Shown here piece by piece: positions 1 through 64,000 of a stretch of DNA of 64,000 nt. The position numbers and the translations under genes were made by a program. The notes under the pieces were generated by a model that was not told the DNA's origin, searched no databases, and saw only the letters and a program-made list of their open reading frames with translations. The stretch's first letter is position 1. Each line of letters begins with the position of its first letter. This DNA is from Burkholderiales bacterium (GTDB lineage: Bacteria > Pseudomonadota > Gammaproteobacteria > Burkholderiales > Burkholderiaceae_E), in NCBI GenBank assembly GCA_027487815.1, contig JAIYCW010000017.1, positions 248,001 through 312,000 on the forward strand, given 5' to 3'.

Positions 1-773
1 GCCAGGGCAAACAAAAAACCGCCCATCGCTCCAACCCCGGCAGCTTCGGTAGGTGTAAAAAAGCCACCGTACATCCCGCCCATCACCAGGCCGAAAAGAA
101 GTATCACCCCCCAGATGTTGCGAAGCGCAATCCAGCGCTGCCGCCAGCTTGAGCGCTCTCCGGGCGGCCCCAGCTCCGGATGATGCTGGGTCACGACACC
201 TGCAGCAAAGATATAAAGGCTCGCGGCGAGGATTCCTGGCACGATGCCCGCAGCGAACAAGGCACCGATGCTGGTCTCGGTCATGATGCCGTAGATCACC
301 ATGATCACCGAAGGCGGAATCAGAATGCCCAGCGTGCCCCCCGCGGCGATTGAACCCGCTGCGAATGAGTCCGAATAGTTAAACCGGCGCATCTCAGGCA
401 TTGCGACCCGCGCCATCGTGGCAGTGGTAGCAATCGATGAGCCGCAAATGGCACCAAAGCCTGCGCACGCCGCGACTGTTGACATAGCCAGCCCGCCCCG
501 CCGATGGCCAATAAAAGCGTAAGCGGCTTGATATAGCTCTCGCGACAACCCTGCGCGAGTGACGAAGTTACCCATCAGCACAAAAAGGGGGACCACCGAC
601 AAGGTGTATTTGGCGATATCGAGAATTTCGGTAGTGGTGCTGGATACCGCAGCGGGCCAGGACCGTATCAACCCCAAGCCAATCAGGCCAACCAGGCCCA
701 TGGCAAAAGCAATCGGCACACGCAGCGCCATCAACAAAAACATAGCGGCAAAACCGAGCGCGGCTTCAATCAT
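1..773 (-). CDS. dctM: TRAP transporter large permease DctM, N-terminal part (runs off left edge)
   Basis: Large membrane subunit of a tripartite ATP-independent periplasmic (TRAP) transporter, which carries the ion-coupled substrate path in the inner membrane. About 257 residues are present and the C-terminal part lies outside the window. The visible protein is a run of hydrophobic helices with family-typical segments such as GNFVTRAGLS, CAGFGAICGSSIATTATMA (serine/threonine/glycine-rich) and GGTLGILIPPS. The ATG at 773 overlaps the dctQ stop as ATGA, so translation is probably coupled. Upstream dctQ and dctP complete the transporter. The family assignment is firm. The substrate (C4-dicarboxylate, other carboxylate or keto acid) cannot be read from the sequence. 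Confidence 0.93.
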   Translation of the reverse strand, partial: MIEAALGFAAMFLLMALRVPIAFAMGLVGLIGLGLIRSWPAAVSSTTTEILDIAKYTLSVVPLFVLMGNFVTRAGLSRELYQAAYAFIGHRRGGLAMSTVAACAGFGAICGSSIATTATMARVAMPEMRRFNYSDSFAAGSIAAGGTLGILIPPSVIMVIYGIMTETSIGALFAAGIVPGILAASLYIFAAGVVTQHHPELGPPGERSSWRQRWIALRNIWGVILLFGLVMGGMYGGFFTPTEAAGVGAMGGFLFAL

Positions 774-1243
774 GCGCCCTGCTCCTGGGATTCACCGCGA
801 GGCTGAAACGCAAGCCAGCCATGCGCCGCGGCGCACGCCAAAAGCATAAGGGCAGTCAGGTAGTAAAACGGGCCTAGCGGAAGATGCAGGGACGAGGTGG
901 TATCACCCTGCTCAAGGGTGCGACCGGCACGCACCCAAACCAGCCATGCCGACGCCGCCAGCAGCCCAACACACAAAAAATTAGCCAGCCGGTGTTGCCA
1001 GTCCAATGCGCTTTCTGGCAAAAACTTGTCGAGCAGATCAAACAGAATATGCTCGCCATGCAACGAGGTGAGCGGCATCGCCACAAAAATCAACAAGAGC
1101 ATCAACAGCTCGGTGACTTCAACCACGCCAGGAATCGATGAACCAAAAGCCTTGCGGCCCACCACGTCGCAAAAGGTCAGCACCATCATGGCAAACAACA
1201 TCAGGGCTGCCACCGCACCAAGGGTGGTTCGCAAGGGCTTCAT
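770..1243 (-). CDS. dctQ: TRAP transporter small permease DctQ
   Basis: Small membrane subunit of the TRAP transporter, about 157 residues with four predicted helices, which bridges the binding protein and DctM. Segments such as LTFCDVVGRKAFGSSIPG and EVTELLMLLLIFVAMPL fit the DctQ family. I chose the ATG at 1243. An in-frame GTG at 1273 lies inside a stem-loop and would add only ten residues that do not look like part of the family. The stop overlaps the dctM start by four bases. The substrate is not deducible. Confidence 0.9.
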   Translation of the reverse strand: MKPLRTTLGAVAALMLFAMMVLTFCDVVGRKAFGSSIPGVVEVTELLMLLLIFVAMPLTSLHGEHILFDLLDKFLPESALDWQHRLANFLCVGLLAASAWLVWVRAGRTLEQGDTTSSLHLPLGPFYYLTALMLLACAAAHGWLAFQPRGESQEQGA

Positions 1244-1263
1244 GGGGGAGGTTCCGAAAAGAG

Positions 1264-1283
1264 CCCGCCTCACAGGAGGCGGG
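1264..1283 (-). promoter_or_regulatory. Intercistronic stem-loop between dctP and dctQ
   Basis: A perfect 8-bp inverted repeat (CCCGCCTC ... GAGGCGGG) with a 4-base loop lies in the 78-bp gap between dctP and dctQ. On the coding strand it is followed by the short pyrimidine stretch CTCTTTTC. The sequence shows a stable hairpin with a poor U-tract, so a leaky terminator or an mRNA-stabilising 3' structure for dctP is inferred. Either would give more binding protein than permease. No experimental support is available here. Confidence 0.6.
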
Positions 1284-1321
1284 GATACTCTAAAAACATA
1301 TCAAAGAAGCAATAGCACTCT

Positions 1322-2332
1322 TCAAAGCTTGCTGATTTCGGCGCGATACTCTTTCAACACGGCTTCGGGATTACCAAGGCCCTTGGCTTTGGCGTCGGTA
1401 GCCCACTTTTGCTCCAGGCCAGCAGTTTTTGCCTTCACTTCCTCAACAAACGCTTTGGAGGCAGGCGTTACTTGTACGTTGTTGGCCTGCATGAAGGCTG
1501 CGCCGCGCCGATCCACCTGGTCCCAACCGCGCCCAAACAAGCGCGCTCCAGCCTCGCCGCTGAGCTTGCTGATGATGTCCTGATCCGCTTTGCTGATTTT
1601 GTTCCAGGTGGCTTCATTCATCACGAATGCAAAGCTGGTGTTGTAGAGGCCGCCAGGAAATGTGGTGCGATGCTTGACCAGCTTTTCAAGCTTGAAAGAC
1701 TCCACTGATTCGGCAGGGAAAAACACCCCATCCATCACACCGGACGAGAGCAGCTCATAGGACTCAGGCGCAGGCTTCAGAGTGACATTGGCACCAATGG
1801 CTTTGCCCATTTCATTGACCATGCCGCCGCCCACACGAAACTTCAGACCTTGCATGTCAGCCAGAGAATTCACCTGGCGCTTGGTATTGATGATCATGCC
1901 AGGGCCATGGGTGAACACGGCGAGCACTTTGAGCCCTTTGTGTTCATTGAGTTTGGCCAGATGCTTGTCAAACACGCGCTGATAGGCCACCGAGGTTGCC
2001 TCGGCCGAATCGCCAGCAAATGGCAGCTCGACCATCTGTGTCAGGGTGTAACGCCCGGGGGTGTAGCCATGCACCGAAAAAGAAATATCTGCCAAGCCAT
2101 CGCGCACCGCATCAAAGGTTCCGGGAGGAGCAACCACGGCCTTTGGCAGGATATTGCACTTGACCCGGCTGCTGGTGGCTTTGGTGACTTCCTCGCACCA
2201 TTTGGCCTGACTTTGCGACAGGGTGTGGGTTGGAGGCAGCCAGCTTGAAGCGGTCAGCGTGACTTGGGCTTGTGCCACGCCACCGAGGGTCAACCCGGCA
2301 AGCAGTAGCGATACACGGAAAGAAATCGTCAT
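1322..2332 (-). CDS. dctP: TRAP transporter solute-binding protein DctP
   Basis: Periplasmic solute receptor of the TRAP system, about 336 residues. The N-terminus is a classic Sec signal peptide (MTISFRVSLLLAGLTLGG then VAQA), followed by the mature start QVTLTASSW. The middle contains the family's substrate-carboxylate region around GLKFRVGGGMVNEMGKA, where the conserved arginine sits. The ATG at 2332 is preceded by GGAG seven bases upstream, which makes it a better start than the in-frame codon nine residues earlier. It is first in a dctP-dctQ-dctM order and is separated from dctQ by a hairpin. Ligand unknown. Confidence 0.93.
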   Translation of the reverse strand: MTISFRVSLLLAGLTLGGVAQAQVTLTASSWLPPTHTLSQSQAKWCEEVTKATSSRVKCNILPKAVVAPPGTFDAVRDGLADISFSVHGYTPGRYTLTQMVELPFAGDSAEATSVAYQRVFDKHLAKLNEHKGLKVLAVFTHGPGMIINTKRQVNSLADMQGLKFRVGGGMVNEMGKAIGANVTLKPAPESYELLSSGVMDGVFFPAESVESFKLEKLVKHRTTFPGGLYNTSFAFVMNEATWNKISKADQDIISKLSGEAGARLFGRGWDQVDRRGAAFMQANNVQVTPASKAFVEEVKAKTAGLEQKWATDAKAKGLGNPEAVLKEYRAEISKL

Positions 2333-2397
2333 GAACAGACTCCAAAAAATTGTGGGCAAAGCTTAGTGGGCGAAGTATAGCGGGCAGCCCGGTTGCG
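2333..2397 (-). promoter_or_regulatory. Possible dctP promoter region
   Basis: The 65-bp gap upstream of dctP holds a good -10 hexamer on the minus strand (TATACT, plus-strand positions 2374-2379), about 40 bases before the dctP ATG. No convincing -35 hexamer is seen at the right distance. An activator-dependent promoter is possible, or dctP may simply be read through from the panE-like gene upstream. Confidence 0.3.
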
Positions 2398-3381
2398 TTA
2401 GGTGATAAGTCCGAGGGCTCGGGCCCGTGCATAGGTCAACGCCGCCACATGCTCGATGGTTGGCACAGGCTGATGAACCCGGGCGGCCAACTCAATCACC
2501 GAGCCCAGAAGACCTTCCAATTCGGGGCGACGGCCCTTCTCGAAATCCTGCAAGGTGGATAAACGAGCACGCCCGATAGTGCGAGCCATGGTGATGCGGG
2601 TTTCTGTGTCGATCCCGGTTTCCACACCCAGAGCCCTGGCCACCTGGTTGCTTTCCTCAATCAGCCGCCGGGCTAACGCGACCAGGCCAGGTTGCGCGAG
2701 CATTTCATCCATGCGCATTCCAGTGAGCGCGGCCAGCGGATTAAATGCCAGATTACCAATCAACTTGACCCAAAGATCGCGGCGGATATCAGCCGATACC
2801 ACCGCTTCAAAGCCAGCCTGATTCAGCGCCAGCCCAAGAGCCTCAAGCCGCTTGCTCGTGCCACGCTGCACATCGCCGATAATCAGTTTGCGATGCGCGG
2901 TTTGCGCAATCACACCCGGCGCCATCATTTCACCGGCCACATGCACGACGCAGCCGACCAGATGCTGCGCCGGAATCAAGGTCAGCAGATGACCACCGGG
3001 ATCGAGTGCTTTGATCGGCTGCCCGTCAAACTGACCGCCCTCCTTCAGAAAGTACCACCATGGCACGCCATTGATGGCGGGCAACACCATCGTGTCATTA
3101 CCTAGAAGTGGCCCGATCTGAGGCAATACCTCGGCCATCGCTGGCCCCTTCACTCCAAGCACTACAAGATCCTGATGGCCCAGCCCAGCGGCTGAGTTGC
3201 GAGCATCGACTCGAACTGTGAAATCGGACCCCGCAATTCGGTCCTCCAGCTGGAGCCCGCGGGTTTGCAAAGCCGCGAGATGATCTCCACGCGCTACGAC
3301 TTTGACCTGATGGCCGGCCCGGGCTAACCAGGCTGCGATCACGCCACCGATCGCACCAGCGCCGATCACACATACCCGCAT
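2398..3381 (-). CDS. 2-dehydropantoate 2-reductase family protein (KPR/ApbA)
   Basis: NADPH-dependent 2-ketoacid reductase of the ketopantoate reductase fold, about 327 residues. The N-terminus has the Rossmann signature CVIGAGAIGG followed by the VVARGDHL segment that recognises NADP. The C-terminal helical domain has the catalytic-lysine region WVKLIGNLAFNPLAAL. The ATG at 3381 overlaps the LysR stop (TGATG), so the two are translationally linked. It may be PanE of pantothenate synthesis, but this family has many paralogues acting on other 2-keto acids. A position between a LysR regulator and a TRAP transporter fits a catabolic paralogue at least as well. Family is sure, substrate is not. 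Confidence 0.8.
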   Translation of the reverse strand: MRVCVIGAGAIGGVIAAWLARAGHQVKVVARGDHLAALQTRGLQLEDRIAGSDFTVRVDARNSAAGLGHQDLVVLGVKGPAMAEVLPQIGPLLGNDTMVLPAINGVPWWYFLKEGGQFDGQPIKALDPGGHLLTLIPAQHLVGCVVHVAGEMMAPGVIAQTAHRKLIIGDVQRGTSKRLEALGLALNQAGFEAVVSADIRRDLWVKLIGNLAFNPLAALTGMRMDEMLAQPGLVALARRLIEESNQVARALGVETGIDTETRITMARTIGRARLSTLQDFEKGRRPELEGLLGSVIELAARVHQPVPTIEHVAALTYARARALGLIT

Positions 3382-4292
3382 CACGCAGACACCTTGGTAT
3401 CCGATTGAGGCATCATCAAATCGATGAAGGTTTGAGCAAACCCGCGCAAAAAGGTGTCCTTGCGCACCGCTAAACGAACCTTGTTGCTACCAAAGAGATG
3501 CCCTGCAGGTAAGGCCACAAGCCCACGATCAGCTTTGGGATCGTAGGCCAGCTGAGCCATGATCCCCACCCCCAAGCCAATACTCACATAGGTTTTAATC
3601 ACATCGGAATCAATCGCGGCCAGCACAATATCGGGCTGTAATCCCGCTCGCGAAAACGCGGCGTCGATTCGGGTGCGCCCGGCAAACTCCTGAACATAGG
3701 TCACCAGCGGATAGCGCGCTAATGCCGCCAGACTCAAAGCTTCAGGACCGGTTTGTGCCAGGGGATGTTTGGCAGGCACAACCACCACATGCTGCCATTC
3801 AAACAGGTTCACCACCTGCAGCTCGGTCTGATCGCTGGGCACCTCGGTGGCAATGGCAAAATCCACTTCACGCTCCAGCACCTGAGCCACGATCTGACGC
3901 GGGCTGCCCTGCAACAGGGTGAGCCGCACAGCCGGGTAGCGCTTACGAAACTCGCGCACTATGGGTGGCAAGGTGTAGCGCGCCTGGGTGTGCGTGGTGG
4001 CAATCCTGAGTTCACCGGCATCACGCGCTCGAAAGTCTGCAGTGGCTCGCTCAATTGAAGCCACCTCGCTCAGCACACGGTCCGCCTTGCCCAGAATCAT
4101 TTTGCCGGGCTCGGTGAGGCCCAGGATGCGTTTGCCATGCCGCTGAAAAATATCCACCCCGAGCTGAGCCTCCAGCTCAAGGATGCCCCGTGAGACGGCA
4201 GGCTGAGAAGTGCCGAGGGCTTTTGCGGCAAGCGTAAGGGAAAAGCCTTGACGCACACATTCACGCACAAAGCGAAGCTGTTGCAAATTCAT
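3381..4292 (-). CDS. LysR-family transcriptional regulator, CysB-like
   Basis: DNA-binding regulator of about 303 residues. The N-terminal winged helix-turn-helix (MNLQQLRFVRECVRQG... AKALGTSQPAVSRGILELE) resembles CysB/Cbl in its opening MxLQQLR and its TSQPAVS recognition region. The rest is a periplasmic-binding-protein-like effector domain. The start at 4292 was chosen by the LysR N-terminal pattern, and it overlaps the glycosyltransferase stop as ATGA. It lies in a minus-strand chain with a glycosyltransferase upstream and a KPR-family reductase and dctPQM downstream. A role in controlling the latter two is an inference. CysB-like resemblance suggests, but does not show, a sulfur-related ligand. 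Confidence 0.87.
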   Translation of the reverse strand: MNLQQLRFVRECVRQGFSLTLAAKALGTSQPAVSRGILELEAQLGVDIFQRHGKRILGLTEPGKMILGKADRVLSEVASIERATADFRARDAGELRIATTHTQARYTLPPIVREFRKRYPAVRLTLLQGSPRQIVAQVLEREVDFAIATEVPSDQTELQVVNLFEWQHVVVVPAKHPLAQTGPEALSLAALARYPLVTYVQEFAGRTRIDAAFSRAGLQPDIVLAAIDSDVIKTYVSIGLGVGIMAQLAYDPKADRGLVALPAGHLFGSNKVRLAVRKDTFLRGFAQTFIDLMMPQSDTKVSA

Positions 4293-5971
4293 CGATGACA
4301 AGCCAATTGCGGAAAATACCGGGCACAGAAATAACAGGGAGCAGTAGACCACCGCGCCAGCCACTGCGGCACCGCGTAGTACCGTTGGCGCACTGCATCC
4401 AGCACGCCATCCCGGTAGGGTTCATAGCGAAAGCCCTCACCCAGGGTAAGCTCGAAGCGGGCCCCTTCAATCTCGATGCTTTTGAATTGCACCCGCTCAA
4501 AATACTTCGCATCATCGCTTTGGCGCGCGGCATCGCGTCGAATAATCAGGATATTTCGGCCCTGGGCCAATCGCCAATCAGTGAGGATATCGTCATGTCG
4601 AGCATGCGAGGAACCGGGCCCAAACACCACCACTCTTCGCCCGAGACCCATGCTCATTGTTACCGCCGGTGAATAGCCATCGCTGGCAAGCACCCATTGC
4701 TGGGGGCTGGCAGGCAGCCAATCCTGAATCGGCGACGGGCGCTGCTCAACATGAGTGGCGACTTGCGGATCGAGGTATGGCGCCAATGCTTGCCTCATCG
4801 CCTGCGGCGCAAGCGTCATCACCAGCCCAGGGTACAGGCGCGTGTGTTGCCAGGTATTGAGTGGCGCGCTGGCTGCGCCAACAATCAACCCCCAATGCAA
4901 TGCACCAAATAATGCGCTTAGCCCGATAGCGGTCCCGAGCCTGCGGCGGGCTGTGCCAGACCCAGACGAAACACTGGAGCCCGGGCGCTGCTCGATTGCC
5001 ATTGCCAACCCCATCACCCCGGGCAGCACAAAAGCGGCCAGCCAATGAAGACCTATCGGTTTGATCAGCGATAGCGCCAGGAAAAGGACCAGTGGCACCC
5101 CGGCAATCCAGGCCAACGCCTCTTGGGTCTGACCCGCTTCGTTACTCACCACCACAGTCTTGGCACGCGAACGAAAGATAGCCATCGCTGCCAGCACTGG
5201 CCCCATCACATACAACACACTAGTAATGTAGAGCGCCGTATTACGCCAACCCAGCCCCGCATTGCCATGCCGGTTGACGAGATTGAACATGAGATTGGGC
5301 CAGCATTGCTCTGCGTTCCAAAGCCCCTGCCAAATCGCAGCGGGCACACTGAACATCACCAGAAGTGCAAGCGGCACCCAGCGACGCCGAACGCGGCCAA
5401 ACAACAAATGCGCTGCAAACCCCAGAGCAAGCAGGCCGGCGAAATACTTAGACATGAGGGCTGCACCCAATGCCAATCCCGCCAGGATGTACCAGATGTT
5501 GCTATCAGCGGCTGCATTCCTCGCCTGGGCCAGACGATGCGCCTGAAGGTAGGCAAGAGTGGCAAGCCCGGCAAAAAACATCAGCGGCACATCGGTAGTG
5601 ATGGCCACGTTCCACACATTGAGTGGGGCGAGTATCAACAGCATCGCAACGCCATTGGCACACCATTGATCACACCATGGCTGACGCAGCAACCAGAGGC
5701 GCAACAACCAGGCCAGCACCACCGGCACTAAAAGCGCAGGCAATCGCAACACAAGCGGATGATCAGAAAGCAGATTCAGGCCGGCGAGCCACCATCCCAC
5801 CATGGGGGGGTGATCATAAAACCCGCCCGCCGGATAGAGGCCCCAGAAATAGAAGTAGGCTTCATCACCCGTCAAGGGCAGCCACCACGCAAGCCAGGTG
5901 CGCATTCCAGACAGGACGATAAGCGCCAGCAGCCACCAGCGGGCTCGATCAGTATCAGGAGACATGATCAT
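4289..5971 (-). CDS. Glycosyltransferase family 39 / PMT_2-type membrane protein
   Basis: Polytopic inner-membrane glycosyltransferase of about 560 residues with roughly ten or more hydrophobic segments. It would use a polyprenyl-phosphate sugar as donor and modify a lipid or protein on the periplasmic side. The first loop carries the acidic catalytic motif LTGDEAYFYFW followed by FYDHPPMVGWW, characteristic of GT39/PMT_2 enzymes. The C-terminal roughly 130 residues are a soluble periplasmic domain. The start is uncertain: ATG at 5971 or 5965, neither with a strong ribosome site. Its stop overlaps the LysR start. It follows the terminator of lptFG, so it probably has its own promoter. It is ArnT-like in fold, but the acceptor is unknown. 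Confidence 0.82.
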   Translation of the reverse strand: MIMSPDTDRARWWLLALIVLSGMRTWLAWWLPLTGDEAYFYFWGLYPAGGFYDHPPMVGWWLAGLNLLSDHPLVLRLPALLVPVVLAWLLRLWLLRQPWCDQWCANGVAMLLILAPLNVWNVAITTDVPLMFFAGLATLAYLQAHRLAQARNAAADSNIWYILAGLALGAALMSKYFAGLLALGFAAHLLFGRVRRRWVPLALLVMFSVPAAIWQGLWNAEQCWPNLMFNLVNRHGNAGLGWRNTALYITSVLYVMGPVLAAMAIFRSRAKTVVVSNEAGQTQEALAWIAGVPLVLFLALSLIKPIGLHWLAAFVLPGVMGLAMAIEQRPGSSVSSGSGTARRRLGTAIGLSALFGALHWGLIVGAASAPLNTWQHTRLYPGLVMTLAPQAMRQALAPYLDPQVATHVEQRPSPIQDWLPASPQQWVLASDGYSPAVTMSMGLGRRVVVFGPGSSHARHDDILTDWRLAQGRNILIIRRDAARQSDDAKYFERVQFKSIEIEGARFELTLGEGFRYEPYRDGVLDAVRQRYYAVPQWLARWSTAPCYFCARYFPQLACHR

Positions 5972-6014
5972 GGTTGGAGCACTGGAGAGCGAGATAGTGC
6001 AAACGGCTTGGACC

Positions 6015-6044
6015 AAAGAAAAAGGCGCACATTGCTGTGCGCCT
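6015..6044 (-). terminator. Rho-independent terminator after lptFG
   Basis: A perfect 9-bp stem, AGGCGCACA with TGTGCGCCT around a 4-base loop (6023-6044), is followed on the minus strand by TTTTTCTTT. It sits about 125 bases after the lptG stop and 44 bases before the glycosyltransferase start, so it should separate lptFG from the downstream gene chain. The remaining bases between 5972 and 6167 hold no gene I can support. Confidence 0.85.
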
Positions 6045-6167
6045 GAAACGGCAGCAGGGCTGCCTCTCCTCCTCCTCGATACACGCTGCGAACTGTACTC
6101 AGTTTTGTAATAATCGTCCAACCCTTTGTTGTCTTGGACATGATCAGACACACAACACTTCTCGGAT

Positions 6168-7358
6168 TCATCGCACCCGATCCACCCAAGCCAGCATCCC
6201 AAGGGCAAGCATCATCGCCAAAACACTGGGCAGCCCCGCACTCACCCACGCCGGCCAGGTGTTGAGCAGCCCGAGGTGCGAGAACAAACCGTTGAGCAAA
6301 TGAAAGGTCACCCCCAGCATGATGCCTACGAATACCTTGTAGCCGATGCCACCAGCCCGCACTTGCAGGTAGGCAAACGGCAGGGCAAGCGCCATCATCA
6401 CCACAACCGCCAAGGGATACATCAACTTTTTCCAAAGCGCCAGGACGTAGCGATCGGTAGCCTGCCGGTTATCCTGCAAATGCCGGATGTATTGATATAG
6501 GCCAAGAGCCGCCATTCGCTCCGGAGCCACCAGCGCCACATTAAAAATGTCTGGCGTGAGTTCGGTATCCCAACGCGCCTGCGCCCTGACTTGGCGCTCT
6601 GCGGCCAACGGGGCGGGAGCCACTGTGGGTCGGGGCTTACCCGCTGGGTCCGGAACCAGAGTCTCGCCAATCGCACCAGCCGCGCGGGGGTCAACCTCGA
6701 TGGTTTCCACCTCGTATAACTGCCAGCCTGTGGCGGAGACATAACGGGCACTTTTTGCGTTGAGCACCTCGATCAGCCGAAACTGCTGATCAAACTCATA
6801 AACTTGAACTCCCTGCAGGGTTCCGTCTGGCTCAAGCTCCCGGATGTTGATAAAGCGGCTGGTACGCGAACTTCCATCCGGCGCCCGGGCTGTGTCCTTG
6901 ATCCAGATGCCTGAGCGAAACTGGCCCACAACGGCGGTGCCCATGGCGCTCAGTCGAATCTGCCGGGCCAACTTTTCTGACTGCGGCGCCACCACCTCTC
7001 CAAGCATCAGCGTGATCAGGGCAAACACCAAGCCCACCAGCCCCACTTCCAACAACGCTCGAGTCCGGCCCAGCCCGGCCGCGCGCATTGCGGTGAACTC
7101 CGAGTGCTGGGCGAACTGCGCCAGGGCGTAAATCGCGCCAATCAAGGCAGCAATCGGCATCAACTCATAAGCCCGATTCGGCAAACCCAACCCGACATAC
7201 AGGAGTGCATGCTGTAAGCGATAGGTCCCCTTACCCAACTCATCGAGCTCGTTGATAACATCAAAAAACGCAAACAGCGCAAGAAATCCCAGCAAGACAA
7301 ACAGCACTGCCGAGGCTATCTCCCGGCGCATGTAGCGCCCGATCAAACGACTGCTCAT
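6168..7358 (-). CDS. lptG: LPS export ABC transporter permease LptG
   Basis: One of the two permeases of the LptBFGC complex that extracts lipopolysaccharide from the inner membrane and feeds it to the Lpt bridge. About 396 residues: helices near both ends flank a large periplasmic beta-jellyroll domain (roughly residues 130-290). The start MSSRLIGRYMRREI and the coupling region AMRAAGLGRTRAL are typical. The ATG at 7358 overlaps the lptF stop as ATGA. The order lptF-lptG, divergent from pepA, is conserved in many proteobacteria. Confidence 0.95.
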   Translation of the reverse strand: MSSRLIGRYMRREIASAVLFVLLGFLALFAFFDVINELDELGKGTYRLQHALLYVGLGLPNRAYELMPIAALIGAIYALAQFAQHSEFTAMRAAGLGRTRALLEVGLVGLVFALITLMLGEVVAPQSEKLARQIRLSAMGTAVVGQFRSGIWIKDTARAPDGSSRTSRFINIRELEPDGTLQGVQVYEFDQQFRLIEVLNAKSARYVSATGWQLYEVETIEVDPRAAGAIGETLVPDPAGKPRPTVAPAPLAAERQVRAQARWDTELTPDIFNVALVAPERMAALGLYQYIRHLQDNRQATDRYVLALWKKLMYPLAVVVMMALALPFAYLQVRAGGIGYKVFVGIMLGVTFHLLNGLFSHLGLLNTWPAWVSAGLPSVLAMMLALGMLAWVDRVR

Positions 7359-8461
7359 TGCCGCTGCCGCCTCAGCACGCCCAAAACACGCTGCAACCAA
7401 GGCAGGCGGATCAACGACACCCGCCAATAAAACAGCAGCGCCACCAAGCCCAAGGGGATCAGATGAACCAGGGCAGCGCTTGCCCAGTCAGCTTTACCCT
7501 GCCCCATCCAGGCTTGGATGATCGACAGAAAATTGTTGTAAACCACATAGACTAAAAGCGCGAGCACGAGATTGATCGAGCGACCTACCCGTGGATTGAA
7601 TGCGGAAAGCGGTATTGCCATCAGGGCAAGCACTACGGCACTGATCGGCACACTCAGACGCCACATCAACTCGCCTTGGTGGCGCAGGGTCGGAGCAGCG
7701 ATCAGAGCCCATGTGGATTGGGCCCGGGTAGATTCATCGGTCAGGTCCGGAGTTTGCGGATCAAGCCGCACGCCATAGCGCTCGAAAGACATGATGCGAA
7801 ACCCAGCCTCACCCTTTGCACTGTCGTATCGGCGCCCCTCGTTGAGTACCAGAAACCGATCGCCATTGGGCAAGATCTCAATACCTCCGCCACTTGAAAC
7901 CACGACACTGACTTCATTGCCCACCCGCTGGGTCACAAAAACATTGCGTACTTCAGCCTGATCCTCACTTACCGATTCAACAAAGAACACGCGACCGCCC
8001 GATCCAGATTCACGAAACTGCCCGGCCGACACCTGCGAGACATCTTCACGCTGCTCGAATCGCTTTTGATACTCGCTGCTTTGCCGGGCGGCCCAAGGTG
8101 CCACGCCCAAGGAGATCAGCCCAATCAGCACCACAAATGGCAAGGCAAAACGCAATACCGGAGCAATCCAGTCGAGGATCGAGCGCCCGCTGGCAAACCA
8201 GATCACCATCTCGGAGTCGCGGTAAGCCCGGGTCAGCGACATCAGAATCGCGACATACAGCGTCAACACCAGCAAAATCGGCAGGAAATTCACCGCGGCA
8301 AAGGCGATCAGGGGTAAAACCGACTGCGTATCCACCGTACCAACCGCCGCCCGCCCGAGAATACGGATCAGGGTCACGGTAACCATGATGGTAAAGAGGG
8401 CCGCAAAAACAACGCCCGCGAGGTTGGTGAGGTCGCGCCGCAGCGCCTTGACGAAGAGCAT
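7355..8461 (-). CDS. lptF: LPS export ABC transporter permease LptF
   Basis: Partner permease of LptG in the lipopolysaccharide extractor, about 368 residues. It starts MLFVKALRRDLTN and has the membrane-periplasmic jellyroll-membrane layout with the conserved segment SLTRAYRDSEMVIWFASG, which contacts the LptB ATPase. I chose the ATG at 8461 by alignment to the family's usual start. The longer in-frame extension would cross into pepA. Only 42 bp separate it from the divergent pepA start. The stop overlaps lptG. Confidence 0.95.
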   Translation of the reverse strand: MLFVKALRRDLTNLAGVVFAALFTIMVTVTLIRILGRAAVGTVDTQSVLPLIAFAAVNFLPILLVLTLYVAILMSLTRAYRDSEMVIWFASGRSILDWIAPVLRFALPFVVLIGLISLGVAPWAARQSSEYQKRFEQREDVSQVSAGQFRESGSGGRVFFVESVSEDQAEVRNVFVTQRVGNEVSVVVSSGGGIEILPNGDRFLVLNEGRRYDSAKGEAGFRIMSFERYGVRLDPQTPDLTDESTRAQSTWALIAAPTLRHQGELMWRLSVPISAVVLALMAIPLSAFNPRVGRSINLVLALLVYVVYNNFLSIIQAWMGQGKADWASAALVHLIPLGLVALLFYWRVSLIRLPWLQRVLGVLRRQRQ

Positions 8462-8503
8462 GAATATAATTTTGCTTCTAACCAAAACCCCACAAAGCGA
8501 ACC
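8462..8503. promoter_or_regulatory. Divergent lptF/pepA intergenic region
   Basis: The 42-bp gap is AT-rich. It contains TATAAT on the plus strand at 8465-8470, which could be a -10 element for pepA 34 bases before its ATG. The complementary strand offers a similar AT-rich element next to lptF. A TTGACG at 8448-8453 is only 11 bases away from the TATAAT, too close to be its -35. A compact bidirectional promoter is inferred. Confidence 0.35.
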
Positions 8504-9985
8504 ATGCAATTTAGCACGAAGACCCTGGCCCTCGAACGACTGCGCACCGAACTGCTGATTCTTCCGGTGGCCGCGGGCCAAACGCTTAGCGCTTCGGGCA
8601 AGCAACTTGACGCTTTAACCGCCAAATCCCTGAGCACTGCCCTGAAAGCTGGCGACCTTCCTCCAAAAGCCGGCTCAACCCTGCTGCTGCGCATCAGCCA
8701 TCCGGTGACCCGTGTTTTATTGGTGAGTCTGGGCGAACAGGCCGAGGCCAGCGCAAAAGAGTTTCAGGCCGCAGCAGATGCGGGCTTGCGCACATGCTTA
8801 GCCCTGCAAGTCGGCCAGGCAAGCAGCCTGCTGCATGAAGCCTCCGTGAAGGGGCAGGCTCTGGGCACCAAATTGCGCACTCAGGTGCTGGCTGCAGCCC
8901 AGGCCACGTACCGCTTTGATCAGCTCAAGAGCAAGAAGGAATCCCCCATCAAGCTGGCGGCACTTGAATTGCCTGTCCAAGCTAACGAACTCAAACTGGC
9001 CCAATCCACCATTAAGGCGGCCAGCGCTTTGGTGGAAGGCATGGCGCTGACCAAGGATCTGGCCAATCTACCCGGCAATATCTGCACCCCGACTTATCTT
9101 GCAGATGCGGCCCGGGCACTGGGGCGCAGCCATAAGTTGAAGGTGCAGGTGCTGGACACCAAGCAAATGGAAACGCTGGGCATGGGAGCTTTGCTCGCAG
9201 TGGCCAAAGGCTCGGCACAAGCGCCCAAGTTCATCATCGCCCAGTGGCTGGGTGGCCCGGCCAAGCAGGCGCCGGTGGTGCTGGTGGGCAAAGGCATCAC
9301 CTTCGACACCGGCGGAATCAGCCTCAAGCCCGCCCCTGAAATGGATGAGATGAAATACGACATGTGCGGCGCCGCCTCGGTACTCGGCACCTTGCGTGCT
9401 GTGGCGACGATGAAGCTTCCGATTAATGTTGTAGGCCTGATTCCGACTTGCGAAAACATGCCCAGCGGCACCGCGACTCGTCCAGGTGATGTAGTGACGA
9501 GCATGTCGGGCCAGACCATCGAAATTCTCAATACTGATGCTGAAGGGCGGTTGATCCTGTGCGATGCGCTCACCTATGCCGAGCGCTTCAAGCCGGCCGC
9601 AGTGATCGATATCGCCACTCTTACTGGCGCTTGCGTGATTGCGCTGGGCCATCATCACTCCGCGCTTTTCACCAACGACGAAACCCTGGCCAGCGACTTG
9701 CAAACCGCCAGCCGCGAATCCCTGGATACGGTATGGCGCATGCCGATGGACGAGGAGTATCAGGAGGGGCTGAAATCACCGTTTGCTGACATGGCCAATA
9801 TTGGCGGGCGCGCCGGTGGCGCAATTACAGCCGCTTGTTTTCTGGCCCGCTACACCAAAGCCTACTCCTGGGCGCACCTGGATATTGCAGGCACCGCCTG
9901 GAAGTCTGGCGCGGCCAAGGGCGCAACCGCGCGGCCAGTGGCGCTACTCACCCAATATTTGAGCGCACGCGCTGCGAAAGCCTGA
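8504..9985 (+). CDS. pepA: Leucyl aminopeptidase PepA
   Basis: Cytosolic M17 aminopeptidase, 493 residues, releasing N-terminal residues from peptides using two metal ions. The C-terminal catalytic domain carries GKGITFDTGGISLKP (about residues 262-276), the MKYDMCGAA metal-ligand stretch, and the family signature NTDAEGRL (about residues 343-350), which holds the second metal site and catalytic arginine. In E. coli PepA also binds DNA in carAB control and cer recombination; that is known for the family and not shown here. First gene of a pepA-holC-linker-valS-patatin series. Confidence 0.97.
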   Translation: MQFSTKTLALERLRTELLILPVAAGQTLSASGKQLDALTAKSLSTALKAGDLPPKAGSTLLLRISHPVTRVLLVSLGEQAEASAKEFQAAADAGLRTCLALQVGQASSLLHEASVKGQALGTKLRTQVLAAAQATYRFDQLKSKKESPIKLAALELPVQANELKLAQSTIKAASALVEGMALTKDLANLPGNICTPTYLADAARALGRSHKLKVQVLDTKQMETLGMGALLAVAKGSAQAPKFIIAQWLGGPAKQAPVVLVGKGITFDTGGISLKPAPEMDEMKYDMCGAASVLGTLRAVATMKLPINVVGLIPTCENMPSGTATRPGDVVTSMSGQTIEILNTDAEGRLILCDALTYAERFKPAAVIDIATLTGACVIALGHHHSALFTNDETLASDLQTASRESLDTVWRMPMDEEYQEGLKSPFADMANIGGRAGGAITAACFLARYTKAYSWAHLDIAGTAWKSGAAKGATARPVALLTQYLSARAAKA

Positions 9986-9994
9986 TCAACCCCC

Positions 9995-10435
9995 ATGACC
10001 CGGATCGACTTTCACTTCAATATTCCTGACCCATTGAACTACGCCTGCCGACTGGCCCGCAAGATTCATCGCGGCCAGCACAAGGCTCTCTTTTACCATC
10101 CCGATGCTGCGCAGCTGGCCAAATTGGATGAAACCCTGTGGACGTTTTCAGCGCATGATTTCATCCCGCATGTGATGGCAGATGATCCGATAGCGCCGCA
10201 AACCCCGATCTGGCTCAGCACCCAAGCCTGCGATGGCCCCGATGCGTCATTGATCATCAACCTGGGGCCACAAGCCCCCGACTTCTTTAGCCGTTTTGAT
10301 CGCCTGATTGATGTGGTTGGTGCCGATGAGCAAGATCGCCAGGCCGGCCGTATCCGGTTTCGCTTTTACAAGGATCGCGGCTATCCAATTGAGGCTCATG
10401 ACATGGGCGCCAAGACTGCAGGGGTCCCGGCATGA
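9995..10435 (+). CDS. holC: DNA polymerase III chi subunit HolC
   Basis: Chi subunit of the clamp-loader complex, 146 residues, which links DNA polymerase III holoenzyme to single-strand binding protein. It starts MTRIDFHFNIPDP and has the typical DETLWTF and WLST segments. It begins nine bases after the pepA stop and its own stop overlaps the next start by four bases. The pepA-holC-valS order is widespread in beta- and gammaproteobacteria and supports the call. Confidence 0.92.
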   Translation: MTRIDFHFNIPDPLNYACRLARKIHRGQHKALFYHPDAAQLAKLDETLWTFSAHDFIPHVMADDPIAPQTPIWLSTQACDGPDASLIINLGPQAPDFFSRFDRLIDVVGADEQDRQAGRIRFRFYKDRGYPIEAHDMGAKTAGVPA

Positions 10436-10899
10436 ATCCTTTTAGTCCCCGCGCGGACACCGCCCCCGCCACGGAAGATGCCACGGCTGCAGACGCGATC
10501 CCGATGCTCACCGATGTTGTGCAGTTGCCGCGTTACTCTGGCAACGAGCTTCCGGCCCAGCTCAATGAAGTTGACTGGACCGCGCTTGCCTTGCGGGTGC
10601 GGGAAAATGTGATGGAGCGCTTGCTGCGCCGCTCGGACATGATGCTGGATGCCCAGCTCCGATCCACGCTCAAGGTGGTCATCGAGCGCACCACCGAAAC
10701 CCTGTCGCTCGAGCTGCATGATGTGCTCTCGCGTATGATCCGCGATCTGGTTAGCAAGGCGGTCAGTGATGAGCTGACTCGCGTGCATACCGAGATGGCC
10801 CGACGCGCAAGCGATGCCCAAGCCGCTCTTCCAAGCGACCCAAAACACTCCCGCGCCAGCGACGCTTTGCGCACTCCACCGCCCGTTTCGAATCCATGA
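10432..10899 (+). CDS. Small hypothetical protein between holC and valS (DUF2486-like)
   Basis: A 155-residue protein of unknown function. The N-terminus is proline/alanine-rich with an IPMLTDVVQ stretch. That resembles a short motif I associate with the DUF2486 proteins found at this place in Burkholderiales, but I could not verify it. Residues about 45-125 are predicted amphipathic helix with many charged residues ([17 protein letters not shown] and following). The tail is disordered. No signal peptide, so cytosolic. Four-base ATGA overlaps on both sides with holC and valS make it a real translated gene. A replication- or translation-linked role is only positional inference. Confidence 0.75.
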
Positions 10900-13800
10900 C
10901 GCTTCTCTCTCCGACCCCCTTGGCGCAAGCCCTGGCGAAAAGTTTTGAACCCGCCCCGATCGAGGCCTGCTGGTATCCGCTGTGGGAATCCCGCGGATTT
11001 TTCGCTGCAGGGGTTTCTCCTGATGCACCGGCCTTCAGCATTCAGCTGCCCCCGCCGAATGTGACCGGCACGCTTCATATGGGGCATGCGTTTAATCAAA
11101 CCATCATGGACAGCCTCACCCGCTATCACCGGATGGCGGGGCACAACACCCTGTGGCTTCCGGGCACCGATCATGCGGGTATTGCCACTCAGATCGTGGT
11201 GGAGCGCCAGCTCGAGGCCCAAAAAATCTCGCGCCACGACCTGGGTCGGGATGAATTCATCAAGCGGGTGTGGAGCTGGAAAGAGCAGTCAGGCTCGACC
11301 ATCACACGCCAGATGCGCCGTATGGGCGCCTCAACCGACTGGTCGCTCGAATACTTCACCATGGACCCGAAGCTTTCGCAGGTCGTGCGCGAAGTGTTTG
11401 TGAGCCTTCACAAGCAGGGCCTGATTTACCGGGGCAAGCGCCTGGTGAATTGGGATCCCACTCTAATGACCGCAGTGTCCGACCTCGAAGTGGTGATGGA
11501 AGAAGCCGATGGCCATATGTGGCACATCACCTATCCATTCAGCGAGGGCCCACAAGCCGCCCATGATGCTGAAGGCCAGCCCGCAGGCGAGCTTTCGGGC
11601 ATGACGATTGCCACGACCAGGCCTGAAACCATGCTGGGCGATGGTGCGCTCGCGGTGCACCCGGATGATTTGCGCTATCAGCATCTGATCGGCAAGCTCG
11701 TCGATTTGCCTTTATGCGACCGGCAAATTCCGATCATCGCCGATAGTTTTGTTGATCCCGCGTTTGGCAGCGGCTGCGTCAAGATCACTGGCGCACATGA
11801 TTTTAATGACTACGCTTGCGCAATGCGGCACGGTATCGCGCTAATTCCGATCATGGCGCTGGATGCCACCATGAACGAAAACGCGCCGCAGAAATATCGC
11901 GGCATGGATCGCTACGCGGCCCGCAAGCAAGTGGTGGCCGATGTTGAGGCGTTGGGCCTTTTGGTGAAAGCCGCGCCCCACCGCAATATGGTGCCCAAGT
12001 GCGAGCGCACAGGCGTTGTGGTCGAACCGATGCTGACCGATCAGTGGTTTGTCGGCTTGAGCCAACCGGGCCCTGAGAATAGTCATCTGCGCGGCAAAAG
12101 CATTGCGCAACGCGCCATCGAAGTGGTGGAGCAAGGCCAGGTGCAGTTTGTGCCTGGCAACTGGGTCAATGAATACAACCATTGGCTCAACAACATCCAG
12201 GATTGGTGCATCTCGCGCCAGCTGTGGTGGGGCCATCAGATTCCTGCCTGGTACAAAGCCGATGCTCAGGGCCAGGCGATTCACGATGGCACCGTGTTTG
12301 TTGCGCTCGAAGAAGCGCAGGCCATTGAGCAGGCTCGAGCGGCGGGGTATCAAGGCGAGCTGGTGCGTGATGCTGATGTGCTCGACACCTGGTTTTCCTC
12401 CGCGCTAGTTCCCTTCTCTACACTCACAGATGGCGCACAGCCCTTCATCGCTGGCGAGCCCAATTTGCGGCCCGAACTCGCGCAATACCTGCCTTCCTCG
12501 GTGCTGGTGACGGGCTTTGACATCATATTTTTCTGGGTCGCCCGGATGGTAATGATGACGGTCGCTTTTACCGATACCGTGCCGTTTCATACGGTGTATG
12601 TGCATGCGCTGGTACGCGATGCCGAGGGCCAGAAGATGAGCAAGTCCAAGGGTAACACCCTGGACCCGATTGATCTCATGGACGGCATTGATCTGGATAG
12701 CCTGATTGCCAAACGCACCTCGGGCCTGATGAATCCGAAGCAAGCCGAGTCGATTGCCAAGCGCACCCGCAAGGAATATCCCAACGGAATCGCCGCATTC
12801 GGTGCGGATGCGTTACGCTTTACTTTCGCCTCGCTCGCAAGCCCCGGGCGCAACATCAACTTTGATCTGAACCGCTGCGAGGGGTATCGCAACTTTTGCA
12901 ACAAGCTCTGGAATGCCACGCGCTTTGTCCTGATGAATTGCGAGTTGCCTGAAGAGCAGGCCCAACCGGCAACCGCTGATCGCTGGGCAGCATTGCAGGA
13001 ACACTGCGGTTTGGCCAGCCATACTGCAGCTCAATGCGTGCCAGGCGGCTACCTGTTTTTCTCGCAAGCTGACCGCTGGCTGACCTCCACCTTGCAACGT
13101 GTCGAAGCTGAAGTCGAGCAACGGCTAAAAGAGTACCGGTTTGATCTGGCAGCGCGCGCGATCTATGAGTTTGTATGGAACGAGTATTGCGACTGGTATC
13201 TTGAGCTTGCCAAAGTGCAACTTGCGGACCCCGATCAGGCGGTGCAGCGCGCCACTCGCCGAACCATGCTGCGCACCCTGGAAACCGTATTGCGTCTGGC
13301 CCATCCGATCATTCCCTTCATCACTGAAGAACTGTGGCAGAAAATCGCGCCTCTGGCCCAACGTTATGGTGAGCGCGGCGAGCAAACCCTCTCAGGTGCC
13401 GAGCTGGACCAAGCGCTTGGCGAGCAGCGTTTCTCACTGATGATGCAGCGCTATCCCAAAGCGGAGCCCGGCAAAATCGACGAACAGGCCGAAGCATTTG
13501 TGGCTGGCCTCAAAGCCATGGTCGATGCCAGCCGTGCCTTGCGCGGAGAGATGAGTATTGCGCCGAGCCAGCGGCTGCCACTGATCCTGGCTGGCCCACA
13601 AAACAGCGCGCAAGCCTATGCTCCCTACCTGCGCGCATTGGCCAAACTTGAATCAGTGCAGGTGCAGCCTGAATTGCCCGCGGACTCACTTGCGCCAGTG
13701 CAGATCGTGGGTGAGTTTCGCTTGATGCTGCAGGTCACGATTGATGTGGTGGCCGAGCGCGAGCGCCTGGGCAAGGAAGTCACTCGCCTGAGCGGGGAGA

Positions 13801-13943
13801 TCACCAAGGCCCAAGCCAAACTCGCCAACGAAAGTTTCGTGGCGCGCGCGCCCGCCGCAGTGGTGGAGCAGGAAAAAGCCCGGATCGCCCAGTTTGGTGA
13901 AACGCTAGCCAAAGTGCGGGAACAGCTGGCCAAGCTAGGTTGA
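10896..13943 (+). CDS. valS: Valine-tRNA ligase
   Basis: Class I aminoacyl-tRNA synthetase charging tRNA-Val, 1015 residues. The HIGH-type motif is [12 protein letters not shown] (about residues 50-62) and the KMSKS loop [10 protein letters not shown] lies at about residues 578-587. Between them is the CP1 editing domain with [10 protein letters not shown]. The C-terminal 70 residues form the coiled coil typical of ValRS ([20 protein letters not shown]). The insert after KMSKS ([20 protein letters not shown]) is what I expect in betaproteobacterial enzymes. Start ATG overlaps the upstream stop; the next gene starts 2 bases downstream. Confidence 0.98.
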
Positions 13944-13944
13944 T

Positions 13945-14841
13945 ATGCAGCGGCGTGAATTGTTAAGAAGTGCGCTGGCACTTCCGCTTGGTGTGGGAGC
14001 AGGGCTGTGCCTGGGCGGGTGCAGCAGCGCGCCCAAGCGTTATGAAGGTAATGATCCGCCCCAACCCATGCCACGCTGGTCTGGTCCACCCCCCAAGCTC
14101 GCTTTAGTGCTGGGTTCAGGCGGGCCGCGCGGATTTGCCCACGTGGGTGTGCTGCGCGCGCTTGAATCGCGCGGTATCACACCCGATCTGATCATTGGCA
14201 CCTCCATGGGTGCGCTGGTTGGTGTGCTGTACGCCTCGGGGATGCCTGTGCGACAAATCCAGAAGCACCTCTGGCAAGCCAGCCCGAGCGACTGGTTTAG
14301 CGACATTACCTGGCACCGCTTTGCATGGCTGACGGGTGCCGCGCTGCAACGCGATGTGAATCAGGCCCTGAGCGGTCGCAGCATTGAGCAACTGCCCACT
14401 CGCTTCATCGCGGTTGCAACCATGTTGCCTACAGGCGAACGGGTGGAGTTTGGGCGTGGCGATGCCGGAGCAGCGGTGCGCGCATCGAGCAGTGTGCCCG
14501 GCCTGTTTGTGCCGTTCCAGATCGGGGAGAACACCTATGGCGATGGGGATCTGGTAGCCCCGGTGCCAGTGGCCACCGCCAAACGATTGGGCGCACACAG
14601 AATCATTGCCGTGGATGTTTCAGCCGACCTGCGCGATACGCCAGACTGGAGCCGTACCCGCATCGATTGGATTACCCAGGGTATCCAGCGCAAAACACTG
14701 GTGGATCGCGAAATGGTATTGGCCGACTGGCCGATTCAGGTGCGAATGCAGTACTACGCTTCGGCGACCAAAGACTACAAGAACTACGCTGCCGATATGG
14801 GGGAACAAGCCACGCTCAAGGCCCTCGAGAACTTTCGCTGA
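13945..14841 (+). CDS. Patatin-like phospholipase lipoprotein
   Basis: Predicted serine lipase/acyl hydrolase of 298 residues, RssA-like. The signal sequence begins MQRRELLR and ends in lipobox LGGC (Cys26), so export as a lipoprotein is expected. The paired arginines hint at Tat but are not decisive. The patatin domain starts at about residue 50 with oxyanion motif GSGGPRGFAHVG, nucleophile elbow GTSMGA (Ser87) and catalytic aspartate in YGDGDL (Asp200). The last motif reads DGD instead of the usual DGG/DGA. It starts two bases after the valS stop, so it is probably co-transcribed. Substrate unknown. Confidence 0.87.
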   Translation: MQRRELLRSALALPLGVGAGLCLGGCSSAPKRYEGNDPPQPMPRWSGPPPKLALVLGSGGPRGFAHVGVLRALESRGITPDLIIGTSMGALVGVLYASGMPVRQIQKHLWQASPSDWFSDITWHRFAWLTGAALQRDVNQALSGRSIEQLPTRFIAVATMLPTGERVEFGRGDAGAAVRASSSVPGLFVPFQIGENTYGDGDLVAPVPVATAKRLGAHRIIAVDVSADLRDTPDWSRTRIDWITQGIQRKTLVDREMVLADWPIQVRMQYYASATKDYKNYAADMGEQATLKALENFR

Positions 14842-14851
14842 GGAGAAGCTG

Positions 14852-15601
14852 TCAGCCTACCGAGCAGTAGCCGCCGTCCACCAACAGGGTTGAGCCGGTG
14901 ATATAGCGCGCCGCGCTTGAGCACAAAAACAAAATCGGGTCGGCAATCTCGGCCGTGTCGGCCCATCGCCCGATGGGAATCCGCCCCATGATCTGGGCAT
15001 TGCGCTCCGGATTTTCCCGCGCACCTCGCGAGAGCTCAGTCACTACCCATCCCGGAGCCACAGCGTTAACCCGAATACCATCGGCCGCATAAGCGGTGGC
15101 CAGCGACATCACCAGGTTTTTTACCCCGCCTTTGGAGGCCGAATAAGCCGGCTGCTTCGGCCCGCCAAAATACGACATCACCGACGCAATAAATATCACA
15201 GACCCGCCGCTTGCCTTAAGCCACGGGCGAGCTGCCGCCGACATACGCATGCCGCCATTCAGATTCACATCAATCACCTTGGCAAACATGGCAGGATCAT
15301 GCTCGGCATCGCGCGCAATCATGCCTGCGCAATTCACCACCACATCAATCTGGCCATGCTGCTGCCCTACTCGCTCGATCAAGGCCTTCACAGCCGCATC
15401 ATCGGTAACATCAAGGGACTCGATCTGCGCTGCGGCAAATTGCGGATCAGTTTTCGCGCGATCCAGCTCAGCTGGGGTCAGGCCGCAAGCAATAACCCGG
15501 GCACCTGCCGCCTGGAAAGCCAGCGAAGTCGCCGCACCAATGCCGGAAACGCCGCCAGTAACCACGACGACCTTGCCACGATAATCAAAGTGAGCATTCA
15601 T
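14852..15601 (-). CDS. SDR-family oxidoreductase
   Basis: Classical short-chain dehydrogenase/reductase, about 249 residues, NAD(P)-dependent and cytosolic. Visible motifs: cofactor-binding TGGVSGIG near residue 14, NCAG, catalytic serine in FIASVMSY, and YSASKGG for the Tyr-Lys pair. The C-terminus ITGSTLLVDGGY is standard. The start at 15601 is an ATG; an in-frame TTG two codons upstream is less likely. It is last in a minus-strand chain, 22 bases after the TusA-like gene, and converges on the patatin gene with a 10-base gap. Substrate cannot be told. Confidence 0.88.
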   Translation of the reverse strand: MNAHFDYRGKVVVVTGGVSGIGAATSLAFQAAGARVIACGLTPAELDRAKTDPQFAAAQIESLDVTDDAAVKALIERVGQQHGQIDVVVNCAGMIARDAEHDPAMFAKVIDVNLNGGMRMSAAARPWLKASGGSVIFIASVMSYFGGPKQPAYSASKGGVKNLVMSLATAYAADGIRVNAVAPGWVVTELSRGARENPERNAQIMGRIPIGRWADTAEIADPILFLCSSAARYITGSTLLVDGGYCSVG

Positions 15602-15623
15602 GAGCAATCTTCAGTCGAAAAGA

Positions 15624-15860
15624 TCAGCGGCGCTTGAGATAAAAGGCCCAGTCGGCCGCGCCCGCATCCACTTTTAGCAGATCATTGCCGGTTTGTTTGG
15701 CAAACGCCTGAAAATCGCGTTGCGAACCGGGATCTGTGGATAGCACTTTGAGCACTTGGCCGCTGCTTAATTCTCCAAGGGCCTTCTTGGCTCGCAAGAT
15801 GGGCAACGGGCAGTTGAGCCCGCGCGCATCCACTTCTTTTGTGACTTCAATGATATCCAT
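15624..15860 (-). CDS. TusA/SirA-family sulfurtransferase-like protein
   Basis: A 78-residue protein with the family signature GLNCPLPIL, in which Cys17 is the persulfide-carrying cysteine followed by Pro-x-Pro. TusA proteins relay sulfur to tRNA thiolation, molybdenum cofactor or sulfur oxidation pathways. No tusBCD, dsr or DsrE partners are in this window, so the acceptor is open. The start at 15860 gives the usual family length; a GTG six codons upstream is possible. It lies between the Nudix and SDR genes on the same strand. Confidence 0.87.
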   Translation of the reverse strand: MDIIEVTKEVDARGLNCPLPILRAKKALGELSSGQVLKVLSTDPGSQRDFQAFAKQTGNDLLKVDAGAADWAFYLKRR

Positions 15861-15918
15861 AGGCAGTATTGTAGGCACTCCGGCCTAAAAATCAGAAATA
15901 GCCCTGACGCAGGGACAT

Positions 15919-16455
15919 TCACGAAGCGCTTGGCGCAGGCCTCGCAGGAAGGTCCACCCACTCCACCTCGAGGCCACGGGCAGTCATCCAGTCGGCCACC
16001 GCCATCCCGGTGCCTGCACGCCAGGGCTTGAGCTTTTCGGGCCGCACCATTTTGTACTCCACCAGTTCTTCGGAAAGCGTCACCGACCCGCTGGCCGTCA
16101 CATGGTAGGCCATGATCACTTCATTCTTGCGCTTGAACTCGTATACACCGATCAGCTCGACATGCTGGGCATCCAGATCGGTTTCTTCCTTGAGCTCGCG
16201 CACGATGCCCTCGCGCGGATCTTCGCCAGGCTCAAGAAAGCCAGTGATCAGGGCAAACATCTTCGGCGGCCATGCAGCATTACGGGCCAAAAGAATCTCT
16301 TCGCCCACCTGCACCAGGGCAGCCACCACTGGGGCAGGATTGTTCCAATGGGTAAAGCCGCAGGCCGGACACACATTGCGATCCGTGCCACCTAAAGGTT
16401 TGACCTCCAGTGCGGTGGCGCAACGGGGGCAAAATTTATAGTCAGGATGTAGCAT
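15919..16455 (-). CDS. Nudix hydrolase with N-terminal zinc ribbon
   Basis: About 178 residues. The N-terminus holds four cysteines in two CxxC knuckles (Cys9/12 and Cys29/32), a zinc ribbon like that of NudC-type proteins. The catalytic Nudix box spans about residues 72-94 (GFLEPGEDPREG, then RELKEETDL); the usual glycine near its end is Asp93. It should hydrolyse a nucleoside-diphosphate-linked compound such as NADH, ADP-ribose or a dinucleotide, but it is shorter than NudC. Ten bases separate it from the chromate transporter gene upstream. Confidence 0.87.
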   Translation of the reverse strand: MLHPDYKFCPRCATALEVKPLGGTDRNVCPACGFTHWNNPAPVVAALVQVGEEILLARNAAWPPKMFALITGFLEPGEDPREGIVRELKEETDLDAQHVELIGVYEFKRKNEVIMAYHVTASGSVTLSEELVEYKMVRPEKLKPWRAGTGMAVADWMTARGLEVEWVDLPARPAPSAS

Positions 16456-16465
16456 GCCTATTAGC

Positions 16466-17011
16466 TTACCCGAAGCCGCGCTGGGCCAAACCCCAGCCGA
16501 TTCCCGTCGCGGCACCAAAAAAAATCATCCACATCGGATTGATCCTGAAGCGCACCACAACCGGAATCACAAACGCCGTGAGCATCCAGGCGGGGGCTCC
16601 GGCTTCATTACTACTGGCCACCACCCAGCCCGCGGCTGCGGTGAAGCCCACTGCGAGCGGAGCGAGACCAACTCGCAAGGCGCTTACCAGGGCTGTGTCT
16701 TCGTTGCGTTGTTTCCAGCGATAAAACAGCAGGGTCATGAGGCTTGAAGGAAGCATGATCGCAACCGTACAAATCAGTGCGCCCACCCAGGCTGCCGCCT
16801 GCCAGCCCAGCAATGTCACGAAAAGAATGTTGGGGCCCGGCGCCGCCTGCGCCAAGGCAATCGCATCATTAAATTGCTGATGGGTCATCCACTGATTTTG
16901 TTCAACAAAAAACCGATGCATCTCGGGTGCAGTCGTGATTGCACCACCCACGGACAACACGGACAAAAACGCAAACAACAGGCCCATCGCCAGCAAATCG
17001 TCCGGGCTCAT
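16466..17011 (-). CDS. Chromate transporter, second half-size subunit (ChrA family)
   Basis: A 181-residue membrane protein of the CHR family. It carries the half-domain pattern FLSVLSVGGAITTAPEMHRF and the signature AQAAPGPNILFVTLLGW. CHR proteins export chromate; the short forms work as pairs encoded by adjacent genes with opposite topology. Its ATG at 17011 overlaps the stop of the first subunit. The pair together equals one full-length ChrA. Whether chromate is the physiological substrate is not shown by sequence. Confidence 0.88.
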   Translation of the reverse strand: MSPDDLLAMGLLFAFLSVLSVGGAITTAPEMHRFFVEQNQWMTHQQFNDAIALAQAAPGPNILFVTLLGWQAAAWVGALICTVAIMLPSSLMTLLFYRWKQRNEDTALVSALRVGLAPLAVGFTAAAGWVVASSNEAGAPAWMLTAFVIPVVVRFRINPMWMIFFGAATGIGWGLAQRGFG

Positions 17012-17559
17012 GCCTTTTGCCTCCAGGCCAATCCAATCAGCACAGGCAGCATCACCAGCAGCACCCAGCCCAAATGAATTCGCAACCCTGCAACCGCGAT
17101 AAATGCCAGCGCGGCACCAACCATCCAACCCCAGTGGATACCTCTGGAAAGCTTGATGGCAGTGCCAACCATCAAGCCCGCTGCCACCGCTGCCATCCCA
17201 TCCATGGCATCGCGCGCCATAGGAATCGTGTTGAGCTGAGCATAGATCAGCGCCAGACTCATGACCACCACAGCCGGCACGGCCAACATGCCTGCGAGCG
17301 CCACCAATGCGCCGCGCAATCCGAAAAAACGATCACCGATCATCAACGCCAGATTGCACACATTCGGGCCAGGCAACACCTGCCCAAAAGACAACAGCTC
17401 CCGAAACTGGGCGAGGCTCAACCATTTCTTCTCTTCAACCAAAGCCGCCTGGGCAACTGGCAACACCCCGCCGAAACCTCGCAAGGCCAGCCAGGTGAAG
17501 GTAAAAAACAAATCGGCCAAACCGTTGGGGGCCGAAGCTTCTTTGTCAATGGATGTCAT
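17008..17559 (-). CDS. Chromate transporter, first half-size subunit (ChrA family)
   Basis: A 183-residue CHR-family membrane protein with RGFGGVLPVAQAALVEEKKW and the signature FGQVLPGPNVCNLALMIG. It is homologous to the downstream partner, the expected organisation for short-chain bipartite CHR transporters. Start and stop overlap the neighbouring genes by four bases on each side (MFS gene and second subunit), so all three are probably translated as a coupled unit. Confidence 0.88.
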   Translation of the reverse strand: MTSIDKEASAPNGLADLFFTFTWLALRGFGGVLPVAQAALVEEKKWLSLAQFRELLSFGQVLPGPNVCNLALMIGDRFFGLRGALVALAGMLAVPAVVVMSLALIYAQLNTIPMARDAMDGMAAVAAGLMVGTAIKLSRGIHWGWMVGAALAFIAVAGLRIHLGWVLLVMLPVLIGLAWRQKA

Positions 17560-18764
17560 TTGGCATCGTCCAGTGAATCTGTTGCAGCCGCAGCTTGGGC
17601 TTGCTGCGAGTCGCTAAGGCGCACCCCTCGGATTACATACAAAGCCCCCGCCCCTACCATCAGAGCGCTGCCCCAAAACATCACCCCCAAGCCCAATGCA
17701 CCACCCAAAGCCCCAAAGGCGGTGGGCAAAATGGTTTGCGAGCCTGCTACGAGGGTCAGCCGCAAGCCCACTGCTTCACCGATTCTGCCCGGTGGTGAGC
17801 GCTTATGCAGGATCGACAGGATCATTGGCTGGCACACGCCCAGGCCCAGACCCAGCACAAACGACAGGCCCACCATCGGCATGATGGTGGGGAAAAAGGG
17901 ATAAAGCGCATACACCGTGGTGGCAATTGCCATCGCGCCGAGAATCATCGGCCATTCGTTATAGCGCCGCACAATCCAGGGCATCGCCAAACGCACCAGA
18001 AAAGTGGCCGCTGCAAAACTGCCGAGCACCACCCCGATACTGGAGGCCGACAGGCCCAGACTCGCCCCATAAAGCGGCACCAAAAACTGATGCACATCCC
18101 ATGAAGAAGAGATGAGCGCAATCGCTATGTAAAGGCGCCGCAGCTCGGGATCCTTCAGCAAATCGAGCACCCGTTCGGGAGGGGCGTCGGGAGAGGGCCG
18201 CTCGCGAGGGGTATGCGGCAATCGCTTGGCAAAAGGAAAGCGCCAAAATCCGAGCGCTGCAAAGAGCGGGAACACGGCGAGCACCAGGAACACCGGCCGA
18301 TGCCCAATCGCGTCAATCAAAAAGCCCGCACCGGAAGGCCCGCAGAACCCTGAGATGGAAAAGCCCAGAGCCAGCAGGCTGAAGTTGAGCTTGCGCTGGG
18401 TCTCATCACCTTTCACATCAAGCTCACCTGCGGCCCGCTGCAGCCCCAAGTGCACCACCATAAATGCCAGCCCGAGGCACACACTGGCCAGATAAAACGC
18501 ACCAATATCCCAAGCCAAAAACGGCACCACCGTGCCGAAGGCCAACAGCAGCGCTCCGCCCACCAGGGGCCGGTGAATTCCCACCCGATCAATCCACTTG
18601 CCCGAGGACACCGACAGGGCCAGCGGCAGGAGGCTGTAAAACGACAGGATCAAGCCGATTGCAAATGTCGACGCTTGCAATTCAAGACCGCCAAGCGCAA
18701 TCGCCACCCGGCTTCCTGCAAACGCGATGTGGCACAGGATCGAATAGATCACCAGAGTGCGCAT
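17556..18764 (-). CDS. MFS transporter
   Basis: Major facilitator superfamily permease, about 402 residues with 12 predicted helices. SGKWIDRVGIHRPL after helix 2 is a degenerate motif A (GxxxDRxGRR type). The central loop contains TPRERPSPDAPPERV, and the C-terminus is a short Ala/Gln-rich tail. The start at 18764 has AAGGC upstream and suits the first helix. It overlaps the chromate subunit and follows alaS by 54 bases. Substrate unknown; efflux is a guess. Confidence 0.85.
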   Translation of the reverse strand: MRTLVIYSILCHIAFAGSRVAIALGGLELQASTFAIGLILSFYSLLPLALSVSSGKWIDRVGIHRPLVGGALLLAFGTVVPFLAWDIGAFYLASVCLGLAFMVVHLGLQRAAGELDVKGDETQRKLNFSLLALGFSISGFCGPSGAGFLIDAIGHRPVFLVLAVFPLFAALGFWRFPFAKRLPHTPRERPSPDAPPERVLDLLKDPELRRLYIAIALISSSWDVHQFLVPLYGASLGLSASSIGVVLGSFAAATFLVRLAMPWIVRRYNEWPMILGAMAIATTVYALYPFFPTIMPMVGLSFVLGLGLGVCQPMILSILHKRSPPGRIGEAVGLRLTLVAGSQTILPTAFGALGGALGLGVMFWGSALMVGAGALYVIRGVRLSDSQQAQAAAATDSLDDAK

Positions 18765-18818
18765 CGCTAGGCCTTGCCTTCCGATTGCACCGTGCGCCAA
18801 ATCTCGTCGGGTTTGATA

Positions 18819-21455
18819 CTAACCGGCCAGCCGCTCGCTCACCCAGGCTTGCACTGAGGCCAGGGCCTGTGGCAAAGCTGCCGGGTCAGTCCCACCGGCC
18901 ATGGCCATATCCGGCTTGCCGCCGCCTTTGCCACCCACCTGCTGGGCAACAAAATTCACCAGCTCGCCCGCCTTTACCTTGCCCACCACATCAGCGGTTA
19001 CGCCAGCCGCAAGCTGCACTTTGCCGGCTTCAACAGCGGCCAGTACGATCACTGCACTTTTGAGCTTTTGCTTGAGCTGATCCAGGGTTTCGCGCAACGC
19101 TTTGGCATCGGCACCTGGCAAGGCGACGGCCAAAAACTTGGTGGCTCCGAGGTCAATCGCCTGGCTCATCAACTCGTCGCCCTGCGAAGCGGCCAGGCGG
19201 GACTTCAAAGCCGCCAGTTCGCGCTCCAAGGCTTTGCTGCTCTCAATCAGCTGGGTGATGCGCTCAGGCACCTCTTGGGGAGCGCTGCGCAATCGGGCTG
19301 CCGCCGCCTGCAATTGCTGATCCTGCTCGCGCACCACGCGTAATGCATTGTCGCCGGTAACGGCTTCAAGCCGCCTCACACCGGCCGCCACACCACTTTC
19401 CGCCACAATCCTGAAGAGGCCAATATCGCCGGTGCGCGCTACATGAGTGCCACCGCACAGCTCGCGGCTGCTGCCAATATCCAGCACCCGTACGGCATCG
19501 CCATACTTCTCGCCAAACAACATCATTGCACCGGTTTTCTGGGCGCTGTCGATATCCATCACCCGGGCCTGCGTGGCGGTGTTAAGCAGGATTTCTGCAT
19601 TCACCATATCTTCCACCCGCTCAAGATCCGTGGGGCTCATCGGTGCTGAGTGCGCAAAGTCAAAGCGGGTGCGCTCGGCATTCACAAGCGAACCCTTTTG
19701 CTGCACATGAGTGCCCAGCACTTCACGCAAGGCCTTGTGCATGATGTGGGTCACGCTGTGATTGCGCATCGTGCGCGAGCGCGCCTGCACATCGACCCGC
19801 GCATCCAGGCTATCGCCCACCCGGATGCTGCCCTCGATCACCCGGCCCTGATGGCCATGCACATCGGCTTGAATTTTGATCGTGTCTTCGACGAGAAACC
19901 GGCTGGTGGCGTTGCGCAATTCACCAATATCACCGACTTGGCCGCCGCTTTCAGCGTAAAACGGCGTGGCATCCAGCACGACCACCGCATCATCACCTGC
20001 AGAGGCACTGTCCACAGGTGCGCCACCAACATAAACAGCAGTGATCTTCACCGCCTCCTGCGTGAGATGCTCATAACCCGAAAACTGGGTGGGCTCGCCC
20101 GAATAACTCAAGCCCTGAGCCATTTTGAATTTGCCAGCCGCGCGCGCCTGTTCGCGCTGACGCTGCATGGCCGCCTGAAACCCGGCTTCATCCACTGCAA
20201 CGCCACGCTCACGGCATACATCCGCAGTGAGATCCAATGGAAAGCCGTAGGTATCGTGCAGCTTGAACGCGGTTTCGCCATCGATGAGCTTGGCATTGTT
20301 CGCCAGGGCGGTTTCCAGAATTTCCATACCGTTGGCAATCGTCTGGAAAAAGCGCTCCTCTTCCACGCGCAACACCTCGGTGATGCGTACCAGATCACGC
20401 GCGAGCTCGGGATAGGCCAGGCCCATTTCCTCGGCCAGCGGCTTGACCAGGGTGTTAAAGAAAGGTTTGCGAGCTCCGAGTTTGTAGCCGTGGCGAATCG
20501 CCCGGCGCGCAATCCTGCGCAGCACATAACCGCGGCCTTCATTGCTTGGAATCACGCCATCGGCGATCACAAATGAGCAAGCGCGGATGTGATCAGCAAT
20601 CACCTTGAGCGAAGGCGATTGCGCATCAATTTCCGCGCCCGAAGCCCCGGCCTTGACCGCAGCCTGAGCGGCTGCCAGCAGGTTCTGAAAGAGATCAATC
20701 TCATAGTTTGAATGCACATGCTGCAGCACCGCCGCGATACGCTCCAGCCCCATCCCGGTGTCCACGCTGGGCTTGGGCAAGGGATGCATCACACCATCTT
20801 CGGTGCGGTTGAACTGCATGAAGACATTGTTCCAGATCTCGATGTAGCGATCCCCGTCCTGCTCGGGTGATCCGGGGGGGCCGCCCTGCACATCCGGGCC
20901 ATGATCAAAGAAGATCTCACTGCATGGCCCGCACGGCCCGGTGTCGCCCATCATCCAGAAGTTGTCCGATGCGTAATGCGCGCCTTTATTGTCGCCAATA
21001 CGCACAATGCGCTCAACCGGCACGCCCACAACATCGCGCCAGATATCAAACGCTTCGTCGTCTTCAGCATAAACCGTGACCCAAAGCTTCTCAGCAGGCA
21101 GTTTGAGCACGCCTGTGAGCAGCTCCCAGGCGTAGGTAATCGCATCGCGCTTGAAATAATCCCCGAAGCTGAAGTTGCCAAGCATCTCGAAAAAAGTGTG
21201 ATGCCGGGCGGTGTAGCCCACGTTTTCGAGGTCGTTATGTTTACCACCCGCGCGGATACATTTTTGCGAGGTGGTTGCACGCGAGTAGCTGCGTTTGTCG
21301 AAGCCCAAAAATACGTCTTTGAACTGATTCATTCCCGCATTGGTGAAGAGCAATGTGGGATCGTCACCCGGCACCACCGGGCTGGAGGCCACGATCTGGT
21401 GACCTTTGGATTCAAAGAATTTCAGGAAGGCCTGACGGATTTCTGCCGATTTCAT
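18819..21455 (-). CDS. alaS: Alanine-tRNA ligase
   Basis: Class II synthetase, about 878 residues, close to the E. coli length of 876. The start [19 protein letters not shown] matches the family; a second in-frame ATG three codons upstream (21464) is also possible. Motifs include [15 protein letters not shown] (motif 1 area), the editing-domain zinc ligands in [11 protein letters not shown], and CGGTHV. The C-terminal oligomerisation domain ends at a glycine-rich [12 protein letters not shown] region. Upstream bases 21465-21549 contain a GC-rich imperfect hairpin but no clear promoter. Confidence 0.98.
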
Positions 21456-21549
21456 GGGGCTCATTGGGAAGCTTGGGGATAACCCTCGATTGTACCGAAG
21501 GCCCTGACCCCAAGCGTCCTGCCCCCGGCCCGGCCGCCGGGAAGATAGA

Positions 21550-21924
21550 TCAGCGGCGCTGCGCGTCGTGCTTCTGGCGATTGATCTGGCGGCTTTGACG
21601 GTCTTGCGCACGCTCAATATTAAGGCGCTCGCGAGCCGAGAGAGAGCCGTCGGAGAGCGCACGATTTTCCATGCGATCAATGCGATTCTGTCCAGCATCC
21701 AGCCGGGCAGTTTCGCGGCGATTCAGTTGCCCCGATGCGATACCCTGATCAATGCGTTGCTCCTGACGAATCTCACGATTGTCAATCCGGGTCGCCCCCG
21801 GCAGTGCGGTTTGAGCCATGGCACTGGCACTCAAGGCCATGCCGAAGGCGGCGCGGGTGGTCCAGAGCAGGCTTGTGCGAACCAGGCTGGCTTCAGGCTT
21901 GCTGGGATTGAAGAAAAGGCTCAT
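21550..21924 (-). CDS. Small exported Arg/Gln-rich protein with duplicated motif
   Basis: A 124-residue protein. A hydrophobic segment at about residues 18-38 ending ASAMAQ looks like a signal peptide, so it is probably periplasmic. The mature part is very basic and has two tandem copies of a roughly 28-residue helix-turn-helix-like unit, [20 protein letters not shown] and [17 protein letters not shown], each with an (S/D)Gx(L) turn. The tail is [17 protein letters not shown] recall similar small proteins in Burkholderiales without assigned function. GGAG eight bases before the ATG supports the start. Confidence 0.78.
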
Positions 21925-22058
21925 TGAGAAACTCCAGGTGTTGGGAAGGAGCCTTCAGTCTGGCTCGGGTACGCTCGTGCTGCTAGAGTGGCCCCTGTAA
22001 AGAATGTAAGCGGCAGTAACCGGATCAATCAGGCCAGCAGGAGCTCACACTGATCAGC

Positions 22059-23255
22059 ATGGGAACGATTTTCGAAAGCTTTTTAGGCAGCGCGGCCTGC
22101 GATACGCATTTCAGCGCTTCGGGATTCGTGGGCGCCATGCTGAAATTTGAGGCGGCGCTAGCGCAAGCGCAGGCGCAACGCGGCGAGATTTCTCAAGACG
22201 CGGCACTAGCCATCACCCGGGTGTGTGAACAAGCCCTGGAGCAAGGCTGGATTGATGCCCAGGAGATTGCGAAGGCCAGCAGCACCAGTGGATCAGTGGC
22301 CATCCCGATGGTTGCAGGCTTGAAGGACATCCTCGCGCAGCGCCACCCGAGCGCCGCGCCTTTCGCGCATCGCGGAGCTACAAGCCAGGATGTTATTGAT
22401 ACCGCGCTGGTGCTCGGCATTAAAGAGGTGGTGCAGTTGGTTATGCAGGATGTTCGGCTATGTGTGGCCAGCCTGCGCAGCCATGCAACGGCGCATTTGG
22501 ATACCCCGGTTCTGGCACGCACCCTGATGCAACCGGCCAGTGTAACGAGCGTCGGGATGAAATGCGCCCAATGGTTGTTGCCCTTGGAACGAAGTCTGGC
22601 CAGCCTTGATCAAATCGCGCCAAACGCATGGGTACTCCAACTCGCAGGCGCGGTGGGTACGCGAGCGCAATTGGGTCCGCAAGCCGATCAAATTGTAGCC
22701 CTCATGGCGAAGCAACTCGGGTTGGGAATTGCGAGCGGTTGGCATACCCAGCGCGATCATCTAGGCAGGCTTGCCGCAGAACTCGCCTTGGTCAGCGCCG
22801 CGCTTGCAAAGATTGGCGGCGATGTATTGTTGATGAGCCAGTTTGAAATAGGTGAAGTGGCTGAACCCCATGAGCCCGGGCGCGGCACATCATCGGCCAT
22901 GCCTCACAAGCAAAACCCTGTGGCCTCAATCGCGGCACAAGCGGCGCATTTACAAGTGGCAGGCATTATGAGCACCCTGAGTCTTGCGATGGTGCATCCC
23001 CTGGAGCGGGCCGCAGGACAGTGGCAAGCCGAACTAGTAGCTTGGCCCAGATTGCTGGCTGCGGTGCACGCCTCCAGCTCGGCGATGGCCGGAATGCTTC
23101 CAGGCCTGGTGATCAAACGCGAACGTATGGCCGAAAACATTGCAGCGCTCGCAAATCAGGTGGATGATCAAACAGCGAGGGATTGGTTTGATCCCCAGCT
23201 TGCCCAAGTCGCGGGCCATGAAGCGGCGAAGATGCTGGCAATGGGCAACACCTGA
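22059..23255 (+). CDS. pcaB: 3-carboxy-cis,cis-muconate cycloisomerase-like protein (PcaB family)
   Basis: Member of the fumarase/aspartase/adenylosuccinate lyase superfamily, 398 residues. Visible: SSTSGSVAIPMVAGL and HRGATSQDVIDTALVL (active-site histidine region), and the superfamily signature GRGTSSAMPHKQNPVAS at about residues 274-290. The arrangement fits PcaB, which converts carboxymuconate in the protocatechuate branch of the beta-ketoadipate pathway. No other pca genes are in the window, so adenylosuccinate lyase-like or other lyase activity cannot be excluded. An AGGAG about 15 bases before the ATG is slightly far. Confidence 0.75.
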   Translation: MGTIFESFLGSAACDTHFSASGFVGAMLKFEAALAQAQAQRGEISQDAALAITRVCEQALEQGWIDAQEIAKASSTSGSVAIPMVAGLKDILAQRHPSAAPFAHRGATSQDVIDTALVLGIKEVVQLVMQDVRLCVASLRSHATAHLDTPVLARTLMQPASVTSVGMKCAQWLLPLERSLASLDQIAPNAWVLQLAGAVGTRAQLGPQADQIVALMAKQLGLGIASGWHTQRDHLGRLAAELALVSAALAKIGGDVLLMSQFEIGEVAEPHEPGRGTSSAMPHKQNPVASIAAQAAHLQVAGIMSTLSLAMVHPLERAAGQWQAELVAWPRLLAAVHASSSAMAGMLPGLVIKRERMAENIAALANQVDDQTARDWFDPQLAQVAGHEAAKMLAMGNT

Positions 23256-23304
23256 TGACTAGCCCAGGCCCGTATTGAGTTCAGCCTGAGTTGAGCACCC
23301 CCTC

Positions 23305-25365
23305 ATGAAGCGATTGGCCGCCCTTAAACCTTCACTGTTGATGGTGCTGCTGGCCACTCTTTTCGCCGGTCTCATAGCGATTGTGCTGTGGCTCTCCCGG
23401 GCCTATGAGCAACAAGCACTTCAGACCGCCCAGGAGCAACAAACCAGGCAAGCGGTCCAGGCCTTGCGCACTCATCTGAGTGAAACAGAGATGGGACTGC
23501 AACTTGCAGCCCAGCGCGGCTCATGGCTGGAAAATCGCGAGGGCTTTGTTGATACCGCAAAACAATTTATCGCTGCTGACGCAGCCATAGTCCGCATGGA
23601 GCTGCGACATGGGAATGGATCCCTGATTCAGGCGGTTGATGCCGGGCCACCGCGTCCAGCCCTGCCCCCGGAAGCACGTCTGCGTCAAAACTTCGAAACC
23701 TCGGTAGCGTTGCGCTCCGCTATCGAGTTTGACCGGCCGGTGTATTCGCGCCCCTATTACGTGCAGCTGAGTCCCGATGGCGGATTTGAGCTTATCGAGC
23801 TGCTCGTGCCGCTGCGCAACGACCCTGGCGAGAACGAAAAATCCCAAGCTGCTGCACTGGCCGTAGTGTTTCCCATGCCCCGTCTACTGGCAACGCAACT
23901 GCCCGCCAATTTCCTGTCACGCTATGAGATTAGCGCAACGGAAGCAGATGGCACCCTGATTGCACGCGCCGGGGCAGCCGTTCGCGGAGAATCCTTCGTC
24001 ACAAGCGCAGCGCCGCTTGATCTGCCTGGTGCCTCTTTGATTATTCGAGCACGCAGTGCCCAGCAGGCCCTGGCCTGGGTACCCAGCGTGTTGACAGCAA
24101 GCCTGGTGTTGCTCGCTCTGGCGCTGATCATTTGTGTGCAGCTGCTCTGGCGCCACCTGCGATTGCGCCTGGCCACCGAGGTGGCGCTGCGTGAACAACA
24201 CGCTTTTCGCAAGGCCATGGAAGACTCCCTGGTGACTGGCCTGCGCGCACGCGACCTGCGAGGCACGACTACCTATGTCAACCCCGCCTTTTGCGCGATG
24301 ACCGGTTACACCGAAAACGAACTCCTGGGACGCAGCCCACCGATGCCCTACTGGATTGCCGAGCGAATCGATGAGCATGAACGCCGCACGGCGCAGATCC
24401 TGGCCGGACAGGTCACTCGGGAGGGCTACGAGTCGGAGTTTCAGCGCAAGAATGGCGAACGTTTTAACGTACTGATTTTCGAGGCGCCTTTGATTGACGG
24501 GTCGGGTCAACACACCGGCTGGATGAGCTCAGTGGTGGATGTGTCAGAAACCCGCCGCATCGAAGCGATCAACCGTAAACAATTTGAGCAGTTGCAAACC
24601 AACACCCGCCTGTCCATGCTGGGCGAAATGGCCACGGCCATGTCTCATGAGCTGAATCAACCGCTCGGAGCCATCACAAGCTACGCCGCGGCCTGCGAAA
24701 ATCTACTTGCCCAACAACAACTTGGCCCCTTGCAAGGCGCCCTCTCGGCGATCCGCCAACAAAGCGAACGCGCCGGGCAGGTCATTCGCAGTGTGCAGGC
24801 CTTTGTCAAACATCGTGAGGTTGAGCGCATGAGCGTGGAGCTCGATCGAATGATCGAACGGCTATTGCCCCTGATCCAGCTGCAGGTGCGCCGTGTGCAG
24901 GCCCGGCTCGAACTTGACCTGCAGCCCGTGACCATACTGGGAGACGAGACCTTGCTTGAGCAGGTGCTCCTCAACCTGACCCGTAACGCAATCGATGCAA
25001 TGCAAGCGGTGGACCCGGTTCGGCGTGTTTTGCGAATTGAATTGCGCGAGATTGTCAGCGCCATTGATTCCACTTCTGGAGCTGCCGAGCTCAGTGTCCT
25101 GGATCAGGGCCAGGGCATCAGTGCGGAACATGAAGCCAAACTCTTCTCGCCCTTTTTCAGCACCAAAGCGGCCGGCCTTGGCGTTGGGCTGTCCTTTTGC
25201 CGGTCTGTCATGGAACGACTGGGCGGCCAGATCGCCTATGCCAGCCGCAGCGGCGGCGGATCATGTTTCGTGATGACCTTTCCCCTGACCAAACCGGCGC
25301 CCCTCGCGGCAACGCGCACAAACCTGTCTCAGCCCCAGCATGAATCCATTGGTTTTCCTGATTGA
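23305..25365 (+). CDS. DctS-like membrane sensor histidine kinase
   Basis: A 686-residue sensor kinase. Helix 1 (about 10-30) and helix 2 (about 258-281) enclose a roughly 225-residue periplasmic sensing domain. A PAS domain follows (about 300-415), then the phosphoacceptor helix with TAMSHELNQPLGAIT (His448), and an HATPase domain with NLTRNAIDAM, DQGQGIS, FSTKAAGLGVGLSF. The SHELNQPL box is typical of the DctB/DctS/FixL class. It overlaps the response regulator gene by 26 bases. The nearby tctBA genes suggest it senses a carboxylate, by analogy with DctS/DctR of Rhodobacter; that is inference. Confidence 0.9.
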   Translation: MKRLAALKPSLLMVLLATLFAGLIAIVLWLSRAYEQQALQTAQEQQTRQAVQALRTHLSETEMGLQLAAQRGSWLENREGFVDTAKQFIAADAAIVRMELRHGNGSLIQAVDAGPPRPALPPEARLRQNFETSVALRSAIEFDRPVYSRPYYVQLSPDGGFELIELLVPLRNDPGENEKSQAAALAVVFPMPRLLATQLPANFLSRYEISATEADGTLIARAGAAVRGESFVTSAAPLDLPGASLIIRARSAQQALAWVPSVLTASLVLLALALIICVQLLWRHLRLRLATEVALREQHAFRKAMEDSLVTGLRARDLRGTTTYVNPAFCAMTGYTENELLGRSPPMPYWIAERIDEHERRTAQILAGQVTREGYESEFQRKNGERFNVLIFEAPLIDGSGQHTGWMSSVVDVSETRRIEAINRKQFEQLQTNTRLSMLGEMATAMSHELNQPLGAITSYAAACENLLAQQQLGPLQGALSAIRQQSERAGQVIRSVQAFVKHREVERMSVELDRMIERLLPLIQLQVRRVQARLELDLQPVTILGDETLLEQVLLNLTRNAIDAMQAVDPVRRVLRIELREIVSAIDSTSGAAELSVLDQGQGISAEHEAKLFSPFFSTKAAGLGVGLSFCRSVMERLGGQIAYASRSGGGSCFVMTFPLTKPAPLAATRTNLSQPQHESIGFPD

Positions 25366-25978
25366 AGATGATCCGGCGCTGCGCGATGCGCTAGCGCTCC
25401 TGCTGCTTTCGCGCGGCCTGGGTTGTCAGAGCTTTGATAGCGCTGAAGCCTTTCTCGCTAGCTTGGCGACGCATCCCGAGTGGTTCGAGCAGGCCGCTTG
25501 TGCAGTGATGGATGTGCGTATGCAACGAGTCTCCGGCATTGAGGCGTTTGCCCGGATCAATGCCAGTTTTCCCGGGCACGCACTGGCAGTAATTTTTCTG
25601 ACCGGACATGGCGACATTGGCATGGCGGTACAAGCGCTCAAAGATGGTGCATTCGATTTCCTCGAGAAACCGCTCAATGACAATCGATTGGTCGATCGGG
25701 TGGAGCAAGCCCTCGTGACATCTCAACGCAGGATCGAGCAGCAATCCCGGCAACGTGATATCACACAGCGTGTCACCCGGCTATCGACCCGAGAGCGCGA
25801 AGTGATGGAATTGATAGTAGCGGGCAAGCTCAATAAGGTTGTAGCCGGCGAGCTCGGCATTAGCATGCGAACAGTTGAGGTGCACAGGGCCAGTGTGTTT
25901 GAAAAGATGCAGGTGCGCAGCGCGGTGGAGCTCGCCAATCTGCTTGGGCGCGATGCCACCCAGGCCAAAGATGCCTGA
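25340..25978 (+). CDS. FixJ/NarL-type response regulator (DctR-like)
   Basis: 212 residues. The receiver domain has EDDPALRDAL acidic pocket, phospho-acceptor Asp58 in VMDVRM, TGHGDIGMAV and the conserved lysine in LEKPLND. The C-terminal LuxR-type helix-turn-helix is at about residues 148-200 (STREREVMELIVAGK, SMRTVEVHRASVFEKM). The gene starts inside the kinase gene, so the pair is co-translated. The likely target is the tctBA operon 77 bases downstream, from position; no binding site is identifiable with confidence. Confidence 0.9.
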   Translation: MNPLVFLIEDDPALRDALALLLLSRGLGCQSFDSAEAFLASLATHPEWFEQAACAVMDVRMQRVSGIEAFARINASFPGHALAVIFLTGHGDIGMAVQALKDGAFDFLEKPLNDNRLVDRVEQALVTSQRRIEQQSRQRDITQRVTRLSTREREVMELIVAGKLNKVVAGELGISMRTVEVHRASVFEKMQVRSAVELANLLGRDATQAKDA

Positions 25979-26055
25979 GGCTGTGGATTTCCCGCATTGG
26001 TGCTTTGGACGAGGTGGGCTATCCTTGCGGGATAAGTAAACCATAGGAGGAGTGC

Positions 26056-26517
26056 ATGCAAGTGCGCAACCAACGCGACTTCTGGTCCGGCATCATGTTT
26101 GGCGGGATCGGCTTGTTGTTCATGATTCTTTCGCGTCAGTACACCTTGGGCACCGCAGCCAAGATGGGCCCGGGGTACTTCCCCACCATGCTTGGCGGCT
26201 TGTTGTTAGCGCTGGGCTTGCTTGTGGCCATTGCCGCTTTGCGCAAGGGCTCTGCGGAAACCAAACTTTCTGCGATCGGCTGGCGCGAAATCGTTTTGGT
26301 GCTGCTTGGCGTAATTCTTTTTGCCGCACTACTGCCGCAACTTGGCATGGTGATCGCACTGATCGTGCTTTTGCTGGTTGCCGCACTTGCCAGTCATGAA
26401 TTCAAGCTGCGTGACACGCTGATTTCAATCGTGGTGCTTGGCGCCTTGTCCTACGTCGTGTTCGTCTGGGGTCTGGAACTGCAGTTTCCGGTCTGGCCCA
26501 AGTTTCTGACAAAATAA
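26056..26517 (+). CDS. tctB: Tripartite tricarboxylate transporter small subunit TctB
   Basis: Small membrane subunit of a TTT-family carboxylate importer, 153 residues with four predicted helices. The first helix region (DFWSGIMFGGIGLLFMILS) and the AAKMGPGYFPTMLGG motif are hallmark TctB. An AGGAGG about 7-12 bases before the ATG at 26056 is a strong ribosome site. The 77-base leader after the response regulator contains an inverted repeat (TCCCGCA at 25990-25996 with TGCGGGA at 26026-26032) that could be a leader hairpin or binding site. tctA follows 24 bases later. Confidence 0.93.
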   Translation: MQVRNQRDFWSGIMFGGIGLLFMILSRQYTLGTAAKMGPGYFPTMLGGLLLALGLLVAIAALRKGSAETKLSAIGWREIVLVLLGVILFAALLPQLGMVIALIVLLLVAALASHEFKLRDTLISIVVLGALSYVVFVWGLELQFPVWPKFLTK

Positions 26518-26541
26518 TTCCAGTCTCAGGGAACCCCCTTC

Positions 26542-28053
26542 ATGGATCAGCTGTTTTCAAACTTGGCGCTAGGCTTTGCCACCGCCGGCACCGTCGATAA
26601 CCTCTTATACGCCTTTATCGGCGTAGTGTTGGGCACGCTGATTGGCGTGTTGCCGGGCATCGGCCCGCTGGCGACGATCGCGATGTTGTTGCCTGCCACT
26701 TACAAAATGAGCGACCCGACCTCGGCGCTCATCATGTTGTCGGGGATCTACTACGGCGCCCAGTACGGTGGATCAACCACCGCCATTCTGGTGAATTTGC
26801 CAGGTGAGTCTTCCTCTGTTGTGACCACGCTGGACGGCTATCAAATGGCCCGTCGCGGCCGCGCAGGCGCAGCCTTATCGATTGCCGCTATTGGCTCATT
26901 TTTCGCGGGCACGGTAGCCACCTTTTTGCTTGCTGCGTTCGCGCCGCCTCTGGCCGAGATCGCCTTCAAGTTTGGCCCAGCTGAATACTTCGCCTTGATG
27001 GTGCTTGGCCTGATCGCTGCGGTGGTGCTGGCCAACGGATCGATTGTCAAAGCCCTCGCGATGGTGATCTTCGGCCTGCTGCTTGGCATGATCGGCACAG
27101 ACGTGAATTCCGGTGTCGCGCGTTTCTCGTTCGAAGTTCCGGAGCTTTCCGACGGTATTGAGTTCGCAGTCGTGGCGATGGGAATGTTTGGCTTTGCCGA
27201 AATCATCATCAATCTTGAGCAGCGAGAAAGCCGGGAGGTCTTCACGAGCAAGGTGGGGCGTCTGCTGCCGAGCATGGAAGAGTTCAAGAAATCGATTGGT
27301 CCGATGTTGAGGGGTACTGCGCTAGGCTCGGTGCTGGGCATCTTGCCGGGTGGCGGAGCAATTCTCGCTTCATTTGCCACTTATGCCATGGAGAAGAAAA
27401 TCTCCAAAAACCCTGAAGAGTTCGGCAAGGGGGCGATACAAGGCGTGGCTGGCCCCGAGGCAGCCAATAACGCGGGCGCACAAACCAGCTTTATCCCGAT
27501 GCTCACTCTCGGTATCCCGACCACTCCTGTGATGGCGCTGATGGTCGCGGCGATGATGATCCACAACATCCAGCCAGGCCCTCAGGTGATGAGCAGCAAT
27601 CCGAGCCTGTTCTGGGGCCTGATTGCCTCTATGTGGATCGGCAACCTGATGCTGGTTATCCTGAACCTGCCTCTGATTGGTCTGTGGATCAAGTTGCTCA
27701 CCGTGCCGTATCGCGTGATGTATCCGGCAATCCTGCTGTTTTGCTGCATCGGGGCCTATTCGATCAACAACAACGTGTTCGACGTATTCATGACGATTCC
27801 GTTTGCAATCCTGGGCTATATCTTCAAGAAGCTCGACTGCGAGCCCGCACCATTGCTTCTGGGCTTCGTATTGGGCAAGCTCATGGAGGAGTATCTGCGC
27901 CGGGCCATGACCATTTCCCGAGGCGACTGGTCGGTGTTCTTTACTCGCCCCTTGTCAGCAAGTTTGTTGGCGATTGCAGCGCTGATGCTGATCGTAGTAT
28001 TCCTGCCAGCGATCTCCAAAAAGCGGGCCGAGGCCTTTGCTGGAGATGATTGA
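26542..28053 (+). CDS. tctA: Tripartite tricarboxylate transporter large subunit TctA
   Basis: Large polytopic subunit of the TTT transporter, 503 residues with about 12 helices. It shows the two family repeats: IGVLPGIGPLATIAMLLP with ISGIYYG-type segment, and LGILPGGGAILASFATYAMEK with AANNAGAQTSFIPMLTLGIP. It moves a carboxylate with a periplasmic TctC/Bug receptor. No tctC is in this operon; one Bug gene lies 800 bases downstream beyond a terminator. Confidence 0.95.
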   Translation: MDQLFSNLALGFATAGTVDNLLYAFIGVVLGTLIGVLPGIGPLATIAMLLPATYKMSDPTSALIMLSGIYYGAQYGGSTTAILVNLPGESSSVVTTLDGYQMARRGRAGAALSIAAIGSFFAGTVATFLLAAFAPPLAEIAFKFGPAEYFALMVLGLIAAVVLANGSIVKALAMVIFGLLLGMIGTDVNSGVARFSFEVPELSDGIEFAVVAMGMFGFAEIIINLEQRESREVFTSKVGRLLPSMEEFKKSIGPMLRGTALGSVLGILPGGGAILASFATYAMEKKISKNPEEFGKGAIQGVAGPEAANNAGAQTSFIPMLTLGIPTTPVMALMVAAMMIHNIQPGPQVMSSNPSLFWGLIASMWIGNLMLVILNLPLIGLWIKLLTVPYRVMYPAILLFCCIGAYSINNNVFDVFMTIPFAILGYIFKKLDCEPAPLLLGFVLGKLMEEYLRRAMTISRGDWSVFFTRPLSASLLAIAALMLIVVFLPAISKKRAEAFAGDD

Positions 28054-28094
28054 TCCCCTGCTGCAGGCGCCAGGATTGGCGGCCTGAATGAATT

Positions 28095-28130
28095 CGCCCC
28101 CGCTGAATTACTTCACCGGGGGCGTTTTCT
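28095..28130 (+). terminator. Rho-independent terminator after tctA
   Basis: An 8-bp GC-rich stem, CGCCCCCG (28095-28102) with CGGGGGCG (28117-28124), is followed by TTTT. It lies 41 bases past the tctA stop on the plus strand. It has no T-run on the opposite strand, so it acts for tctBA and not for the convergent fasciclin gene. Confidence 0.85.
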
Positions 28131-28173
28131 TGAGTGCACCTGACTTAATCAAATCAACTCAGCTCAATTCCAC

Positions 28174-28626
28174 TTAACGCGGCATGATGACGGTGTCGAT
28201 CACATGGATCACACCATTGTCAGCGACGATGTCGGTTGCTGTGACCTTGGCGTTGTCCACCATCACACCACCCTTGGTCGCCACAGTCATCTGCGAGCCT
28301 TGTACGGTCTTGACCTTACCGGCCTTGACATCCTTGGCCATGACTTTGCCTGAGACCACGTGATAGGTCAGCACTGAAGTGAGCTTGGCCTTGTCAGCCA
28401 GCAACGCATCGAGATCCGCCTTGGGGATCTTTGCGAAAGCCGCATCGGTGGGCGCAAACACGGTGAATGGGCCTTTGCCCTTGAGGGTGTCGACCAAACC
28501 GGCGGCTTGCAGCGCTGCAGCCAAGGTATTGAAGTTGCCGGCAGCAACGGCGGTGTCGACGATATCCTTGGCTTGAGCACTGGTCAAACCAAAAGCGAGC
28601 ATAGAGGCGAGGAGGAGTTTTTTCAT
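28174..28626 (-). CDS. Fasciclin-domain secreted protein
   Basis: A 150-residue exported protein: signal peptide [19 protein letters not shown], then one FAS1/beta-Ig-H3 domain with the H1 segment [17 protein letters not shown] and the YHVVSG...H2 segment ending [16 protein letters not shown]1 domains mediate cell-surface or matrix adhesion; bacterial single-domain forms are often stress induced. The ATG at 28626 was chosen by the signal peptide, with AAAGG upstream. It is a monocistronic gene converging on tctA. Confidence 0.93.
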
Positions 28627-28734
28627 GGACGACCTTTGATGAGTGTTACAAAACGAGCAGCACCATCGATCCAGGAATTGGTTTGCGGCGCTGCTTGGCG
28701 CGACGAAATAGCTGCGCCTAAGCTTGGTACGGTT

Positions 28735-28758
28735 GGTCATGTCATGACTTACAAGTCA
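28735..28758. promoter_or_regulatory. Inverted repeats in fasciclin/tctC divergent region
   Basis: The 226-bp region between the fasciclin start and the Bug gene start holds GTCATGTCATGAC directly followed by TGACTT-AC-AAGTCA, a perfect 6-bp inverted repeat (28745-28758). Such nested palindromes suggest a dimeric regulator's operator, but no regulator is named. A separate GC-rich stem (GCGCCGC 28811-28817, GCGGCGC 28827-28833) sits 20 bases before the Bug start. No gene is seen in the gap. Confidence 0.35.
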
Positions 28759-28852
28759 CCACATCTTTATTTTTCATTGATTTTCGACCCCCGTTTGTTT
28801 GCTTGAGTCGGCGCCGCTGCGCTTTCGCGGCGCAATCGTTTAGGATTTCGTA

Positions 28853-29863
28853 ATGAATCGTTCATTTCGCCGTCAATTTCTCCAGCGTTCCGGCGCGCTT
28901 GGTGTTCCTCTGGTCCTCGGCCAATCCCTCACCAGCTCACCCGCGCAGGCGCAAGCTCAGGCGGCAAGCAATCGCCCTGTGCGTCTAATCGTCCCGTTTC
29001 CGGCCGGTGGGGCCACAGACATCATCGCGCGGGTCATGTCGCAGAAACTTGCTGCGAGCCTCGGGCAGCCTGTGACCGTTGAGAACCGGCCAGGCGCGGG
29101 GGGCACCATCGGCGCGGACGCAGTAGCCAAAGCGAGCCCGGACGGAACCACGCTTTTGATGGCCACCAGTTCGACCCACTCCATTGGCCCGGCGATCAAC
29201 CCCAAGATCCCCTACGACGCTTTTCGCGATTTCACCCCCATCGCGCATGTCGCCGATGCACCGTCGGTGTTGGTTGTTGGGGCTTCAGCTCCAGTCAGTA
29301 CGCTGACCGACTTGATCAAGCTGCTCAAATCCGCGCCTGGGCGCTACAACTTTGGCTCAAGCGGCATCGGCACCTATCCCCACCTGGCCGCAGAGTTGTT
29401 CAAATGGCGCGCCGGGGGCTTGTTTGTCGTGCACATTCCCTATCGCGGCACCGGATTGGTCATCCCCGATCTGGTAGCAGGGCAGATCATGTTTCTGATG
29501 GACTCGGCGGTGTCTGCCCAGCCACATATTAGAGATGGTCGGGTCAAAGCTTTGGCAGTAAGCGGTGCACAGCGGCTGAGCAGCCTGCCCCAGGTGCCAA
29601 CCTTCGAAGAGCAGGGTCTGAAAGGGATGAGCATCAGTAATTGGTTTGGGCTGTTTGGCCCGCCCGGCTTGCCCGCCGAGCTCACTGCCCGCTTGAATGC
29701 CGAAACCAACAAGGCGCTTACCCAAGCCGACACCGTCGAGCGCCTGGACAAGGTGGGTGCCTCGATAGGTGGCGGAACCCCGGCCCAGTTTGCGAGCCTG
29801 TTTCGCCGTGAGTTCGAAGACTGGAAAGCTGTGATTGCACGCGCAGGAATTAAACCGGAGTGA
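28853..29863 (+). CDS. Bug-family (TctC) tripartite tricarboxylate transporter binding protein
   Basis: Periplasmic solute receptor, 336 residues. The N-terminus MNRSFRRQFLQRSGALG has a twin-arginine-like RRQFLQ motif, then a hydrophobic core and SPAQAQAQA cleavage region. The mature part has VRLIVPFPAGGATDIIAR and VENRPGAGGTIGAD, the ligand loops of Bug proteins, and WFGLFGPPGLP. It would bind a carboxylated compound and could serve the TctBA permease just upstream or a permease elsewhere. Its TGA overlaps the start of a haloacid dehalogenase gene (GTGA), which hints at the ligand's chemistry. Confidence 0.93.
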   Translation: MNRSFRRQFLQRSGALGVPLVLGQSLTSSPAQAQAQAASNRPVRLIVPFPAGGATDIIARVMSQKLAASLGQPVTVENRPGAGGTIGADAVAKASPDGTTLLMATSSTHSIGPAINPKIPYDAFRDFTPIAHVADAPSVLVVGASAPVSTLTDLIKLLKSAPGRYNFGSSGIGTYPHLAAELFKWRAGGLFVVHIPYRGTGLVIPDLVAGQIMFLMDSAVSAQPHIRDGRVKALAVSGAQRLSSLPQVPTFEEQGLKGMSISNWFGLFGPPGLPAELTARLNAETNKALTQADTVERLDKVGASIGGGTPAQFASLFRREFEDWKAVIARAGIKPE

Positions 29864-30588
29864 GTGCTTTGAATCCAAGAATGCAACCTAGAGTACTGGC
29901 CTTCGATGTGTTTGGCACATTGGTGGATTGGTTTGGCTCGATCGAGCGTGAAATGCAAGCCCTGCTCGGTCAGGAGCCCCCGAATCGAAGCCCCGCGGCG
30001 TTTGCGCTGGCCTGGCGCGCGGGATACCAGCCTGCCATGCAACGGGTGCGCAGCGGCGAGCTGGGCTGGACCCGGATTGATGATCTGCATCGCATGATTC
30101 TGGATGGCATCTTGCCGCAGTTCGGATTGCAGTCACTGGATGAGCCAACACGCCAAGAACTCAACCTGGTCTGGCACCGCCTGCAACCCTGGAACGATAC
30201 GGCTGACGCCTTGCGCCGCTTGCGTACCAAGTACCGGCTATGCACCCTGTCAAACGGCAACCTGGCGTTGCTGGCTGATCTTGCCCGGCATGGCGACCTG
30301 TCTTTTGATTTGATTCTGTCGGCTGAAGTCTTCAAGGCGTATAAGCCTGATCCCGCCACCTATCTTGGTGTGGCCCAGGTATTCGATTTAAAGCCCGAAG
30401 AAGTGATGCTGGTGGCTGCGCACAAAGATGATCTGGCTGCTGCGCGCGCTTGCGGATGTCAGGGGGCCTATATCGAACGACCGGCCGAGTTTGGCCCTGC
30501 GGGCCACAAAGACCTCAGCCGCGACCATCCTTTTGAGCATCATGCTCGGGATCTGCATGATCTTGCGGATCAACTGGGGTGCGACTAA
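29860..30588 (+). CDS. Haloacid dehalogenase type II-like HAD hydrolase
   Basis: HAD-superfamily hydrolase of up to 242 residues, cytosolic. Motif I is LAFDVFGTLVDW with the nucleophilic aspartate; motif II is CTLSNGN; motif III KAYKPDPATY; motif IV VAAHKDDLAAARACG. The FDVFGTLVDW motif and SNGN are typical of (S)-2-haloacid dehalogenases. The start is uncertain: GTG 29860 overlaps the binding-protein stop, TTG 29869 has GGAG eight bases upstream, ATG 29881 is the first ATG. The coupled gene pair suggests uptake and conversion of a 2-substituted carboxylic acid. Phosphatase activity remains possible. Confidence 0.85.
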   Translation: MSALNPRMQPRVLAFDVFGTLVDWFGSIEREMQALLGQEPPNRSPAAFALAWRAGYQPAMQRVRSGELGWTRIDDLHRMILDGILPQFGLQSLDEPTRQELNLVWHRLQPWNDTADALRRLRTKYRLCTLSNGNLALLADLARHGDLSFDLILSAEVFKAYKPDPATYLGVAQVFDLKPEEVMLVAAHKDDLAAARACGCQGAYIERPAEFGPAGHKDLSRDHPFEHHARDLHDLADQLGCD

Positions 30589-30811
30589 GCGCTTCACCTG
30601 CATTACCCGCCTTAACTGGCTCCCGAGCCAGCTGCGCCAGCAGCCACATGCCCGCCAAAGCATTGATCAGCGCCACCACACCAATTCCCAACTGTGCGGC
30701 CACAGTGAAGGGCTTGGTCTGCATGGCATAGACCAGGAATGCATTGAGAATATTCAGGGCAAGCATCAGCCAGAACCGGGAATCATTAAATCGGAAAATG
30801 CGGGCAAACAT
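30515..30811 (-). CDS. Putative small membrane protein
   Basis: A 98-residue reading frame that fills an otherwise gene-free 300-bp gap. It starts MFARIFRFNDSRFW and has two clear hydrophobic helices (NILNAFLVYAM region and GIGVVALINALAGMWLLAQLA), then a polar tail rich in Asp/Pro. The last 74 bases overlap the 3' end of the HAD gene antisense. I do not recognise a family. The membrane-protein pattern and the absence of another gene favour it being real, but the ribosome site is poor. Confidence 0.45.
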   Translation of the reverse strand: MFARIFRFNDSRFWLMLALNILNAFLVYAMQTKPFTVAAQLGIGVVALINALAGMWLLAQLAREPVKAGNAGEALSRTPVDPQDHADPEHDAQKDGRG

Positions 30812-30889
30812 GGCGGTGGCTTGAAATCCTGGAAAAATCAATGCGTCGCCGGCAGGCGATCCTAAAACCTCCGCTATCATGCCAGCACC

Positions 30890-32482
30890 ATGAAATTTGA
30901 CTATCACGTTGGGTATCCGACCCGCCGCATTCCCGTGTTTGCCCGCAACGTCGTGGCAACCTCCCAACCCCTCGCCGCAACTGCTGGCCTGCGCATGCTC
31001 GCTGCCGGTGGCAATGCGATTGACGCTGTCATTGCAGCGGCTGCCGCCATCACGATTGTCGAGCCCGTGTCTTGCGGGCTGGGCAGCGATGCGTTTGCGA
31101 TAGTCTGGGATGGCAAATCACTGCAAGGCCTCAATGCTTCGGGCTGGTCGCCTGCCACCTGGACGCCTGAGTATTTCAAGCGCAAGTATGGCGATAACCC
31201 GCCGCTGCGTGGCTGGGATTCTGTCAGCATTCCGGGGGTCATCGCAGGCTGGGCCGCGCTGCACAAGCGCTATGGCACCCTGCCCTTTGAGCAATGTTTG
31301 CAACCTGCTATTGAGCTGGCCGAGCAAGGCTATTGCGTCACGCCGGTGGTGCAGCGTAAATGGGCGGCACAGATCGAGCAGCTCAAAGGCCAGCCGGGTT
31401 TTGCACAAACCTTCATGCCCAAAGGCCGAGCCCCGGAAATTGGTGAGCACTTTGCAATGCCCAACGCTGCACTGACCCTGCGCCGCATCGCGGCCAGTTA
31501 CGGGCGCGACTACTACGAAGGCGAAACCGCGGCCGGCCTGGTCAAGCACAGCGCGGCCAATGGCGGATCACTGAGCCTGGAAGATCTCGCGCTTTATCAG
31601 CCGCAATGGGTCGAGACCATCAGCAAGAATTATCGCGGACATGAGCTCCATGAAATCCCCCCCAATGGTCAAGGCATCGCGGCATTGATGGCGCTGGGCA
31701 TGCTGAATCATGTTGACATTACTGGTATGCATCCGGATAGCGCCGAGCTGCGCCACTTGCAGATTGAAGCGATGAAGCTTGCGTTTGCCGATGTCTACCA
31801 GCATGTCGCTGATGAGTCTGCGATGCAGGTTTCTGCCGCCGACTTGCTCAATGACGGCTATCTGGCTGAGCGCGCCAAACTGATACGGCCGGGTCACGCA
31901 GGTGACTTCAATCATGGCCTGCCACCGAAGGGCGGCACGATCTATCTCACCGCAGCCGATGCCAACGGCATGATGGTGTCGTTCATTCAATCCAACTACA
32001 TGGGCTTTGGCTCGGGCGTAGTGGTTCCTGAGCTCGGGGTTTCACTGCAAAACCGCGGCCGCGGTTTTGTGTTTGATCCCAAGCATGTCAATTGCGTCGC
32101 CCCGCGAAAGCGCCCGTTCCACACCATCATTCCGGCCTTCCTGATGAAAGATGGCGCGCCGCAGATGAGCTTCGGAGTAATGGGCGGCAATATGCAGCCG
32201 CAAGGCCATTTGCAAACACTTTCGCGCATGCTCGATTTCGGACAAAACCCGCAAGCCGCTTGCGATGCCCCGCGCTGGAAAGTCAACACCGGCCGCTCAG
32301 TGGATATTGAAGACACGATGGAACCGGCGGTGTTTGACCAATTGCGCCAATGGGGCCATGTGGTTGAGCATATCGACGATCCCTATATGGACTTCGGCTC
32401 CGGGCAGTTCATCTGGAAACTCGATCACGGCTATGTTGCGGCCAGCGATGCACGCCGTGACGGGTGTGCGGTTGGTTTCTAA
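30890..32482 (+). CDS. Gamma-glutamyltransferase family protein
   Basis: Ntn-hydrolase of the gamma-glutamyltransferase family, 530 residues. Like other family members it should self-cleave before the catalytic threonine, here probably in PPKGGTIYLTAADANG (about residue 349), followed by MMVSFIQSNYMGFGSGV. There is no signal peptide, so it is predicted cytosolic, unlike E. coli Ggt and closer to YwrD-like members. It may act on gamma-glutamyl amides or acyl substrates. It heads a tight plus-strand run with the TraB/GumN, dehydrogenase and FKBP genes. Confidence 0.9.
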   Translation: MKFDYHVGYPTRRIPVFARNVVATSQPLAATAGLRMLAAGGNAIDAVIAAAAAITIVEPVSCGLGSDAFAIVWDGKSLQGLNASGWSPATWTPEYFKRKYGDNPPLRGWDSVSIPGVIAGWAALHKRYGTLPFEQCLQPAIELAEQGYCVTPVVQRKWAAQIEQLKGQPGFAQTFMPKGRAPEIGEHFAMPNAALTLRRIAASYGRDYYEGETAAGLVKHSAANGGSLSLEDLALYQPQWVETISKNYRGHELHEIPPNGQGIAALMALGMLNHVDITGMHPDSAELRHLQIEAMKLAFADVYQHVADESAMQVSAADLLNDGYLAERAKLIRPGHAGDFNHGLPPKGGTIYLTAADANGMMVSFIQSNYMGFGSGVVVPELGVSLQNRGRGFVFDPKHVNCVAPRKRPFHTIIPAFLMKDGAPQMSFGVMGGNMQPQGHLQTLSRMLDFGQNPQAACDAPRWKVNTGRSVDIEDTMEPAVFDQLRQWGHVVEHIDDPYMDFGSGQFIWKLDHGYVAASDARRDGCAVGF

Positions 32483-33482
32483 GCCGCAACGCCGAAGCAT
32501 TTGCAAAGCCGCTGCGGCGGCGCTTACTCCCTTATCCTGGGGTGCGCTCGGGAGTGCACTGGGTGGTTCGCTTGTTGGCTGCGCCACCGATCCAGTCAAA
32601 CCTGGATCATTTACTGGCGCATGGTCTTCGCCCTATCGCCCCCTGGCGTTTCAAGCGCTGCTTGACGAGGGACGAGAACTCACTGTTCTAGGCGGCCTGC
32701 ACTCCGGGCTACCGGGCTTTTATCCCCTGCCCGGCGCATTACACAACATCTGGCTGCGTGCAGATGCGTTGATGATCGAGATTGATGCGCAGGCGCGTCA
32801 TGCCGCATTGGTCGAAGCCTTTCGGCCCGTGGTTCGCCTGCCGGAGGGCATGACGCTTGAACAACTCATCCCTGATCCATTGATCGCTCAAGCCCGGGCT
32901 TTGTTCGGTTGGAGCGAAGCGCGCTGGGCCGAGCTCCGCATCATGCAGCCCTGGTGGGTTGCCAACTTTGCGTTCACCGCCCCCTTGCCTGATAAGCGCT
33001 GGAGCCCGACAGCGGAACAAGGCCTGGAGCGCATCATGCTTGGCGAGGCTCGAAAACGAACCATCCCCGTGCTGGAGCTCGAGCCTCCGATAGCCCAGGT
33101 GCAAGCCTTGAGCTCGCGCCCGTTAGCCGAGCAGGGCGATCAATTTGTGGCATGGCTCAGGGATATTCAGCGCTACGGCGCCATGTGGCCACAACTGCTC
33201 GATGCCTGGCGCTCGGGGGATGCAGGGGCCCTGGCCCAGCTCAAAGCGCGATGGTGGGGCCACCCGGATCACCCCATGCTTCGGGCACTGCACGAATCCG
33301 CTTTTGTGGAGCGCGATCAGGCCATGGCCCGCAGCTTGATCGAGCAAATGTGGCTCGTGCCCGCACGCCGACCTTTTGCTCTGGTTGGTGCTTTTCATCT
33401 GGTCGGCCCGAACAACCTGATCGAGCAGCTGGCCGCATCGGGCTTGCTCCTGCGCCCACTCAATTACAATACCGGGCTATGA
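32466..33482 (+). CDS. TraB/GumN family lipoprotein
   Basis: About 338 residues. A signal sequence with SKPQRRSICK and hydrophobic core ends in lipobox LVGC (Cys39 from the GTG start), so it is probably a lipoprotein. The domain shows the TraB/GumN elements GGLHSGLPGFYPLP near the start, LMIEID, and GAFHLVGPNNLIEQL near the C-terminus, which are thought to form a metalloprotease-like site with two Gx2H motifs. Start options are GTG 32466 or ATG 32448, both inside the ggt 3' end. It shares four bases with the next gene. Function of the family is poorly known. Confidence 0.83.
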   Translation: MRLVSKPQRRSICKAAAAALTPLSWGALGSALGGSLVGCATDPVKPGSFTGAWSSPYRPLAFQALLDEGRELTVLGGLHSGLPGFYPLPGALHNIWLRADALMIEIDAQARHAALVEAFRPVVRLPEGMTLEQLIPDPLIAQARALFGWSEARWAELRIMQPWWVANFAFTAPLPDKRWSPTAEQGLERIMLGEARKRTIPVLELEPPIAQVQALSSRPLAEQGDQFVAWLRDIQRYGAMWPQLLDAWRSGDAGALAQLKARWWGHPDHPMLRALHESAFVERDQAMARSLIEQMWLVPARRPFALVGAFHLVGPNNLIEQLAASGLLLRPLNYNTGL

Positions 33483-34390
33483 CTACCAGTATCAATACCA
33501 AAACATACGAGGCCAGTGCGCCTCAATCCGTGGCGTTTTTAGGCCTTGGCGTCATGGGCTATCCCATGGCCGGCCATCTGGCACGCGCCGGGCATCACGT
33601 CAGCGTCTATAACCGCACCTTCGCCAAAGCCGAGCAATGGGCCCAGGAATTTGGTGGGCAGGCGGTCCGTACCCCGCGTGAAGCTGCGGCTGCCGCAGAC
33701 ATCGTGTTTGTCTGCGTAGGTAACGACCAGGACCTGCGCAGTGTCTTGCTGGGCGAATCGGGCGCATTTGCAGGACTGAAGGCAGGCGGTATTGTGGTGG
33801 ACCACACCACTGCGTCAGCTGAAGTAGCCCGTGAGCTTTATGCATTAGCCAAGCAGGCGGGCAAACACTTTGTTGATGCGCCGGTATCAGGCGGGCAGGC
33901 AGGCGCTGTAAATGGCATGCTCACAGTGATGTGTGGCGGGGACCTCGCCGCGTTTGATGCATCGCGTCCAGCAGCCATGGCGTTCTCGCGAGCCTTTACC
34001 CGGATCGGCGATTCCGGCGCGGGGCAACTGGCCAAGATGGTGAATCAGATCTGCATTGCCGGGCTGCTGCAGGGCCTGTCTGAGGGTGTGAACTTCGGAA
34101 TGCAGGCCGGGATCGACATGAATCTTGTGCTGGATGTGATTGGCAAGGGCGCAGCGCAAAGCTGGCAAATGGACAATCGCGGCAAGACCATGGTGCAGGA
34201 CAAATTCGATTTTGGCTTTGCCGTGGACTGGATGCGCAAGGATCTCGGGCTATGCCTGGATGAAGCCAAGCGCAACGGCGCCCCGCTTCCGGTCACAGCC
34301 CTGGTTGATCAGTTTTACGGCGATGTGCAAGCCGTGGGCGGCCAGCGATTCGACACTTCAAGCTTGATCAAACGCTTGAAAAAGCAATAG
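33479..34390 (+). CDS. 3-hydroxyisobutyrate dehydrogenase-like NAD(P)-dependent beta-hydroxyacid dehydrogenase
   Basis: About 303 residues. The N-terminal Rossmann motif [19 protein letters not shown], the substrate loop [11 protein letters not shown], the catalytic lysine segment [10 protein letters not shown], and the C-terminal [10 protein letters not shown] helix place it in the HIBADH/tartronate-semialdehyde reductase family. It reversibly oxidises a beta-hydroxyacid in the cytosol. The substrate (hydroxyisobutyrate, glycerate, or a GHB-like acid) is not resolved. The start overlaps the TraB/GumN stop (ATGA). Confidence 0.92.
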
Positions 34391-34400
34391 GGCGGGCGCT

Positions 34401-35264
34401 ATGCGTTGGCTGAAATGGCTGGGCCTTGGCCTGGCTTTTGTCATCATCATTATCGGAACAGGATCACAAATGGGATTGCTCACTGGCAAACGACCCGAAA
34501 AGATTGGCGTTATCGAGGGCAAGCTCCATCCAGCCAGAACCCATGCACAAAACGCAGTGAGTTCAACCGCGAGCAGCGAGTATCACCGGATCGACCCCCT
34601 TCCCCTAGGCCCTGACCCAAAAGCGGCCATGGCAGCCCTGGTCAAGGTGGTAAGCAGCTTTCCTGGCGCAGCAATCATCAAGCAGGACGACACCTATCTT
34701 TACGCTGAATTCACCACGCCGCTGATGAAGTTTGTAGACGACGTGGAATTTCTTGCAAGCCCCGCTGATGGGGTGATTCATCTGCGCAGCCAGTCGCGTC
34801 TGGGCCGCAAGGATTTCGGCGCAAACCGTAACCGTATCGAAGCGATTCGAACCCAACTCACCTCCCTGCTGCCTGCGGGCAGCACCACCTCAAGCAAAGG
34901 AACCCCTGCCATGACATTCACGACCACTGCCTCCGGGCTGGGCATTCACGATATCGAAGTTGGTACCGGCGCTGAAGCAACGCCTGGCGCCAATGTCAAA
35001 GTGCACTACACCGGCTGGCTTTATGAAAACGGCGCGGCCGGCAAGAAGTTTGATTCCAGCAAGGATCGCGGCGATCCCTTCACCTTCCCATTGGGCGGTG
35101 GCCGAGTCATTAAAGGCTGGGACGAAGGCGTGGCAGGCATGAAGGTCGGCGGTAAACGCCACTTGTTAATCCCGGCCGAGCTCGGCTATGGCGCACGTGG
35201 TGCGGGTGGTGTTATCCCCGGCGGCGCGACCTTGCTGTTTGAAGTCGAACTGCTTGGTGTTTGA
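34401..35264 (+). CDS. DUF1499-FKBP peptidyl-prolyl isomerase fusion
   Basis: A single 287-residue frame combining two usually separate proteins. Residues 1-30 are an N-terminal membrane anchor ([17 protein letters not shown]). About 55-160 is a DUF1499-like domain ([50 protein letters not shown]). A Ser/Thr/Gly linker leads to a complete FKBP domain from about residue 171 ([48 protein letters not shown]). FKBP catalyses proline cis-trans isomerisation. An internal ATG with its own ribosome site may also give free FKBP. If the anchored form is made, both domains face one compartment; orientation is not proven. Confidence 0.88.
34896..34913 (+). promoter_or_regulatory. Internal ribosome site and ATG at the FKBP domain boundary
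   Basis: AAAGGA at 34896-34901 is nine bases before an in-frame ATG at 34911 ([14 protein letters not shown]). This is exactly where a stand-alone FkpB-type PPIase of 117 residues would begin. It suggests either a second, soluble product or a relic of two genes fused by loss of a stop. Confidence 0.6.
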
Positions 35265-35302
35265 TCGGCTCGTCTTCACAGCTCTCTTGGTGTTGATGAT
35301 CC

Positions 35303-37096
35303 ATGTCTGATTCCCCGGCGGGCACCCGGCCGCAAAACTTCATCCGCGCTGCGATTGATGCCGACCTCTCACGAGGAAAGTTCCAGCATCGGCGTTGGGC
35401 CGGCCTGCCTGGCCCGGCGGCGGTTCAGGCACAGGGTCAGCCGGATCCTGCCGCGATACGCACCCGGTTTCCACCCGAGCCCAACGGCTATTTGCACGTC
35501 GGGCATGCGAAGTCGATTTGCCTGAACTTCGGCCTGGCGCGTGATTATCAGGGGCGCTGTCATATGCGCTTTGATGACACCAACCCGGTCAAGGAAGACC
35601 AGGAATATGTCGACTCCATCCTGGATGCAGTGCGCTGGCTGGGGTTCGATTGGATTGCCCCGCCGGAGCAAGACTCGCGCAGTGAGCTCTTTTTTGCGAG
35701 CGACTATTTCGAAGCCATTTACCAGTTTGCCTGCCAGCTGATCGAAGCCGGGCATGCCTATGTGGACAGCCAGAGCGCCGAGCAAATGCGCGCTAATCGC
35801 GGCACACTCACCGAGCCCGGCCGAGATTCGCCTTTTCGCTCTCGCCCGGCAGCTGAAAGCCTGGCGCTGTTTCAAGATATGCGTGCCGGTAAACATGCCG
35901 AAGGCAGCCACATCCTGCGTGCGCGCATCGACATGGCATCGCCCAATTTTAATATGCGCGATCCGGCGCTCTATCGCATTCGGTTTGCCGAGCATCACCG
36001 CACCGGCAATCAGTGGCCGATCTATCCGATGTATGACTTCGCACACCCGATCTCGGATGCGCTGGAAAACATCACGCACTCCCTGTGTACCTTGGAGTTT
36101 GAAGATCACCGGCCGTTTTACGATTGGGTGATGGCGCGTGGCGTCGAGTTGGGCATCCTGGCTCAGCCTGTGCCGCAGCAGATCGAGTTTGCCCGGCTCA
36201 ACCTGACCTACTGCATCACCAGCAAACGCAAGCTGCAAGAGCTGGTTCAATCGGGTCGCGTCCAGGGCTGGGATGATCCCCGCATGCCCACAATCGTCGG
36301 ATTGCGCAGACGCGGCTATACGCCTGAATCGATCCAGCTGTTTTGCGAGCGTATTGGCGTGTCGAAAGCCGATTCATGGATCGATATGGGCTCGCTGGAG
36401 CAAAGCCTGCGCGATGACCTCGATCCGCGAGCTGAGCGTGCAACCGCAGTGCTTGACCCGCTTGAGCTGGTGCTCACCAATGCGCCACCGGATTGGCGCG
36501 ATACATGTGTTGCGCCGATCCATCCGCACCATGCCGAGCGCGGACAGCGGGAATTCGAAATTGGCGCACGTTTATGGATCGAACGCGATGATTTTGCGAT
36601 TGAGCCACCCAAAGGATTTCATCGCCTCACTCCGGGCCAACGAGTGCGGCTTCGCTATGGCTATGTGATTGAGTGCACCGGCTTCGAGCTGGATTCAAGC
36701 GGCCAACCGATTCGCGTGCTGGCGACCTATTTCGCTGATTCGAAATCCGGCACCCCTGGCTCGGATACCTACAAGGTCAAGGGCGCGATTCATTGGCTCG
36801 CGCAGCACCAAGCGCTTGCCGCGCAGTTTCGCATCTATGATCGACTGTTCATTGACCCCCATCCCGATGCTGGCGGCAAGGATTATCTGAGCAGCATGAA
36901 TCCGCAAGCCATGATCACACAGCAAGGCTTTGTGGAGCCAAGCATGGCCGGGTTTGTTGCAAACACAGAGCGCCGATTATTGAGCCTGCAGTTCGAACGA
37001 CACGGCTATTTTGTTGCAGACCGTGAGGATTGCAACCCCTCGAATCTGGTCTTCAACCGCGCGGTGACGCTCAAGGATTCCTGGGCGAAAAAGTGA
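35303..37096 (+). CDS. glnS: Glutamine-tRNA ligase
   Basis: Class I synthetase, 597 residues. HIGH-type motif in PPEPNGYLHVGHAKS (about residues 57-71), RFDDTNPVKEDQEYV, GEL-type HPISDALENITHSLCTLEFEDHR, and the KMSKS counterpart ITSKRKL at about residues 307-313. The C-terminal two beta-barrels for anticodon recognition are complete through NRAVTLKDSW. It has a modest N-terminal extension rich in Arg/Pro compared with E. coli GlnRS (554 residues). It converges directly on the MBL gene with no spacer. Confidence 0.97.
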   Translation: MSDSPAGTRPQNFIRAAIDADLSRGKFQHRRWAGLPGPAAVQAQGQPDPAAIRTRFPPEPNGYLHVGHAKSICLNFGLARDYQGRCHMRFDDTNPVKEDQEYVDSILDAVRWLGFDWIAPPEQDSRSELFFASDYFEAIYQFACQLIEAGHAYVDSQSAEQMRANRGTLTEPGRDSPFRSRPAAESLALFQDMRAGKHAEGSHILRARIDMASPNFNMRDPALYRIRFAEHHRTGNQWPIYPMYDFAHPISDALENITHSLCTLEFEDHRPFYDWVMARGVELGILAQPVPQQIEFARLNLTYCITSKRKLQELVQSGRVQGWDDPRMPTIVGLRRRGYTPESIQLFCERIGVSKADSWIDMGSLEQSLRDDLDPRAERATAVLDPLELVLTNAPPDWRDTCVAPIHPHHAERGQREFEIGARLWIERDDFAIEPPKGFHRLTPGQRVRLRYGYVIECTGFELDSSGQPIRVLATYFADSKSGTPGSDTYKVKGAIHWLAQHQALAAQFRIYDRLFIDPHPDAGGKDYLSSMNPQAMITQQGFVEPSMAGFVANTERRLLSLQFERHGYFVADREDCNPSNLVFNRAVTLKDSWAKK

Positions 37097-37750
37097 TCAG
37101 CGGCCCAGCGCTGCATCACTCACATAAGGGTTGGTGCGGCGCTGCTCGCCAAACGTGGACATTGGCCCATGACCAGGCACAAAGGCCACGTCATCGCCCA
37201 AGGGCCAAAGATTGGTAGTGATGGCATCAATCAACTGCTGATGATTGCCACGCGGAAAATCGGTGCGGCCAATGGAGCCATCAAACAACACATCGCCAAC
37301 AATCGCCAGCTGCGCCTTGCGGTGAAAGAAAATCACATGCCCCGGCGTGTGCCCCGGGCAGTGGTAAACCTCAAGCTCCTGCGCTCCGAACCGAACAGTA
37401 TCGCCCTGATCAAGCCATCGATCAGGAGTAAACGCATCGAGCTTGGGAAAGCCAAACATTTTGCCTTGGGTGGGCAGCTGATCGATCCAGAAGCTGTCCT
37501 CCTGATGCGGCCCTTCCATCGGCACCGCATGGCGCTTGGCAAAGATCATCGATTGACCGCAATGATCGATGTGCCCGTGGGTCAGAAACACCTTTTCGAG
37601 TTTGGCATTGGCGTTGTTGATTGCAGCCTCAACACGGTCCAAATCTCCGCCGGGGTCAAACACCGCGGCCAGGCGCGTTTCGCCGCAAATCAGCACCGAG
37701 CAGTTCTGCTCAAATGGGGTCACCGGCACAATCAAAAGCTCAATAGTCAT
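37097..37750 (-). CDS. MBL-fold metallo-hydrolase, glyoxalase II-like (YcbL type)
   Basis: Cytosolic 217-residue metallo-beta-lactamase-fold hydrolase. Metal ligands are THGHIDHCG (His58, His60, Asp62, His63), CPGHTPGHV and PGHGP; the GDVLFDGSIGRTDFPRG segment is typical of YcbL/glyoxalase II subfamilies. It probably hydrolyses a thioester such as S-lactoylglutathione, though the exact substrate is not established for this subgroup. The gene abuts glnS tail to tail. Confidence 0.9.
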   Translation of the reverse strand: MTIELLIVPVTPFEQNCSVLICGETRLAAVFDPGGDLDRVEAAINNANAKLEKVFLTHGHIDHCGQSMIFAKRHAVPMEGPHQEDSFWIDQLPTQGKMFGFPKLDAFTPDRWLDQGDTVRFGAQELEVYHCPGHTPGHVIFFHRKAQLAIVGDVLFDGSIGRTDFPRGNHQQLIDAITTNLWPLGDDVAFVPGHGPMSTFGEQRRTNPYVSDAALGR

Positions 37751-37773
37751 GCGAGCATTCTAGCTTGCAGCGA

Positions 37774-38913
37774 TCAAAGTTCGATCCACTGGTCCAAGGT
37801 GCCGCGGGAGCGAGACGTGACCTTGATGCGCACCGGCATCCATTGCTGATCCGGACCCAGCCATACCTCAATATTGGGTTCGTCCGCCCCAGTGGCTACC
37901 CGCACCAGCTTGATTGCATTCATCGGTGCGGCGCCCGGCAGCGCAAGAGTCTCTGGGCCGGCGTTTCGATAACTGGCACGAGCGACGCCAGATGAGGTCA
38001 TTTCGGGAAAGCTCACCACCTGACCACTTTCCTGCAGGGCTGGCACGGCCCTTAGCACCAAGCCGAGCTGAATCAGGGTTGATAAGCGATCCTGTATTCC
38101 CGGCTGCCAAGCGGCCTGGGCACCACCAGTTCCAAACCGGACTTGCCCGGTTGCCCGATCCACGGTAGCCACCCGCGGTCCACGCTTGCCGCGCTGTTCG
38201 TTAAAAAGCAAGGGCTCCAGTCCGTCCGGGCCAGTGATCCCTTCACTGACTTGAGTGACGACCCCGGAATACACCCAAGCCATCACCCCCTCAGCGCGAG
38301 CCTCGGTGCTCATCGAGTATTTTCCCTCGTTTACAGCCATCCGAAATTGCAGGCGAGCGATCGGAGCTGCATCCGTGGACTCTCCATAAAACACTTTATA
38401 AGCCAGCTGCACCGACACGGGCTCAGGCAATACCGCAGCCCAAACCCGCGGTAACCCGTCGCGCGCCTGACTCACCGGCACTGACGTTGCTTGCCCGGCT
38501 TGCGCTGGTTCACTATTTTCAACTGAAGCAACTGCTTCTTGATTGGCGCCAGCGGCTGGTGCGTCCGTCTCTGCCGGGGAAACGCCGGCATTCTCGCCAG
38601 TCGCGGCAGCCGTGGAGGTACCCCCGTTCGGCATGGCGTCAGGAGCAGCTTTGGCTGGCATCGGCTGTTGGTTTACCTTGGCCACCTGGCGCAGGGGCGT
38701 GATATGTGCAGGCTCCGGTGCCACCGGCTGCGGCGGCAAAACCGACACCCTGGTCAGTTGCTCCATCACCTGAGCGTCTGGTTCTGCTTCAGGCTCATTG
38801 ATCAAGTCTCGCCAAAGAAATGCCACGATTAGATGGAGCAAAACGACGCCCAGGGCTATACTTGCGGCACGGGAATGGCGTTTATTGGCTGATAGACGGA
38901 TCGCAGAAATCAC
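37774..38913 (-). CDS. DUF3108 domain protein with N-terminal membrane anchor
   Basis: About 379 residues. The N-terminus has one transmembrane helix (IALGVVLLHLIVAFLW), then a long Ala/Pro/Glu-rich linker (about 45-160), then the DUF3108 beta-rich domain (AYKVFYGESTDAAPIARLQF through SRGTLDQWIEL). The layout is TonB-like but lacks a TonB C-terminal domain. Function unknown; the domain is periplasmic by topology. The start is uncertain: GTG 38913 fits the anchor, while a TTG at 38982 would extend into the divergent regulatory region. It diverges from the PEP-CTERM gene. Confidence 0.78.
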   Translation of the reverse strand: MISAIRLSANKRHSRAASIALGVVLLHLIVAFLWRDLINEPEAEPDAQVMEQLTRVSVLPPQPVAPEPAHITPLRQVAKVNQQPMPAKAAPDAMPNGGTSTAAATGENAGVSPAETDAPAAGANQEAVASVENSEPAQAGQATSVPVSQARDGLPRVWAAVLPEPVSVQLAYKVFYGESTDAAPIARLQFRMAVNEGKYSMSTEARAEGVMAWVYSGVVTQVSEGITGPDGLEPLLFNEQRGKRGPRVATVDRATGQVRFGTGGAQAAWQPGIQDRLSTLIQLGLVLRAVPALQESGQVVSFPEMTSSGVARASYRNAGPETLALPGAAPMNAIKLVRVATGADEPNIEVWLGPDQQWMPVRIKVTSRSRGTLDQWIEL

Positions 38914-38922
38914 AGCGATAGT

Positions 38923-38980
38923 GTCGGTTAAATTTACATACCCAGTCAAAACAAAAGGTGAAGTCAGGTTAACCGTCGAC
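38923..38980. promoter_or_regulatory. Possible enhancer-binding site upstream of the sigma-54 promoter
   Basis: CGGTTAA (38925-38931) is repeated as the inverted TTAACCG (38969-38975), and the second copy lies in the palindrome GGTTAACC. The repeats end 25 bases before the -24 element of the sigma-54-type promoter. Sigma-54 promoters need an upstream activator site, so these are candidates. No activator gene is in the window. Confidence 0.4.
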
Positions 38981-39000
38981 AAATCAATAGGTTACAACGC

Positions 39001-39016
39001 TGGCACAGCACTTGCT
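39001..39016 (+). promoter_or_regulatory. Sigma-54 (RpoN) -24/-12 promoter
   Basis: TGGCAC-N5-TTGCT matches the sigma-54 consensus, with the invariant GG (-24) and GC (-12) separated by exactly ten bases. It lies 38 bases before the ATG of the PEP-CTERM gene, so the start of transcription would be near 39027. In betaproteobacteria, PEP-CTERM genes are known to be under RpoN with the PrsK/PrsR two-component system. Confidence 0.85.
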
Positions 39017-39053
39017 TAGGTTAGGCATCTCAAACAGTTATCGGAGAGTGAAT

Positions 39054-39815
39054 ATGAAAAAAATTATTTTGGCTAGCCTGTTGGCAGCAGTTGGCGCAGC
39101 GAATGCTGGCACCATCGTTTTGGATGACTTCAACACCGCATCGTCGGTAGTTGACACCACAGCAAACGGTTCAGCTGCAACTTCTGGCGCAACAGCCATT
39201 AGCGCCGGCACCCGTACAACCACCGTGAACTTGCTTGCGCCTACTGGCACATTCCTGAACAACTCGGATGCAGCAACTGCCGCTATCGGTGGTGGTCTTC
39301 TTAGCATGAGCAACGGTACCGGCAACGCAAACGGCGGCTCAAACAGCGAAATCAGCCTGGCTTACAACCTGAATGCAGGTTTGACCTCCGGCCTGAACGC
39401 AATCACATACGCTCAAGTCGCGATGAATGTGATTTTTGCTGATCCAGGTCAGCCAAGCGGTGTGGGTCTGCCAAGCGGTTCGATCGGCTCGCAAACCCGC
39501 GCAGCCACTTCGGGCGGCAGCATGGTTTGGACACTCTCGCCAGCTTTGCTTACCACTGGCGGCTCGTTTGCAATTCAGTTTCTGGGTAACCCTGGTTGGG
39601 ACATGAGCGCAAGCCTGTTGAGCATCCAGTACACCTGCGCCTCAACTGGCCTGCCCGGTACTGGTCAGACCCTTGCCACCAACTCCGGATTGTTCGGTTC
39701 GAGCAATAACGCCGACAGCTGCACCCCCACGAAGGTTCCCCTGCCAGGCACAGTAGCTCTGCTCGGTATCGGAATGCTTGGTGTGGCAGCTGCCCGCCGT
39801 GCCAAGCGTGCCTAA
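39054..39815 (+). CDS. PEP-CTERM sorting domain protein
   Basis: Exported 253-residue protein. Signal peptide MKKIILASLLAAVGAANA, then a low-complexity, Thr/Ser/Gly/Ala-rich body (about 20-225). The C-terminus is a PEP-CTERM-type sorting signal: VPLPGTVALLGIGMLGVAA followed by basic ARRAKRA. Exosortase would cleave there and anchor or release the protein at the outer surface, usually for extracellular polymer or floc formation. No exosortase is in the window. The ATG at 39054 has GGAG upstream. A sigma-54 promoter precedes and a terminator follows, so it is monocistronic. Confidence 0.9.
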   Translation: MKKIILASLLAAVGAANAGTIVLDDFNTASSVVDTTANGSAATSGATAISAGTRTTTVNLLAPTGTFLNNSDAATAAIGGGLLSMSNGTGNANGGSNSEISLAYNLNAGLTSGLNAITYAQVAMNVIFADPGQPSGVGLPSGSIGSQTRAATSGGSMVWTLSPALLTTGGSFAIQFLGNPGWDMSASLLSIQYTCASTGLPGTGQTLATNSGLFGSSNNADSCTPTKVPLPGTVALLGIGMLGVAAARRAKRA

Positions 39816-39837
39816 TTAGCCGCTTTGCAAATCAAAG

Positions 39838-39863
39838 GCCGCCGCGAGGCGGCTTTTGTTTTT
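39838..39863 (+). terminator. Rho-independent terminator after the PEP-CTERM gene
   Basis: Stem GCCGCC/GGCGGC (39838-39843 and 39848-39853) with loop GCGA is followed by TTTTGTTTTT. It ends 15 bases before the start of the next plus-strand gene, isolating the sigma-54-driven transcript. Confidence 0.85.
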
Positions 39864-39877
39864 GTGGGCCAGAACTG

Positions 39878-40330
39878 ATGCGCATCAGTCTCCTCAAGCT
39901 TCCGCTCTTTCCACCCGCTGTGCTGGTGGTGCCCAAGCGCCTGCCGGGACGACTGATCGGGTTGAGCCTGGGGCCCTTGATTGTGATCGAGCAGGCCTCC
40001 GCCACTGATCACCCCACCTTGATTCATGAGCTGGAACATTCCCGGCAGTTTTGGTGTGGCGGACTGGTTTTGCATTTTCTACGCTACTGGCTTTCGAGGC
40101 AGTATCGCCTAGAGGCAGAACTTCGGGCATTTACTCTCGAACTCAGCCATTGCTCCATCAAGGAGCAGGGTATTCGCCTACCGCTATCCGCCGGAGCTCT
40201 TGCCAGCGGCTACAGCTTGGAGCTCACCGCTGATCAATGCCAATCGCTTTTGACAGAACGCCTGAAAGAACTTCAGAGCAAAACGGGCTTGTTGGATAGC
40301 TCGTCCGGATTGGCCACTCGCGGCGGATAG
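39878..40330 (+). CDS. Small protein with HExxH zinc-protease-like motif
   Basis: A 150-residue protein of unknown family. It holds HELEHSRQFW at about residues 50-59, an HExxH motif, and 20-35 residues later YRLEAELRAFTLEL, where an acidic residue could be a third zinc ligand. The N-terminal hydrophobic stretch GLSLGPLIVIEQA resembles the strand before such helices. No signal peptide is evident. It starts 15 bases after a terminator and its last 58 bases overlap the convergent TPM gene. A metallopeptidase or inactive relative is inferred from the motif only. Confidence 0.6.
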   Translation: MRISLLKLPLFPPAVLVVPKRLPGRLIGLSLGPLIVIEQASATDHPTLIHELEHSRQFWCGGLVLHFLRYWLSRQYRLEAELRAFTLELSHCSIKEQGIRLPLSAGALASGYSLELTADQCQSLLTERLKELQSKTGLLDSSSGLATRGG

Positions 40331-40800
40331 TGGCCCGCCAAAATGGCATGTACTTCCTCGATGGCAGACACAATCGCCGTGGTCCGGGCCCCAACATCTG
40401 AAGCGCTGCGATAGGCCTTGCTCAATCCTTGGCAAATTGCGTCCCATTGCGCCTGCGGTACGCGCCGCACCACCCCACGGTCTGCGATCAGTTCGATCGC
40501 ATGATCGGCACTACATATATATAGCATCACTCCGTTATTGTTCTCTGTGTCCCAGACCCCGAGCTGCGCGAATACTGCAATCGCTCGTTCGCGTGGCTGC
40601 AGGCCCGAAGAAATATCTGCTGCGCTTAATCCGGCTTCCACCACAAACCGCACCTCGGCGTCATGCGAAGCCTCGCCTTGAGTGATCGCGGCCTCGATCC
40701 TGGCCAGTTCCGATATACCGAGACCGCCATGATCTGAAACCAGGCGTGCCCACCAATGACGCAACATGCGCGAGAAGCGAGAAGTGTTTTGCTGGGCCAT
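40273..40800 (-). CDS. TPM-domain protein (short form)
   Basis: About 175 residues with one TPM (Psb32/TLP18.3-like) domain: IEAAITQGEASHDAEVRFVVE, RAIAVFAQLGVWDTENNNGVMLYI, then the IELIADRGVVRR strand. No signal peptide is seen and the N-terminus is basic, so it may be cytosolic or membrane-peripheral. It follows the larger TPM gene by two bases and completes a lemA-TPM-TPM operon. The biochemical role of the family is uncertain (phosphatase-like or assembly factor in plants). Confidence 0.85.
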   Translation of the reverse strand: MAQQNTSRFSRMLRHWWARLVSDHGGLGISELARIEAAITQGEASHDAEVRFVVEAGLSAADISSGLQPRERAIAVFAQLGVWDTENNNGVMLYICSADHAIELIADRGVVRRVPQAQWDAICQGLSKAYRSASDVGARTTAIVSAIEEVHAILAGHYPPRVANPDELSNKPVLL

Positions 40801-40802
40801 GT

Positions 40803-41768
40803 TTACCAATCCCCCGAGGCGCCGCCGCCTCCAAATCCACCGCCCCCGCCGCCGCCGAATCCACCACCGCCTGAGCCGCCACCCCAACCTCCGGAGCCCC
40901 ATCCTCCGGACGGAATAAAGACTGGTCCGGAACCGCCGCGCCGTCTGGCCCCCGCTGTTCTGGCCAAGCTGCCAGGTCTTAGAACAAACACCATCACAGC
41001 AGCCGCAACACCTAATCCCACCGCAATGGGCAAGGCCAAGCCAGACGAACCTGCGACCACTCCAGCTGCCAGTCCGCTGGCGGCTGAGCCTGACCAGCGG
41101 CCAAGGATTAATGAAGCAAAAATCGCAAAAAACACGAATAGCACTAGGTATTCGCCCAGCCCCCTAATCTCGTCGGCACTTCTCGCTCCGGTCGGTGCTC
41201 GCCAGACTTCGGGCAAGGCCTCACCTTGAATCAGCTTGATCAGATCATCCACGCCCGCGTCGATGCCACCCGCAAAATCACCACGTTTGAAGTGCGGTGC
41301 AATCGATTCGGTAATCACTCGCTTGGCCCGGATATCGGGAATGGCTCCCTCCAGACCGTAACCCACTTCGATCCGGATTTTGCGATCCTGCTTGGCCACC
41401 AGAAGAATCACGCCGTCATCAATCCGGGTCGCCGGACCTGCGCCCGGGTTTTGTCCACGCCCAATTTTCCATGCCTGCGCCAGCCTGATCGAATAATCCT
41501 CAATCGGCTCGGGCAAGGTGCTTGGCACCATAAGCACCACAAGTTGCGAACCCTTGGCGGCTTCAAGCGCTGCAAGCTTGGTTTCTAGCGCTTGGACCTC
41601 ACCAGCCGACAGGGTCGAGGTAAGGTCTACCACCCGCGCACTTAATGGCGGCAAGCCCTGTAAAGGTTGAGCCGAGGCCGGTAGACCCAGGGCCAACAAA
41701 AGCAAAACCATCCCAAACATCTGGCCGAGCATCCATTGCAAGCGACCCGCCAGAGTCTGCCGCCCCAT
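40803..41768 (-). CDS. TPM-domain membrane protein, YgcG-like, with Gly-rich tail
   Basis: About 321 residues. A signal peptide (MVLLLLALGLPASAQP) precedes a TPM domain: VVDLTSTLSAGEVQALETKL, GSQLVVLMVPST, DDGVILLVAKQDRKIRIEVGYGLEGAIPD. Two transmembrane helices follow (about 200-260), then a strongly glycine-rich tail ending GGGGASGDW. The terminal tryptophan after an ASG(D/S) motif recurs in this family as I recall. The start was taken at ATG 41768; a TTG at 41801 is also in frame. It lies between lemA and the short TPM gene. Confidence 0.87.
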   Translation of the reverse strand: MGRQTLAGRLQWMLGQMFGMVLLLLALGLPASAQPLQGLPPLSARVVDLTSTLSAGEVQALETKLAALEAAKGSQLVVLMVPSTLPEPIEDYSIRLAQAWKIGRGQNPGAGPATRIDDGVILLVAKQDRKIRIEVGYGLEGAIPDIRAKRVITESIAPHFKRGDFAGGIDAGVDDLIKLIQGEALPEVWRAPTGARSADEIRGLGEYLVLFVFFAIFASLILGRWSGSAASGLAAGVVAGSSGLALPIAVGLGVAAAVMVFVLRPGSLARTAGARRRGGSGPVFIPSGGWGSGGWGGGSGGGGFGGGGGGGFGGGGASGDW

Positions 41769-41810
41769 CCAGGGCGATACTGCGAACCGTAAGGTGTTCA
41801 ACGAAGCGGC

Positions 41811-42419
41811 TTACTTCTTGTTGAAGTCAACACTCGGCGCTTTGGAAATTTCACGCTCGTTTTCCACCGCAAACTGGGGCTTGTCCTTATAGCCAAACAC
41901 CATGGCCGTCAGATTCACCGGAAAGGAGCGCACCGTCACGTTGTAATCGCTGATGGTTTCGATGTAGCGTTTGCGGGCTACGGTAATACGATTCTCGGTG
42001 CCTTCCAGCTGGGTCTGCAAGTCGCGGAAATTTTGATCGCTCTTGAGCTGCGGATAGGCTTCAGCCACCACCAGCAAGCGCGATAAGGCGCTGCCCATGT
42101 CGCGCTGCGCGGCCTCAAACTGCTTGAGCGATTCCGGGTTGGAGGGATCAACCTTCACCTGCCCCACCCTTGACCGGGCTTCCGTCACCGCAATCAGCAC
42201 ATCCTTTTCCTGCTGGGCATACCCCTGAACCGTTTTGACAAGGTTCGGAATCAGGTCGGCCCGCCGCTGATACTGATTGACCACCTCGGCCCAGCTGGAC
42301 TTGGTGCCTTCATCCTTTGCCTGAATATCGTTGTAGCCACAACCTGTCAGGCTCAGTGCCATGATCAGACCCAGCAGGCCCATCAGACCTCTTTGGTTCG
42401 ACCGCAATAGCTTTTTCAT
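41811..42419 (-). CDS. lemA: LemA family lipoprotein
   Basis: 202 residues. The signal sequence ends in SLTGC (Cys27), a lipobox, so the protein is membrane anchored. The LemA coiled-coil domain is visible as VVNQYQRRADLIPNLVKTV, VAEAYPQLKSDQNFRDLQTQLEGTENRITVARKRYIE and the FPVNLTAMVFG tail. LemA proteins commonly head operons with TPM-domain genes, as here; function is unresolved. The divergent Sel1 gene begins 72 bases away. Confidence 0.92.
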   Translation of the reverse strand: MKKLLRSNQRGLMGLLGLIMALSLTGCGYNDIQAKDEGTKSSWAEVVNQYQRRADLIPNLVKTVQGYAQQEKDVLIAVTEARSRVGQVKVDPSNPESLKQFEAAQRDMGSALSRLLVVAEAYPQLKSDQNFRDLQTQLEGTENRITVARKRYIETISDYNVTVRSFPVNLTAMVFGYKDKPQFAVENEREISKAPSVDFNKK

Positions 42420-42490
42420 GATCCGATTCCCTCCACTTCAACAAAAATAGGCTGCGCCTTGAATATGGCGATCCCGCGTAAGATAACAAG

Positions 42491-43195
42491 ATGCTCGCAA
42501 ACTTAGGTAAATTCATGTTGAGCGCTTGGCTGGCGTTCACCCCTTGCCACATGGTGTGGGCCCAGACAAGCAATGCGCCCCCAAAAGCGGCCAAAGTCAC
42601 CCAGGCCGACCAATTCAGCGAGCAGGCCTTCGTGGCCTATGAGGACGGCCAAATCAATCGCGCCGCGCAGCTTTACCTCCAGGCTGCCAAGCTCGGTCAT
42701 ACGGTGGCCCGGTATAACCTGGCAGCAATGGTAGTGCGCGGCCAAACTCGTGCAATTCCGATGAACCAGGCGATCGCCATGCTGCGGGCAAGCGCCGAGC
42801 AAGGCCTGCCCCCGGCGCAATTCATGCTGGGATCGCTGATTGATAACGGCCAGCATCTCAAGAAAGATAAATTCGCGGCCACCGCCTGGTATGAAAAGGC
42901 GGCCCTGCAGGGGCATGCTGATGCGGCTCTCGCCCTCGGCACCCAGTTTTTTCTCGGCCGTGGCGCTCCGCAGGACAACGCCAAAGCCCTGCGGTGGTAT
43001 TTGGTGGCCGCCGAGGCAGGCGACGTTGCCGCGCAATACATGGTTGCATCCATGTACGACAAAGGCGATGGCGCCTCCCAGGATCTCGAACAAGCCCTAT
43101 ATTGGTATTCCGCAGCCGCTCGCCAGGGTGACCCCGCTGCACGGGAACAAGCCCGCCTGATAGCAGAACGCCTCGCTAAAGAACGCCAATCCTGA
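42491..43195 (+). CDS. Exported Sel1-repeat (TPR-like) protein
   Basis: 234 residues with an N-terminal hydrophobic signal (MLSAWLAFTPCHMVWA) and about four to five Sel1-like repeats (for example ARYNLAAMVVRG, AQFMLGSLIDNG, DAALALGTQFFLGRG, AQYMVASMYDKGDG, each followed by ALxWYxxAA). Sel1 repeats are alpha-helical scaffolds for protein-protein contacts in the periplasm. No partner is identified. pdxH begins 9 bases after its stop. Confidence 0.88.
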   Translation: MLANLGKFMLSAWLAFTPCHMVWAQTSNAPPKAAKVTQADQFSEQAFVAYEDGQINRAAQLYLQAAKLGHTVARYNLAAMVVRGQTRAIPMNQAIAMLRASAEQGLPPAQFMLGSLIDNGQHLKKDKFAATAWYEKAALQGHADAALALGTQFFLGRGAPQDNAKALRWYLVAAEAGDVAAQYMVASMYDKGDGASQDLEQALYWYSAAARQGDPAAREQARLIAERLAKERQS

Positions 43196-43204
43196 CTCAC
43201 CACC

Positions 43205-43867
43205 ATGCAAAATGCTGACCCATCAAGTTCTGCCACCCCAATAGCTGATTTGCGGCGCGACTATCGCCGCTCTGAGTTACTGGAAGCTCAAGCGCCAAAA
43301 GATCCACTGGTTCTCTTTGATCAATGGTTTGCGCAGGCTCAACAGGCACAAGTGCCCGAGCCTAACGCAATGACTTTAGCCACCGTCAATGCGCAAGGGC
43401 ATCCAAGCGCTCGGATTGTTTTGCTCAAGGGCCGCGAACAGGATGGCTTCAGCTTCTTTACCAACTATCTGAGCCACAAAGGCCAAGAGCTTGCCGCGAA
43501 CCCGCACTGCGCATTGGTATTCCTGTGGGATGAGCTGGAGCGCCAGGTGCGAATCGAAGGCGTTGCCACCCAGCTGCCTGCCGCTCAATCCGATGCTTAC
43601 TTTCTTTCGCGCCCGCTTGGCAGTCGGATTGGCGCCTGGGCCTCGCCCCAAAGCCAGCCGCTGAGCTCGCGTGCCGAGATTGAGCAACGCTACGCCGACA
43701 TGGCCGAGCGCCTGGGCGATGCACCGTCGCGCCCCGAGCATTGGGGAGGGTATAACGTGCGGCCGACCATGATCGAGTTTTGGCAAGGACGCTCCTCGCG
43801 ATTGCATGATCGTCTGCGCTACGAGCGCAGCGGTGAAGGCTGGCAACGCCAGCGCCTGGCTCCCTAA
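43205..43867 (+). CDS. pdxH: Pyridoxamine 5'-phosphate oxidase
   Basis: FMN-dependent oxidase of vitamin B6 salvage, 220 residues, converting pyridoxine or pyridoxamine phosphate to pyridoxal phosphate in the cytosol. Key segments are [65 protein letters not shown] and the C-terminal LHDRLRYER with the PLP-binding arginine. Length is normal. The DUF72 gene starts 10 bases after its stop. Confidence 0.97.
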
Positions 43868-43877
43868 GCTCACACCG

Positions 43878-44939
43878 ATGGTTGAGCCCTCGCTCGACCT
43901 GTTCGGCCCGGTGCCCGAGGGGCGAACTGAAAGGCCAGCTGAGGGGCCAACTCGGGGACCAACGCGGGCGGCCGCTTTATCGCGTGCCAGGCCTCAACCC
44001 GCGTCGCTCCTCCTTCAACCTCAAAAACTGGAGACGCAACACCTCTGGCTGGGCTGCTCCTCCTGGTCGTTTGAAGGCTGGAAGGGTTTGGTCTATGCAA
44101 AAGACCAGGCCTCCCAGGGCACTGCAGCACTCACAGAATCAGCCCTCGCGAAACATGGCCTACCCGCCTACAGCGCTCATCCTTTACTCAACGCTGTGGG
44201 CATCGATCGTAGCTTCTACGCTCCGGTCCCTGTGGCTGACTACGCGCTTTATCGCGAGCAAACCCCCGAAGCGTTTCGCTTCCTGGCCAAAGCACCTGAC
44301 GCAGTGACCGGCAGCCAGAATCGCGCAGGTGCCCTGAACCCAACCCATCTTGATCCCGCGCTCGCGATCCGAAGTTTTATCGAGCCTGCCCTTGAGGGCC
44401 TGCAAGACAAGCTCACTGCGCTGGTATTTCAGTTTTCGCCCCTGCCCCGCCCCTGGGTGCGCGACACCGCCCATTGGCTCGCACGCCTCGATACTTTCTT
44501 GGCCGCCCTGCCCGGGTTGCCCGATCACACCTGCTACGCAGTTGAGGTGCGTGATCCAGAGCTCATCACGCCGCGCCTGATTAAAATTCTCGCGCGCCAT
44601 CGCGCCACTTACTGCCTCGCGGGCCATGCCCGACTGCCCAACATGCAGCGGCAGCTCCAAGCCTGGCTGCTGCTGCAATCCCTGACGCCAACGCCCTTGA
44701 TCGCGAGATGGACACTCTTGCCCGGTCTGGGCTATCAAGAGGCCAAAGCCCGCTTCTTTCCGTTTCACACATTGCAGGTGCCTGATCTCGAAACTCGCAG
44801 CGCTTTGGCACAAGCTTGTGTTGGGGCGATTCGAGCAGGCAAGACCGCGCTGGTCATCATCAACAACAAGGCCGAGGGCAGCGCACCGCTTTCAGTGCAG
44901 GCGCTGCAAGCCGAGATTGCCCAACAAATTACCGCTTGA
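43878..44939 (+). CDS. DUF72 (YecE-like) family protein
   Basis: About 353 residues with a TIM-barrel-like DUF72 fold: WLGCSSWSFEGWKGLVY at the N-terminus of the domain, DRSFYAPVP, FRFLAKAPDAVT, FQFSPLPRP and YAVEVRDPELI. Function unknown; a role in carbohydrate or nucleic-acid metabolism has been suggested but not established. A 45-residue Pro/Arg-rich N-terminal extension precedes the domain. The start at ATG 43878 was chosen over an upstream frame inside pdxH. The 3' end overlaps msrA by 11 bases, tail to tail. Confidence 0.87.
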   Translation: MVEPSLDLFGPVPEGRTERPAEGPTRGPTRAAALSRARPQPASLLLQPQKLETQHLWLGCSSWSFEGWKGLVYAKDQASQGTAALTESALAKHGLPAYSAHPLLNAVGIDRSFYAPVPVADYALYREQTPEAFRFLAKAPDAVTGSQNRAGALNPTHLDPALAIRSFIEPALEGLQDKLTALVFQFSPLPRPWVRDTAHWLARLDTFLAALPGLPDHTCYAVEVRDPELITPRLIKILARHRATYCLAGHARLPNMQRQLQAWLLLQSLTPTPLIARWTLLPGLGYQEAKARFFPFHTLQVPDLETRSALAQACVGAIRAGKTALVIINNKAEGSAPLSVQALQAEIAQQITA

Positions 44940-45498
44940 GCTGCCCGATAAACTGCTTGCGAAACTTGGCCACCTTCGGCGCCACCACCGCCATGCAATA
45001 GCCCTGGTAAGGATGCTGTTCGAAGTAACGTTGATGGTAAGCCTCGGCGGCGTAGTAATTGGTCAGCGGGCTCACCTCGGTCACCACCGGGGCATCAAAA
45101 ATCTGCTCGCGCTCCAAGGCTTCAATCACAGCCTTCGCGGTGGCCGCTTGTGCGTCGTCGGTCGCAAAGATCACGGATCGATACTGCGGCCCCACATCAT
45201 TGCCTTGTCGATTTAAGGTCGTGGGATCGTGGGTTGCAAAGAATACCTTGAGCAGATTTTCAAAACTGATCTGCGCAGGATCAAACACCACGCGCACTAC
45301 TTCAGCATGCCCGGTGCGTGCCGAACAAATCTGCTCATAAGTGGGGTTCACCACATGTCCGCCGCTATAGGCTGACTCCACCTCAACCACGCCCTTCAAA
45401 TCAAGCATCACCGCCTCGGTGCACCAGAAGCAGCCCCCACCCAATACTGCTTGGGAGAGTCCGGGTTGAGTCAGCACGGGAAGGATTGAGGAGCTCAT
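44929..45498 (-). CDS. msrA: Peptide-methionine (S)-S-oxide reductase MsrA
   Basis: 189-residue repair enzyme reducing methionine-S-sulfoxide in proteins. The active-site motif is GGGCFWCTEA with catalytic Cys23, followed by SAYSGGHVVNPTYEQICSARTGHAEVV. NDVGPQYRSVIF and the C-terminal HQRYFEQHPYQGYC, with a possible resolving cysteine, are typical. It starts 4 bases after the stop of the anthraniloyl-CoA monooxygenase-like gene on the same strand. No signal peptide, so cytosolic. Confidence 0.95.
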   Translation of the reverse strand: MSSSILPVLTQPGLSQAVLGGGCFWCTEAVMLDLKGVVEVESAYSGGHVVNPTYEQICSARTGHAEVVRVVFDPAQISFENLLKVFFATHDPTTLNRQGNDVGPQYRSVIFATDDAQAATAKAVIEALEREQIFDAPVVTEVSPLTNYYAAEAYHQRYFEQHPYQGYCMAVVAPKVAKFRKQFIGQLKR

Positions 45499-45502
45499 CA
45501 GT

Positions 45503-47827
45503 TCACACTTTCTTTTTAGCCAGGCCATAGGCCTGCGAAGCACCCGTTTCATATTGCACTGGCCAGGCCATCCCGGTATACCCCGCAGCGGCCGCCGCAT
45601 GCAAGGTGAAATAGGGATCAGCCAAATGAGGCCGGGCCAAAGCCACCAGATCAGCGCGCCCGGAGATCAGAAGGGTGTTCACCTGATCCGCCGTGGTAAT
45701 CGCGCCTACTGCCATCGTCGCGATGCCCGCCTCCAACCTTACCTGCTCAGCAAACCCCGCTTGGTACATCCTGCCATAGACCGGTCGGCTTGCAGGATCG
45801 GTTTGGCCTGAGGATACATCGATCAGATCACATCCTGCTGCCTTGAAGGCTCGCGCCACCTCCACAGAGTCGGCACCCGATTGCCCGCCGGGCATCCAGT
45901 CCGTAGCCGAGATCCTTACGCTCATGGGTTTGTGGGCTGGCCACACCTTGCGCACAGCGGCAAACACCTCCATTGGAAAGCGCAGGCGATTGGCGAGGCA
46001 GCCGCCATAGCTATCAGTGCGCCGATTGGTGATTGGCGAAAGAAAACTGGCCAGCAGATAGCCATGCGCCATGTGCAGTTCCAGCATGTCGAAGCCCGCC
46101 TGATCGCCCAGCGCCGCACTATGCACAAACTGCTCGATCACTTCATCCATGTCCTTGCGGGTCATTTCGCGAGGGGTATCGCTAAGCTGCGGCAAATACG
46201 GCAGCGGCGAAGCAGATACCAGCGCCCAGTTGGGATCCGCCCCATCGGCAGCACGAGGCAAGGGCCGATCCATCTTGTCCCAGCCCACCTGGGTGGAGCC
46301 CTTGCGCCCGGCATGGCCCAGTTGCAAACACATCTTGGCCTGAGTATTGGAATGGACAAAGCTCGTGATGCGGGCGAAAGCATCGCGCTGCTCATGGTTC
46401 CAGAGCCCGGTGCAACCTGGCGTAATTCGGGCCTGCGCAGAAACACAGGTCATCTCTACAAACACCAAGCCAGCGCCACCTAGCGCCCGCGAAGCGTAAT
46501 GCACGAGGTGCCAATCGTTGGGCACACCATTAATCGCGCTGTACTGCGCCATGGGCGACACCACAACCCGATTAGCCAGCACCATCTCGCGCAAGCGCAA
46601 GGGTGCAAACATCGGAGGCGTATCCAGCCAGGGCTCGGAGCCTTCCGGTGCAAGCCCCAACTCCAGCGCGCGCTCATGATTCCATCGGCGAGTTTCAGCA
46701 TCTACAAGGGCAGCATCGCGCATACGCAAATTGTCATACGTGATTTGCTTGCTACGCGTGAGCAAGGAAACATTAAATTGCTCGGGGCTCATCGACCAAA
46801 ACCGCGCCACATTCTCAAACCATCCCAAGGACACATTGGCGGAGTGCTGAATTCGCGCTACCTCATCGCGACGCCCGGCCTCATAGTGCTTGAGCGCTTC
46901 GCTGATATCCGGAACAGCAACCAGCGCACTGTGCAAAGCAATCGCGTCTTCAAGAGCAAGTTTGGTTCCCGAGCCAATTGAAAAGTGCGCAGTGTGGGCT
47001 GCATCGCCGAGCAATACGATGGGCACACCGCGCCAGTGATGCTGCCACGACCTGCAACTGATGGTCGGAAATTGCCTCCAGTAAGAACGGTTGGTAAGCA
47101 CCTGCGCACCCTTGAGATCGTCCGCAAAGAGCGACTCAACCCAAGTTGCTGTGGCCGCCTCATTGTCCACCGCCAAACCACTGGCTGCGAAGCCTTCAGC
47201 AGTAGTCTCAATCACGATCGTCGATTCACCAGGCCGGTACTGATAGGCATGCATATTCCAGATATGGCCTTGTGCATCCTGCCGAAAGCTGTAGTAAAAC
47301 GCGGGCAGGCTCATCTTCGCGCCGAGCCAGGTAAAGCGGTTGGGCCGCAGATCCACCGAGGGCTCAAACACTTCACCAAACCGCTCACGCATCGCGCTAT
47401 TGATGCCATCGGCAGCAATCACCAGATCAAGATCCCCGAGCGCTTCGAGGCTCGCATCATCTACCCCAAGGCTTTGCTGATAAACGATCTCCACTCCAAG
47501 CTCAAGCGCACGCTCCTGCAAAATTTGCAGCAACACCAAACGCTGCAAGCCGCTAAACCCATGGCCGGTAGACCGCACCACCTGAGAGCGATACTGCACC
47601 TGGATATCGTCCCAATAAGCAAACTGGGCAGCGATCCGGGCGTGGCTTGGCGCATCAGCCTCGCGCAAGTTAGCCAGCGTTTCAGCCGACAGCACAATGC
47701 CAAAGCCAAAGGTGTCATCGGCGCGGTTACGCTCGATCACCCGAATCCGCGCATCGGCAAAGCTTTTCTTCAAAAGAATTGCGCTGTAGAGCCCGGCCGG
47801 CCCGCCCCCAATCACGGCAATATTCAT
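45503..47827 (-). CDS. Two-domain FAD monooxygenase/OYE-type reductase, anthraniloyl-CoA monooxygenase-like
   Basis: 774 residues. The N-terminal half (about 1-390) is a flavoprotein hydroxylase: IGGGPAG at residues 6-12, ADGINSAMR, LGDAAHTAHFSIGSGTKLALEDA. The C-terminal half (about 400-774) is an Old Yellow Enzyme-type FMN reductase: SPMAQYSAINGVPNDWH, LGHAGRKGST, LHMAHGYLLASFLSP, ISATDWMPGG. This fusion is known for 2-aminobenzoyl-CoA monooxygenase/reductase and salicyloyl-CoA 5-hydroxylase. The divergent kynA, whose pathway yields anthranilate, favours the former. No CoA ligase is in the window. It is transcribed away from kynA. Confidence 0.88.
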   Translation of the reverse strand: MNIAVIGGGPAGLYSAILLKKSFADARIRVIERNRADDTFGFGIVLSAETLANLREADAPSHARIAAQFAYWDDIQVQYRSQVVRSTGHGFSGLQRLVLLQILQERALELGVEIVYQQSLGVDDASLEALGDLDLVIAADGINSAMRERFGEVFEPSVDLRPNRFTWLGAKMSLPAFYYSFRQDAQGHIWNMHAYQYRPGESTIVIETTAEGFAASGLAVDNEAATATWVESLFADDLKGAQVLTNRSYWRQFPTISCRSWQHHWRGVPIVLLGDAAHTAHFSIGSGTKLALEDAIALHSALVAVPDISEALKHYEAGRRDEVARIQHSANVSLGWFENVARFWSMSPEQFNVSLLTRSKQITYDNLRMRDAALVDAETRRWNHERALELGLAPEGSEPWLDTPPMFAPLRLREMVLANRVVVSPMAQYSAINGVPNDWHLVHYASRALGGAGLVFVEMTCVSAQARITPGCTGLWNHEQRDAFARITSFVHSNTQAKMCLQLGHAGRKGSTQVGWDKMDRPLPRAADGADPNWALVSASPLPYLPQLSDTPREMTRKDMDEVIEQFVHSAALGDQAGFDMLELHMAHGYLLASFLSPITNRRTDSYGGCLANRLRFPMEVFAAVRKVWPAHKPMSVRISATDWMPGGQSGADSVEVARAFKAAGCDLIDVSSGQTDPASRPVYGRMYQAGFAEQVRLEAGIATMAVGAITTADQVNTLLISGRADLVALARPHLADPYFTLHAAAAAGYTGMAWPVQYETGASQAYGLAKKKV

Positions 47828-47856
47828 GAACACCCCGCCCCTCAAAGCGATGAAAT

Positions 47857-47887
47857 TACTTCAAGTCTAAAGTATTTTTGCTACACT
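47857..47887 (+). promoter_or_regulatory. MarR-like operator and kynA -10 element
   Basis: In the 88-bp divergent region, TACTTCAAGTCTAAAGTA (47857-47874) is an imperfect palindrome with outer arms TACTT/AAGTA, the style of MarR-family operators. TACACT at 47882-47887 is a likely -10 for kynA, 28 bases before its ATG. The operator would overlap the -35 position of kynA and lie near the start of the monooxygenase transcript, so one regulator could control both. Confidence 0.5.
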
Positions 47888-47915
47888 GGACCGGCTTTTA
47901 CCTTCACTACCCCTC

Positions 47916-48692
47916 ATGAATTACGGCGATTACCTGCATCTGGATCAGGTGCTCCAGGCCCAGCACAGCCTGTCGGGCGACCATAATGAATTGCTGTTCA
48001 TCGTGCAGCATCAAACCAGTGAGCTCTGGATGAAGCTTGCCTTGCATGAGTTGCGTGCAGCGCGCGAGTGCCTGCTTGCCGACACATTGCCAAGCGCGTT
48101 CAAGCACACCGCCCGGGTCTCCAAAATCATGGAGCAACTGGTGCATGCCTGGGATGTGCTCGCCACCATGACGCCCAGCGAATACACCCGGATGCGGCCC
48201 TCCCTGGGATCGAGCTCAGGATTTCAGTCCTACCAATACCGCATGATTGAGTTCATGCTGGGCAACAAAAACGCCGCAATGCTCAAGCCTCATGCTCATG
48301 ATGCCGCGGTGCATGCGATGGTGGAAACTTCCCTGCATGAACCCTCGCTTTACGACTGCGCTATCAGCCTGCTCGCGGCACGCGGGTTTGCGATCAACCC
48401 TCAGCGCCTGACCACAACTGACCAGGCTACCCAGTTCGATGCTTCGGTCGAAGCTGCGTTCTTGCATATTTATCGCCATCCCGATAGCCACTTCGATCTC
48501 TATCAACTGGCCGAGGAACTGGTGGACCTTGAAGATGCATTTCGCCTGTGGCGCTTTCGGCATGTCAGCACCGTGGAGCGCATTATCGGCTTCAAGCCTG
48601 GCACTGGCGGCACGGCAGGCGTGGCCTACTTACGCAAGATGCTGGATGTTGTCCTGTTTCCAGAACTCTGGAAGGTCCGAACCGATCTATGA
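47916..48692 (+). CDS. kynA: Tryptophan 2,3-dioxygenase
   Basis: Haem enzyme opening the indole ring of tryptophan to N-formylkynurenine, 258 residues. It starts [16 protein letters not shown], as usual, and has the haem and substrate regions [37 protein letters not shown] and [13 protein letters not shown]. It is a little shorter than typical at the N-terminus. It is cytosolic and first in a plus-strand run with ridA. kynB and kynU are not in the window. Confidence 0.96.
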
Positions 48693-48702
48693 GAACACCA
48701 TC

Positions 48703-49110
48703 ATGAAAACCATACTTCAACCTGCCGGGTGGGCAGTGCCCCGAGGCTACTCCAACGCGGTGATGGCCAGCGGCACGACTATCGCTATCGCAGGGCAGAT
48801 CGGCTGGAATGCCCAATGCCAGTTTGAATCCGATGACTTTGTAGATCAATGCGCGCAGGCTCTGCAAAACATTCATGCACTGTTGGCTGAAGCCAAGGCT
48901 GGCCCCGAGCATGTGGTGCGCATGACCTGGTATGTGGTCGATAAGCGTGAGTACCTTGCTGGAGGCAAGCGCTTGGGGGCGGTGTACCGGCAGTGGATGA
49001 GCGATGCGCATGGCGTGGTGCACTACCCTGCGATGACCGCCGTGCAGGTCGCAGCCTTGATCGAAGATCGGGCACGGGTGGAGATCGAAGTCACCGCAGT
49101 GTTGCCTTAG
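48703..49110 (+). CDS. RidA family protein
   Basis: 135-residue Rid/YjgF-family enzyme. Start MKTILQPAGWAVPRGYSNAV; body with IAGQIGWNAQCQFESDDFVDQ, VRMTWYVVDKREY and the C-terminal IEVTAVLP. RidA-type proteins hydrolyse reactive imines or enamines. In aminobenzoyl-CoA degradation, a RidA-like deaminase follows the monooxygenase step, and that is a plausible role given the neighbours. It starts 10 bases after the kynA stop. The catalytic arginine of true RidA (an SxRxxxxxxE-type tail) is not clear, so it may be another Rid subgroup. Confidence 0.87.
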   Translation: MKTILQPAGWAVPRGYSNAVMASGTTIAIAGQIGWNAQCQFESDDFVDQCAQALQNIHALLAEAKAGPEHVVRMTWYVVDKREYLAGGKRLGAVYRQWMSDAHGVVHYPAMTAVQVAALIEDRARVEIEVTAVLP

Positions 49111-49153
49111 CCCTGAGCCTTTGGGCCGACCCATGGACATTGGCACATGGCCT

Positions 49154-49185
49154 TTGACCCATACCTCACCCGAAACCGCTAAAAT
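49154..49185 (+). promoter_or_regulatory. Candidate gcdH promoter
   Basis: TTGACC at 49154-49159 and TAAAAT at 49180-49185 look like -35 and -10 elements, but the spacing is 20 bases instead of 17, so a weak or regulated promoter is possible. The -10 lies 27 bases before the gcdH ATG. The ribosome site AAGGA is in the leader. Confidence 0.35.
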
Positions 49186-49211
49186 CAGACGATCACATTC
49201 AAGGACCAGCC

Positions 49212-50417
49212 ATGCTCAAGCCCGTAAGACTCAAAGCCAGTTTCAAGTGGGACGACCCGCTCTTGCTCGATGAGCAGCTGACCGAAGACGAGCGCATGGT
49301 GCGCGATGCGGCGCGCGAATTTTCCCAGGGCGTGTTGGCCCCCCGAGTGCTGAACGACTTTCGCCATGAAGTCGCCGCACCCGAGCTCTTCCCCCAGATG
49401 GGTGCCGTAGGCCTGCTCGGCCCCACGATTGGCGAAGAGTATGGCGGTCCAGGCCTGAGCTATGTGGCCTATGGTCTGATTGCACGCGAAGTCGAGCGGG
49501 TGGATTCGGGCTATCGCTCGATGATGAGTGTGCAGTCCTCGCTGGTGATGGTACCGATCCATGACTTTGGCACTGAAGCTCAACGCCAGAAGTATTTGCC
49601 CAAGCTTGCCAGCGGCCAGTGGATTGGCTGCTTTGGCCTGACCGAGCCCAATCATGGCTCCGACCCGGCTTCGATGATCACCCGCGCTGAATCAGTGAAC
49701 GGCGGCTATGTGCTTACCGGCTCCAAAATGTGGATCAGCAATTCGCCTTTTGCCGACGTGTTTGTGGTCTGGGCAAAATGCGTAGGCGGTGAATTTGATG
49801 GCCGCATCAAGGGCTTCATCCTGGAAAAAGGCATGAAAGGCCTGAGCGCGCCTGCGATTCACGGCAAGATGGGTCTGCGAGCCTCCACCACCGGTGAAAT
49901 TGTGATGGACCAGGTGGAAGTGTCTGAAACCCAGCTTATGCCTGGCGTCGAGGGTCTTAAGGGCCCCTTCACCTGCCTGAACAGTGCGCGCTATGGCATC
50001 GCCTGGGGCGCCCTCGGTGCTGCTGAAGACTGCTGGTTCCGTGCGCGGCAGTATGTAATGGATCGCCATCAATTTGGTCGCCCACTGGCCGCCAATCAAC
50101 TGATCCAGAAAAAACTGGCCGATATGCAAACCGAGATCACTCTCGGTCTGCAGGGCTGCTTGCGCTTGGGCCGCATGAAAGATGAAGGCAGTGCGAGCGT
50201 GGAAATCACCAGCATCATGAAGCGCAACTCCTGCGGCAAAGCGCTCGACATCGCCCGCATGGCCCGCGACATGCATGGCGGCAACGGCATCAGCGATGAA
50301 TACGGTGTCGTGCGCCATATGGTCAACCTCGAAGTGGTCAACACCTATGAAGGCACGCATGATATCCACGCCTTGATCCTTGGCCGCGCACAAACCGGAC
50401 TTCAGGCGTTTTATTGA
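49212..50417 (+). CDS. gcdH: Glutaryl-CoA dehydrogenase
   Basis: FAD acyl-CoA dehydrogenase of 401 residues that oxidises and decarboxylates glutaryl-CoA to crotonyl-CoA in lysine and aromatic breakdown. The subfamily C-terminus [20 protein letters not shown] is diagnostic and supplies the catalytic base Glu380. Other regions: [53 protein letters not shown]. It follows ridA by 101 bases on the same strand, consistent with a catabolic cluster, but probably has its own promoter. Confidence 0.95.
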
Positions 50418-50426
50418 TCCCCGCCA

Positions 50427-51986
50427 TTGAACCAAGTTATAGGCGCTGGTCAACACGCCAGCCCTGATCCCCAAGCCGCCGATCATCCGGAGTACTCGGA
50501 TCAGAGTATTCGCAGGGTGGTCTTTGGCTTGCTGCTGGCGATCTTTCTTGCCGCCATGGATCAAACCGTGGTGTCGATTGCCCTGCTCGCAATAGCCACT
50601 GATCTCAAGGATGCCAGCCTGATGGCCTGGCTGATTTCAGGCTATTTGGTGGCTGCCACGGTATGCGCCCCGCTCTATGGCAAGTTGTCCGACATCTTTG
50701 GTCGCAGACGTATGCTGATGGTAGCCATCGGGTTGTATCTTTGTGCATCCACCGCCTGTGCGCTGGCGCAAAGCATGCCGCAATTGCTCGTGTTTCGAGT
50801 GATTCAGGGTATCGGCGGTGGCGGCCTGCTGGTGTTGTGTCATGCCGCTATTGCCGATGTCGCGCCCGGGCCGCAGCGAGGCCGGTATCAGGGCTACTTC
50901 TCAGGTGTCTTTGCCACAGCTGCTCTGCTTGGCCCGGTCGTGGGTGGCCTGCTTGCCCAGTATGTGTCGTGGCGGGCGATCTTCTGGATCAATGTGCCGC
51001 TGGGTATCCTCGCCTTTGTCATGTGTGAGCGCCGGCTGCGGGTGCTGAATCACAAGATGCAGGCGGTCAGGATCGACTTCATTGGCGCGGCCCTTCTCAC
51101 CACTGGCCTACTGCTGATTCTGATTGCGCTTGCCCGCATAGGCCAGGGCATAGCGTGGAATGATCCGAGCATCCTTTGGAGCATGGTGGGCGGGGCCTGC
51201 ATACTGGTTGCCTTTGTGCTTTTCGAGTTTCGCACCGCCCAACCCATCATCTCCCCCAGCCTCATGCGCAATCGGACAGTGATGGTTTGCTCGGGTGTGC
51301 TCTCGCTGATGTTCTTTATTCTTTACGGCTGCGCGATTCTCCTGCCCCTTTCAATGCAAACGCTTGAGCACCTGAGCCCCGGCGAAGTCGCTCTCAGGAT
51401 GCTCCCTCACACCCTCGCCACACCGTTTGGCGCATTCTTCGCAGGCCGCTGGATGCTCAAGCATCCGAACTTTCGCAGCCTGGTGCTGACTGGCACCACT
51501 GTAGGCACCTTCGGGCTGATCGCTATCGAAACACATGCGATAGCGCTACGGGAAGGCTGGCTCGTGGGTTCGGGCGGTCTTACCTGGCTGACACATTCTG
51601 CGGCGGTGGCCATCGCGGGCTTTGGCTTGGGGTTGACCATGCCAGCGGCCATGGTTGCGGTGCAAAGCGCAGTATCAAAAAGCGAGGTTGGGATTGCCAC
51701 TGCCATGAGCAGTTTCTTCCGACAACTCGGAGGGGCTGTTGGTATCGCGGTTCTCACCTCCGTGTTGTTCGCGGCCTTGGGGCCGGTCATAAGCCAGGGA
51801 AAAGTCCAGCAAGCCTCCTCGCCCGCGCAACTGCTGTTGGATATCGCCCAAAGCCAAACCAATGACCCGCAAGCACAAGTGCGCAATGAAGCCGCGCTGT
51901 CCAACGGATTTCAGTCAGCCTTCATCCTTTGCATCGCAGCAGGCTTGCTCGGTATCGCATTGGGCACACGGGTGCCACGCCGCTAA
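50427..51986 (+). CDS. DHA2-family MFS drug/multisubstrate exporter
   Basis: Fourteen-helix MFS transporter, 519 residues. Motif A is [14 protein letters not shown], the second helix region has [19 protein letters not shown] (motif D1-like), and [13 protein letters not shown] and [11 protein letters not shown] (motif C) identify a proton-coupled exporter of the DHA2 branch. The start is a TTG at 50427; no in-frame ATG exists before helix 1 and the upstream stop is at 50415, so the TTG is chosen by exclusion. It follows gcdH by 9 bases and overlaps the upp stop by 4 bases, tail to tail. Confidence 0.88.
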
Positions 51987-52633
51987 TGCTTGGTTCCGAA
52001 GATGCGATCACCCGCATCGCCAAGCCCGGGCACGATGTAAGCCTTCTCATTCAGATGGCTGTCAAGCGCCGCAACATACACAGGCACATTGGGGTGCGCC
52101 GCCTGAAACACTGCACAACCCTCTGGTGCGGCAACTAGAGCGAGGTAGCGGATCGAATCAGCAGCAACGCCGTTTTTGATCAGCACATCGACCACATGCA
52201 CCGCGGAATTACCGGTGGCGAGCATGGGATCGCACACGATAAACAGGCGGCCTTCTACCTCGGGCAGGCGCACATAGTACTCAACCGGGCGATTATCGGC
52301 CCCACGATACACACCCACATGGCCTTGCCTGGCCGAGGGAATCAACTCCATCAAGCCATCGGCCATCCCCAACCCGGCGCGTAACACCGGGACGATCGCG
52401 ACCTTCTTGCCTGCAATGACTGGCGCTTGCATTTGCGCAAGTGGCGTGTTGATCGTTTGTGTCGTCATCGGCATATCACGGGTAATTTCATAGCCCATCA
52501 ATAGCGTGATCTCACGCAGGAGCTCGCGAAAGGTTCGCGTCGAGGTTTCCACATCGCGCATGTGTGAAAGCTTGTGCTGAATCAGGGGATGCTCCAGCAC
52601 AAACAGGTTCGGAAAACGGGGATCTTTCTTCAC
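51983..52633 (-). CDS. upp: Uracil phosphoribosyltransferase
   Basis: 216-residue salvage enzyme making UMP from uracil and PRPP. The PRPP loop is [11 protein letters not shown] and the uracil-binding end is [18 protein letters not shown]. The GTG start at 52633 is preceded by GGAG nine bases upstream. It is the last gene of a minus-strand operon ppk2-codA-upp, separated from codA by 48 bases. Confidence 0.97.
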
Positions 52634-52681
52634 AACTTTTTCTCCAAGGGGGCTAGCCCGCCAATAGCTGAATTCGATGGC

Positions 52682-54025
52682 TCAGGCCGGCCAGAAAAAA
52701 CGTGTGGTGGACGGCCGGTCTGGCAACGACAAGGTGCTTATCCGAGGTGAGGATTGGGCAAGCACCTTGCCACGCCGCATCACCATCAAGCGCTGCGGGC
52801 GCAAACGCAAAGCCTCAAACACACTGCGCGCCTGCAACAGCACCATGTCAGCCGGGTGACCAACTTTCAGACCATAGTGTGGCAGATGCAAAATCTGTGC
52901 TGCATGTTGGGTCACCGCAGCAAAACATTGCTGCATCCCCTGCTGGCTGGTCATCTGGGCCACATGCAAGCCCATCATGGCCACCTCCAGCATGTCTGCA
53001 GCCCCAAAGCTGTACCAGGGGTCCATCACGCAATCATGGCCAAACCCCACCGTGATGCCTTGCGCCATCAGCTCAGGCACGCGGGTCATCCCGCGACGCT
53101 TGGGATAAGTATCATGCCGCCCCTGCAGGGTAATGTTGATGAGCGGATTGGCCACCACCGAGAGACGCGCCTGCCTCAATAGACCCATCAACTTCGAAAC
53201 ATAGTAGTTATCCATCGAATGCATTGAGGTGGCATGGGAAGCGTTCACTCGGCCCTGCAATCCCAGGCGAACCGTCTCAGCCGCAAGCGTCTCAATATGA
53301 CGCGACATTGGATCATCGCTTTCATCGCAATGCATATCAACGAGCAGTCCGCGCTCGGCCGCCAATTCACACAGCATACGAACTGAATCAGCTCCAGCTT
53401 GCGAGGTGCGTTCATGATGAGGAATCCCGCCCACCACATCCACCCCAAGATCAAGCGCCTGAATCAACAAGTCGAGTGCGCTATGACTGCAACTCGGATC
53501 GCTGGATCGCGGGTTGTAGCGCAGTACTCCATCTTGCGGAAACGCCACCAATTGGAGATCAATATAGGGAGCAACGCGCTTCTTGAGCTCGAGCATGGCC
53601 CGCACTGCGAGCAAGCGTGGATCGCTGGTATCCACATGCGACCGGATCGCGAGCAATCCCTGGGCGACTGCCCAATCACAATAGGCCAGCCCGCGATCCA
53701 GCAAGGCTTGCATGGTCAGGTCAGGCTTTAACTCGCCCCACACCTGAATGCCCTCAAGCAGCGTGCCGGAATCATTCACCCGGGGCAAGCCATAGGAAAG
53801 CGTGGCATCCATATGGAAGTGGGCATCCACAAAAGGCGCACTCAGAAGCTGCCCTTGGGCATCAATCCACTGGGTCAGATCGTTTGCCCCCAATGCACGC
53901 ACAAGCGCCCCCTCACCCGGGCCGATGGCGCCGATCTGCCCATCGCGCACCACCACATCGACATCCGAACGCCCATCGGCCAACGTGGCGTGTTCAATCA
54001 CCAGCACAGGCACGGTCACGCTCAC
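52682..54025 (-). CDS. codA: Cytosine deaminase
   Basis: About 447 residues, amidohydrolase superfamily, converting cytosine to uracil and ammonia. Metal ligands appear in DAHFHMD, in the SHVDTSDPRLL segment, HCDESDD and GHDCVMDPWYSFG; LQGRHDTYPKRRG and VAFPQDG are CodA-like. The start is a GTG at 54025 (V at the family position); the alternative GTG is two codons later. It overlaps nothing but lies only two bases after the PPK2 stop. Function matches the upp gene downstream. Confidence 0.92.
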   Translation of the reverse strand: MSVTVPVLVIEHATLADGRSDVDVVVRDGQIGAIGPGEGALVRALGANDLTQWIDAQGQLLSAPFVDAHFHMDATLSYGLPRVNDSGTLLEGIQVWGELKPDLTMQALLDRGLAYCDWAVAQGLLAIRSHVDTSDPRLLAVRAMLELKKRVAPYIDLQLVAFPQDGVLRYNPRSSDPSCSHSALDLLIQALDLGVDVVGGIPHHERTSQAGADSVRMLCELAAERGLLVDMHCDESDDPMSRHIETLAAETVRLGLQGRVNASHATSMHSMDNYYVSKLMGLLRQARLSVVANPLINITLQGRHDTYPKRRGMTRVPELMAQGITVGFGHDCVMDPWYSFGAADMLEVAMMGLHVAQMTSQQGMQQCFAAVTQHAAQILHLPHYGLKVGHPADMVLLQARSVFEALRLRPQRLMVMRRGKVLAQSSPRISTLSLPDRPSTTRFFWPA

Positions 54026-54027
54026 AG

Positions 54028-54873
54028 TTAAACAATCACCACGCTGGATGCCTGCACCGACGGTTTGGGCAATTGCGGACTCATGTCGCGAAGCCGTTGC
54101 ACCAGTATTCGCATCACGGCCCAATCGCGAAACCACTTGAAATTCGCCGGGATGATGTGCCATGGAGCAAACTCACGATCAGTCTCGCGGATTGCATCGG
54201 CATAGGCCACCATGTAGTCGGCCCATTTTTCCCTCTGCACCAGATCATTGGGATCAAACTTCCAAAGCTTTTCTGCGTCATCCACGCGGGCTTGCAGGCG
54301 TTCTCGCTGCTCCTCCTTGCTGATCATCAGGCATAGCTTGACGATGTGAGTGCCCTCATCATGGAGCATACGTTCAAACTCGGTGATATGGCGATAGCGC
54401 CGTTTCCATACCGCCTTGGGCACCAGCTTTTGCACCCGCACCACCAACACATCTTCGTAGTGTGATCGGTTGAATATGCATATCTCACCACGCTTAGGGC
54501 TTGCCGCATGCGCTCTCCAAAGATAGTCGTGAGACAGCTCAAGGGAGCTGGGCCTTTCAAAATGCGCCACCCGCACGCCCTGGGGATTGACCCCAGAAAA
54601 CACCTTACGAATTACACCGTCCTTGCCAGCCGTGTCCATCGCCTGAAGCACTATCAACAACGATTGCTTGCGCTCGGCATAGAGCCGCTCTTGCAAAGCA
54701 ATCAGTTCATCGCGCAGTGCATCGGTTTGCTGGCGCACACTGGCTTCCAGCTCGCCGGTTTCCAGCACGCGGCGTGAGGCTTTAAGGCCAGGCAAGGCAG
54801 TGTGATCCAGTTCATCAAGGCTGTGCGCCTTGCCAAGATCAAGCCAGACCTTCTGTGTAGTGAACTTTCCCAT
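54028..54873 (-). CDS. Polyphosphate kinase 2 family protein (PPK2)
   Basis: 281 residues; PPK2 fold that moves phosphate from polyphosphate to nucleoside mono- or diphosphates. It has the P-loop MDTAGKDGVIRKVFSGVNPQG (Walker A-type core AGKDG), FNRSHYEDVLVVRV, EEQRERLQARVDDAEKLWKF and the KWADYMVAYADAI helix. Which nucleotides it uses (PPK2 class I-III) is not settled by eye. It is the first gene of the ppk2-codA-upp string. 77 bases separate it from the diguanylate cyclase gene upstream. Confidence 0.9.
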   Translation of the reverse strand: MGKFTTQKVWLDLGKAHSLDELDHTALPGLKASRRVLETGELEASVRQQTDALRDELIALQERLYAERKQSLLIVLQAMDTAGKDGVIRKVFSGVNPQGVRVAHFERPSSLELSHDYLWRAHAASPKRGEICIFNRSHYEDVLVVRVQKLVPKAVWKRRYRHITEFERMLHDEGTHIVKLCLMISKEEQRERLQARVDDAEKLWKFDPNDLVQREKWADYMVAYADAIRETDREFAPWHIIPANFKWFRDWAVMRILVQRLRDMSPQLPKPSVQASSVVIV

Positions 54874-54950
54874 GGTGAGCCCCTGCGCCCGAAGAACGAA
54901 ACCAACAGGCTACCGCAGTCGTTGCCTTGGGGCCAGTTCCGCAGGGCGAC

Positions 54951-56558
54951 CTACACTGGCATAGCGTCAAACTCCTCTTCCTGCTCCTGTGCAAACGGCC
55001 AGGTAGTGACCCGATTGCGCCCGCCTCGCTTGGAAGCATAAAGTGCCTGATCAGCCAGCTCCAGCAATTGCTTGGGCTCCACCGTTGCGACCGGCAAGGT
55101 GGCAACACCAAACGACGCGGTAATGCGCTGCGCTTGCGGGTTACCCAGCATCACACAGGCGCGCGTCTCAATGCTTTGCCGGATTCGCTCCGCCCGCTCA
55201 CGGGCTTGCACCAGACTCATGCCTCGAAACGCAATGCAAAACTCTTCCCCGCCCATCCGCACCAGCAGGTCGGATTCACGGCAGCCTTCTTGCAGCAACT
55301 TGGCCATGATCTGCAATACCTGGTCACCCACCGCATGACCAAAGCGATCATTAAAACTCTTGAAATGATCCACATCGCACATCACAAAAGTCAGGTTCTG
55401 TTGCTTGTCACCAGCGGCCTTGCGCATGACATCAAGCGCCTCAAAAAACGAGCGGCGGTTCAGGCATCCGGTCAGGGGGTCACGTGAAGCCAGGCGCTGC
55501 AGTTCCACCGCCTTGTTTTGCACTTCAGCCTTGCTGGTTTCCAGGGCCTTCAGGGTTGCCTTCAACTTTTCATTGACTTGCTGCAGTTGCGTCACATCAT
55601 CGAAAGTGAGAATACAGCCGCGGGTTTGCTCCCGGTTATCCACAATCGGGTTGGCCTTGAGCACCAAATGACGCTTTTGCCCCTTGCTATCAGCACCAGC
55701 AACAAAAGCTTCCAGGGTGATCACCCGGTTCTCGCGCATTGCCCGGCTCCAGGGATAAAGCGCCGGGTCAGCGCCCAGTGATTCGGTTAACCAGGGGATA
55801 CTTGCCGCGCCGCGCCCATTGAGATGTTTTTGGTTAGCCGGCAACAGGTTACGCATGGCCTCATTCACCAGCACCACCAGCCCCTTGGTATCGATCACCA
55901 TCAGGCCTTCAGACAAAGTATCAAACGCGGCCCGCACCCGCTCTGGAACGGCATTGGTGGGATCAAGAAACTGCAGGGCACGACGCAAATAAAGATAAAA
56001 CGCCAACCCCCCCAGGGTGCCCATCGACAGAATGCCGAGGATCACGGGCTCTTTCAGCCAGCCGAAAAGGGTCTTGGGCGTGACCGGCTCAAAACCAAGT
56101 TCCACCACGCCCCATTGCTGCGCACCCGCCATAATCGGAACACGAATACTGTTGATCGTGGAGCGATCATTTGCCGGGGCTTCCCAATACTTCGCATGAT
56201 CACCAATTTCCAGCCAAGGCGGCATATTGCCAGCCCCGGCGCTTTGCGACGCCAGGGTACGTATCGCAACCGAGCGCAACTCCGGCGTGCGCAGCTGCGC
56301 TTGGGTGATCACATCGCTAACCAAGGTTTTACTTTCGCTTGGCAGCACCAACGCCACCTGAGCGCCCAAGCCCTGCGCGACCGCTTGACGCAGTGGCTTG
56401 GCCTGCGCGACCCGATCTGGAAACAGCCCCAGAGTGAAGTCCAGCATCAACAGCAGGCACACAGTGAGCGACACCAATCCCACGGCCAAGCGCCCCAAAG
56501 GCGACATTCGCCTTGCCAGCAGGCTAAAGGGATTGATGCTTCGCAGAAACGATTTCAT
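54951..56558 (-). CDS. Diguanylate cyclase with PAS domain
   Basis: 535 residues. Two membrane helices (about 20-45 and 170-190) flank a periplasmic domain of about 120 residues. A PAS domain (about 205-330) follows, then a coiled coil and GGDEF domain with LVRMGGEEFCIAF. The product-binding I-site RESD stands five residues upstream of GGEEF, so feedback inhibition is expected. It makes cyclic di-GMP from GTP. It begins 9 bases after the giant surface-protein gene, on the same strand, suggesting joint expression. Confidence 0.93.
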   Translation of the reverse strand: MKSFLRSINPFSLLARRMSPLGRLAVGLVSLTVCLLLMLDFTLGLFPDRVAQAKPLRQAVAQGLGAQVALVLPSESKTLVSDVITQAQLRTPELRSVAIRTLASQSAGAGNMPPWLEIGDHAKYWEAPANDRSTINSIRVPIMAGAQQWGVVELGFEPVTPKTLFGWLKEPVILGILSMGTLGGLAFYLYLRRALQFLDPTNAVPERVRAAFDTLSEGLMVIDTKGLVVLVNEAMRNLLPANQKHLNGRGAASIPWLTESLGADPALYPWSRAMRENRVITLEAFVAGADSKGQKRHLVLKANPIVDNREQTRGCILTFDDVTQLQQVNEKLKATLKALETSKAEVQNKAVELQRLASRDPLTGCLNRRSFFEALDVMRKAAGDKQQNLTFVMCDVDHFKSFNDRFGHAVGDQVLQIMAKLLQEGCRESDLLVRMGGEEFCIAFRGMSLVQARERAERIRQSIETRACVMLGNPQAQRITASFGVATLPVATVEPKQLLELADQALYASKRGGRNRVTTWPFAQEQEEEFDAMPV

Positions 56559-56567
56559 GGTGTTGAT

Positions 56568-59500
56568 TTACTGGCCTGCGGAATGTGCAAAGCTCGTCCG
56601 CCCACCCAGCAATTCGCTAATGGCGGCTTCCTCACTTCCGAACTCGGTATTCAGGGTCTCCCCCCAAGCTTGCTCTTCATCATCCCCGTCTTGTAACAAC
56701 ACCAATGGGTCCATCGCCTTCCAGGTTGGAATGCTGGTCATCATGGCGGCAACCAGGGTGCCAGCACGAGCCACCCACAGCACAACCCCGACTGTCAGGA
56801 ATACCCCGCCCACTTGAACTGTTTCAACGGCAATCCGATAAGACTTGAAGCCCGCCGCCTGAGTGGTCTCCTCCAGTTCAACCGGCACCACAGAAGCACT
56901 GCTCAGGGTGGGGGACAACCACACAGCTGGACGCCCTTGCTGGGTCTCGCCGTCCGCCAGTCGCAGCTCTCGAAGCATTCCAGCGCTAACCTGGCCCACA
57001 TTCTTGCTTTCGGTTCCACCACCACGCAGCTGATGGACTTGAAGTTCGCCTTGCAAGCGACCCAGCCCGTCGAACTGATCAGAACGGGTCGCTTGTTGGG
57101 CATGTTGGGCCTGAGCGGAGGTCGGTTCGGGCGAAATGGCCATACCCGCGAGGAACTTCTGTACGCCAGCCGAGCGCCCCGAACTCCCGCCACTCGGCAC
57201 CGCCCCCATGGCGCGGCCTCGCCAGTTTTCAGATTCCCCGTCTTCCCGACCGCCAATACCGCCCCCGGACGGGGCAACCGGACTGGGGCCCGGCGTCACC
57301 CCGCCGCCCGGAGTCACGCCCCCCCCTGACCCCGAGGTTGTCCCGGTGCCTCCCGAACCCCCGGTGCCTCCAGGCACAATAAACTGGCCAACCTGAACCG
57401 TGATTGCGCGCTCGATGATGGCTCCAGCCGCATCGCTCACCCGGACATTCAGCACATAGCGAGAGGCCTCTTCAAAGCCCAACAGTCCTGGCCCAGCCAC
57501 GCGAATCTCGCCACTCATGTTGTCGATGGCAAACCTGCCAGAAGCCGAATCAAGCAAATCGAAACGGAACCCGGTCGTGTCATCCACATCGGATACCGCC
57601 AGATCGCCAACAACCGTGCCAGCCCCCGAGCCTTCCAGGACCAGCGCGGGCTGCCTGAGCACCACGCCGTTGGGGGCGTCATTCACCGGGCGCACATCGA
57701 TGTTCATGGCATCACTGTCCCGCAAATCCTCGCCGTCCAGGCTGGCGCTTACATCGACCACACCCACCGTTATTCTGGCCACGCCGAAATAGTCCGGGTC
57801 CGATGTGAAGGTCAGGCCCCGAATTGCGGCTTGAATATCGGCCAAAGTGCCCGTGAAGCTCATGGCCCTGTTGCCAACCCCGCTGCCGCCATCAAAACTT
57901 AGCCCGGTGATTTGGCCCAGACTGAGGGTGCCACGTTCGGCTGCAAGCGAAACGCGCAACACGTTGGTATTGCCATCGACATCTTCAATAAACGCCAATG
58001 CCGATTGCAGTGAAGCAAATACTGGCGTCGCAACGTCTTCGTTGACCACGACTTGTAAGGGCGTGGTGATGCGCGGTGCATCATTGACCGGATCAATCAC
58101 CACCGCCACCGATTGGGTGTTCAGGCGAGCGCCACCCAGCCCCGAAGACCCAAGATCCGACACTTCAAAGAAGATCTGTGCGGGGCCATTAAAATTCGGA
58201 TTGCCGATACCCGTCAGGTTGAAATCAGCAAGCCAGGCGTTCAGCACATCCATTGTCGCGGTGATTACGAGGGTGCTCGACCCGTTACCGCTGATGCTGA
58301 CATTGGCCCCGGGCACACCGAAGAATCGAATTTGCGCCGAGCTCAGGGTGAGCCGTATCGGCGCAGTACCCGCATCGCTGTCGCTAACCTGTACCTGATC
58401 AATATAAAAGCTCAAATCCTCGGTAGCTGACCAGCCCGACATCGGGACGGAAAGCACCGGCGGGTCGTTAACTGCAGTTACCACAATCGGTACGGAACCA
58501 CTCACGACTGTGTTGGCATCTTCCACTCCAACATCCAGCGAGTCCGCCCCGGAGAAATCAGGATCGGCACGATAGATCAGCGAGCTCAAAGCAGCGTTGA
58601 TCTGAGCCACCGAGCCACTCAGCACAAATCCTGTGCTGCCCAAGGCTCCGGCGCTGACGGTTGCTCCCGCCAGACCAGCCAGAGTTAATGTGCCCTGCCC
58701 CACCTGCAAAGACAAACTCACCAACGTCGAGTCAACATCGGCAATACTTAGGCTCAAGCTCGTAGTGGTGTCCTCAATCGCCGAGATAGTCACTGGAAGA
58801 TTCAGGCTTGGCGGGTCGTCTACCGTGAGAATGTTGATGGTTGTTGATGCGGTAACAAGGTTGGGGCCGCCCAAGCCTGTGTTTCCCTGATCGTTCAGGG
58901 TGAAGTCGAGCATCACCGAAGGCGAGGGGTTAAGCGAGGCATTAAGGTAGTTCAAGGTTCCACCGGCGGTTCCACCCAACCAGTTGTTGATCTGCATCAC
59001 ACTGCCAGTGATCACCAGATCCGACGACCCATTGCCACTTAGCACCAAAATCCCGCTGCTCCCGGCAGCAGCACTCAGCCTGCCTTCGGTGACCTGCACC
59101 CGAAGCCGCAGACTGCTTGCTGCAGCATCAGGATCAGCAATGGCCAGCCCAGTGCCCCGCAACTCCAGAGTGCCTTGTTCAGCAACGCTGTAAGGACCCG
59201 GGGGCAACCCGATACTGGGCGCATCATTCACAGCATTCACTGTCACAACCGTATTGTCGACATCGATCCCACCCTCGGCATCGCGCGCGGTATAGACAAC
59301 AGTGATCGATCCATTGAAATTTGCTGCCGGCACCAACGTGATGAGCGCAAGCGCACTGTTGATTTGGGCAAGCGTGCCGGAGAGCTCCACCATGGCAGAG
59401 TTGTTGGCGCCGGCCGAAATGCCAGCACCTGCGGAAAGATCGAGGCTAATACTGCCGCTTGAGACCGCGATTCGCAGGGATTGAAGCGCGCCATCTACAT

Positions 59501-62500
59501 CACTTACCGACGCCGAAAATGTTGCCACGCTATCCTCGAGAATGGAAAGCGTCGCCGGGACAACCAGCACCGGAGGCAAGCTGGTGTTACTGACATTGAG
59601 CAACATGGAAGTATTCGACACCAGAGCGCCGCCACTACCGCTATTGCCGAGATCATCCAGTGTCAACGAGAGGGTGACGGGGCCGGTTGGGTTCAGGATG
59701 GATGTATAGGTGAGCGCCCCACCCAGAATCAGGGAATTCAAATCAGCCACTGACCCGGTTAACACCAGGTTTGTACTGTTTCCCCCGATCGTGACCCCGG
59801 CCCAGGGGCTTGCAGCAAGCGCCCCCTCAACGACTGAAAGAGTTAAGCGAACCGCAAGACCGGCCGAGTCCGGATCACTTAACGAAATCACGCTGATCGG
59901 GGAAGCAATAACCTCGGTAACTGTTACTGAAGGTGGGGTCGCAATAAATGGGGCGTCATTCACCGAATTGATGGTGACCGCTACCATCCGGGAGGTGGAG
60001 CCGGTACCGTCGCTCACGGTAATGTTGAGAGGATCAGAACCATTGAGATTGAGGTCAGGCAAATAGGTAAGCGCCTGCAATGCGCTGTTGAGCTGGGCAA
60101 TCGTGCCGCTCAGGGAAAAGGATGCCGATCCGTTCGTGCCAAGGCTAACCACTGCACCTCCAGTCAGGTCTGCGGTGACCCGGCCAAAAGAGGCCTGAAT
60201 GCTCACGTTCAGAACGCCTGAGTCCACATCGCCAACCGTCATCGCGGGCAGGATAACGGGCGTATCTTCGGTAGTGATCTGCGGCCCAGGCACTGTCAAT
60301 GTTGGCCCGTCGTTTACTGGATTCACCTGAATTTGAGCGCCCACCGAAGCGGCGCTATAGACACCCTGATTATCCCGGGCCTCAAAGGTGTAGCCCAGAG
60401 TGCCATTGAAATTCAGGGGTGGGCGGAAGTAAAGCGTGAGCTGATTTGCAGTCGCCGTCATGTCAGCGCCGATACTGACCAGCGTGGTCAGCCCGGCATC
60501 AACATAAAGCTGCCCCACACCCGGCGGCGCAGTTATCCGGAAACTCGCCACGGAGCCATCGATATCCGTACCAGTCAGCACTACCGGAATCGACGGGCTG
60601 TCTTCATTGCCTGAGGAGGTTGTACCAGGCGCATCTGGTGCGTCATTGACCGCCGACACACTCACGGTAACGAAGTAGGGGTTGCTCAAGCCAAACCCAT
60701 CATTCACCCGGAACTCAATGCTTCTGGGTGACACGCCGGGCGCATCGCTCAGATTTTCATAGCCCACACTGCGCAGGGCGGCAGTGTAATCAGCCAGACT
60801 GGCCGTTCCAGTCAAGGTCAGCACCCCAGTGCTGCTGTCATAGACTCCGGTAATGCCAGGCAGGTCGGCAAATACCAGCTCGTCCTGGCCAACAATAAAA
60901 CCAGTGGCGATCCTGATGCTTGCGCCCTCCAGCATGGTGCTGTCGCCATCGGTGACCACAATATCTGCCGAAATTACAACCGGCGCGGCGTTCTCAACAT
61001 AACTGGAAATTGCACCCGATCCGCTCAGGCTGGGTGGATTGTTGAAGGCGCTTGCAAGAACAACCTGGGAGAACTCTGAAGTAGAGCCTGTAGCCAGATC
61101 AGTTGCTGTTGCGCTGATGTAGGCCCCGACAAAGCCTGCGTTGACGACGATGTTGTAAGTGCCAGTGACATTGCCAGAGCCATCGGTCAGCACGTCGACA
61201 TATCCTAGGTAGATTTCGCCTTGTCCAAATCCTGAGGCATCCGGAAAAGGTGAATCAAAAAACTCAATACGATAGTTGCGATTCGCAGCGCTGTTCAGGG
61301 ACAGTGCGATCGCCAGCTGGGTGCCATTCACTACAGCACTGATCAGACTCGGGAAATTTTGCAGGCTGTTTGCGCCAGTATCAGCATCATTGACGTCATT
61401 GAGCGTTACCGAATTGGCTCCAAGATCAATACCCAACCCCGTGTTTTCATAGATCCTATTGCCGGATAGCCGGTTGCCAAGGGCGTTGATTCCGTTCACA
61501 ACAATGCCGGCGCCATCATTGAGCGCAATCGTATTGCCTTGCCCGGCAAGGTTGCCACCAATGAGATTGCTTGAGGCTGACCCCGATATCTCTATCCCGG
61601 CCACGGCGTTGCCGCTGTACGCAAAAGGATCAACAGCCAGGGTACCTATGAAATTGTTCTGTACCGAGTTACTGCTGGCACTGCCCCGCAGGCTCACCCC
61701 GGCCTGGCCGAGGTTTGCCGAGATCACATTGCCCTGGCCAGCGCCGATATCACCGACCCGATTAAGCGATGACGTACCACTGATGCGAACTCCGCCCTGT
61801 GCGTTGCCAAGCGCTGTCTGACCATCAGACGCAAGACCGATCAGATTGCCAGTCAAGCTGTTACTGTTGCTGTTGTCGATCAACACACCTTGTGTGGCAT
61901 TGCCAGAAATGGTGTTGTTTGAAACAGTGTTGGTATTCGAGCCTACAGTAATCGCAACCCCGGCCTGACCATTGCCCAGGGCAAGTTGCCCGGACGCATC
62001 CACCCCAATCAGGTTACCGACTACCGAGTTGTTGATCGATCCTACCGTGAGGGTTACGCCGTTTCCGGCATTGCCGCTGATGAGATTTCCATTGCCCAAA
62101 CCGCCGATGGCGTTGTTTTGACTCCCACCAGATACGCTTACGCCACTACTGCCATTACCTGGCGCCAATGTCCCGCTTGCATCTGTACCAATGAAGTTGC
62201 CGACAACACTAGCCGACTGGGATGCATTGAGATCGATCCCGGCTTGGTCAAAGCCGTTGATGATCAACCCGCTTATTGCGAAACCCGAGGCACCGTTCAC
62301 CCGCAAGCCGCTCGCCCCAGTGGTGGCCGAACCATCAAGCTCAACCACCGGGCGATTGAGGCTTGCACCAGACTGCGTGAACCCTTCAATCGAAACGCCG
62401 CTCGATATTGTGGGCAAGGCTGAGGTTGGCGCGATTCTCCACCAGCTGCGCGCGGTACCAGCCAGGTAGTCAGCATCAAAGTCAGTAATTGCGGCTTCAG

Positions 62501-64000
62501 CCAAAGAGGTGCTCACCGGAGCAGAAAAGCCAGCGGCGCCATCTTCGCGGTAGTACAGACGATTCGGGTCATTTAAAGCCAGGGCGAACTGAATCTGATC
62601 GACGCCCCCAACTCCGTTGGCCGTCAAATTCGCCGCGCTTATTGCCTCGCGCAAGGAGATCAGGCCATCAGCTCCCCGGTTGGCCACCAGGGCAGCAATA
62701 GAGGAGGTGTCACCATCAGCGACATCGGAAGTTGTGTCGACAACGATGATGTTGCGCGTGTCGTTATCGGTGTTGTTGAGAGCGACCGGGCTGATTGCAA
62801 GCGCTTGATAAGTGGCATCCGCGCTTGCCACCGAGAATTGCAAATTGAATCCGATGGTGCCATCGATAAACAGATCATCGCGGCCCGTGATGTCAACAAA
62901 CTGGGGCGTGCTCCAATTCAGGGTATCAAAGGTCAGGGAGGTGACTGAAAGCGTTGCCTCAGTTGTGTCCGAGAGGCTGAGCAACACGGTGACTGATGCT
63001 GTTGGCGGAGTGGCAAGGCTGATTTGTACTCGCGCGCTTGCTCCCGCCTCGGAAGTGATGTTACCGCCTACCAGCGACACATTCACTGCCGCCGCATCGG
63101 CAATCGTGCGATTGGCGGCAAGCTCCGAGGTACCGCTGTAGACTCCCGCACCGAGTTGACGGGTCGCTGTCGCGGTAACAAATGCACTTCCTGGTGGCCG
63201 TGTGAAACCCAGGTTGGAGAAACTTGCATTACCGCTCGCATCTGTAGTCACAACCGTCGCGCCGAGATAACTCAAAGCGCCGCCATATCCCCCGCCCTCC
63301 GATACCGACCCGCTGAAGAATTCAATACGGTACTGGGCGTTGGGTTCCGAGTTGATGGTACCGCTCACAAGAACGGTTCCAGCATTGCCCACCACCGAAC
63401 TGATAACCGGAAAATTCTGACCCGCATTCGGCCCGATATCCACATCCAGCGTATCGTTCGCCAAAACCGTGCCATTGGCTCCCAAGTCAATGGCTTGGGG
63501 TCCAAAGGAAAAAATGCGATTCCCCAGAATCGAATTGCTGGCTCCCGCACCTGCGGCCAGACTCACTCCACTTCCAGCAATATTCGCCAAGATGTTGCCC
63601 AGTCCGGCCGTGTCACTTCCCACTCTGGTGTTATCGGCTCCCGTCTCAATCACAATCCCGCTGCCAGTCAATCCAAGATTCAGCGTGCTTGCAAAATTAG
63701 TGCCTATTGCATTGCCCCAAATCAAGGTGCCATCGCTGCCGGTGCCCAATCGAATTGCCGTGGCGCTGGTGCCGATCTGATTGCCTTGCCCGATGCCACC
63801 AATCTGGGTGCCCACAGAATTTCGGATTGATATCGCATCACCGGGAGATCCCGAAAGAACATTGCCCAGAATCACGTTGTTATTCGACCCGCTGGTGATG
63901 TCAAGCAATGCACTTTCCCCGCCGAGCAATCCACTGCCGCTAAAGGTGTTGCCGAAAAGCAGATTGTTGTTGGCATTCGTGTAAAGCTCCACCGCATTGC
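56568..64000 (-). CDS. Giant surface protein: beta-helix, cadherin-like repeats, C-terminal membrane anchor (partial)
   Basis: The frame stays open past the right edge, so the N-terminus is missing; at least 2474 residues are present. Order: beta-helix region (about 1-200), Calx-beta-like segment (about 290-400), SLREAISAANLTAN boundary (about 440), second NosD-like beta-helix with GNxIGTDASG repeats (about 530-850), then about ten cadherin-like/VNDAP-linked domains (about 990-2195), a glycine-rich linker (2200-2245), and one hydrophobic helix at about 2394-2420 followed by a 50-residue acidic tail. The anchor style is one I recall from long repeat proteins in Burkholderiales. It resembles a large adhesin or exopolymer-binding protein, but no RTX, LapA or autotransporter signal is seen in the part present. 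Confidence 0.88.
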   Translation of the reverse strand, partial: NAVELYTNANNNLLFGNTFSGSGLLGGESALLDITSGSNNNVILGNVLSGSPGDAISIRNSVGTQIGGIGQGNQIGTSATAIRLGTGSDGTLIWGNAIGTNFASTLNLGLTGSGIVIETGADNTRVGSDTAGLGNILANIAGSGVSLAAGAGASNSILGNRIFSFGPQAIDLGANGTVLANDTLDVDIGPNAGQNFPVISSVVGNAGTVLVSGTINSEPNAQYRIEFFSGSVSEGGGYGGALSYLGATVVTTDASGNASFSNLGFTRPPGSAFVTATATRQLGAGVYSGTSELAANRTIADAAAVNVSLVGGNITSEAGASARVQISLATPPTASVTVLLSLSDTTEATLSVTSLTFDTLNWSTPQFVDITGRDDLFIDGTIGFNLQFSVASADATYQALAISPVALNNTDNDTRNIIVVDTTSDVADGDTSSIAALVANRGADGLISLREAISAANLTANGVGGVDQIQFALALNDPNRLYYREDGAAGFSAPVSTSLAEAAITDFDADYLAGTARSWWRIAPTSALPTISSGVSIEGFTQSGASLNRPVVELDGSATTGASGLRVNGASGFAISGLIINGFDQAGIDLNASQSASVVGNFIGTDASGTLAPGNGSSGVSVSGGSQNNAIGGLGNGNLISGNAGNGVTLTVGSINNSVVGNLIGVDASGQLALGNGQAGVAITVGSNTNTVSNNTISGNATQGVLIDNSNSNSLTGNLIGLASDGQTALGNAQGGVRISGTSSLNRVGDIGAGQGNVISANLGQAGVSLRGSASSNSVQNNFIGTLAVDPFAYSGNAVAGIEISGSASSNLIGGNLAGQGNTIALNDGAGIVVNGINALGNRLSGNRIYENTGLGIDLGANSVTLNDVNDADTGANSLQNFPSLISAVVNGTQLAIALSLNSAANRNYRIEFFDSPFPDASGFGQGEIYLGYVDVLTDGSGNVTGTYNIVVNAGFVGAYISATATDLATGSTSEFSQVVLASAFNNPPSLSGSGAISSYVENAAPVVISADIVVTDGDSTMLEGASIRIATGFIVGQDELVFADLPGITGVYDSSTGVLTLTGTASLADYTAALRSVGYENLSDAPGVSPRSIEFRVNDGFGLSNPYFVTVSVSAVNDAPDAPGTTSSGNEDSPSIPVVLTGTDIDGSVASFRITAPPGVGQLYVDAGLTTLVSIGADMTATANQLTLYFRPPLNFNGTLGYTFEARDNQGVYSAASVGAQIQVNPVNDGPTLTVPGPQITTEDTPVILPAMTVGDVDSGVLNVSIQASFGRVTADLTGGAVVSLGTNGSASFSLSGTIAQLNSALQALTYLPDLNLNGSDPLNITVSDGTGSTSRMVAVTINSVNDAPFIATPPSVTVTEVIASPISVISLSDPDSAGLAVRLTLSVVEGALAASPWAGVTIGGNSTNLVLTGSVADLNSLILGGALTYTSILNPTGPVTLSLTLDDLGNSGSGGALVSNTSMLLNVSNTSLPPVLVVPATLSILEDSVATFSASVSDVDGALQSLRIAVSSGSISLDLSAGAGISAGANNSAMVELSGTLAQINSALALITLVPAANFNGSITVVYTARDAEGGIDVDNTVVTVNAVNDAPSIGLPPGPYSVAEQGTLELRGTGLAIADPDAAASSLRLRVQVTEGRLSAAAGSSGILVLSGNGSSDLVITGSVMQINNWLGGTAGGTLNYLNASLNPSPSVMLDFTLNDQGNTGLGGPNLVTASTTINILTVDDPPSLNLPVTISAIEDTTTSLSLSIADVDSTLVSLSLQVGQGTLTLAGLAGATVSAGALGSTGFVLSGSVAQINAALSSLIYRADPDFSGADSLDVGVEDANTVVSGSVPIVVTAVNDPPVLSVPMSGWSATEDLSFYIDQVQVSDSDAGTAPIRLTLSSAQIRFFGVPGANVSISGNGSSTLVITATMDVLNAWLADFNLTGIGNPNFNGPAQIFFEVSDLGSSGLGGARLNTQSVAVVIDPVNDAPRITTPLQVVVNEDVATPVFASLQSALAFIEDVDGNTNVLRVSLAAERGTLSLGQITGLSFDGGSGVGNRAMSFTGTLADIQAAIRGLTFTSDPDYFGVARITVGVVDVSASLDGEDLRDSDAMNIDVRPVNDAPNGVVLRQPALVLEGSGAGTVVGDLAVSDVDDTTGFRFDLLDSASGRFAIDNMSGEIRVAGPGLLGFEEASRYVLNVRVSDAAGAIIERAITVQVGQFIVPGGTGGSGGTGTTSGSGGGVTPGGGVTPGPSPVAPSGGGIGGREDGESENWRGRAMGAVPSGGSSGRSAGVQKFLAGMAISPEPTSAQAQHAQQATRSDQFDGLGRLQGELQVHQLRGGGTESKNVGQVSAGMLRELRLADGETQQGRPAVWLSPTLSSASVVPVELEETTQAAGFKSYRIAVETVQVGGVFLTVGVVLWVARAGTLVAAMMTSIPTWKAMDPLVLLQDGDDEEQAWGETLNTEFGSEEAAISELLGGRTSFAHSAGQ
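57400..61020 (-). repeat. Tandem cadherin-like/VNDAP-linked protein repeats
   Basis: Roughly ten diverged domains of about 105-130 residues, each beginning with a short linker such as AVNDAPDAPG, PVNDGPTLTVPG, SVNDAPFIATPP, AVNDAPSIGLPPG, AVNDPPVLSVPM, PVNDAPRITTPL or PVNDAPNGVVLRQ. They contain calcium-site-like DxD/DxNDN-type pairs near the ends. The DNA copies are not identical, so they are old duplications and unlikely to recombine easily. Confidence 0.75.

Follow-up and report, generated by a model that had tools for sequence, protein, structure and literature searches.

The window analyzed here, i.e. the whole 64-kb stretch C84:248001-312000 of a 3.70 Mb assembly in 91 contigs (hereafter the host genome; order Burkholderiales, family Burkholderiaceae_E according to GTDB), contains a gene for a PEP-CTERM surface protein whose upstream region is the subject of this report. 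The features of the locus are compiled in Table 1. The PF07589 score of the encoded protein lies above the Pfam cut-off, in agreement with the original prediction of a PEP-CTERM gene at this place, and its N-terminus resembles a signal peptide as judged by eye. The gene is followed by a terminator-like stem-loop and, as far as its sequence context indicates, is likely transcribed as a single gene. On the other side, the PrsR box described below is found just upstream of the assumed start of a divergent DUF3108 gene; PrsR bound at this box could affect the divergent gene too.

Table 1. Position and assignment of the features at the PEP-CTERM locus (numbering of the 64-kb window).
Feature	Position	Strand	Basis or remark
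Divergent DUF3108 gene	37774-38913	-	Start taken as the GTG at 38913; the longest ORF begins at 38982
Putative PrsR box, TGTCGGTTAAATTTACA	38922-38938	+	Sequence match to motif 1 of Haft et al. 2006
Left repeat arm CGGTTAA	38925-38931	+	Inside the PrsR box, no separate element
Right repeat arm TTAACCG	38969-38975	+	In the spacer, chance-level
Predicted IHF site, AATCAATAGGTTA	38982-38994	+	9/9 to consensus WATCAANNNNTTR
-24/-12 sigma-54 promoter, TGGCACAGCACTTGC	39001-39015	+	Sequence match
Predicted transcription start	39027	+	Sigma-54 geometry, 12 nt downstream of the C in the -12 GC
Likely ribosome-binding site, GGAGAG	39043-39048	+	By eye
PEP-CTERM surface-protein gene	39054-39815	+	253 amino acids; PF07589, 22.7 bits (cut-off 20.7)
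PEP-CTERM sorting signal, VPLPGT variant	39735-39800	+	Residues 228-249
Terminator-like stem-loop	39833-39858	+	Sequence

Upstream of the gene, the sequence TGGCAC-N5-TTGC with the GG at 39002-39003 and the GC at 39014-39015 is present, separated by 38 nt from the ATG at 39054, exactly as had been claimed. A single match of this kind is weak evidence by itself: with up to one mismatch, the sigma-54 pattern occurs 14 times in the window at 11.0 occurrences expected, and the exact pattern is found 27 times in the host genome versus 9 times for the reversed pattern. A 17-bp element ends at position 38938, leaving a spacer of 62 nt to the TGGCAC at 39001. We assign it to the 17-nt motif ending in TTTACA that was described in front of proteobacterial PEP-CTERM genes (Haft et al. 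2006, PMC1569441), the two being compared by the text description of the motif, namely by length, TTTACA 3' end and spacer. This changes two points of the original prediction, which had taken the repeat CGGTTAA/TTAACCG for the PrsR site and had regarded the promoter as a clean example that could help to define this site: the published PrsR box is the element at 38922-38938, and it has been in the literature since 2006. It is an exact match and the sole match with at most one mismatch in the 64-kb window; since 39 of 100 shuffles also hold such a match, the box alone is not rare. The third element, within the spacer, was identified against WATCAANNNNTTR, which we take to be the IHF consensus. 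Perfect matches to this consensus occur twice in the window (1.05 expected), and the site between box and promoter is one of them. Box, IHF consensus and sigma-54 site fall together within 94 bp. What goes beyond chance is the combination of the three elements at the spacing seen in relatives.

In the host genome, TTTACA-N50..80-GGCAYN6TGC has seven matches and no control match, and five of the seven are followed by PEP-CTERM-type genes; a sigma-54 site with TTTACA 50-80 nt upstream is thus beyond chance. Thirty PEP-CTERM loci were considered (38 matches listed, 23 of them over the Pfam cut-off). Leaving out C13:646 and C74, where the start falls at the contig end, and the transporter-like C23, 27 PEP-CTERM-type genes were retained as the upstream set, not all of which reach the Pfam cut-off; start codons and tail classes were assigned by eye. 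For ten of these 27 genes, the 100 nt before the start contain a sigma-54 site that matches at 9/10 or better. Among these ten promoters, the box is matched at 10/11 or better at a distance of 77-81 nt in four and at 8-9/11 at 58-111 nt in five; in the promoter at C56:10473 the box is found at a distance of 151 nt, and the IHF match, a perfect one, is located at -75. On side-by-side reading of the upstream regions, TTGATTT or its complement was noticed between box and promoter, and in all ten promoters the 75 nt upstream contain a site that matches IHF at 8/9 or better, in eight of them at 9/9. The ten promoters are therefore the discovery set for the IHF element and no proof alone. An eleventh candidate at C84:331338 reaches 8/10 for the sigma-54 site and only 6/9 for IHF. 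A MAFFT alignment of four of the promoters was set aside because the box was misaligned in one row.

Two further loci may be mentioned. At L064 (G000:C10), rpoN (400-1971, +) is convergent with a PEP-CTERM gene (2538-3197, -), with one small ORF between them, and the PEP-CTERM gene itself has a sigma-54 site together with a perfect match to the IHF consensus. In the G000:C84:82559 region (L076), an ORF at 385-1020 (-) is preceded by a module of box, sigma-54 site and IHF-like element (8/9); it has a signal-peptide-like start as judged by eye and lacks a PEP-CTERM tail, and it is a possible further member of the regulon.

The genus is represented by a single genome in the collection, and a contig scan yielded one distant relative of the window gene (31% identity). 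As close orthologues for footprinting are thus lacking, promoters were compared by pattern. For this purpose, 74 genomes of the host's family were searched with a pattern consisting of box and sigma-54 site and devoid of any IHF part. This resulted in 42 matches in 23 of the 74 genomes and no control match. Of the 41 distinct sites, four come from the host genome. Downstream of 30 of the 41, an ORF ending in a PEP-CTERM-like tail was recognized by eye, the tails at L144 and L149 being loose; in the other 11 the automatically picked ORF was wrong, truncated or tailless, and these were counted as misses. A second search, with a stricter box pattern and again without IHF part, covered 250 genomes of the order, including eight of the family, and gave 77 sites in 38 genomes with no control match. 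Seven sites belonging to the family were set aside, leaving 70 sites in 35 genomes. Of 20 fetched from these 70, 16 have a PEP-CTERM-like tail downstream (by eye), and the four with a wrong, truncated or tailless automatically picked ORF were likewise counted as misses. Furthermore, a three-part pattern that included the IHF element produced 27 matches in 20 of the 74 family genomes and no control match; as it presupposes IHF and its downstream genes are unchecked, none of its counts enters the argument.

The box thus recurs upstream of PEP-CTERM genes in the host genome and in relatives, and the comparison sharpens its definition for the family to TGTCGR-N5-TTKACA. At positions left free by the search pattern, G is found at position 2 in 40 of the 41 family sites, a purine at position 6 in 39 and T or G at position 14 in all 41; A occurs at position 14 in some degenerate boxes of the host genome. 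The family sites also bear on a small ORF of the window, 39878-40330 (+), which follows the terminator-like stem, encodes an HExxH motif (HELEH) and has no match in Pfam or NCBIfam. Homologues with 42% identity are the first ORF behind a promoter with box and sigma-54 site at L150, L157 and L163 in three family genomes. Since they are located directly behind three such promoters, the 39878-40330 protein looks like a part of the PrsR regulon; the listed ATG of the homologues falls at about the predicted +1, so that the real start may be further in.

Because neither search pattern contained an IHF part, the spacers could be inspected for this element. In the family, 28 of the 41 spacers contain an IHF match of at least 8/9, compared with a mean of 2.1 and a maximum of 6 in 400 shuffles, and 11 contain a 9/9 match (shuffle mean 0.1, maximum 2). 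In flanks of equal length, IHF matches were found in 1/41, 3/40 and 2/40 cases. Outside the family, where the first ~66 nt of each spacer were scanned and shuffles were made from the same letters, matches of at least 8/9 were found in 37 of the 70 spacers (mean 11.2 and maximum 20 in 200 shuffles) and 9/9 matches in 11 of the 70 (mean 0.8, maximum 4). Chance matches are frequent in the order-wide set because the spacers are AT-rich, and shuffle means and maxima are therefore given beside the counts. In the 53 out-of-family sites with 78-81 spacing, the consensus TAA-N4-TTGATTAT emerges unprompted. A match of at least 8/9 is missing from 13 of the 41 family and 33 of the 70 out-of-family promoters; the IHF element is therefore common, not universal.

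Over the range of 71-101 covered by the searches, the distances between box and promoter cluster near 80, 90-92 and 101 bp, i.e. one helical turn apart. Measured from the box start to TGGCAC, 29 of the 41 family sites have a distance of 77-83, the others having 72, 89, 90, 91, 92 (four sites) and 101 (four sites). Outside the family, 54 of 70 sites have a distance of 78-82, the remainder having 87 (two), 89, 90 (five), 91 (two), 92, 94 (two), 100 and 101 (two). The off-mode spacings fall into bins one or two turns away in 12 of 16 out-of-family cases (P 2e-4) and in 11 of 12 family cases, or eight of nine once orthologues had been merged manually. Rayleigh-type figures overstate the significance, because the sites of one genus are related to each other.

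IHF sites are found in either orientation around shared centres. With the IHF dyad placed at the W end of WATCAA, a placement that fits the data and also the IHF-DNA structure, the matches of both orientations mirror about a centre 19.5 bp before TGGCAC, and 30 of 71 lie exactly there. A second group of 12 of the 71 is centred at -29.5 and -30.5; away from the main mode the phasing is less strict and the coherence modest (R 0.40, n 29). At spacing 92, three of four promoters, orthologues of one another, keep a box-to-bend distance of 52.5 and have the extra turn on the promoter side of the bend; the fourth, L141, does not fit. At spacing 101 both joints gain a turn. The window promoter, with 51.5 from box to bend and the bend at -19.5, is near the commonest geometry, its IHF site being in the less common orientation.

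All proteins called for by such a promoter are encoded in the host genome: rpoN, a cluster prsT-prsR-prsK-epsB2 in which PrsR scores 716 bits (cut-off 502.6), and both IHF subunits (ihfA, 166 bits at a cut-off of 111; ihfB, 154 bits at a cut-off of 115). Together with the PrsR box upstream of the gene, this supports the control of the PEP-CTERM gene by RpoN and PrsK/PrsR that had been proposed originally. Exosortases A and B (XrtA, XrtB) are both present as well, and the sigma-54 promoters are distributed unevenly over the tail classes. Among the 27 genes, sigma-54 sites scoring 9/10 or better are present in the 100 nt before 9 of 11 genes with a PxPG tail versus 1 of 16 others (Fisher P 1e-4, with tails assigned by eye and the pattern noticed first and tested on the same genes), and none of the seven IPEP-tail genes of the host genome has such a site. 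This is read most simply if the PrsR-RpoN promoter serves the putative clients of exosortase A. Contigs C13 and C73 (L074, L075) hold clusters of PEP-CTERM genes with mostly IPEP tails and without a good sigma-54 promoter, perhaps exosortase B clients under other control.

Taken together, we consider it very probable that the region upstream of the PEP-CTERM gene acts as an RpoN promoter that depends on an enhancer and belongs to the XrtA/PEP-CTERM regulon, and in which a PrsR box and an IHF-bent loop are kept in helical register. According to this model, which is built on sequence comparison, PrsR phosphorylated by PrsK would bind the 17-bp box at 38922-38938, and IHF would bind at about 38982 and bend the DNA. 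Measured from the centre of the bend, PrsR would be about five helical turns away on one side and the RpoN-RNA polymerase, at 39001-39015, about two turns away on the other. The bend would carry PrsR onto the waiting RpoN-RNA polymerase, the promoter would melt, and the PEP-CTERM gene would then be transcribed from about position 39027. The sequence statistics bear out the box, the sigma-54 site, the IHF-consensus element in the spacer, the stepwise spacing of about one helical turn and the presence of the protein genes. That PrsR rather than another activator occupies the box, that IHF rather than another factor occupies the middle element and that bending is needed for promoter activity are inferred parts of this model.

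Several other explanations have to be weighed against it. The inverted repeat CGGTTAA/TTAACCG, which the original prediction had put forward as the docking site of the activator, does exist, is at a plausible upstream distance and has its left arm within the actual box. A 7-bp inverted repeat also turns up when 38923-39056 is shuffled by dinucleotides (28% of 1000 shuffles) and in 179 of 477 window tiles of 134 bp. Both arms are absent from the 300-nt upstream regions of the other 26 PEP-CTERM-type genes of the host genome and from the other 40 distinct family promoters, so that the enrichment before PEP-CTERM genes that was to be looked for is lacking. As a chance-level repeat shared with no other promoter examined, it was rejected as the enhancer, and it is refuted as a shared element; we give its role as the activator site next to no credence. 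It is also very improbable that the sigma-54 match is coincidental and the gene uses a sigma-70 promoter. Such a coincidence is suggested by the near-chance frequency of single sigma-54 matches in the window and by the fact that about a third of the exact matches in the genome may be chance, but the composite of box and sigma-54 site has no control matches in 1, 74 or 250 genomes. A crude scan found no sigma-70-like site in 38700-40000, where only 0.6 would be expected by chance.

If the promoter depends on RpoN, the box might still be read by another activator. The host genome encodes three strong Sigma54_activat matches (232-240 bits) besides three weak ones (<27 bits), and the binding of PrsR to the box is a prediction from sequence; NtrC (C88:32095) or the third activator (C51:16409) would be the candidates. 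The former scores as NtrC with 678.6 bits, however, the latter stays with 350 bits below the PrsR cut-off of 502.6, and the species profile of the box equals that of PrsR, PrsK and PrsT exactly, on which ground the box was assigned to PrsR (PMC1569441). We regard a different activator as decidedly unlikely. Somewhat more room, still small, is left for a middle element that is not an IHF site and instead a curved or alpha-CTD-binding AT-rich stretch or a site for a bending protein of the HU/Fis type. Many out-of-family spacers are AT-rich and their shuffles already give 11.2 of 70 matches at 8/9 or better, and besides the two IHF subunits the host genome encodes a further member of the HU/IHF family, which looks HU-like by eye. 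Against this, the enrichment concerns the IHF consensus specifically, and this consensus is rare in flanks of equal length and appears in both orientations about the same centre, as expected for the site of one bending protein. The reading with PrsR, IHF and RpoN thus remains the preferred one.

Beyond the single locus, we think it reasonably probable that PEP-CTERM promoters of this order share a rigid architecture of PrsR box, IHF bend and RpoN site and that this promoter class is matched to a sorting class. The centres of box and bend would be separated by about 52.5 or 62.5 bp, equal to five or six turns, and TGGCAC would follow the bend at about 19.5 or 30 bp. Whole turns could be gained at either joint, and IHF sites of both orientations would share one centre. 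In the host genome, the class would serve the VPxPG proteins, probably the clients of exosortase A, and not the IPEP proteins, probably those of exosortase B, so that transcription and sorting would be matched. This reading adds IHF as a predicted third factor to the PrsR/RpoN regulon. If it is true, half-turn insertions will kill the promoter and full-turn insertions will not, which makes a little-studied regulon testable by simple reporter constructs. PEP-CTERM proteins have a part in the floc formation of activated-sludge bacteria. For the regulation of their genes, the need for more experiments has been pointed out (PMC9850573).

The closest published case is the description by Haft et al. 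(PMC1569441), according to which the motif and a sigma-54 motif precede 99 of 167 proteobacterial PEP-CTERM genes with a mean spacer of 62.8 nt (SD 10.6). The window shares with it the 17-nt motif ending in TTTACA at a spacer of 62 nt, the -24/-12 motif, the single PEP-CTERM gene downstream and the encoded PrsK, PrsR and PrsT; the 38 nt from sigma-54 site to ATG lie within the published range of 23-221 nt (mean 71) to the start codon. The regulatory description in the accessible part of that paper comprises two motifs, with neither an element in the spacer nor helical phasing, whereas here an IHF consensus is found in the spacer and the spacer length steps by about one helical turn across relatives. 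For pepA of Aquincola tertiaricarbonis RN12, a sigma-54 start has been mapped, together with dependence on rpoN1 and a TGGCAC/CTGCTT -24/-12 motif, and an upstream enhancer had been predicted earlier (PMC9850573). RpoN dependence was thus measured there and is predicted here; the accessible text on pepA mentions no IHF site, unlike the promoter in the window.

With regard to IHF, its usual role at RpoN promoters is stated in the available part of PMC7962754, where the Geobacter PEP-motif exosortase substrate GSU1943 is tabled in the RNA-seq comparison of an IHF study. This listing hints at IHF acting on such a gene elsewhere and is not a report of the present architecture. PEP-CTERM and 'integration host factor' co-occur in papers that, by their titles, deal with Geobacter biofilms and fruit-fly gut symbionts, and a paper on CsrA in Geobacter (PMC11934962) contains the relevant terms together. 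In the literature searched, which leaves most subscription papers outside, no paper with both PEP-CTERM and IHF as whole words was found, and among the papers listed there was no report of an IHF element or of phasing at PEP-CTERM promoters. The kind of promoter is already known, and the predicted IHF element with its helical geometry is apparently unreported. IHF-assisted sigma-54 promoters are a known class, in which the IHF site is located between the enhancer and the -24/-12 promoter. The window promoter resembles this class in the location of its IHF consensus, and differs from it in its predicted activator, PrsR, and in a bend site that is seen in either orientation near fixed helical steps across many PEP-CTERM promoters.
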